Shown here: positions 1-23,813 of the stretch, one piece after another
How positions within the stretch are numbered: the first letter of the stretch is position 1
Layout: every line of letters begins with the position of its first letter
Virus record (IMG/VR): IMGVR_UViG_3300032282_003162
Coordinates: 1 to 23,813 of that record
Reading direction: 5' to 3' (one strand)
From: a virus
Length of the DNA: 23,813 nt
Program-made: the position numbers and the translations under genes
Notes under the pieces: generated by a model
Database searches by the model: none
Told to the model about the DNA's origin: nothing
What the model saw: only the letters and a program-made list of their open reading frames with translations

Positions 1-207
1 CTAGCGCACAGCGTACAGTTTACGAAGGAAGCTTATGAGATGGGCTTTGATATTCTGGTTACTCAATTCAAAGATCCATCGTTGCTAACTATTTTTAGAT
101 TTATTGGCAAGGACAAGCCCGATGGCATGGGTTATCAAGTAAAAGAATCCAATGGTTTGTATACTGTGACCGTAGCCCTTGGACCTCGCCGCGAAGGGAG
201 CATGTAA
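1..207 (+). CDS. 3' end of an unrecognised phage gene (partial)
   Basis: The first reading frame is open from the window edge to a TAA at 205-207, giving the last 68 residues of a protein whose start lies outside. The visible part is a mixed, folded-looking sequence with no motif I recognise; it ends GPRREGSM. Its TAA shares one base with the ATG of the next gene (TAATG), so the two are probably translationally coupled and belong to the same late structural operon. By position it may be another virion gene, but nothing in the residues proves this. Confidence 0.75.
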   Translation, partial: LAHSVQFTKEAYEMGFDILVTQFKDPSLLTIFRFIGKDKPDGMGYQVKESNGLYTVTVALGPRREGSM

Positions 208-1898
208 TGGCCGTCGTCGCCGCTTTTGTTGCTGAAGAGGTTTTTGCCAGCGTTGTCGCCGAAGAGGTTTTTGCCAGCGTTGTCGCCGAAGAGTTTTTTT
301 CGGCTGCTGCCGCGCCTATTTTTGAAAGTGCTGTTGGCAGCTCCGCTATTGCCGAGGCAATTGTACCGGTTGCTGAGATTGCGACTGAGGTTGCCACTGC
401 TACAGCAGCAGCTCCTGAGGCCGTGCTCACTGAGTTAAGCCAAGGCATGATGGGGCCGCCGGCTCCGATGAGTTTATCGGAAGCCGTCAACGCCGCCTCT
501 GAGGGAATGCAGTTGGCGCCAGAATTTGATCCGCAAGAAATTGTGCCGGATTTGGCGCCACCAACCGAGGTGACGCCGCCACCTGATTTAACACCGCCTC
601 CTGCTCCATCTCCGCTGGAAAATATGTTGCCGGAGACGCCTAGTAATTTGCCAGAGGCGCCTAATGGATTACCTGAGGCACCGCAGGCACCGGCTGCACC
701 GGAGTTGCAGCAGAATTTGTTGCCTGGCGAAACAGGCGGTATTCCGACAAAGAGCCAATTAAAGCCTGGCCTCGCCTATTTGGCTGACGCCCTTGGTGCT
801 CCGCCCGCGCTAGTCGATGCGCTGAACAACCCAGTTGTCAGCAACATGGTCACCAGCGCGATGAACTCTGGCCTGCGTGGCCGTTCATTGCAAGACACGA
901 TCGAGCGCGCCTTAATTTCTGGTGCCGGCGCCGGTGCTGGAATGTTAGCTACCGACGCTACATCCGACCTTGGTTCAGCGACATCAAAGGTTGCTGGACG
1001 CCTAGCTAATTACGCCACAACCTCTGTGTTGAGCGGCAAGACGCCTGATGTTGAGGGCTTCCTTGGACAAGCGGCGCTGCAGATAGGTATTAACACCATG
1101 GCAGGCGAGCTACCTGATTGGGCAAAGCCGGCTGCAAATATGGCTGGCAACTACCTTGCCTCGGAGTTGATGCCATCCAAAGCACCTACGGCGCCTGTGC
1201 ACCTGACCGCGGGAACTCCGACAGGTCTTCCTACGGCTTCCACGGGCACGCTTGGAACCTCGACCGGCGGCGGCTTGCCTGTAAGCCTTGTGCAAAAAGC
1301 TTCACCAACCGACCAATATGCAGCATCGCAGTTTGGCCAAATACTTGGCGATGAAAGTGGATCGACCAATACGCCGATCCGATATGGGAATCAATTTGCG
1401 CGGCCGATGTTGGCGCCGGGCCTCTTAACGACTACGCAACCCCAAGACCAGCAGACGCCTTCGTTGTTCTCTGGATTAACGCCTGAGCAAGCAAGCCTTG
1501 TGTCAAGCAACATAACGGATCAAAATGTTGACCTAGATCCGTCTTTGAAGAACCTGTTGTTGGCCAGAGGCTATGCGGTTGGTGGACCGGTTGATTTTGT
1601 GCCCGGCCCCGAAGACAGGCTGTATGCGCGGCATTACAAACGCGGATTTGCGGTAAATGGTCCGGGCACCGGTCAGTCAGACGACATCCCAACCATGTTG
1701 GCAGATGGCGAATATGTGATTGATGCAGACACTGTAGCGCAGCTGGGTGATGGCTCTTCTAAAGCAGGCGCAAACATCTTGGATAAATTCCGTGAGGAAA
1801 TCCGCAAGCATAAGCGTTCTGCACCGGTAGATAAAATCCCTCCTGCGGCTAAGAGTCCGTTGGAATACTTGAAGATGGCGAGGAAAAAACATGGCTGA
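207..1898 (+). CDS. Putative virion structural protein, Ala/Pro-rich, with conserved C-terminal GTGxSDDIP...DGEYVIDA module
   Basis: This is a 563-residue protein. The start ATG is preceded by AAGGGAG and overlaps the upstream stop (TAATG). Residues 1-40 contain a tandem repeat (EEVFASVVA twice). Residues about 100-185 are a proline-rich spacer with PPTEVTPPPD and repeated LPEAP units. The central part is small-residue rich. The C-terminal ~110 residues hold GYAVGGPVDF (455-464), then GPGTGQSDDIP and LADGEYVIDADTV. I know this combination from uncharacterised virion-associated proteins of marine and freshwater podophages, where it sits near tail and internal-protein genes. The role is inferred as a structural or ejected protein; no enzymatic motif is visible. 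The next gene starts eight bases before its stop. Confidence 0.75.
   Translation: MAVVAAFVAEEVFASVVAEEVFASVVAEEFFSAAAAPIFESAVGSSAIAEAIVPVAEIATEVATATAAAPEAVLTELSQGMMGPPAPMSLSEAVNAASEGMQLAPEFDPQEIVPDLAPPTEVTPPPDLTPPPAPSPLENMLPETPSNLPEAPNGLPEAPQAPAAPELQQNLLPGETGGIPTKSQLKPGLAYLADALGAPPALVDALNNPVVSNMVTSAMNSGLRGRSLQDTIERALISGAGAGAGMLATDATSDLGSATSKVAGRLANYATTSVLSGKTPDVEGFLGQAALQIGINTMAGELPDWAKPAANMAGNYLASELMPSKAPTAPVHLTAGTPTGLPTASTGTLGTSTGGGLPVSLVQKASPTDQYAASQFGQILGDESGSTNTPIRYGNQFARPMLAPGLLTTTQPQDQQTPSLFSGLTPEQASLVSSNITDQNVDLDPSLKNLLLARGYAVGGPVDFVPGPEDRLYARHYKRGFAVNGPGTGQSDDIPTMLADGEYVIDADTVAQLGDGSSKAGANILDKFREEIRKHKRSAPVDKIPPAAKSPLEYLKMARKKHG
234..287 (+). repeat. Two perfect 27-bp tandem repeats in the 5' end of a structural gene
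   Basis: A 27-bp unit beginning GAAGAGGTTTTTGCC occurs twice without mismatch at 234-260 and 261-287. A decayed third copy follows (GAAGAG then a run of seven T) and a related VVAAFVA stretch precedes it. The unit is a multiple of three and encodes EEVFASVVA, so copy-number change would lengthen the protein without a frameshift. Confidence 0.9.
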
Positions 1899-3048
1899 TC
1901 CAGCAACACCAGGCTTTTGGCAGGGAGCGGCGCTTCCTGATGTTAAAACAACAACACAGACGGCCACTACCGCCCCCGCTTGGTACAACAATTTCCTGAG
2001 CGGCCTATCCACTGCTGGTGGAGAGGCTGTTACTAAGGGTGGTGTTGCAGGCTTCTCAGACCTACAGAACCAAGTATTTGGCGCAGCTCCAACGGCCGTT
2101 ACTGCGGGACAGGGTGCACTTGGCACGGCGGTGAACACCGCCACGAATGTGGCCAACACGCCAACGATTGACATGATCTCTCAGTACATGAATCCGTACA
2201 CCCAACAGGTTGTCGGTGAAATCGGTCGTTTGGGTCAACAAAACTGGGAGAACAAGATTGCTCCCGGCGCCACCTCTGCAGCCGTAGGCTCTGGTCAATT
2301 TGGTTCTACCCGCGGCATGAATGTTTACGGAAATCTTGCTCGTGAAGCAAACCGCGATGTATTAGGGCAACAATCCACGGCATTGCAGGGCGGCTTTGAC
2401 TCTGCTTTGAAGGCAGCGCAAGCACAGCAGATGTTGGAATTGCAAGCGGCGCAACAGTTGGGAACTTTATCGGGAACCCAATACACGCAGGGCACCGGCG
2501 GTCTAGATGTATTGAACAAGCTTGGCGCACAACAGCAAGCGCTTGAGCAAGCCAAGCTTAATTACCCGATGAGCGCATTGGGTCAGGTTTCTAGCCTGCT
2601 TAAGGGCTACACGGTGCCAACAACGGTCACGCAAAATTACACCGGTCCGATGCCCGGCGCCTACGCCAAGTCCCCAGCTGAATTGGCTGGCACGCTTACG
2701 ACTGGCGCTCTTGGATTCCTCACGCCAGATAAATCTGGTGTGGCTCCATATAAGAGTGTTATTTCTGGCATTAAAGATATTTCTTCAATGCTTGGTGGCA
2801 GCAGCGGATTTCCTGCAATTGATGTGAGCAGCGGAGGTTATGGATCTCCTGTTGCTGGTACTGGTACGGGTGGCGGGCCAGGTCTTGGCCAAGTTATAGG
2901 CAACGATGGCAATATTTATAACGACCCAACTTATGGCACGGCTAACAATCAAACACCAAGCTACCCAGATATTTGGTCTACGCCACAAGACTTATTTGAT
3001 CAAAACAACATCCAATTTGATCCAACCCTTTCTGATAACCCAGGTTAA
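1891..3048 (+). CDS. Putative virion/internal structural protein (385 aa)
   Basis: The protein has 385 residues. Its ATG lies inside the end of the preceding gene, with AGGA six bases upstream. Residues about 90-150 contain ISQYMNPYTQQVVGEIGRLG followed by GSGQFGSTRGMNVYGNLARE, a block I recognise from uncharacterised structural proteins of podophages, usually next to internal virion proteins. Residues about 150-225 are Ala/Gln-rich and probably helical (AQAQQMLELQAAQQLGTL). The C-terminal ~130 residues are Gly/Ser/Pro-rich and likely flexible. No signal peptide, transmembrane segment or catalytic motif is seen. Context within four consecutive large proteins of this composition supports a virion role; whether it is a tail, adaptor or ejected protein cannot be said. 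Confidence 0.7.
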   Translation: MADPATPGFWQGAALPDVKTTTQTATTAPAWYNNFLSGLSTAGGEAVTKGGVAGFSDLQNQVFGAAPTAVTAGQGALGTAVNTATNVANTPTIDMISQYMNPYTQQVVGEIGRLGQQNWENKIAPGATSAAVGSGQFGSTRGMNVYGNLAREANRDVLGQQSTALQGGFDSALKAAQAQQMLELQAAQQLGTLSGTQYTQGTGGLDVLNKLGAQQQALEQAKLNYPMSALGQVSSLLKGYTVPTTVTQNYTGPMPGAYAKSPAELAGTLTTGALGFLTPDKSGVAPYKSVISGIKDISSMLGGSSGFPAIDVSSGGYGSPVAGTGTGGGPGLGQVIGNDGNIYNDPTYGTANNQTPSYPDIWSTPQDLFDQNNIQFDPTLSDNPG

Positions 3049-3053
3049 TAAAA

Positions 3054-4769
3054 ATGCCATTTGATATTGGAACTTTTTTATCTGGTCTGGCTGGTGGAGC
3101 CACTGGTAAGTCATTAGGTACGGAATCTCCTGTAGCCAGTGGCTTGTCTACTGTGCCGGCAGAGCCTCCAGTATCAGAAGCGCCTGCGACATACGATGAA
3201 ACACGCGCCGCCTATTTAAGAAAAGCAGCCAGCCTTGAAAGATTGCAAAACGACTTAATAAAGTCTCTCGAGTACAGAGCTCAAGGCAGCCCGTCAGACA
3301 AATTTTTTGCACTTGCTCGTGGCTTTGCGGCGCCCAATCCAACGGGTGAATTTGCCTCCGCGTTTGGTAACGCGATTGGATCGTATCAAGACCAGCAGGC
3401 AAAAGAGCGCGCTGCACAGCAACAGCTCGCACAAATTCGACTTGCTCTCGGACAGCAGCAGCTTGCACAGCAGAAAGAAATGGTTGAGCTCGCGCGTCAA
3501 GGACGCATTCAAGAGCTTGGCAAAAATCTGTACACGACTGCGACGCTTAAACAGCCTGAGCCTACTGGAACATTCTATGGCGGGGAATCTAAAGGTTTCC
3601 CAATCCGCGATGACGCAGGGAATATTATGCCTGGCGCGGATGTCATGCCCGGCAAAACCGTACAGCGGCTGAATCCAGAAGTGTTGCGACAAATGATGTC
3701 CGTTGATCCAAAAGGAACAATGGAATATCTGCAAGCGCAAAAGACTGTGCAAGAGATCACTGCACCGAAGACACAAAAGCTTGGCGCCGAAGAGACCATC
3801 TTCGAGCAAAACGAAGACGGCACATGGAAGGCAATCATGTCTGGCCAAGGCAAGGTTGGCATTGAAGAGAAGATTGCTATGCGGCAGCTCGGACTTGACC
3901 CAACAAACTTGGGTAGTCTGACCGCTGAACAGGCGTCGAAGCTACAAAATCAAATTCGCGTTAACAAGGCTGGAATTGATACAGACATCAATGAGGCAAT
4001 GACGCTGCTTGGAATACCGCTATCGCGCATCAATGATTTGACGCCAATAGAGCGCGGTCAGGTGGAAGCAAAGATACTAGCCAAGAAGACTGCTGCTGCG
4101 CCTAAGACTACGGTCAATGTCGGCGCAGAAAACGAATTCGGTAAGGTGTTTGCTAAGAACCAAGCCGAAGCGTTAAGCGCAGAGCTGGGTGCGGCAAAAG
4201 AAGCCGATAAACTTATTCGCTCTGCATCTGAAATGCGAGATCTTCTGGCGGGCGGAAATGTTATTACTGGACCGCTCGCGGGTGTTGCTCTGCAGGCCAA
4301 TCGTTTTGTTGGAGACCCTGCTAAGGTTCGCGACACGCAGCTGTATCTCAATCAAATGTCTGCAGCCACTCTTGCTGCAATCAAAAGCTCTGGACTTGGT
4401 ACAGGCCAAGGGTTTACTGATAAAGATCGCAAGTTCTTGGAAGAGGCTGTTGCGGGACAAATTACATGGGATGCTAAGACCCTGCAAAAGCTTGCTGATC
4501 TAAACGAATCGGTTGCGCGCAGCTCTATCAGTCGTTGGAATAATATCTACAAGAAAATCCCAACCAAAGTCTTGGAAGGCTTGCCAATGGTTAGCCAAAT
4601 AGAGCAGCCTGCGTTTAACATTCCTAGAGATGCAGCGCGCGGTAATGCTTTTGTGTTAAGCACACACCCTGCTCTTGCTGATATGCAAAAAGCTTCTTTG
4701 CCACCAGATGCTATTTACTTGCGTATGGTAAATGGTCAGCTCAAAGCGTTTAAAAAGGGCGCAGAATAA
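3054..4769 (+). CDS. Putative internal virion / structural protein with coiled coil (571 aa)
   Basis: The protein has 571 residues and starts five bases after the previous stop with only a weak AGG upstream. Residues about 1-50 are Gly/Pro/Ser-rich. Residues about 105-160 are strongly Gln/Ala/Glu-rich (AKERAAQQQLAQIRLALGQQ) and look like a coiled coil. The middle mixes a KAIMSGQGKVG strand-like region with helices. Residues about 440-510 contain SSGLGTGQGFTDKDRKFLEEAVAG, a block seen in other uncharacterised phage virion proteins. No enzyme signature is visible. Its size, helical content and place between other large structural genes suggest an ejection or core protein, which is inference. 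It ends directly at the start codon of the next gene (TAAATG). Confidence 0.7.
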   Translation: MPFDIGTFLSGLAGGATGKSLGTESPVASGLSTVPAEPPVSEAPATYDETRAAYLRKAASLERLQNDLIKSLEYRAQGSPSDKFFALARGFAAPNPTGEFASAFGNAIGSYQDQQAKERAAQQQLAQIRLALGQQQLAQQKEMVELARQGRIQELGKNLYTTATLKQPEPTGTFYGGESKGFPIRDDAGNIMPGADVMPGKTVQRLNPEVLRQMMSVDPKGTMEYLQAQKTVQEITAPKTQKLGAEETIFEQNEDGTWKAIMSGQGKVGIEEKIAMRQLGLDPTNLGSLTAEQASKLQNQIRVNKAGIDTDINEAMTLLGIPLSRINDLTPIERGQVEAKILAKKTAAAPKTTVNVGAENEFGKVFAKNQAEALSAELGAAKEADKLIRSASEMRDLLAGGNVITGPLAGVALQANRFVGDPAKVRDTQLYLNQMSAATLAAIKSSGLGTGQGFTDKDRKFLEEAVAGQITWDAKTLQKLADLNESVARSSISRWNNIYKKIPTKVLEGLPMVSQIEQPAFNIPRDAARGNAFVLSTHPALADMQKASLPPDAIYLRMVNGQLKAFKKGAE

Positions 4770-6761
4770 ATGTCAAAAGACACAGAGATTGACATCAGGA
4801 CGCTTAAACCTGTCACCACCACGGAATCGGGTGGCGATCAGGAAGTGCAGCTACCAGCGCCACCGGCGGGCAAGCCTAAAACATTGGGTCGCGCTTTTGG
4901 TTTGACCGCTCGAGATTTGCTGGAGGCATCATTGAATCCGGTGTCATATGTGCCGGGCGCCGTTCTCGACCTACCATTCGGCGCATATAACTTAGCTCAA
5001 ATGGGCAAAGAATTTGTTGGCGCCGGCAAACCAGACTATGTGCGCCTGCCGTTTACGAGCGGACCGCAAGCCGGTACTACAGTCGCTAATGTGCTTGGTT
5101 TGCCCAAGGCCGAAGATAAGACCGAGCGATTGCTTTCGGGTGTTACGCAGGGCGGGTTGGGCTTAATGTCTCCTGCCGCTCTAGCATCGCTACCCGGCAA
5201 AGCTTCCGGAGTAGCGCAAAATATTCTGCGTGAGATGGTGGGCGTGGCTCCAACGGTTAGCGCTAGTCGTGCGCCATTGACCGTGATGAAAGAGACGCTG
5301 ACCTCACCTCGCGCCGCAAATGTCACCGGCGGAGGCGCTGCCGGCCTTACAAGTTCATATTTAAACGAAGAGGGCGTTAACCCTTACGCTGGGATGCTTG
5401 CGTCGATGGGCGTGGGGATGGTGCCAGGTCTTGCCACGCCGCGCATAAACCCCACCGGATCGTTTTCTGAATTAAACCGCGCTGCAAGCGAGCTCAATAT
5501 TCGCCCTCCAACCGCGGCCATGGTTGACCCACTGTCAAGGCTTGGCCTGATGGAAGGCAAGTTTATGCGTCAGGTTGGCGGCGGCGGCATCGGTGAGGCC
5601 CGCGGCGACATTACTGAAGCCTTGCGTCAGCGTCTGGTGCCGATTGCCTCGTCTTCTGAAAGCCCAGCTGCTGTTGCAGGTGCGGCGATTACCTCGGGCA
5701 TTAAAGATGTTTACATGCCAAGTTTTAGACTTGCATCCAAGTTGGCGTGGAATAACTTTGATAGTTTTATACCTAGCAACACACCTGTGCCAATCAACAA
5801 CACTCAAACGGCGTTGTATGAGCTCACTCAAAAAGTGCCATCGGTGCCCGCGTTGTCAAAGGTGCTGGCCAACCCCAAGGTCTCTGAGATTGCTAGTGCA
5901 ATTGATCAAGCAGCTGCCACAAACTCCTCGTTGTCATTTGATGCACTAAAACAATTGCGCTCGTCAATTGGCGAACAGCTGGACAATCCATCTCTAGTTA
6001 GCGACATACCCTACAGCGATTTAAAGCGTCTGTATGGAGCGCTATCGCGTGACATGGAGGTTGTGGCCAAAGCTCAAGGCAAAGACGCCACAAGGGCTTG
6101 GAGAGAAGCAAACGATATAACCAATCAAGGCCACCAAAAAATTGAGAATTTCCTTGACCCGTTGATTTCCAAGGGTGCGACCCCAGAGACGGTATTTAAC
6201 CTTGCAATTTCTGGTGGCAAGGATGGTGGCACCAGAATTCAGAAAGTGATGGAATCAATCGGACCGGATAACCGGTTAATTGTGGCCAGTAATTTCTTGC
6301 GCAAGATGTCGCTGAATTTGAACGGCGATGACCTCGATGCATTGCGCTTTGCAAAGATGTACAACCAACTAGATCCAGCTGCGCGCAAAGCGCTGTTGGG
6401 CGCTGATGCGATCGGTGCAGAAAATTCGCGACAGCTGCAGCAAATTGCAAAGCTCGGTTCTTCATTGGCTGAAGCGGGTAGACGGGCTCCGCCGCCGACC
6501 GGCATTAACAATATGCTTGGCGCCATTCTGTACGGTCTGGGCGCAACGACCGGAACGGCGATTGGTCAAATGTTTGAATCACCGCTATTAGGCACGATTG
6601 CCGGAACGGCCATCACGCCTGTGGGCACCGGCATTGTTTCTAATCGGATTGTGGCGCCGTCAAGTGTGAGACGCGCCTTTACTGAAAATGCAGCGCCCAG
6701 AGCCGGCATGATTCCGTACCAAGCTCAGAGCGCTTCTGAACGAACCAAGATCCAAGAGTAG
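4770..6761 (+). CDS. Putative internal virion/ejection protein with glycine-zipper C-terminus (663 aa)
   Basis: The protein has 663 residues and its ATG follows the previous TAA immediately; AAGGG lies about ten bases upstream. Gly/Ala/Pro-rich stretches occur at about 35-75 and 125-225. A more ordinary helical region at about 330-580 contains FDALKQLRSSIGEQLDNPS and TRAWREANDITNQGHQKIEN. Near the C-terminus, at about 588-630, there is a small-residue hydrophobic segment (LGAILYGLGATTGTAIGQMF and then LGTIAGTAI) with GxxxG-like spacing that could insert in membranes. Large helical proteins with such segments are typical of podophage ejection proteins that line a channel through the host envelope. 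That role is inferred, not proven. It is the last gene before a terminator. Confidence 0.7.
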   Translation: MSKDTEIDIRTLKPVTTTESGGDQEVQLPAPPAGKPKTLGRAFGLTARDLLEASLNPVSYVPGAVLDLPFGAYNLAQMGKEFVGAGKPDYVRLPFTSGPQAGTTVANVLGLPKAEDKTERLLSGVTQGGLGLMSPAALASLPGKASGVAQNILREMVGVAPTVSASRAPLTVMKETLTSPRAANVTGGGAAGLTSSYLNEEGVNPYAGMLASMGVGMVPGLATPRINPTGSFSELNRAASELNIRPPTAAMVDPLSRLGLMEGKFMRQVGGGGIGEARGDITEALRQRLVPIASSSESPAAVAGAAITSGIKDVYMPSFRLASKLAWNNFDSFIPSNTPVPINNTQTALYELTQKVPSVPALSKVLANPKVSEIASAIDQAAATNSSLSFDALKQLRSSIGEQLDNPSLVSDIPYSDLKRLYGALSRDMEVVAKAQGKDATRAWREANDITNQGHQKIENFLDPLISKGATPETVFNLAISGGKDGGTRIQKVMESIGPDNRLIVASNFLRKMSLNLNGDDLDALRFAKMYNQLDPAARKALLGADAIGAENSRQLQQIAKLGSSLAEAGRRAPPPTGINNMLGAILYGLGATTGTAIGQMFESPLLGTIAGTAITPVGTGIVSNRIVAPSSVRRAFTENAAPRAGMIPYQAQSASERTKIQE

Positions 6762-6781
6762 TAGTGTGTCTCCTCCCCTTG

Positions 6782-6808
6782 AGCCCCGTTGATTCGGGGC
6801 TTTTTTTT
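6782..6808 (+). terminator. Rho-independent terminator of the structural operon
   Basis: A 7-bp GC-rich stem, AGCCCCG (6782-6788) paired with CGGGGCT (6795-6801), with a six-base loop TTGATT, is followed by an uninterrupted T run to 6808. It lies 20 bases after the stop of the last plus-strand structural gene. The minus-strand copy has no U tract downstream, so it should act only on rightward transcription; the convergent operon ends against it. Confidence 0.93.
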
Positions 6809-7085
6809 ATGCGTTGCCGGCCTTGCCAAATAACAGGTGGATTTTGTTCTCCATCTCAGAAATGGCTTTGTTGAGGCCATGTGAGTACGCGACTGTGTAG
6901 ATGTGGCTAATGAACGCGGCGTCGGTTCTGCTGCCGTTATCGTAGTCATCCAAGTGCGCGAGGATGAAGTCCATATTCAACTTGTTATCTGCAATTACCT
7001 TTTCCCAGATTAAGTCTCTCCCAGCAGCGGTTTCAGTGCTTTTGCGGCGTCTTGGAACTCTCCGTCCTTCAGTAGATTTATGCAT
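6807..7085 (-). CDS. Small phage protein of unknown function; start uncertain
   Basis: The open frame gives up to 92 residues, ending GKAGNA. I do not recognise it. The first ~23 residues (from ATG at 7085, with GAGG about ten bases upstream) overlap the previous gene in another frame and are very basic, as expected of an out-of-frame reading. The protein-like part begins around RDLIWEKVIAD. The next in-frame ATG is at 6974, giving a 55-aa product, but it has no clear ribosome site. Thus either the long overlap is real, a TTG (6982) or ATG (6974) is used, or the frame is joined to the upstream gene by a -1 shift. The stop lies inside the T run of the convergent terminator. Confidence 0.5.
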   Translation of the reverse strand: MHKSTEGRRVPRRRKSTETAAGRDLIWEKVIADNKLNMDFILAHLDDYDNGSRTDAAFISHIYTVAYSHGLNKAISEMENKIHLLFGKAGNA

Positions 7086-7228
7086 TCTTTGATTGCCTCA
7101 TTTCTAGCGATTGCTTCGATTTTTCTGGACAACTCCATTACATCCACATTCTCAGCATACACGCCATTGGGCGAGTTGCTCTCGCAGTAAAAGAAAGTTT
7201 GCAGTATTAAATCTTCGCTCATTTTCAT
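7010..7228 (-). CDS. Small phage protein of unknown function (72 aa)
   Basis: The start is set at the ATG at 7228 because it overlaps the TGA of the upstream exonuclease gene (ATGA). A longer reading to 7282 exists but would run 58 bases into that gene. The 72 residues (MKMSEDLILQTFF..., ending PLLGET) are mostly helical in the second half, with IEAIARNEAIKECINLLKDG resembling one or two helical-repeat turns. No catalytic motif is seen. It is the fourth gene of the leftward recombination operon and presumably accessory to it, though nothing shows a direct partner. Confidence 0.65.
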   Translation of the reverse strand: MKMSEDLILQTFFYCESNSPNGVYAENVDVMELSRKIEAIARNEAIKECINLLKDGEFQDAAKALKPLLGET

Positions 7229-7983
7229 ATGTGTCCATTCTTGGTTTGCCAGAACCCAAGTAAATGTTGAAACATATTCCATCCTTTAATCAATTCGTCC
7301 GCTCTCCATTCGTGGACTACGACAAGTCCTGCCGTTGACCGAGACACAAACACATTTGCACACCGAGCCAGCGGCATGTCCAGACCGATACGATAAGCGG
7401 CAATCTGCATCAGGTGCTCGTCATACGCCTGCACCTTTTCAGGATCATCAAATTCTTTTGTTTTGATGTCCACGACAACATTGTCTGCGTGCAGATCCAC
7501 CTTGCCACCAAAGCCGAGCTTGTGAGCAAACGATTTTTCAGAAACCCACTCCTGCATGCCAAAGTGCTTCGTAAGCTCCGCCTCCACCGCCTTGACCTGT
7601 TGCTCGTGCCCCTTGATTCCCTCGCCGCGGTAAAACTGCTCGATGGATGCGTGGATGTCGGTGCCGGCGTCTGCTGCGTTTTTGCCCTGCTCTTTGCTGT
7701 CCGTGATGATCCGGTCGAGGTAGTCTTCTTCCGCCTCGCCATCGCGGCGTGGTAGCGTCAGAGCGGCATATAAGACCTGTCGCTGCAGCCACTGTGTCAG
7801 CGCTGGCTTGGCGGCCACATTTAAAATCGTTGTGACCGACGGCACCAGATTCTCTTTGCGGGCATCACGAAGCGTGGTGTTGCGCTCCTTGCCGTTGGCT
7901 CCGATGATTGTGTAGCGAGGCACCCCCTCTCGGGTGTACCAGTGCCCCGCCTCCGCAGCATATTGTTTGACAATTAGGCTCAT
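7225..7983 (-). CDS. PD-(D/E)XK exonuclease, Cas4/RecB-like phage recombination nuclease
   Basis: The protein has 252 residues from ATG 7983, preceded by TGAGG that overlaps the upstream stop; 12 extra in-frame residues upstream are rejected. Core motifs of the RecB-like nuclease fold are in order: GTDIH (107-111), then GGKVDLHADNVVVDIKTK, with D163, D172 and K174 forming D-x8-D-x-K, and QIAAY (193-197, the QxxxY motif). I see no four-cysteine iron-sulfur cluster, unlike true Cas4. The family resects DNA ends. Next to an SSB-like gene this is the usual phage annealing or recombination arrangement, although no recognisable annealase is present. The operon order is 59-aa protein, SSB-like protein, nuclease, two small proteins. 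Confidence 0.9.
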   Translation of the reverse strand: MSLIVKQYAAEAGHWYTREGVPRYTIIGANGKERNTTLRDARKENLVPSVTTILNVAAKPALTQWLQRQVLYAALTLPRRDGEAEEDYLDRIITDSKEQGKNAADAGTDIHASIEQFYRGEGIKGHEQQVKAVEAELTKHFGMQEWVSEKSFAHKLGFGGKVDLHADNVVVDIKTKEFDDPEKVQAYDEHLMQIAAYRIGLDMPLARCANVFVSRSTAGLVVVHEWRADELIKGWNMFQHLLGFWQTKNGHI

Positions 7984-7990
7984 GTGCGCC

Positions 7991-8623
7991 TCAGAACGGA
8001 ATGTCGTCTTCGAGGCCATCCATGGCCGATACCTGTGGCTTTGGCGAATGCTGCCACTCTGGTGCCGATTGAATTTTTGCCTTTAGCTTGTTGCTGAAGG
8101 TTTCAAACAGCTCCATGTCGGGGTTACGCAGCGAGAACATCTTTAGCTCGTTGATGCCCTCTGGCAATCCCATTTTCTTTATGGGAAGCGGCACCGGCAT
8201 GATGCCCTCGATGTTGGTGTAGTCCTTGCCATCGCGGCCAGCCTTGCGCACCACATTGATCATGCACCACACGCCAAGTAGATTCTTTAATTCAAACCCC
8301 TTGCGCTCTTGCTCGGTAAATTCACGGCCACGCCACGACTGAAGATCTTTGCGCAGATTTGATTTTTCGTGCAAAGACATTGTGTAGTTTTTTGAGATGG
8401 ACATGGGGTCACCCTTTGTCGATAGCAGTGGGTTGCCATGCTCATCATCGCCGTGCACCTCAAACTGAATCATCACCTTCCACAGGTGCTTTACTTCGCC
8501 TTGGTGCTCGGTTCTTTGTGTGCCCAAATCTATGATGCGGTAACACCGCGCAAGGTGTGTGCCCGAGGGCACGGGTACAAAGCTGCTGCTGCTACCAGTT
8601 GATTCGCTGACTATGATGCTCAT
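7991..8623 (-). CDS. Phage single-stranded-DNA-binding-like protein with SSB-type acidic tail
   Basis: The protein has 210 residues from ATG 8623, chosen because AAGGAG lies seven bases upstream; the frame stays open 27 codons further but without a site. A beta-rich body (about 15-150) contains HLARCYRIIDLGTQRTEHQG, SKNYTMSLHEKSNLRKDL and LLGVWCMINVVRKAGRDGK, a pattern I know from a phage family placed beside recombination nucleases. The last residues are DGLEDDIPF, nearly identical to the E. coli SSB C-terminal tip (DDDIPF) that recruits host repair proteins. The inferred role is coating ssDNA made by the adjacent exonuclease and during replication. The DNA-binding surface itself cannot be read from sequence alone. 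Confidence 0.75.
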   Translation of the reverse strand: MSIIVSESTGSSSSFVPVPSGTHLARCYRIIDLGTQRTEHQGEVKHLWKVMIQFEVHGDDEHGNPLLSTKGDPMSISKNYTMSLHEKSNLRKDLQSWRGREFTEQERKGFELKNLLGVWCMINVVRKAGRDGKDYTNIEGIMPVPLPIKKMGLPEGINELKMFSLRNPDMELFETFSNKLKAKIQSAPEWQHSPKPQVSAMDGLEDDIPF

Positions 8624-8771
8624 TCTTCTCTCCTTGTTTAGACATCCCACATTCGCTGCGGATGATGATCCAGTCTGTAGGGGTTGCGTTTCCTGCCTCG
8701 GCACGATCTAACGCCTCGGACAGTTCCTGCATGCGTTCTAGCATTGCTTGGTGGTACTCGTCTTCGTTCAT
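8592..8771 (-). CDS. Small acidic helical protein at the head of the leftward operon (59 aa)
   Basis: The ATG at 8771 has AAAGG eight bases upstream and is the first start after the leftward promoter candidate. The frame reads MNEDEYHQAMLERMQELSEA onward, then a loop with TPTDWIIIRSECGMS, and stops at TAG 8592-8594. It overlaps the start of the SSB-like gene by 32 bases. The N-terminal half is an acidic amphipathic helix. I recognise no family. The clean ribosome site, position and codon-like composition support a real gene, but it is short. Confidence 0.6.
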   Translation of the reverse strand: MNEDEYHQAMLERMQELSEALDRAEAGNATPTDWIIIRSECGMSKQGEKNEHHSQRINW

Positions 8772-8791
8772 TGCGCTACCTTTCGCTGTGA

Positions 8792-8820
8792 GTTAAAATT
8801 TAACGCCGAGTTACGATAAC
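8792..8820. promoter_or_regulatory. Candidate operators: two GTTA...TAAC palindromes in the divergent control region
   Basis: GTTAAAATTTAAC (8792-8804) is a perfect 13-bp palindrome, and GTTACGATAAC (8810-8820) has the same GTTA/TAAC arms around a 3-base centre. They overlap and follow the leftward promoter's -10 region. More TAAC half-sites lie at 8870-8873 and 8876-8879 by the rightward -10. Repeated half-sites between divergent operons, next to a small HTH gene, suggest binding sites for that regulator. This is inference. Confidence 0.5.
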
Positions 8821-8841
8821 ACCGTTCACAAGAAATTACAA
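8813..8841 (-). promoter_or_regulatory. Candidate sigma70 promoter for the leftward recombination operon
   Basis: On the minus strand TTGTAA (8841-8836) and TATCGT (8818-8813) are separated by 17 bases. Each matches four of six consensus bases. The start of transcription would fall near 8806, inside the GTTAAAATTTAAC palindrome, about 35 bases before the first start codon. Confidence 0.4.
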
Positions 8842-8847
8842 TACCGT

Positions 8848-8875
8848 TTGCATTTTGTTTTGGATGGTGTAACAT
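8848..8875 (+). promoter_or_regulatory. Candidate promoter for the rightward replication operon
   Basis: TTGCAT (8848-8853) and TAACAT (8870-8875) are 16 bases apart and end 26 bases before the HTH start codon. The -35 match is weak (three of six) and the -10 moderate (four of six). The -10 includes a TAAC half-site, so repressor binding would block it. Confidence 0.35.
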
Positions 8876-8901
8876 TAACTTAAACAACAACAGGGGATGA
8901 T

Positions 8902-9105
8902 ATGGACTTAGGGCAATACTTTAAGACGCAACCACGAGGCATGAAGGTAGAGATGGCGTTAGAGGTTGGGATCAGCAAGACATGGCTGTCCCTACTGATT
9001 AGCAAGCGAAGAAAGCCCAGCCCAACGCTGGCCATAGCGATTGAAAAAGCGACTAAGGGAAAAGTACGCCGAGAGGTGTTACGACCCGATTTATTCAGGA
9101 GATAA
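8902..9105 (+). CDS. Small Cro/YdaS-like helix-turn-helix regulator (67 aa)
   Basis: The ATG has GGGG seven bases upstream. The 67 residues form a single HTH domain: MKVEMALEVGISKTWLSLLI is the helix-turn-helix with ISKTWLSLLISKRR as recognition helix, followed by KPSPTLAIAIEKATKGKVRR and a terminal VLRPDLF. The latter (EKATKGxV...LRPD) is typical of YdaS-type and Cro-like regulators of phages and prophages. It probably binds the palindromes just upstream and represses one or both divergent promoters. It is the first gene of the replication operon; the next start codon is one base after its stop. No CI-like partner gene is visible in the window. Confidence 0.85.
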   Translation: MDLGQYFKTQPRGMKVEMALEVGISKTWLSLLISKRRKPSPTLAIAIEKATKGKVRREVLRPDLFRR

Positions 9106-9106
9106 G

Positions 9107-9730
9107 ATGATTTGGTACAAGTTCCATATCGGCGATTACATGACCCACACCATCCACCTCGATGATGCGGAAGATCTGGCCTATCGCCGGCTGCTCGATT
9201 TGTATTATTTGTCTGAAAAACCACTGTCTTTGGACATCGCGGTGGTTGCAAAAAAGGTGCGGCTCGATGCCGATATTGTAGAGCCAATCCTGAAAGAGTT
9301 TTTTGAGTTGACCGAGGAAGGCTACCGTAATTTTAGAGCTGACGCGGAGATTGAAAAGTACAACGCAAAGTGTGAGTTCAACCGTTCGGTAGCCGGTAGG
9401 CGTTCTGCAAAGAAAGCGTCCGGTGAACCAAACGCTAACCTAACAGAAACAGAAACAGAAACAGATAAAACCATATCGTCGGCGCGATTCGATGAATTTT
9501 GGACTTTGTGGCCAAGCTCGAAACGCAAGGTCGGTAAGGCTGCCTGCGAAACGAAGTGGAAGCGCCACAAGCTCGATGCCATCGCGGATCGGATCTTGGC
9601 GCATGTCGCGGAGTTGAAGGGCTCTGAGCAGTGGCTGTCCGGATTCGAGCCTGCACCGATGACCTACCTCAACCAAAAACGCTGGGAAGATGCTGCAACA
9701 CAGCAAACGGTTGGTCGGAGGGCAATATGA
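9107..9730 (+). CDS. DUF1376-family phage replication protein
   Basis: The protein has 207 residues from ATG 9107, chosen because AGGAG lies seven bases upstream and the ATG sits one base after the HTH stop; the longer frame to 9041 overlaps that gene. Residues 1-90 fit DUF1376: WYKFHIGDYMTHTIHLDDAE, then LAYRRLLDLYYLSEKPL and a wHTH-like tail. Residues about 112-121 are a TETETETD linker. The C-terminal half (FDEFWTLWPSSKRKVGKAAC and EPAPMTYLNQKRWED) resembles the C-terminus of lambda O/DnaD-type replisome organisers. The inferred role is recognising the phage origin or loading the helicase encoded three genes downstream. It overlaps the next small gene by ATGA. Confidence 0.85.
   Translation: MIWYKFHIGDYMTHTIHLDDAEDLAYRRLLDLYYLSEKPLSLDIAVVAKKVRLDADIVEPILKEFFELTEEGYRNFRADAEIEKYNAKCEFNRSVAGRRSAKKASGEPNANLTETETETDKTISSARFDEFWTLWPSSKRKVGKAACETKWKRHKLDAIADRILAHVAELKGSEQWLSGFEPAPMTYLNQKRWEDAATQQTVGRRAI
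9443..9465 (+). repeat. Hexanucleotide tandem repeat (ACAGAA), about 3.8 copies, inside the replication gene
   Basis: ACAGAA is repeated three times exactly at 9443-9460, followed by ACAGA (9461-9465) and an A-rich stretch. It encodes the TETETETD linker. The unit is six bases, so slippage would change linker length without breaking the frame. It lies in the middle of the replication protein gene, where lambda-type phages have their origin. Confidence 0.9.
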
Positions 9731-9837
9731 ATTACGCGGCTTTTGGCGCATTTTGGGGGTGGGTTGATGGGTTGCCATTAACTTTCCAAATAAATCGCAC
9801 TAAGGGCGGTTCTGGTGGCTTGGCGGGGCATGTATGA
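9727..9837 (+). CDS. 36-aa small protein between replication protein and zinc-finger gene
   Basis: The ATG at 9727 overlaps the upstream TGA (ATGA) and has GGAGG six bases before it. Its own stop overlaps the next ATG in the same way. The 36 residues (MNYAAFGAFWGWVDGLPLTF, then QINRTKGGSGGLAGHV) are aromatic and glycine-rich and match nothing I know. The double overlap and strong ribosome site make translation likely; it could also simply couple translation of the two neighbours. Confidence 0.6.
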   Translation: MNYAAFGAFWGWVDGLPLTFQINRTKGGSGGLAGHV

Positions 9838-10262
9838 GCGGCATCGAGACCCTGCTTGGTCGTTTACAAAAAGTCCGCGGCAAAAACGGGTCGTGGGTTG
9901 CTTGCTGTCCGGCGCATGAAGACAAGAGTCCTAGCCTGTCGATTCGTGATTCTGGCGGCAAGATCCTATTGCACTGCTTTGGTGGATGCGATGTGCACAC
10001 GATCTTGGGCGCCGTCGGCATGGAAATTAGCGAGCTTTTCCCGCCAGATGAAGTGATTCGCAACTATGACGAGCAAAAGCCTGCGATCAAACCAAGGTTG
10101 TATGCGACCGACTTACTCAGGATTATTCAGTTTGAATCGCTAGTCGTGTCCGTCGCGGCTTACGATTTGTCTCAAGGCAAGCGATTATCAGAGCAAGACA
10201 GAGCGCGCCTGATGCAGGCGCATCAGCGAATTACAGAGGCCACGGAGTTTATAAATGCTTAG
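9834..10262 (+). CDS. Stand-alone DnaG-type CHC2 zinc-binding primase domain
   Basis: The protein has 142 residues; ATG overlaps the previous TGA, with GGGG seven bases upstream. Residues 20-60 match the zinc-ribbon of DnaG/T7 gp4 primases: CCPAHEDKSPSLSI (24-37) and LLHCFGGCD (46-53). Candidate zinc ligands are C25, H28, C48 and C52. After this comes a helical tail (about 85-142), with no TOPRIM or RNA-polymerase domain. Such domains read template DNA in primases. Here it is presumably a partner of the helicase that starts eight bases before its stop. What synthesises the primer is not evident; host DnaG or an unrecognised domain are the options. Confidence 0.85.
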   Translation: MSGIETLLGRLQKVRGKNGSWVACCPAHEDKSPSLSIRDSGGKILLHCFGGCDVHTILGAVGMEISELFPPDEVIRNYDEQKPAIKPRLYATDLLRIIQFESLVVSVAAYDLSQGKRLSEQDRARLMQAHQRITEATEFINA

Positions 10263-11256
10263 TCAAATTGAAGCTAAGGCGCAGGAGCTCGATGAGCTGC
10301 GCAAGGTGCGGTTGCTCAAGCCGCAGGCCGTAGACTTTACCCAATACTTAAAGAGCACTGACCACGCCACCAAAGTGCGCGAGGCCACCGCATGGACGCA
10401 TGAGATCCGCGAGGAGCTCGAGAATCCGGTTCGTGAGCAGGTATGCACGATGCCGTGGCACAAAACACATGAGGGATTCCAATTCCGTCAGGGCGAGGTG
10501 ACCGTCTACGCTGGATCTAACGGCGGCGGCAAGTCAATGATTACCGGTCAGATTGCTTTAGACCTAATCCGTCAGGGGCAAAAGTGCTGCGTGATGTCAT
10601 TTGAGATGAAGCCTAAGCGCTCGATCTACCGCGCGCTGCGTCAGTTTGCTGGTGAGAATATTGATTCGGTAATGATGGGTGGTCGAATTGAAATGATGAA
10701 CAGCATCATCCGCCGATTCGATGCATTCGCTGGCGATAATCTTTGGTACTACGATCAACAGGGTACGGTGACATCTAAACAAGTTATCGCTGTGTCGCGT
10801 TACTGCGCCATGGAGCTTGGCATACAGCATGTATTTATTGATAGCTTGATGAAGTGTGTGCCGGCAGAGGACGACTACAACGCGCAGAAATATTTTGTTG
10901 ATGAGCTCACGGCGCTGGCTCGTGATCACAACATACACATTCACCTTGTGCACCACATTCGCAAGCTGGCGAGCGAGGAGTTGCAGCCTGGCAAAAACGA
11001 CATCAAGGGTAGTGGCTCAATCGCCGACCAAGTGGACAATGTGCTGATGGTCTGGCGCAATAAAAAGAAAGAGCACGAAGCACAAACGAAGGGTTACTCA
11101 GATTCGCTCACGCCCGATGCGATGTTGATGTGTGAAAAACAGCGTAATGGTGAATCAGAGGATTGGTACAAGCTTTGGTATCACAAAAACAGTCAGCAGT
11201 TTTTAGAAAGCTCTGACAGTGTGCCAATGCAATTTGATCATGGCGGAAAGTTTTGA
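10255..11256 (+). CDS. DnaB/Twinkle-like replicative DNA helicase
   Basis: The protein has 333 residues; ATG 10255 has GGAG seven bases upstream and overlaps the zinc-finger gene by eight bases. It is a RecA-fold ATPase of the DnaB type: Walker A GSNGGGKS (87-94), SFEM (115-118) with E117 in the catalytic-glutamate position, Walker B VFIDS (193-197), HLVHHIRK as the motif-3 region, and KGSGSIADQVDNVLMVWR as the arginine-finger region. It lacks the N-terminal domain of full DnaB and is shorter (333 against about 450). It is therefore closer to the helicase half of T7 gp4. It should unwind the fork as a hexamer. Its ~65-residue N-terminal helical part may contact the zinc-finger or DUF1376 protein. 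Confidence 0.92.
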   Translation: MLSQIEAKAQELDELRKVRLLKPQAVDFTQYLKSTDHATKVREATAWTHEIREELENPVREQVCTMPWHKTHEGFQFRQGEVTVYAGSNGGGKSMITGQIALDLIRQGQKCCVMSFEMKPKRSIYRALRQFAGENIDSVMMGGRIEMMNSIIRRFDAFAGDNLWYYDQQGTVTSKQVIAVSRYCAMELGIQHVFIDSLMKCVPAEDDYNAQKYFVDELTALARDHNIHIHLVHHIRKLASEELQPGKNDIKGSGSIADQVDNVLMVWRNKKKEHEAQTKGYSDSLTPDAMLMCEKQRNGESEDWYKLWYHKNSQQFLESSDSVPMQFDHGGKF

Positions 11257-11486
11257 TTGAAGGCCAAGGCGAAGACGAACATCGTCATCGTTGTCTCGTT
11301 CGCGAAATCATCCGAATGCGTATGCAAGATCGTGCAAAGGCGCACCGATGGCTCAACGGTGGTACTGACAACGCTGGCAAGTATCACAAGGGCTGGAATG
11401 AACTGCATCCCCGATCAATTCTGGAGCGAGATGTTCGGGATCAGTGGTCTAAAGGAAACCGTGGGGAAATTGGAGAATGGAAATGA
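11253..11486 (+). CDS. Small phage protein of unknown function, TTG start (77 aa)
   Basis: A TTG at 11253 overlaps the helicase stop (TTGA) and has GGAAAG nearby. The 77 residues include CLVREIIRMRMQDRAKAHRW and end with HPRSILERDVRDQWSKGNRG followed by EIGEWK; this ending resembles small uncharacterised phage proteins encoded near replication genes. A competing frame of equal length (11257-11490) is rejected because it is compositionally unlike a protein here and does not fit the coupling pattern. The stop TGA overlaps the ATG of rusA. Role unknown. Confidence 0.65.
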   Translation: MIEGQGEDEHRHRCLVREIIRMRMQDRAKAHRWLNGGTDNAGKYHKGWNELHPRSILERDVRDQWSKGNRGEIGEWK

Positions 11487-11833
11487 TTGAACTAACATTG
11501 CCGTGGCCACCAACAGTAAATAGTTATTGGAGGAACTTCAATGGCCGAATGATTATCAGCAAACAAGGGCGCGATTACAGAAAGGCTGTTGCTGATCAAG
11601 CGTTGATACAGCGTGCTAACAAGCACCTTGATCACGCGGTGAGGGTTGAGATTCGGGCATATCGGCCAGACCGTCGGCGTCGTGATTTAGACAATCTGCT
11701 CAAGGCTACGCTAGATGCAATGACGCATGCAGGCGTTATAGAAGATGATGCATTGATTGAGGATTTACGGATTTACTGGGCAGAAGAAATTGGTGGCATG
11801 TTAAAAGTGAAAATTATGGAGATGACAGCGTGA
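11483..11833 (+). CDS. rusA: RusA-family Holliday junction resolvase
   Basis: The protein has 116 residues from ATG 11483, chosen over ATG 11477 because it overlaps the upstream TGA and has GGAG at seven bases. Family features are complete: LPWPPTVNSYWR at the N-terminus, RRDLDNLLKATLDAM (66-80) with catalytic D68 and D70, and GVIEDDALIEDL (84-95) with the third catalytic aspartate at D88 or D89, equivalent to D70, D72 and D91 of E. coli RusA. The dimer cleaves four-way junctions in replication or recombination intermediates and clears branches before packaging. Length matches the usual ~120 residues. The next gene starts with GTG overlapping its TGA. Confidence 0.95.
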   Translation: MIELTLPWPPTVNSYWRNFNGRMIISKQGRDYRKAVADQALIQRANKHLDHAVRVEIRAYRPDRRRRDLDNLLKATLDAMTHAGVIEDDALIEDLRIYWAEEIGGMLKVKIMEMTA

Positions 11834-12156
11834 ATATTGATCCAAACAAAGCGGTTGATTACATCATTGCGAACGCAGGTAAATTTGCCAAAGCGAAATC
11901 TGAGCGCGTATATCTAGAAGAGTACAGAAAGAGTTTAAAAGCGATTCTTATGAAGCGCAGTCTAGAGGACACAATCGGCGCGCAGGAGCGCGAGGCGTAT
12001 GCTCACCCTGAATACAAGCAGCTACTCGAAGGGCTGCGTGATGCGGTAGAGCAAGAGGAAAAGCTGCGTTGGGATTTAATTGCGGCGCAGGCGCGAGTCG
12101 AAGTGTGGCGTACCCAACAGGCTAACAATCGAGCGGAAGGTAAGGTGACCGTATGA
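11830..12156 (+). CDS. Helical phage protein of unknown function downstream of rusA, GTG start (108 aa)
   Basis: The GTG at 11830 overlaps the RusA stop (GTGA). The 108 residues are charged and almost wholly helical: AKAKSERVYLEEYRKSLKAI, then EREAYAHPEYKQLLEGLRDA and AVEQEEKLRWDLIAAQARVE, probably a coiled coil. Similar proteins often lie directly beside RusA or recombination genes in siphophages and podophages, but I know no established function. It overlaps the next gene by ATGA. Confidence 0.75.
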   Translation: MNIDPNKAVDYIIANAGKFAKAKSERVYLEEYRKSLKAILMKRSLEDTIGAQEREAYAHPEYKQLLEGLRDAVEQEEKLRWDLIAAQARVEVWRTQQANNRAEGKVTV

Positions 12157-12269
12157 TCGAGACCGCCATCAACTTTTTATTTTTGTTTTTTGCGGCAAGC
12201 GGCATATTGGCTTGGCTGCTGGTTGGTTTGTTGTTGGCCTATTACATTGTGTGCATGCCGCCAAAATGA
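12153..12269 (+). CDS. 38-aa single-pass membrane peptide
   Basis: The frame lies between two ATGA overlaps, with the 108-aa gene before and the HNH gene after. It reads MIETAINFLFLFFAASGILA then WLLVGLLLAYYIVCMPPK: one long hydrophobic helix of about 28 residues with a lysine at the very end. No lipobox or known holin motif is present. The composition cannot arise from a random frame easily, and both overlaps support translation. Function unknown; small membrane peptides in this position are common in phages. Confidence 0.65.
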   Translation: MIETAINFLFLFFAASGILAWLLVGLLLAYYIVCMPPK

Positions 12270-12547
12270 CAACACTAAAAGAGAAGAAACATATGTCCGC
12301 GGTGGCCGAGCTTGGGTGCGCTGTGTGCCGTCGTATGGGGTATCCAGGCACGCCCGCGGAGCTCCATCACAAGCGCGAGGGCGTAGGCGCTGCTCGGCGC
12401 GCTAGTCACTATGAGGTCATCCCGCTGTGCCCAGAGCACCACCGCGGCAACACCGGTGTGCACGGTCTGGGCACCAAGGGGTTTGCCAAGCACTGGGGGT
12501 TTACCGAGGCCGACTTGCTAGAGGATGTCCGGAAAAACTTGATCTAG
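12266..12547 (+). CDS. Ref-like HNH nuclease (RecA-dependent nuclease family)
   Basis: The protein has 93 residues from ATG 12266, which overlaps the preceding TGA; the frame is open further upstream but inside the membrane peptide gene. Motifs: AELGCAVCRRMGYPGTPAEL with C18 and C21, HHKREG (H34, H35), then ASHYEVIPLCPEHHRGN with C55, H58 and H59, and H66. This CxxC ... HH ... CxxHH pattern is that of the phage P1 Ref and related HNH proteins, which cut DNA at RecA-made D-loops. The P1 N-terminal DNA-binding extension is missing. It likely works with the RusA and exonuclease genes in recombination. A perfect palindrome covers its stop codon. Confidence 0.85.
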   Translation: MTTLKEKKHMSAVAELGCAVCRRMGYPGTPAELHHKREGVGAARRASHYEVIPLCPEHHRGNTGVHGLGTKGFAKHWGFTEADLLEDVRKNLI

Positions 12548-12552
12548 ATCAA
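12539..12552. promoter_or_regulatory. Perfect FNR/Anr-type palindrome TTGAT-CTAG-ATCAA
   Basis: TTGATCTAGATCAA matches the FNR consensus TTGAT-N4-ATCAA at all ten defined bases, inside a perfect 16-bp palindrome (12538-12553). It covers the stop codon of the HNH gene and lies upstream of the next promoter candidate. It also contains two GATC sites. It could equally bind an unknown phage regulator, or be chance. No T run follows, so it is not a terminator. Confidence 0.45.
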
Positions 12553-12567
12553 GAAATCAGAAAATAC

Positions 12568-12595
12568 TTGCACAAGCCTGTTTGTTTAATTTAAA
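12568..12595 (+). promoter_or_regulatory. Candidate promoter for the small-gene operon
   Basis: TTGCAC (12568-12573) and TTTAAA (12590-12595) are 16 bases apart in an AT-rich stretch. Both are moderate matches. Transcription would start near 12602, about 38 bases before the next gene, and place the FNR-like box centred near -57. This 92-base gap is the first true intergenic region after 8901. Confidence 0.4.
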
Positions 12596-12639
12596 GTTAC
12601 ACCTGTAGCACATCACAACCACAGCGAAAGGGCAGCGAC

Positions 12640-12930
12640 ATGAACAACGACCTAAACACAAACTCCATCGACACACTCGGCGCATTGCTCGCCCAGATTG
12701 CCGACCTGCAAGCGCAAGCTGATGCAATTAAAGACAGCATCAAAGACAGCGCGTCAGCAGGCGGTAGCAAAGTTGTTGACGGCGCGATCTTCCGCGCGAC
12801 TTATGTTGAATCAAATCGCTCAACAGTTGACTACAAAAAATTGATTGCCGACATCGGTGTTACTGCAGAGCAAGTTGCTCAGTACACAAAAGTGACGGCG
12901 GTTTTCTCAGTCAAAGTTACTAGCAAATAA
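12640..12930 (+). CDS. Conserved phage protein of unknown function (96 aa)
   Basis: The ATG has AAAGGG about eight bases upstream and follows the promoter candidate. The N-terminal half is a helix (IDTLGALLAQIADLQAQADA), the second half a small beta domain (FRATYVESNRSTVDYKKLIA and VTAVFSVKVTSK). I have seen this two-part pattern, helix then a short ATVxESxRxTxD segment and VTxVxSVRV end, in several phage early proteins without known function. First gene of the second rightward operon. Confidence 0.8.
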   Translation: MNNDLNTNSIDTLGALLAQIADLQAQADAIKDSIKDSASAGGSKVVDGAIFRATYVESNRSTVDYKKLIADIGVTAEQVAQYTKVTAVFSVKVTSK

Positions 12931-12940
12931 GGGGAACAAC

Positions 12941-13249
12941 ATGAAATACGCAAACAAATACGGCTACAGCGATGTCAACCCATTCGAGGTTGTTCGCGTG
13001 ATCAGCGAGAAGACTTTAGAAGTGCGTGAGATGGATGCCGAGCGTGACGACAGCGTTAAGCTGGAGTTTCATGTTGGGGGATTTAGCGCTCATTGCAGCA
13101 ACCAGCGTGATCAGAAATGGCACATCAAGAGCAACGAATCCAATCGCGTCGTTCGCATCCGGCTTGGCAAAAACGGTTGGAAAGATGCGCATGGTCAACG
13201 CTACGATTTGAACGACACCGCAGTTAAATTTTACGACTACAACTTTTAA
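12941..13249 (+). CDS. Conserved phage protein of unknown function (102 aa)
   Basis: AAGGGG lies six bases before the ATG. The protein opens with MKYANKYGYSDVNPFEVVRV and SEKTLEVREMDAERDD, continues HVGGFSAHCSNQRDQKWHIK and ends in a basic beta-rich part (RIRLGKNGWKDAHGQRYDLN). The same layout occurs widely in phages of proteobacteria, always uncharacterised. No catalytic motif or transmembrane segment is visible; it is probably a small cytoplasmic beta-fold protein. Confidence 0.82.
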   Translation: MKYANKYGYSDVNPFEVVRVISEKTLEVREMDAERDDSVKLEFHVGGFSAHCSNQRDQKWHIKSNESNRVVRIRLGKNGWKDAHGQRYDLNDTAVKFYDYNF

Positions 13250-13258
13250 CAACCAAAG

Positions 13259-13276
13259 GGGGAGCTAAGGCTCCCC
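13259..13276 (+). other. GC-rich hairpin between two small genes
   Basis: GGGGAGC (13259-13265) pairs with GCTCCCC (13270-13276) around a TAAG loop. It sits between a stop at 13249 and the AGGAG of the next gene. No T run follows, so full termination is unlikely; it may stabilise or split the transcript or partly attenuate it. Confidence 0.6.
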
Positions 13277-13292
13277 ATTACAGGAGATAAAA

Positions 13293-13493
13293 ATGTCTGT
13301 TGAATCGACAATCAAGTGCAACGACGATAGCCGAGTTTTTGTTGATGCGTGGGATGACGGTAGCGTGTGGATGAATGTATCAGTCCATGGCGCTAACACT
13401 CGAGTCATTATGAGTGCCGCGCAAACTCAAAAATTGATTTACGCGCTGAACAGAATCGTGCAAAAAGATTTGTTAGAAACGGAGGCGGTATGA
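13293..13493 (+). CDS. Small phage protein of unknown function (66 aa)
   Basis: The ATG has AGGAG six bases upstream. The 66 residues begin with a beta-rich part (TIKCNDDSRVFVDAWDDGSV, then WMNVSVHGANTRVIMS) and end in a helix (AAQTQKLIYALNRIVQKDLL). This compact fold of a beta sheet and one helix is common in small phage proteins; no function is known to me. Its TGA overlaps a very short reading frame. Confidence 0.75.
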   Translation: MSVESTIKCNDDSRVFVDAWDDGSVWMNVSVHGANTRVIMSAAQTQKLIYALNRIVQKDLLETEAV

Positions 13494-13534
13494 ATCTAGA
13501 TTTATTATCTGTGTATCTGCACAATCCTGATTGA
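13490..13534 (+). CDS. Possible 14-residue coupling peptide
   Basis: An ATG overlapping the upstream TGA (ATGA), with GGAGG four bases before it, opens a 14-codon frame (MNLDLLSVYLHNPD) ending at 13534, seven bases before the next gene. It may simply carry ribosomes across the gap, or be no gene at all. Confidence 0.3.
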   Translation: MNLDLLSVYLHNPD

Positions 13535-13541
13535 GGACACA

Positions 13542-13994
13542 ATGAATAAGACAGCGATTATGCAAGCGGTGCAGCGACTGGAATTACTTTTAACAGATCC
13601 ATTCTTACCATTGCCTTTTGAGCAAGAAATAAAAGATATTGTAAGGGTGTTGCGCTCGGCATCAGGCAAAGGGAAGGGCGCTTGGTTCTCTCACTTACCC
13701 AAACATCAAGTGCACAGCGATACTAGTCGTGAAGCGGCGGAGCATGTGGCGCCACGATTTGGTCGCATCACGCAAATCGTTTATCAACAGTTTATTGCTG
13801 CGGGTCATGCTGGTTTGACTGACGAGGAGGGTGCAATCAAGCTTGGCATGACCGGAAACTCGTACAGACCCTGTAGGGTTGATCTGATGGATCGAGGTCT
13901 GGTGCATGACTCAGGCCGCCGCAGGAAAACAATTGCAGGACGGAATGCCGTGGTGTGGACTGTTACTGATTGGAGCGACCATGTTTTTGAATAA
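13542..13994 (+). CDS. Winged-helix DNA-binding phage protein (150 aa)
   Basis: GAGG lies five bases before the ATG. The N-terminal ~45 residues form two helices (IMQAVQRLELLLTDPFLPL). The rest is a winged-helix unit often seen in phage replication-region proteins: HSDTSREAAEHVAPRFGRIT, then GLTDEEGAIKLGMTGNSYRP as the HTH with CRVDLMDRGLVHDSG as recognition helix and turn, and RRKTIAGRNAVVWTVT as the wing. Likely binds DNA; target unknown. It could regulate the small-gene operon or assist replication. Its last 14 bases overlap the next gene. Confidence 0.78.
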   Translation: MNKTAIMQAVQRLELLLTDPFLPLPFEQEIKDIVRVLRSASGKGKGAWFSHLPKHQVHSDTSREAAEHVAPRFGRITQIVYQQFIAAGHAGLTDEEGAIKLGMTGNSYRPCRVDLMDRGLVHDSGRRRKTIAGRNAVVWTVTDWSDHVFE

Positions 13995-14247
13995 CTTAAT
14001 CTCGTACTTTTTTTCATACGACGGATCGTATCCGGAGTTTATCCAGCTCAACAACATACGACCAGATGATCCGCGTCGGTACGACGAGCGTCGCAAAAAG
14101 TGTATCGAGTACCTGCGCGATCGCAACTTGTACTTGCTTGATGGCGTGTTTGTGCCGTCAAAAGCTGCGAACACAGATGTAACAATTATTTTTAACCGTG
14201 AGCGCGTCAAAATTGGCGAGCCGCTTATTCAGGTGGTGGCAAAATGA
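13981..14247 (+). CDS. Phage protein of unknown function (88 aa)
   Basis: The start is the ATG at 13981, with GGAG five bases upstream, inside the end of the winged-helix gene; a longer frame to 13906 is rejected. Residues 1-12 are hydrophobic (MFLNNLISYFFS), then SYPEFIQLNNIRPDDPRRYD, RKKCIEYLRDRNLYLLDG and a beta-like end (TDVTIIFNRERVKIGEPLIQ). It looks like a small cytoplasmic or membrane-edge protein; I recognise no family. Its TGA overlaps the lipoprotein start. Confidence 0.65.
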   Translation: MFLNNLISYFFSYDGSYPEFIQLNNIRPDDPRRYDERRKKCIEYLRDRNLYLLDGVFVPSKAANTDVTIIFNRERVKIGEPLIQVVAK

Positions 14248-14534
14248 GACTTGTTCTAGTCGCGTTAATTTCGTTTCTGAGCGCTTGCTCGACGATGCAA
14301 GGGGGTAGCATCAAAGAGGCTGCTGTAACGCCACCAGCGACATCTGATGCCGTCTCAAACCTGTTAGTGGAGAAAGAAGTCCAGCCGCTGACTAGAGCCG
14401 AGGTGATTGCAGGTATTGGAGAGTGTGAGGCAGCAAAGCTGCGTCCGGTTTTGTTGCTGACAAAGCGAAAGGTAAATGGCCAAATTATTCCAGCAGTTGT
14501 GGAGGTGACATGCCAGCCGCAGCCATTGAAATGA
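14244..14534 (+). CDS. Phage lipoprotein (lipobox LSAC)
   Basis: The ATG overlaps the previous TGA. The N-terminus MRLVLVALISFLSACSTM is a type II signal peptide with lipobox LSAC and C15 as the acylated cysteine. The mature part is 82 residues with a variable linker, then LTRAEVIAGIGECEAAKLRP and KRKVNGQIIPAVVEVTC, with two more cysteines (about C57 and C91) that could pair. Similar small lipoproteins with this end occur in other aquatic phages, function unknown. It might act as a spanin-like or superinfection-exclusion protein in the outer membrane, but no lysis gene is adjacent. Confidence 0.8.
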   Translation: MRLVLVALISFLSACSTMQGGSIKEAAVTPPATSDAVSNLLVEKEVQPLTRAEVIAGIGECEAAKLRPVLLLTKRKVNGQIIPAVVEVTCQPQPLK

Positions 14535-14701
14535 TGATTTACACGGGCATCTTTATGGCGGTGTCCGGTTTTGGTTTATTTATGATTGCCTACAAACGAG
14601 ACGAGGACGAGACATCCACTTGGGAGGATGTTTGCGCAATGATCACGATGTGTGGCCTAGTGAATATCGCGGTCGGAATAATTTTGTGGATAGTGAAATG
14701 A
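14510..14701 (+). CDS. Two-pass small membrane protein (63 aa)
   Basis: The ATG at 14510 has a strong GGAGGTG just upstream and lies within the end of the lipoprotein gene. Two hydrophobic helices (about MMIYTGIFMAVSGFGLFMIA and ITMCGLVNIAVGIILWIV) flank an acidic loop KRDEDETSTWED. Size and topology would suit a small holin or envelope modifier, but no endolysin is near and the resemblance is general only. Its stop overlaps the next ATG. Confidence 0.7.
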   Translation: MPAAAIEMMIYTGIFMAVSGFGLFMIAYKRDEDETSTWEDVCAMITMCGLVNIAVGIILWIVK

Positions 14702-14913
14702 TTAAAAAAACTGATTGGTATCCGTCGTCAACATTGCCGTCGCGGCGTGGTTGGTACGATGTCCGTTGGCCTAGTGGCAACATCCGCCGGCGTTATTGGA
14801 ATGGTCGGGAATGGGTGCAGCATCCGCGGGGAATGGTGTCTGTATTTAATTTATTTAATAAAAACAACCGCGGCGCTTGGAGAGGATTGGCTCAACCATA
14901 TTGGAAGGGTTGA
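14698..14913 (+). CDS. Small aromatic, basic phage protein (71 aa)
   Basis: The start is the ATG overlapping the preceding TGA; a longer frame to 14620 is discounted. The protein is rich in Trp, Arg and Gly: DWYPSSTLPSRRGWYDVRW, NIRRRYWNGREWV, then NKNNRGAWRGLAQPYWKG. The short pattern GWYDVxW ... RRYWNGxEW recalls small Trp-motif beta proteins in phages. Function unknown; it may bind nucleic acid or membrane surfaces, which is a guess. Confidence 0.68.
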   Translation: MIKKTDWYPSSTLPSRRGWYDVRWPSGNIRRRYWNGREWVQHPRGMVSVFNLFNKNNRGAWRGLAQPYWKG

Positions 14914-14948
14914 GCGTGATTGCACACTTTTGGAAAAAAAGGAAACAC

Positions 14949-15203
14949 ATGAGCATTGAGGAAGAGAAGCAAGTGTCCTACACGGGTAACGGAACTGCTG
15001 GCAGAGAGAACATGACACTACCCACTGGGTTTTTATTTCAGATGCCAAAGGCAGAAAAGCAAGAGCCTGTGGCGCAACCAAAGCGCGAATGGGTTGGACT
15101 GACGGATGATGAGTATCAGGCGATTTTGAAAGAACACGACGGCGCTGGTTTGCTTGCGTTTTACAATTTAATTGAAGCCAAGCTGCGGGAGAAAAACACA
15201 TGA
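14949..15203 (+). CDS. Phage protein of unknown function (84 aa)
   Basis: Three starts are possible: TTG 14910 (overlapping the previous stop), GTG 14916 and ATG 14949. I choose ATG 14949 because AAGGA lies five to six bases upstream and the residues before it look out of frame. The C-terminal half holds EWVGLTDDEYQAILKEHDGA, a pattern recurring in short phage early proteins, followed by a helix. The first half is polar and probably flexible. ATGA overlap with the next gene. Confidence 0.65.
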   Translation: MSIEEEKQVSYTGNGTAGRENMTLPTGFLFQMPKAEKQEPVAQPKREWVGLTDDEYQAILKEHDGAGLLAFYNLIEAKLREKNT

Positions 15204-15358
15204 GCGACATAGAGGTGATGATTGCTTATATGCAATTGAAAATCCGTCAGCGTGATTGGCACGGTGTAGCAGATGCCGCAAATGATATTCGCGTAATGGA
15301 AGCGCAATTGAGCAGCGAGCCTACATTGACGGTCGTTCCGAAGGAGAATAAAAGATGA
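15200..15358 (+). CDS. Small helical phage protein (52 aa)
   Basis: ATG and stop both overlap their neighbours by ATGA. It reads MSDIEVMIAYMQLKIRQRDW, then HGVADAANDIRVMEAQLSSE: two amphipathic helices around a DWHGVADAANDIR turn. Short phage proteins with this R-D-W-H-x-V-x-D-A pattern are common and uncharacterised. It resembles the 72-aa protein at 16050 in layout. Confidence 0.7.
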   Translation: MSDIEVMIAYMQLKIRQRDWHGVADAANDIRVMEAQLSSEPTLTVVPKENKR

Positions 15359-15672
15359 AAAAATGTCTTGCTATTTTTTTGCTGGTATCTTCTAGCGCAC
15401 ACGCTGGATTTTTGAGTGGCAACAAGCTGCTGGAGTACATGAATGCGGAGCCCGAATGGCGCATGTTTGCTATGGGTTATGTGGCTGGGGTGCACGACGC
15501 TGGAGACAAGGCGGTATTTTGCTCGCCAGACAGCATCAAAGTTGGGCAGACTAGAGACATTGTTAAGGTTTACCTCGAAACGCACCCAGCCGAGCGCCAT
15601 GAGCTTGCGGACACATTGATCCTGCGAGTGCTGAAACAACACTATCCGTGCAAGAGGGGGACATCATCATGA
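15355..15672 (+). CDS. Secreted Rap1a/Tai-family protein (immunity-like)
   Basis: The ATG overlaps the preceding stop, with AAGGAG about eight bases upstream. Residues 1-17 are a Sec signal peptide (MKKCLAIFLLVSSSAHA, cleavage before GF). The mature ~88 residues fit the Rap1a/Tai pattern: FLSGNKLLEYM, FAMGYVAGVHDAG, FCSPDSIKVGQTRDIVKVYL, HPAERHELADTLILRVL and HYPC. C56 and C99 can form the disulfide seen in that fold. Family members in Serratia neutralise peptidoglycan amidase effectors of type VI secretion in the periplasm. In a phage the partner is unknown: it might block a competitor's or host's amidase, or the phage's own lysin in timing. The family call is fairly firm, the role is inference. 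Confidence 0.82.
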   Translation: MKKCLAIFLLVSSSAHAGFLSGNKLLEYMNAEPEWRMFAMGYVAGVHDAGDKAVFCSPDSIKVGQTRDIVKVYLETHPAERHELADTLILRVLKQHYPCKRGTSS

Positions 15673-15782
15673 AAGACGAAACACCGGTGGATGCGCTGTA
15701 TCCGATGTGGACATTTTTTATGGAAGTGTTTCTATTTGGCTTGGTTATAGGGTTTTTTGCCGGCTGGTGCTTCAATGGCTAA
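15669..15782 (+). CDS. 37-aa single-pass membrane peptide
   Basis: The ATG overlaps the Rap1a-like stop. The 37 residues carry a short acidic start (MKDETPVDALYPMW), then a hydrophobic helix (FFMEVFLFGLVIGFFAGWCF). Orientation and role are unknown. Its last eight bases overlap one possible start of the next gene. Confidence 0.6.
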   Translation: MKDETPVDALYPMWTFFMEVFLFGLVIGFFAGWCFNG

Positions 15783-16053
15783 AGCCTTGCAGATAGGGGA
15801 CTGCATGTACCCAATGTGGTTGTACAAATACATCTCGGTGCTAGACCTGCCGCCGGAGTGGCTGGAAAGCCCACGGAGGATTAGGCAGCTGGGGGAGAAG
15901 GAGCGGCGGGAAGACCAGAAAATCTGTGCGTGGTGCAAGGTGCCAAAGACGCAGGAAGAGTACCGCCCAAAATCTGATGGGGTGATTGCGTCGTGGTGCA
16001 GGGAATGCATGGAAGCGAATAACAAACGAAAGAAGAAAAAGGTTAAAATATGA
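15775..16053 (+). CDS. Small zinc-ribbon protein (CxxC...CxxC)
   Basis: Two starts compete. ATG 15775 gives 92 residues but has only a weak site. ATG 15805 (MYPMWLYKYISVLDL) has AGGGGA four bases upstream and gives 82. The C-terminal part contains ICAWCKVPKTQEEYRPKSDG and SWCRECMEANNKRKKKK: two CxxC pairs 22 residues apart, as in small phage zinc ribbons that resemble the metal-binding part of HNH nucleases. No HNH histidines are present. It ends in a lysine-rich tail, consistent with nucleic acid binding. Function unknown. Confidence 0.72.
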   Translation: MAKALQIGDCMYPMWLYKYISVLDLPPEWLESPRRIRQLGEKERREDQKICAWCKVPKTQEEYRPKSDGVIASWCRECMEANNKRKKKKVKI

Positions 16054-16268
16054 GCGACTACGCTGAGACTGTCAGGCGCCTAAGATTGCTAGAGAAGCAA
16101 TGCTCTGAGGCAATCAATGCACGCAAGTGGAAGGTAGCGCACGATTTGGCTGGGCAGATGGTGGATGAGAGCATGAGCTTACGCATCAGCTGTGCATTCG
16201 AGTCGTGGAACCAAACGGACACCGAACGCTCACCGGACGATGTAGTAATAGGAGAGCGTTTGGTTTAG
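16050..16268 (+). CDS. Helical phage protein of unknown function (72 aa)
   Basis: ATG overlaps the preceding TGA. The sequence DYAETVRRLRLLEKQCSEAI then NARKWKVAHDLAGQMVDESM is two amphipathic helices with a RKWKVAHDLA turn, echoing the 52-aa protein at 15200. The remainder (ESWNQTDTERSPDDVVIGER) is polar. It is the last gene before the terminase leader. Confidence 0.68.
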   Translation: MSDYAETVRRLRLLEKQCSEAINARKWKVAHDLAGQMVDESMSLRISCAFESWNQTDTERSPDDVVIGERLV

Positions 16269-16351
16269 GGAATGGGGAAAGCGGATGCTGAGTAGTTCCA
16301 AAAGCTACAGATCAATCAGACGCAGCGAGTACCCAGTAGCACAAAATACGC

Positions 16352-16380
16352 TACAATTCCCGCGTCACATTAACGGGAAT
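16352..16380 (+). promoter_or_regulatory. terS leader: TACAAT -10-like box and 7-bp hairpin
   Basis: The 119-base gap 16269-16387 holds TACAAT at 16352-16357 (no good -35 seen) and an inverted repeat ATTCCCG (16356-16362) / CGGGAAT (16374-16380) with an 11-base loop, ending seven bases before the terS ATG. The right arm contains the only purine-rich candidate ribosome site, so pairing could hide it. A packaging site could also lie here or in terS, but no repeats identify it. Confidence 0.45.
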
Positions 16381-16387
16381 ACGGATC

Positions 16388-16897
16388 ATGCCGGAAACCA
16401 AGCCGCCCAAAAAAACGGGCAGACCATCTAAGTACACGCCAGAGCTGGCAGCTGAAATATGCGAAAGACTCAGTAACGGAGAGCCCCTGCGCCAAATATG
16501 CAGGGATGAGCATATGCCGGCATGGACTGCTGTGTATGCGTGGAGTGCGAAAGACGCTGTGCTTTCCGAACGCATCGCGCGAGCAAGGGAAATGGGCTTT
16601 GACGCCATAGCGGAAGAGGCATTGATCATTGCTGACAATCCTAAGTTTGGCATGAAGGAGACGATCGGCAAGGACGGCTCGGTCATTACCCGCGAGGACA
16701 TGCTTGGCCACAGGAAACTGCAGATCGAGACGCGGCTGAAGCTGCTGGCTAAGTGGGACCCGAAGCGCTACGGCGACAAGCTGTCGCTGTCCGGCGACAA
16801 GGAGAACCCAATCCACATCGAGGCCAAAGTTCAGGCTGAACAATACTTCGACGAGCTGCTGGTCAACCTCGAGCTGACCAAGGCGGTCGGTGACTGA
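16388..16897 (+). CDS. terS: Terminase small subunit (Sf6-type)
   Basis: The protein has 169 residues. The N-terminus after a basic stretch is GRPSKYTPELAAEICERLSN, then EPLRQICRDEHMPAWTAVYA, an HTH typical of Sf6 gp1-like small terminases. A central helical part follows (ERIARAREMGFDAIAEEALI, with IADNPKFG) and LGHRKLQIETRLKLLAKWDPKRYGDK is the conserved block toward the C-terminus. The protein recognises the packaging site and regulates the large subunit. Only CGGA and the hairpin arm GGGAA precede the ATG, a weak ribosome site. The large subunit gene starts eight bases before its stop. Confidence 0.9.
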   Translation: MPETKPPKKTGRPSKYTPELAAEICERLSNGEPLRQICRDEHMPAWTAVYAWSAKDAVLSERIARAREMGFDAIAEEALIIADNPKFGMKETIGKDGSVITREDMLGHRKLQIETRLKLLAKWDPKRYGDKLSLSGDKENPIHIEAKVQAEQYFDELLVNLELTKAVGD

Positions 16898-18299
16898 TCT
16901 CAGTGTATTAGCAGACCCGCAGGTACGGGCGCAATTTGAGGCGCTCGACCCGCTATATCGACTAGCGTGGGCGTGGCGCGCTAAATGGCTCAAGAAGGCA
17001 CACAAGCACCAGATCTTGCCTACAGGCGACTGGTGGTCAATCTGGTTGCTTTTGGCGGGTCGTGGTGCGGGCAAGACCAGAACGGCCGCGGAGCAGATCG
17101 GGTGGTGGGCATGGCGACAGCCGAGCACCCGCTGGCTGGTAGGTGCGCCGACGAGCTCGGATGTGAGATCGACTTGCTTTGAGGGCGACTCTGGCCTGCT
17201 GTCGGTGATCCCAGCGCCGCTAATCGAGGATTACAACAAGGCCTTGCACGAGCTCAAGCTGATCAATGGCTCGCTGATTAAAGGCATACCGGCCTCAGAG
17301 CCCGAGCGCTTTCGCGGTCCGCAGTTCCACGGCGCGTGGCTGGATGAGCTGGCTGCGTGGGATTATTTGCAGGAAGCGTGGGATCAGGTGCAGTTTGGCG
17401 TGCGACTGGGCAAGAAGACGCACATTATCTGCACAACGACGCCGAGGCCGAAGGATTTGATTGTCGAGCTGATTGGCCGCGAGGGCGATGATGTCACGGT
17501 CACGACCGCATCAACTTACGCGAACCTCGATAACTTGTCGGAGAATTTCCGTAAGCAGATCTTGAGCTACGAGGGTACGAAATTAGGTCGGCAGGAGATC
17601 TACGCAGAGATCATTGACCCCGAGGATGGGGGGATTGTCAAACGCGATCATTTCAAGCTGTGGCCTTCAGGAAAGGCCTTGCCTAAGTTCGAGTTCATTC
17701 TGCAAAGCTATGACTGCGCGGCCACCGACAAGAACCACAGCGACCCCACGGCGTGCATTACATGGGGCGTGTTCAAGCCGACAGACAACCCGATGTCGGT
17801 GATGATGATTGATGCGTGGCAAGAGAAGCTGCAGTACCCAGACCTGCGGCCAAAGGTGATCGAGGAATACAAGACCAGTTACGGTGAGGGCAAGGAGGGC
17901 AAGCGCGTTGACTTGATCCTCGTGGAGGACAAGAGCGCCGGCATCTCGTTGATCCAAGACCTGCAGCGTGCGCATCTGCCTGTGCGCGCGTACAACCCTG
18001 GCCGAGCCGACAAGACGCAGCGCCTGAACATTGTGTCCAACATCATCGCAGCCGGTCGCGTGTGGGTGCCAGAGTCTGGTGTAAAGAAGGGCTTTGTGCG
18101 TGACTGGGCTGAGGGCGCGATTAGTCAGATCTGTTCATTCCCCGAGTCAACGCATGATGATTTTGTCGATGCGACGACACAGGCTTTGCGATACTTGCGT
18201 GATGCTGGTTGGCTCGACATTGACCCCGAGCGTGCGTATGATGACGACGATGATGATGAGTACACTCGCAAGAAGCGGGTGAATCCTTACGCCGTTTAG
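16890..18299 (+). CDS. terL: Terminase large subunit (ATPase and nuclease)
   Basis: The protein has 469 residues from a GTG inside the end of terS. ATPase domain: Walker A GRGAGKT (57-63), Walker B GAWLDEL (148-154) with D152 and E153, and coupling motif TTTPRP (182-187). RNase H-like nuclease: SYDCAATD (273-280) with D275, VEDKSAG (345-351) with E346/D347, and HDDFVDA (422-428) with D427. All expected acidic residues are present. The C-terminus has a six-aspartate run (451-456) followed by a basic YTRKKRVNPYAV. It drives DNA into the procapsid and cuts concatemers. An ideal AGGAGG for the next gene overlaps its stop. Confidence 0.97.
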   Translation: MTDLSVLADPQVRAQFEALDPLYRLAWAWRAKWLKKAHKHQILPTGDWWSIWLLLAGRGAGKTRTAAEQIGWWAWRQPSTRWLVGAPTSSDVRSTCFEGDSGLLSVIPAPLIEDYNKALHELKLINGSLIKGIPASEPERFRGPQFHGAWLDELAAWDYLQEAWDQVQFGVRLGKKTHIICTTTPRPKDLIVELIGREGDDVTVTTASTYANLDNLSENFRKQILSYEGTKLGRQEIYAEIIDPEDGGIVKRDHFKLWPSGKALPKFEFILQSYDCAATDKNHSDPTACITWGVFKPTDNPMSVMMIDAWQEKLQYPDLRPKVIEEYKTSYGEGKEGKRVDLILVEDKSAGISLIQDLQRAHLPVRAYNPGRADKTQRLNIVSNIIAAGRVWVPESGVKKGFVRDWAEGAISQICSFPESTHDDFVDATTQALRYLRDAGWLDIDPERAYDDDDDDEYTRKKRVNPYAV

Positions 18300-18310
18300 G
18301 AGGCGCTGCC

Positions 18311-21300
18311 TTGCCTAAAGAAATCAAAAAAATACTTAAAGGTGCGGTCAAAGATTATGTTGACCCGCCCACGAAGCATTTAAATGATTGGCAATGGCGA
18401 CAGCTTCAGTCCGTGCAACGCGATGTGCCGGTGACCGAGGTACCTGACTACATTCAAAAAGGCTTTGGCGAGTTCATGTCCGAGCAGGCCAAGCGAGCTG
18501 CAGCCGGCGACCTCACTGCACGAGACCTATTGAAGGCGTACCTAATCACGCAGTCAAGCATTGGCCGTCAAGGGCTGTCTTACAACACAGCGACTAAAGC
18601 AGGCCTCAAGGTTCCCAAGACTGACGAATTAGTTAGACCAGAGGGCGCGTTTGCTACTTGGTTGGGATCAAAGTCTGGCCAGAAGTACCTTGACGCTGCC
18701 ATGAAGGGCGAGCTTGACAAGCAGGCTTTGGCTGAAATCCAAGCGAAGTTTGCGCCGTTTGGGAAGCAAAATGCTTTAGGGCAGTCAATGGAGTATGCGG
18801 CCAATGTCGCGCCCAAGATGGCTGCCGACCTGAACAAGGCGATCACCGGAACGGCGGATGAGTACCGTGATTATGCGGAGCAGCTCAAGGGCATCGCTGG
18901 ATCTAAGTCTGGCTTCATCGGTTCGATGCTTGGCCGCGGCGACCTGCCGACATTTGACGCACGACAGATATACCTGCACACAGCTGGCGAGCCGCTGCCT
19001 ACAGCGACTCCATCGAGCGTGCTTAACCGTGGCAAGGGCTTTGGTGGCCGCGAGGCTGTAGACCGTCTAGCAGCGCGTCAGGCGGCCATGGGATTGGCCA
19101 TCGACCCGTCGCTCGATCCGTTCTATCAGCATCTGACGCACCACACTATTTGGGACAAAATCGGCAACGACCAGACAACACATCAGGATCTAATCGAGGC
19201 CATGAAAAACTACAAAGCCGGCGGTCCTGTTCACATGAAGGATGGCAGCTCGATATTCGACCAGCCATCGACCGAAGAGTTGAAGCAGGCAAGCAAGGCC
19301 GCTTATGGCAAGCAGCGCATGTTTGGAATGACTAGGCCAGAGCAGGCGGCAGAACCGCAGGATCTTGCAACTTTGTCGTCTTATAACCCTACGCTGCGTC
19401 AGTCAATTGCTAAGGGAATAAAGTCTGGCTTGCAGTATCTCGGTGCGCCGAGCAGCCAAGCTCGGAATGTGTCTCACTTGTTAACGGAGCCCGCGGCAAA
19501 TCCAACCGGCTTTGTTTCGCCGCTTGATTTTGTTCCGGTCTTGGGTACGGCGGTCGGACTGCAAGAGGGGCTGCAGAATGCTAAGGAGTCGATGGAGCAG
19601 GGCGACAAGGTTGGTGCGTTGATTGATTTAGCGGTTGGGGTGGCGCCTGGTTCGTTCTCTACGATTGCTGCTGCACCCGCGACGGGTCGGGCATTGAAGC
19701 GTGGCGTGCAGGCTGGTGAACGATATGCAGAGCGCACGCTGCCTGAGATCATGGAACGCGGCGGTCCGCTTGCCGATGCGCTGTCAGGACTTACAAAGGG
19801 CTCACGCAGCCAGATATTCATCGGACCGTCGGCCGCTACATGGGATGCTGCCGCGGCTAAGAAGGCCTACGGCATGGAGCGCGCGGGCAAGACGCCGCTC
19901 GAGATCTGGAAAGAGACCGGCACATTTAAGGCGGCCGATGGTAACTGGCGCCAAGAGATTTCTGATGTGGGCTCACGGTTTAATGAGCCGAAGGACATCA
20001 AGGAAAAGGCTGCTGCTAAAAAGCAGCAAGAACTTTTAAACAGAGAGCGTATCTACGAGAGCAGTCTGCACCCAGACCTTTTCCCGACGCGCTTGGCAGA
20101 GGCGCAGAAAGAGCTGCGTAACCAGAATAAACAGCTGAGGTTCGAGCGCCAGCGTCCGCTTGGGTTGGAGGCAAACCCAGAAACGCAAGGCAATCTAGCA
20201 AGGATTGCGTTAGAGCACCCAGCGCTGTACGAGGCTTATCCGACGCTTGCAAACATTCCGGTGTATCAGGTGAACAAACCGCTGCCCGGCGGCGCTAGTG
20301 CCAATATGGTTGTCACCCGAGGCGCTCGAGAGTCGGCCACAGGGAATTACTTGCCCGAGGTGAAGAACATCAGTTTGTCTCGAGTGCGTAGACCTAGCCA
20401 AGCGCGGAATTACCGTAGTGACACGCTGCACGAGCTGCAACACGCAGTGCAAACGATTGAGGATTGGGCGCCAGGCGGCTCCGTCAACCCCAATAACCCA
20501 GCGGCCATAGAGATATATGAGCGCTTGAAAAACGCGCAACCAGCCGGTTCAGAGCGCCTTACAGATGAAAGGTTAAGGCAAATGGCTGCAAGGGAGGCCT
20601 ACGAGCGCATGGCTGGCGAAGCAGAGTCTCGCGCAACCGAAGCGCGTAAAGACCTTACCGCAGCAGAGCGTCGCGAGATCTTGCCGACTGTTACTTATGC
20701 AACAGATGTGCCGCTCGAGAGACAGATTGTGCAGCAGCCATTCCGTTTTGAAGCACCGGCAACCAGTACACCAGCGCTTGATGCCATGCGCATGAAAGAG
20801 TGGGACGGCAAGGTTGAGGGCATGAAGGAGGGTGGCAAGAAGATTGTTAAGTCTGTTGTTTCATCGGCGATTCAATTGCCGCAGTCACAATCACGCGGGT
20901 TGTCGGCCACTGAAAAACAGGCCTTGAGGTCTATGGGGCTTGGCGTGCCTGGCGTTGACTTCAGCGATGTGATGGACCCAGCTCAAAAGATGCGGTTCTC
21001 AGAGTTGCTTGGCAACATTGGCGCCGAGGGCAAATATCTCAACATCACGCAATCTGATCGCAGCCGAGTGTTTGGTCCGAACAAAGGCGGCGTAGGATTT
21101 TCCGGTTTGCAGCTGACCAGTGTTCCGCATAAAGAGGCGGGTTCTGTATGGGGGCTTGGCAAAGAGGCTCATGCAACCCGCATGATTAACGCCAACACGC
21201 CGGACACTGTTTGGACGACATTCATTGGGTCACCAACGCAGCACATGAGTAACCCAGTAACCGTGCAGCGTATGCTCGAGGCGCATCGAAAGGCTGGTGC

Positions 21301-21919
21301 ATCGCCTGAGCTCGAGGCCAAAATGAATGAGCGCTTGCGTGCCGCGGTCAACCCAAAAACGGGCAAACCAATATTCGATCCAAGCATTGATGTGGCAGAC
21401 CCTAAGGTAATGGATGCCCTAGACACATTCGATCGCAGGAAAGCGTTTGCAGAGGTTCTGAGCGGCAAAGGCGTTGGCGGTCCTAAAAAAGGCGGTTCTG
21501 TCATTGACGCGGCCAGCATTATTCAGGAAGAAACTGATCCTTTATTGTTTGGCGCACCAACCTATGCGGTCGGTCCGAGGGTATTTGAGCTGAACAACAC
21601 AAAGTTTTATCGCCCAGATTTAAACGAGGCGTTCCCTTGGCAGGTTGGCGGAACAGATTATGGTTTGCATGCTGAACCTGTGCCGCTTGAGTTGGCTGCA
21701 CCAACGATTGTTAACAGACTCGCTACGCGAATTGACAAGCGTGGCCGACTGATGCCGGTTACGCACAAGGATCTAACCGCTAACACTCCGCGTGAGTTAA
21801 TTAGCCATGAATACTTGATGAACCTATCGAACGAAGGTTACAAGCATGGCGGCGAAGTGCACATGGCCGATGGTGGCATTACCTCTGATGACCTAATCGT
21901 TGAAGAAAAGGCGCTCTGA
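18311..21919 (+). CDS. Giant polyvalent phage protein with HELQH metallopeptidase motif (1202 aa)
   Basis: The TTG start at 18311 has a perfect AGGAGG at seven bases; no ATG does better. About 1-290: helical, with GDLPTFDARQIYLH and LTHHTIWDKIG. Residues 301-312: YKAGGPVHMKDG, a linker motif repeated near the end (GGEVHMADGG, 1180-1189). About 390-460: hydrophobic small-residue stretch (LDFVPVLGTAVGLQ, LIDLAVGVAPG). About 640-810: the conserved part, with NISLSRVRR, then SDTLHELQHAVQ containing HExxH (H707, E708, H711), followed by helices with AREAYERMAGEAESRATEAR. This matches a metallopeptidase-like domain of large polyvalent proteins. About 880-1200: GVPGVDFSDVMD, TVWTTFIGSPTQHMSN and more of unknown fold. 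Probably packaged and delivered into the host; function inferred. Confidence 0.8.
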   Translation: MPKEIKKILKGAVKDYVDPPTKHLNDWQWRQLQSVQRDVPVTEVPDYIQKGFGEFMSEQAKRAAAGDLTARDLLKAYLITQSSIGRQGLSYNTATKAGLKVPKTDELVRPEGAFATWLGSKSGQKYLDAAMKGELDKQALAEIQAKFAPFGKQNALGQSMEYAANVAPKMAADLNKAITGTADEYRDYAEQLKGIAGSKSGFIGSMLGRGDLPTFDARQIYLHTAGEPLPTATPSSVLNRGKGFGGREAVDRLAARQAAMGLAIDPSLDPFYQHLTHHTIWDKIGNDQTTHQDLIEAMKNYKAGGPVHMKDGSSIFDQPSTEELKQASKAAYGKQRMFGMTRPEQAAEPQDLATLSSYNPTLRQSIAKGIKSGLQYLGAPSSQARNVSHLLTEPAANPTGFVSPLDFVPVLGTAVGLQEGLQNAKESMEQGDKVGALIDLAVGVAPGSFSTIAAAPATGRALKRGVQAGERYAERTLPEIMERGGPLADALSGLTKGSRSQIFIGPSAATWDAAAAKKAYGMERAGKTPLEIWKETGTFKAADGNWRQEISDVGSRFNEPKDIKEKAAAKKQQELLNRERIYESSLHPDLFPTRLAEAQKELRNQNKQLRFERQRPLGLEANPETQGNLARIALEHPALYEAYPTLANIPVYQVNKPLPGGASANMVVTRGARESATGNYLPEVKNISLSRVRRPSQARNYRSDTLHELQHAVQTIEDWAPGGSVNPNNPAAIEIYERLKNAQPAGSERLTDERLRQMAAREAYERMAGEAESRATEARKDLTAAERREILPTVTYATDVPLERQIVQQPFRFEAPATSTPALDAMRMKEWDGKVEGMKEGGKKIVKSVVSSAIQLPQSQSRGLSATEKQALRSMGLGVPGVDFSDVMDPAQKMRFSELLGNIGAEGKYLNITQSDRSRVFGPNKGGVGFSGLQLTSVPHKEAGSVWGLGKEAHATRMINANTPDTVWTTFIGSPTQHMSNPVTVQRMLEAHRKAGASPELEAKMNERLRAAVNPKTGKPIFDPSIDVADPKVMDALDTFDRRKAFAEVLSGKGVGGPKKGGSVIDAASIIQEETDPLLFGAPTYAVGPRVFELNNTKFYRPDLNEAFPWQVGGTDYGLHAEPVPLELAAPTIVNRLATRIDKRGRLMPVTHKDLTANTPRELISHEYLMNLSNEGYKHGGEVHMADGGITSDDLIVEEKAL

Positions 21920-23813
21920 TGGCCGGCTTAAAGAACGAAGCAAGGAGTCTGATACGCAAGGCGTTAGAGCCGGCGACATCTGCACGGCCATTCTATTCGC
22001 CAATTGACCAAGCGATTGCCGAGATCACGCAGGGCAAGGGCACCGGCCAGCAAATGCTTGCGGAGATTTTGAAGACAAAGGGCGCAGCTAAAGAGCTGAA
22101 GGATCGTCCTGCAATCAAGAAGGCGTTAGAGCAGCCGAAGGTGACCAAGCAAGAGCTGGAGCGTGTGGCTGCAGAGCACCCAGCGCCGCAGGTTGAAGAG
22201 AATGTGTTAAGCGGGCAGTTTTTCGATGAGAGACACCCCAAGTTGCCTACTGATGGCAGATTAGAGCTTGTAGAAAATCCAGAAACATTTGGCTTTGAAA
22301 AATATCCATATGGCGTAGTTGATAAACAAACAGGCGACATCATTGCTTATGGCAACGATAAAGAGGATGCGATCTTAGACGCCTACTCTGGTAATCCCAA
22401 GTACTGGGGTGGCGGTACACAATATGCGCAATACACAATACCGCATGGCGAGAACTATCGTGAGGTATTGCTCAAGATCCCAAAAGGTGAAGGCGACGAT
22501 TTCAAAACCCAACATTTTGGGGGCGAACCCAACATCCTTGCCCACGCTCGCGTGTCAGATCGCACTGGCCTAAACGGTGAGAAGATCCTGCATGTGGAAG
22601 AGGTGCAGTCCGACTGGCATCAGGCTGGCCGCAAGAAGGGGTATCGGAGTGGAGACTCAGAAAAGGCTTACTCAGATTATCTTGAAGACCTCAAGGCTCG
22701 CGTCAAAGAGGATATTAAAAAAACAATGATGCAAGAGGGCGTTGCCGAAGAAAAGGCTTTGTTTCTTGGTGAGCGCATGGCGGAACGGATGTCTCAAGAT
22801 CCGCGCAAATTAGCTAATTATCTTGATGAAGGCGACAGGCAAATGGCCTTGCATCAACAGCGAATAAAAGATCGCAGCGCCATCCCCGACGCTCCCTTCA
22901 AGCAGAACTGGCACGAGCTGGTGATGAAGCGCCTGCTCGATGATGCTGCACGCAATGGCTACGACAAGGTGGTGATCACGCCCGGAGCGGAGCAGGCGAA
23001 GCGGTATGACCTGAGCAAGCAGGTTGAAGAACTGAATTACAAAAGAAATGCTGATGGCACATATCAACTCTCAGCACAAGCTGGTGGTCGTGGAAACATG
23101 ATTGGCGAAGCTCTTAGTGAGTCAGAGCTTGAGCAGCATGTTGGAAAAGATGTTACTCAAAAAATCATTAACAATGAAGGATTTAATAGAAACTTTGGCG
23201 GTAATGGTTCGGTGTCTCAACCTGAAAATATTTGGAAGGGTTTATCTGGTCTTGATTTACAAGTCGGCGGCGAGGGCATGCGTGGCTTCTATGACCAGAT
23301 CCTGCCTTCATATTTAAACAATTACGGCAAGCCATATGGAGCCAAAGTCGGCACATATCAGATGCCCGATGTTGAGACGCCGCTTCACTCGTTCGACATC
23401 ACCCCGCAGATGCGCGAGGACATCATTGGCAAAGGACTGCCGCTCTATCAGGTAGCTCCTGTAGGGATTGGTGCAGGCGCTGCGATGCAGGAAGCGGAGC
23501 CGACCGAGTACGCCGGTGGTGGGATCATCAAGAAGGCTGGGAAATTCATCGGCAACGCAGCACAAAGCTCTGGTATGGCGCGTCCTGTGACCGCGACAAA
23601 AAACCTGTTAACCACGCAAGACTTTCACACCTCTCTGGATGATCGTATCCGCCAAGGCGTGGCTGAAAAGCAGAATCTAATCGAGTCAATGCCGTTCAAG
23701 TACGACAAGGGTCAGCGCGTGTTCACGGAAGACAGCGCACGCAAGAACAGATTGCCCTACGAAATTCTGGATCGCACGCTGTACGGCAACCAGCCTATGC
23801 GAGCCGATCATCC
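21919..23813 (+). CDS. Large polyvalent phage protein with EEVQSDWHQ module (partial, 3' end outside)
   Basis: The ATG overlaps the previous TGA (TGATG), and the frame is open to the window end: 631 codons without a stop. Residues about 24-85 (FYSPIDQAIAEITQGKGTGQ, then VTKQELERV) form a widespread N-terminal module with KGTGxQML. A second module runs from about 125 to 490: YGVVDKQTGDIIAYG, EEVQSDWHQAGRKKGY (227-242), PDAPFKQNWHELVMKRLL (323-340), YDKVVITPGAEQAKRYDLSK, LSGLDLQVGGEGMRGFYD (442-459) and YGAKVG. After it come YAGGGIIKKAGK (531-542) and a region with PFKYDKGQRVFTEDSARKN. These blocks recur in many phages as part of multi-domain proteins with unknown activity. It is probably delivered with phage DNA. 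Confidence 0.82.
   Translation, partial: MAGLKNEARSLIRKALEPATSARPFYSPIDQAIAEITQGKGTGQQMLAEILKTKGAAKELKDRPAIKKALEQPKVTKQELERVAAEHPAPQVEENVLSGQFFDERHPKLPTDGRLELVENPETFGFEKYPYGVVDKQTGDIIAYGNDKEDAILDAYSGNPKYWGGGTQYAQYTIPHGENYREVLLKIPKGEGDDFKTQHFGGEPNILAHARVSDRTGLNGEKILHVEEVQSDWHQAGRKKGYRSGDSEKAYSDYLEDLKARVKEDIKKTMMQEGVAEEKALFLGERMAERMSQDPRKLANYLDEGDRQMALHQQRIKDRSAIPDAPFKQNWHELVMKRLLDDAARNGYDKVVITPGAEQAKRYDLSKQVEELNYKRNADGTYQLSAQAGGRGNMIGEALSESELEQHVGKDVTQKIINNEGFNRNFGGNGSVSQPENIWKGLSGLDLQVGGEGMRGFYDQILPSYLNNYGKPYGAKVGTYQMPDVETPLHSFDITPQMREDIIGKGLPLYQVAPVGIGAGAAMQEAEPTEYAGGGIIKKAGKFIGNAAQSSGMARPVTATKNLLTTQDFHTSLDDRIRQGVAEKQNLIESMPFKYDKGQRVFTEDSARKNRLPYEILDRTLYGNQPMRADH

Follow-up and report, generated by a model that had tools for sequence, protein, structure and literature searches.

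The window, the 23,813-nucleotide stretch of viral DNA analysed here, raises the question of what a peptidase-like motif is doing inside a 1202-aa protein encoded directly after terL. The initial annotation had read the residues LHELQHAVQ, with H707, E708 and H711, as a zinc-peptidase-type domain within a large polyvalent phage protein. The residues are indeed present, with H707, E708 and H711 at nt 20429-20443, and this reading of them is supported by conservation, by the predicted fold and by the layout of the protein. From the H and E content of the 1202-aa protein, the chance expectation of HExxH is 0.026. The frame begins 12 nt after the terL stop codon, at a TTG start with TTAGGAGGCGC in front of it, and the following features were recognized in it and on either side.

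16890..18299, + strand: terL, terminase large subunit, directly upstream of the 1202-aa gene (Pfam Terminase_6N 5e-23, Terminase_6C 3e-9; PHROG terminase large subunit)
18311..21919, + strand: polyvalent protein with peptidase, 1202 aa (open frame with a strong Shine-Dalgarno-like AGGAGG ahead of its TTG start)
18344..19219, + strand: module 1 (aa 12-303), exchangeable (blastp 53-64% identity at differing positions)
19220..19249, + strand: GGPVHMKDGS (aa 304-313), a degenerate copy of the GGxVHMAxGG border motif
19352..19750, + strand: hydrophobic Gly/Ala-rich module (aa 348-480; blastp to the N termini of L181, L208, L243 and L239)
19814..19969, + strand: LPD23 (aa 502-553), N-terminal part of the peptidase unit (Pfam PF18838, E 1.7e-9; peptidase always next)
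19988..20152, + strand: predicted long helix pair joining LPD23 to the peptidase core (aa 560-585 and 592-614; AlphaFold2, per-block pLDDT 93-98)
20186..20746, + strand: zincin-like metallopeptidase core (aa 626-812; alignments A1 and A3, AlphaFold2 model)
20429..20443, + strand: HExxH (H707, E708, H711), invariant in 80/80 relatives and in 57/57 LPD23-selected loci
20600..20647, + strand: Y764 to R779, YxxxxGExExR, with the probable third zinc ligand E770 (Y764, G769, E770, R774 and R779 invariant in 80/80)
20966..21847, + strand: C-terminal module (aa 886-1179), alpha/beta, no known fold (AlphaFold2 pLDDT 82.5; no significant PDB match)
21848..21877, + strand: GGEVHMADGG border motif (aa 1180-1189), predicted disordered
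21919..23811, + strand: second slot protein, P0002, running off the window (its start overlaps the stop of the first slot protein, TGATG)

In blastp comparisons module 1 is N-terminal in the window protein, C-terminal in locus L062 and internal in L175 and L177, and the hydrophobic Gly/Ala-rich module occurs separately, at the N terminus of other proteins of the terL-portal slot. The hydrophobic segment (19352-19750) reads LDFVPVLGTAVG... and might be a membrane-active part. The C-terminal module has a confident predicted fold and 14 relatives, in varied positions; a PDB fold search with it returned nothing significant. Homologues of P0002 occupy the equivalent place in L011, L168, L169 and L172; P0002 itself matches part of a PHROG named endolysin (phrog_7348, E 7e-13) and has no Pfam domain. 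A C-terminal tail, SDDLIVEERPL or THAHHLxIEERPL (21878-21919 in the window), is common to first slot proteins whose bodies differ; it is found at the C termini in L011, L168, L169, L172 and L173, and in L020, L235, L266 and L320. The EER/EEK codons of this tail may double as the Shine-Dalgarno sequence of the next gene, and the remainder could be a packaging tag.

Relatives of the peptidase were confirmed in IMG/VR (438, of which 80 were retained) and in bacterial genomes (154, of which 80 were retained), the latter on contigs of very different bacteria. Single-sequence searches of IMG/VR with P0004 and P0001 returned no relatives; alignment and TerL queries found them. Among phage records, tblastn placed relatives at 26-33% identity in F116/H66-like Pseudomonas phages, phage AF, EBPR podovirus 3 and metagenomic phages, and an alignment of one relative of each kind gave an invariant core of HExQHxxQ with a downstream GEx[ED]xR. 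HExQH is kept in all 80 rows of alignment A3, in which H707, E708, Q710, H711, Q714, G722, Y764, G769, E770, R774 and R779 never vary. Since homologues in A3 were fetched partly by HExxH patterns (HE[ILV]QH), a set biased for conservation of that motif, conservation was retested on loci selected by LPD23. Homologues fetched in this way had not lost HExxH: it was kept in all 57 copies with enough DNA, and 8 further full domains among loci fetched by TerL or the GG motif were likewise intact. The initial annotation had also placed a third ligand in a downstream E-rich segment (REAYERMAGEAESRA), and the invariant residue there proved to be E770, the leading E of GExE. The motif's second glutamate (772) is absent in L041, L044 and L046; because relatives that lose it never lose the first, E770 is the probable third ligand. 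In two relatives a second HExxH lies about 200 aa past the first, at aa 2493 in H66 gp60 (L006) and aa 1007 in the phage AF protein (L005) (HEMVH and HELGH), giving two metallopeptidase-like sites per protein.

The same LPD23-selected loci revealed a partner for the peptidase. In loci fetched by LPD23 alone, the peptidase follows in frame in 57/57 distinct copies with enough downstream DNA; conversely, LPD23 is present in 146 of the 169 peptidase proteins, separated from the peptidase match by a median of 25 aa. In bacterial genomes, LPD23 sampling gave too few new cases for a count. Candidate "LPD23 only" proteins look like pieces ending just before the peptidase, which in L118 lies in the next, overlapping frame; a partial match in L167 has a similar look. 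That LPD23 belongs to the peptidase unit had been overlooked in the initial annotation. LPD23 and the two long helices may thus constitute the N-terminal half of the peptidase, forming a unit of about 310 aa (aa ~500-812), a reading that belongs to, and shares the even standing of, the overall explanation proposed below.

The predicted structure agrees with this arrangement. AlphaFold2, run on 80 sequences that excluded three rows from annotated phage records, gave a confident joint model of LPD23, the two long helices and the peptidase core (pLDDT 86, pTM 0.83). As anticipated for a zinc site, HExxH falls within a single predicted helix spanning aa 701-717, and E770 within a subsequent one, aa 768-778; strands are predicted at aa 650-654, 678-681 and 686-690, with helices before them, in a model whose PDB matches are not significant. 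The PDB fold search with the peptidase unit gave as its top match the catalytic domain of anthrax lethal factor, at a nonsignificant E of 0.33. Against a viral model library there were 15 matches with E < 0.001, most of the alignments spanning the whole 340-aa unit, and the named ones being mostly large polyvalent proteins. Profile comparison returned a weak match to IrrE in the PDB (E 0.03) that covers the strand region and HExxH. DUF6782, a "putative metallopeptidase," was matched by 41/80 relatives (best 9e-10) and Peptidase_M78 by 12/80 at E<=0.1 (best 3e-5); the window protein itself matched neither at E 0.1. Neither Pfam nor NCBIfam gave a match to its HExxH region as such; the one Pfam domain is LPD23, at 37.7 bits against a curated cut-off of 27. 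A single-protein sequence search of solved structures yielded one match, judged to be due to chance. Overall, assignment to a peptidase fold family is probable.

The window domain belongs to a kind already known, the zincin-like metallopeptidases that Iyer et al. described in 2017 in injected phage polyvalent proteins (PMC5512222). As in that class, HExxH lies on a predicted helix and is followed by a helix bearing the probable third-ligand glutamate, within large phage proteins in which several unrelated modules are fused and which are encoded near virion and other late genes. The window family differs in its constant LPD23 partner, in its common stand-alone copies and in being optional between sister phages. 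LPD23 goes unmentioned in the main text of Iyer et al. (PMC5512222), and in Pfam (PF18838, matched above the gathering score by aa 502-553) it is a separate domain of unknown function, whereas in the window family it always precedes a peptidase. The likeness to DUF6782 and to Peptidase_M78 (IrrE/ImmA) consists of weak matches of some family members to those profiles; unlike IrrE/ImmA, the window protein has no HTH domain that we could find, and its gene context is that of phage late genes. The C1 domain of the N4 virion RNA polymerase and the C-terminal MPTase of P1 DdrB are likened to it from descriptions in the literature, as HExxH domains in virion-packaged giant proteins, although neither an RNA polymerase nor a ParB domain turned up in the window protein; Iyer et al. 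drew a link between lethal factor and the peptidase domain of N4 vRNAP (PMC5512222). The large virion protein of Pseudomonas phages H66/F116 (H66 gp60) has a homologous peptidase region with HELQHAIQ and GEVEAR, but is 3787 aa long, with its second HExxH further on and other surrounding modules.

In phages with TerL 59-92% identical, the interval between terL and the portal gene (the latter identified by PHROG in L008 and L194) encodes one large protein or two, built of modules that vary in kind and in order; a segment of P0002, for example, is found in the first slot protein of L011 and L008. The peptidase unit is present in 6 of 34 nonredundant loci selected by TerL, and whole records of up to 55 kb from phages with related TerL lack it. 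In the sister locus L169 (TerL 91% identical), window aa 12-477 and 815-1190 are kept at 64% and 55% identity, approximately 27 aa stand in place of the 337 aa of the window protein, and no peptidase occurs within the 8.5-kb record. Judged from these comparisons, the peptidase unit is optional and exchangeable among phages with similar TerL.

The unit also occurs by itself. Among 180 peptidase frames, 47 are <=480 aa and consist of LPD23 and peptidase with little else; these stand-alone proteins, of 271-470 aa, account for roughly one in four of the homologues found. EBPR podovirus 3 gp3, with 335 aa, is an example of a stand-alone relative. Terminase large subunit and portal are their PHROG neighbours in L017, L055, L050, L068, L078, L036 and L043, a major head protein adjoins the copy in L013, and TerL and/or portal lie <=4 kb away in 24/37 stand-alone viral loci with flanks.

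The motif GGxVHMAxGG follows the C-terminal module of the window protein, in a predicted disordered tail. A DNA pattern scan found it in at least 120 IMG/VR stretches, and the in-frame copies listed are mostly in large slot-type or tape-measure-like proteins. It recurs at the borders of modules in polyvalent slot proteins, in L011, L062, L215 and many others, and in tape-measure-like proteins it stands just before RDRVPAMLEPGEYV. The string GGEVHMA was not found in the literature searched. In 124 proteins, 138 of 161 interior motifs (86%) lie <=20 aa from an alignment edge, where about 60 would be expected for random positions and where 40% of the other GG dipeptides of the same proteins lie. 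The motif as a cis substrate of the peptidase was considered and dropped, as 16 of the 34 TerL-selected loci have it without a peptidase; its presence is independent of the peptidase. Tentatively, in a reading that we hold slightly less probable than its negation, the terL-portal slot may be a hypervariable cargo bay of one or two giant proteins built of swapped modules, their junctions marked by disordered GGxVHMAxGG, which could be a handle for recombination, a linker or a site of cleavage; the LPD23 peptidase would be one interchangeable payload, found also as a gene by itself, in which LPD23 would be an integral half that regulates the enzyme or grips its substrate.

The initial annotation had further proposed that the enzyme is carried in the virion. 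The 3787-aa H66 protein is noted in RefSeq as virion detected (mass spectrometry), and this record note, together with the precedent of the N4 and P1 proteins (PMC5512222), suggests by homology that the same may hold in the window phage. The H66 homologue is distant, with a peptidase region about 33% identical and a different architecture, and the virion evidence for it is one annotation note. This part of the proposal is thus supported by homology only.

At the level of sequence, the presence of the domain, its conservation, its pairing with LPD23, its optional and stand-alone occurrence and its gene position are established. Rather than a peptidase, HExxH might mark another metal enzyme (e.g., a hydroxylase of the alpha-ketoglutarate-dependent HExxH type) or a zinc site with a structural role: the fold match to peptidases is not significant, and the authors of a study of N4 vRNAP mention for its HExxH domain not only zincins but also radical SAM enzymes, with citation of fused alphaKG-HExxH proteins (PMC12633501). 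Since the conserved E follows HExxH in gluzincin order and the profile matches go to peptidase families M78 and DUF6782, this seems to us very improbable. Given a peptidase, action on its own polyprotein, as the initial annotation had suggested, would mean that it cuts its carrier into modules before packaging or after delivery. Its embedding in a multimodule protein with GGxVHMAxGG between modules fits this idea, as does P1 DdrB, which is processed and for which Iyer et al. propose self-cutting (PMC5512222). The idea is weakened by the many homologues that have no polyprotein or other module around them, by L169, which keeps the neighbours and border motifs without a peptidase, by the TerL-selected loci with the motif alone, and by N4 vRNAP, which is packaged uncut with its HExxH domain (PMC5512222). 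Mainly self-processing is therefore distinctly unlikely, because the peptidase often has nothing to release and its neighbours persist without it.

Two roles in trans remain, virion maturation and action on a host protein after delivery. A morphogenetic peptidase would act while the head is being assembled, trimming the portal, the scaffold or internal proteins of the virion, as might be expected from the stand-alone copies that adjoin terL and portal or, in L013, lie near a major head protein gene; these positions count against our preferred explanation to the extent that they fit a head-assembly role equally well. However, the scarcity of the peptidase among loci with related TerL, and whole contigs without it, indicate that it is dispensable for head assembly in this group, and we regard a morphogenetic role as unlikely. 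Its patchy occurrence in phages whose packaging genes are alike favors action on a host protein over virion maturation.

The explanation that we prefer, and to which we would give an even chance, is that of a swappable LPD23-peptidase unit packaged in the head, delivered with the DNA and cutting in trans, most likely a host protein. In the active site, Zn2+ would be held by H707, H711 and E770, with E708 as the general base and Y764 and R774 presumably lining the pocket. The unit would be cargo, a swappable insert in the modular proteins of the terL-portal slot, and the protein bearing it would be packaged in the phage head and enter the cell along with the DNA. The protein that the peptidase cleaves there would not be its own carrier; the likeliest substrate is a host protein encountered at an early stage of infection.

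The polyvalent proteins of phages rank with the most poorly understood cargo of virions. What these data add to the known class is a fused LPD23 unit, relatives that stand alone or lack the cassette, and marked module borders. With LPD23 and peptidase as one unit, the stand-alone forms of ~270-470 aa offer a small protein to express, to assay for activity and to solve structurally. A sister phage lacking the unit speaks against the leading idea, in which such peptidases exist to cut their own carriers, and it provides a natural comparison for finding the real substrate.
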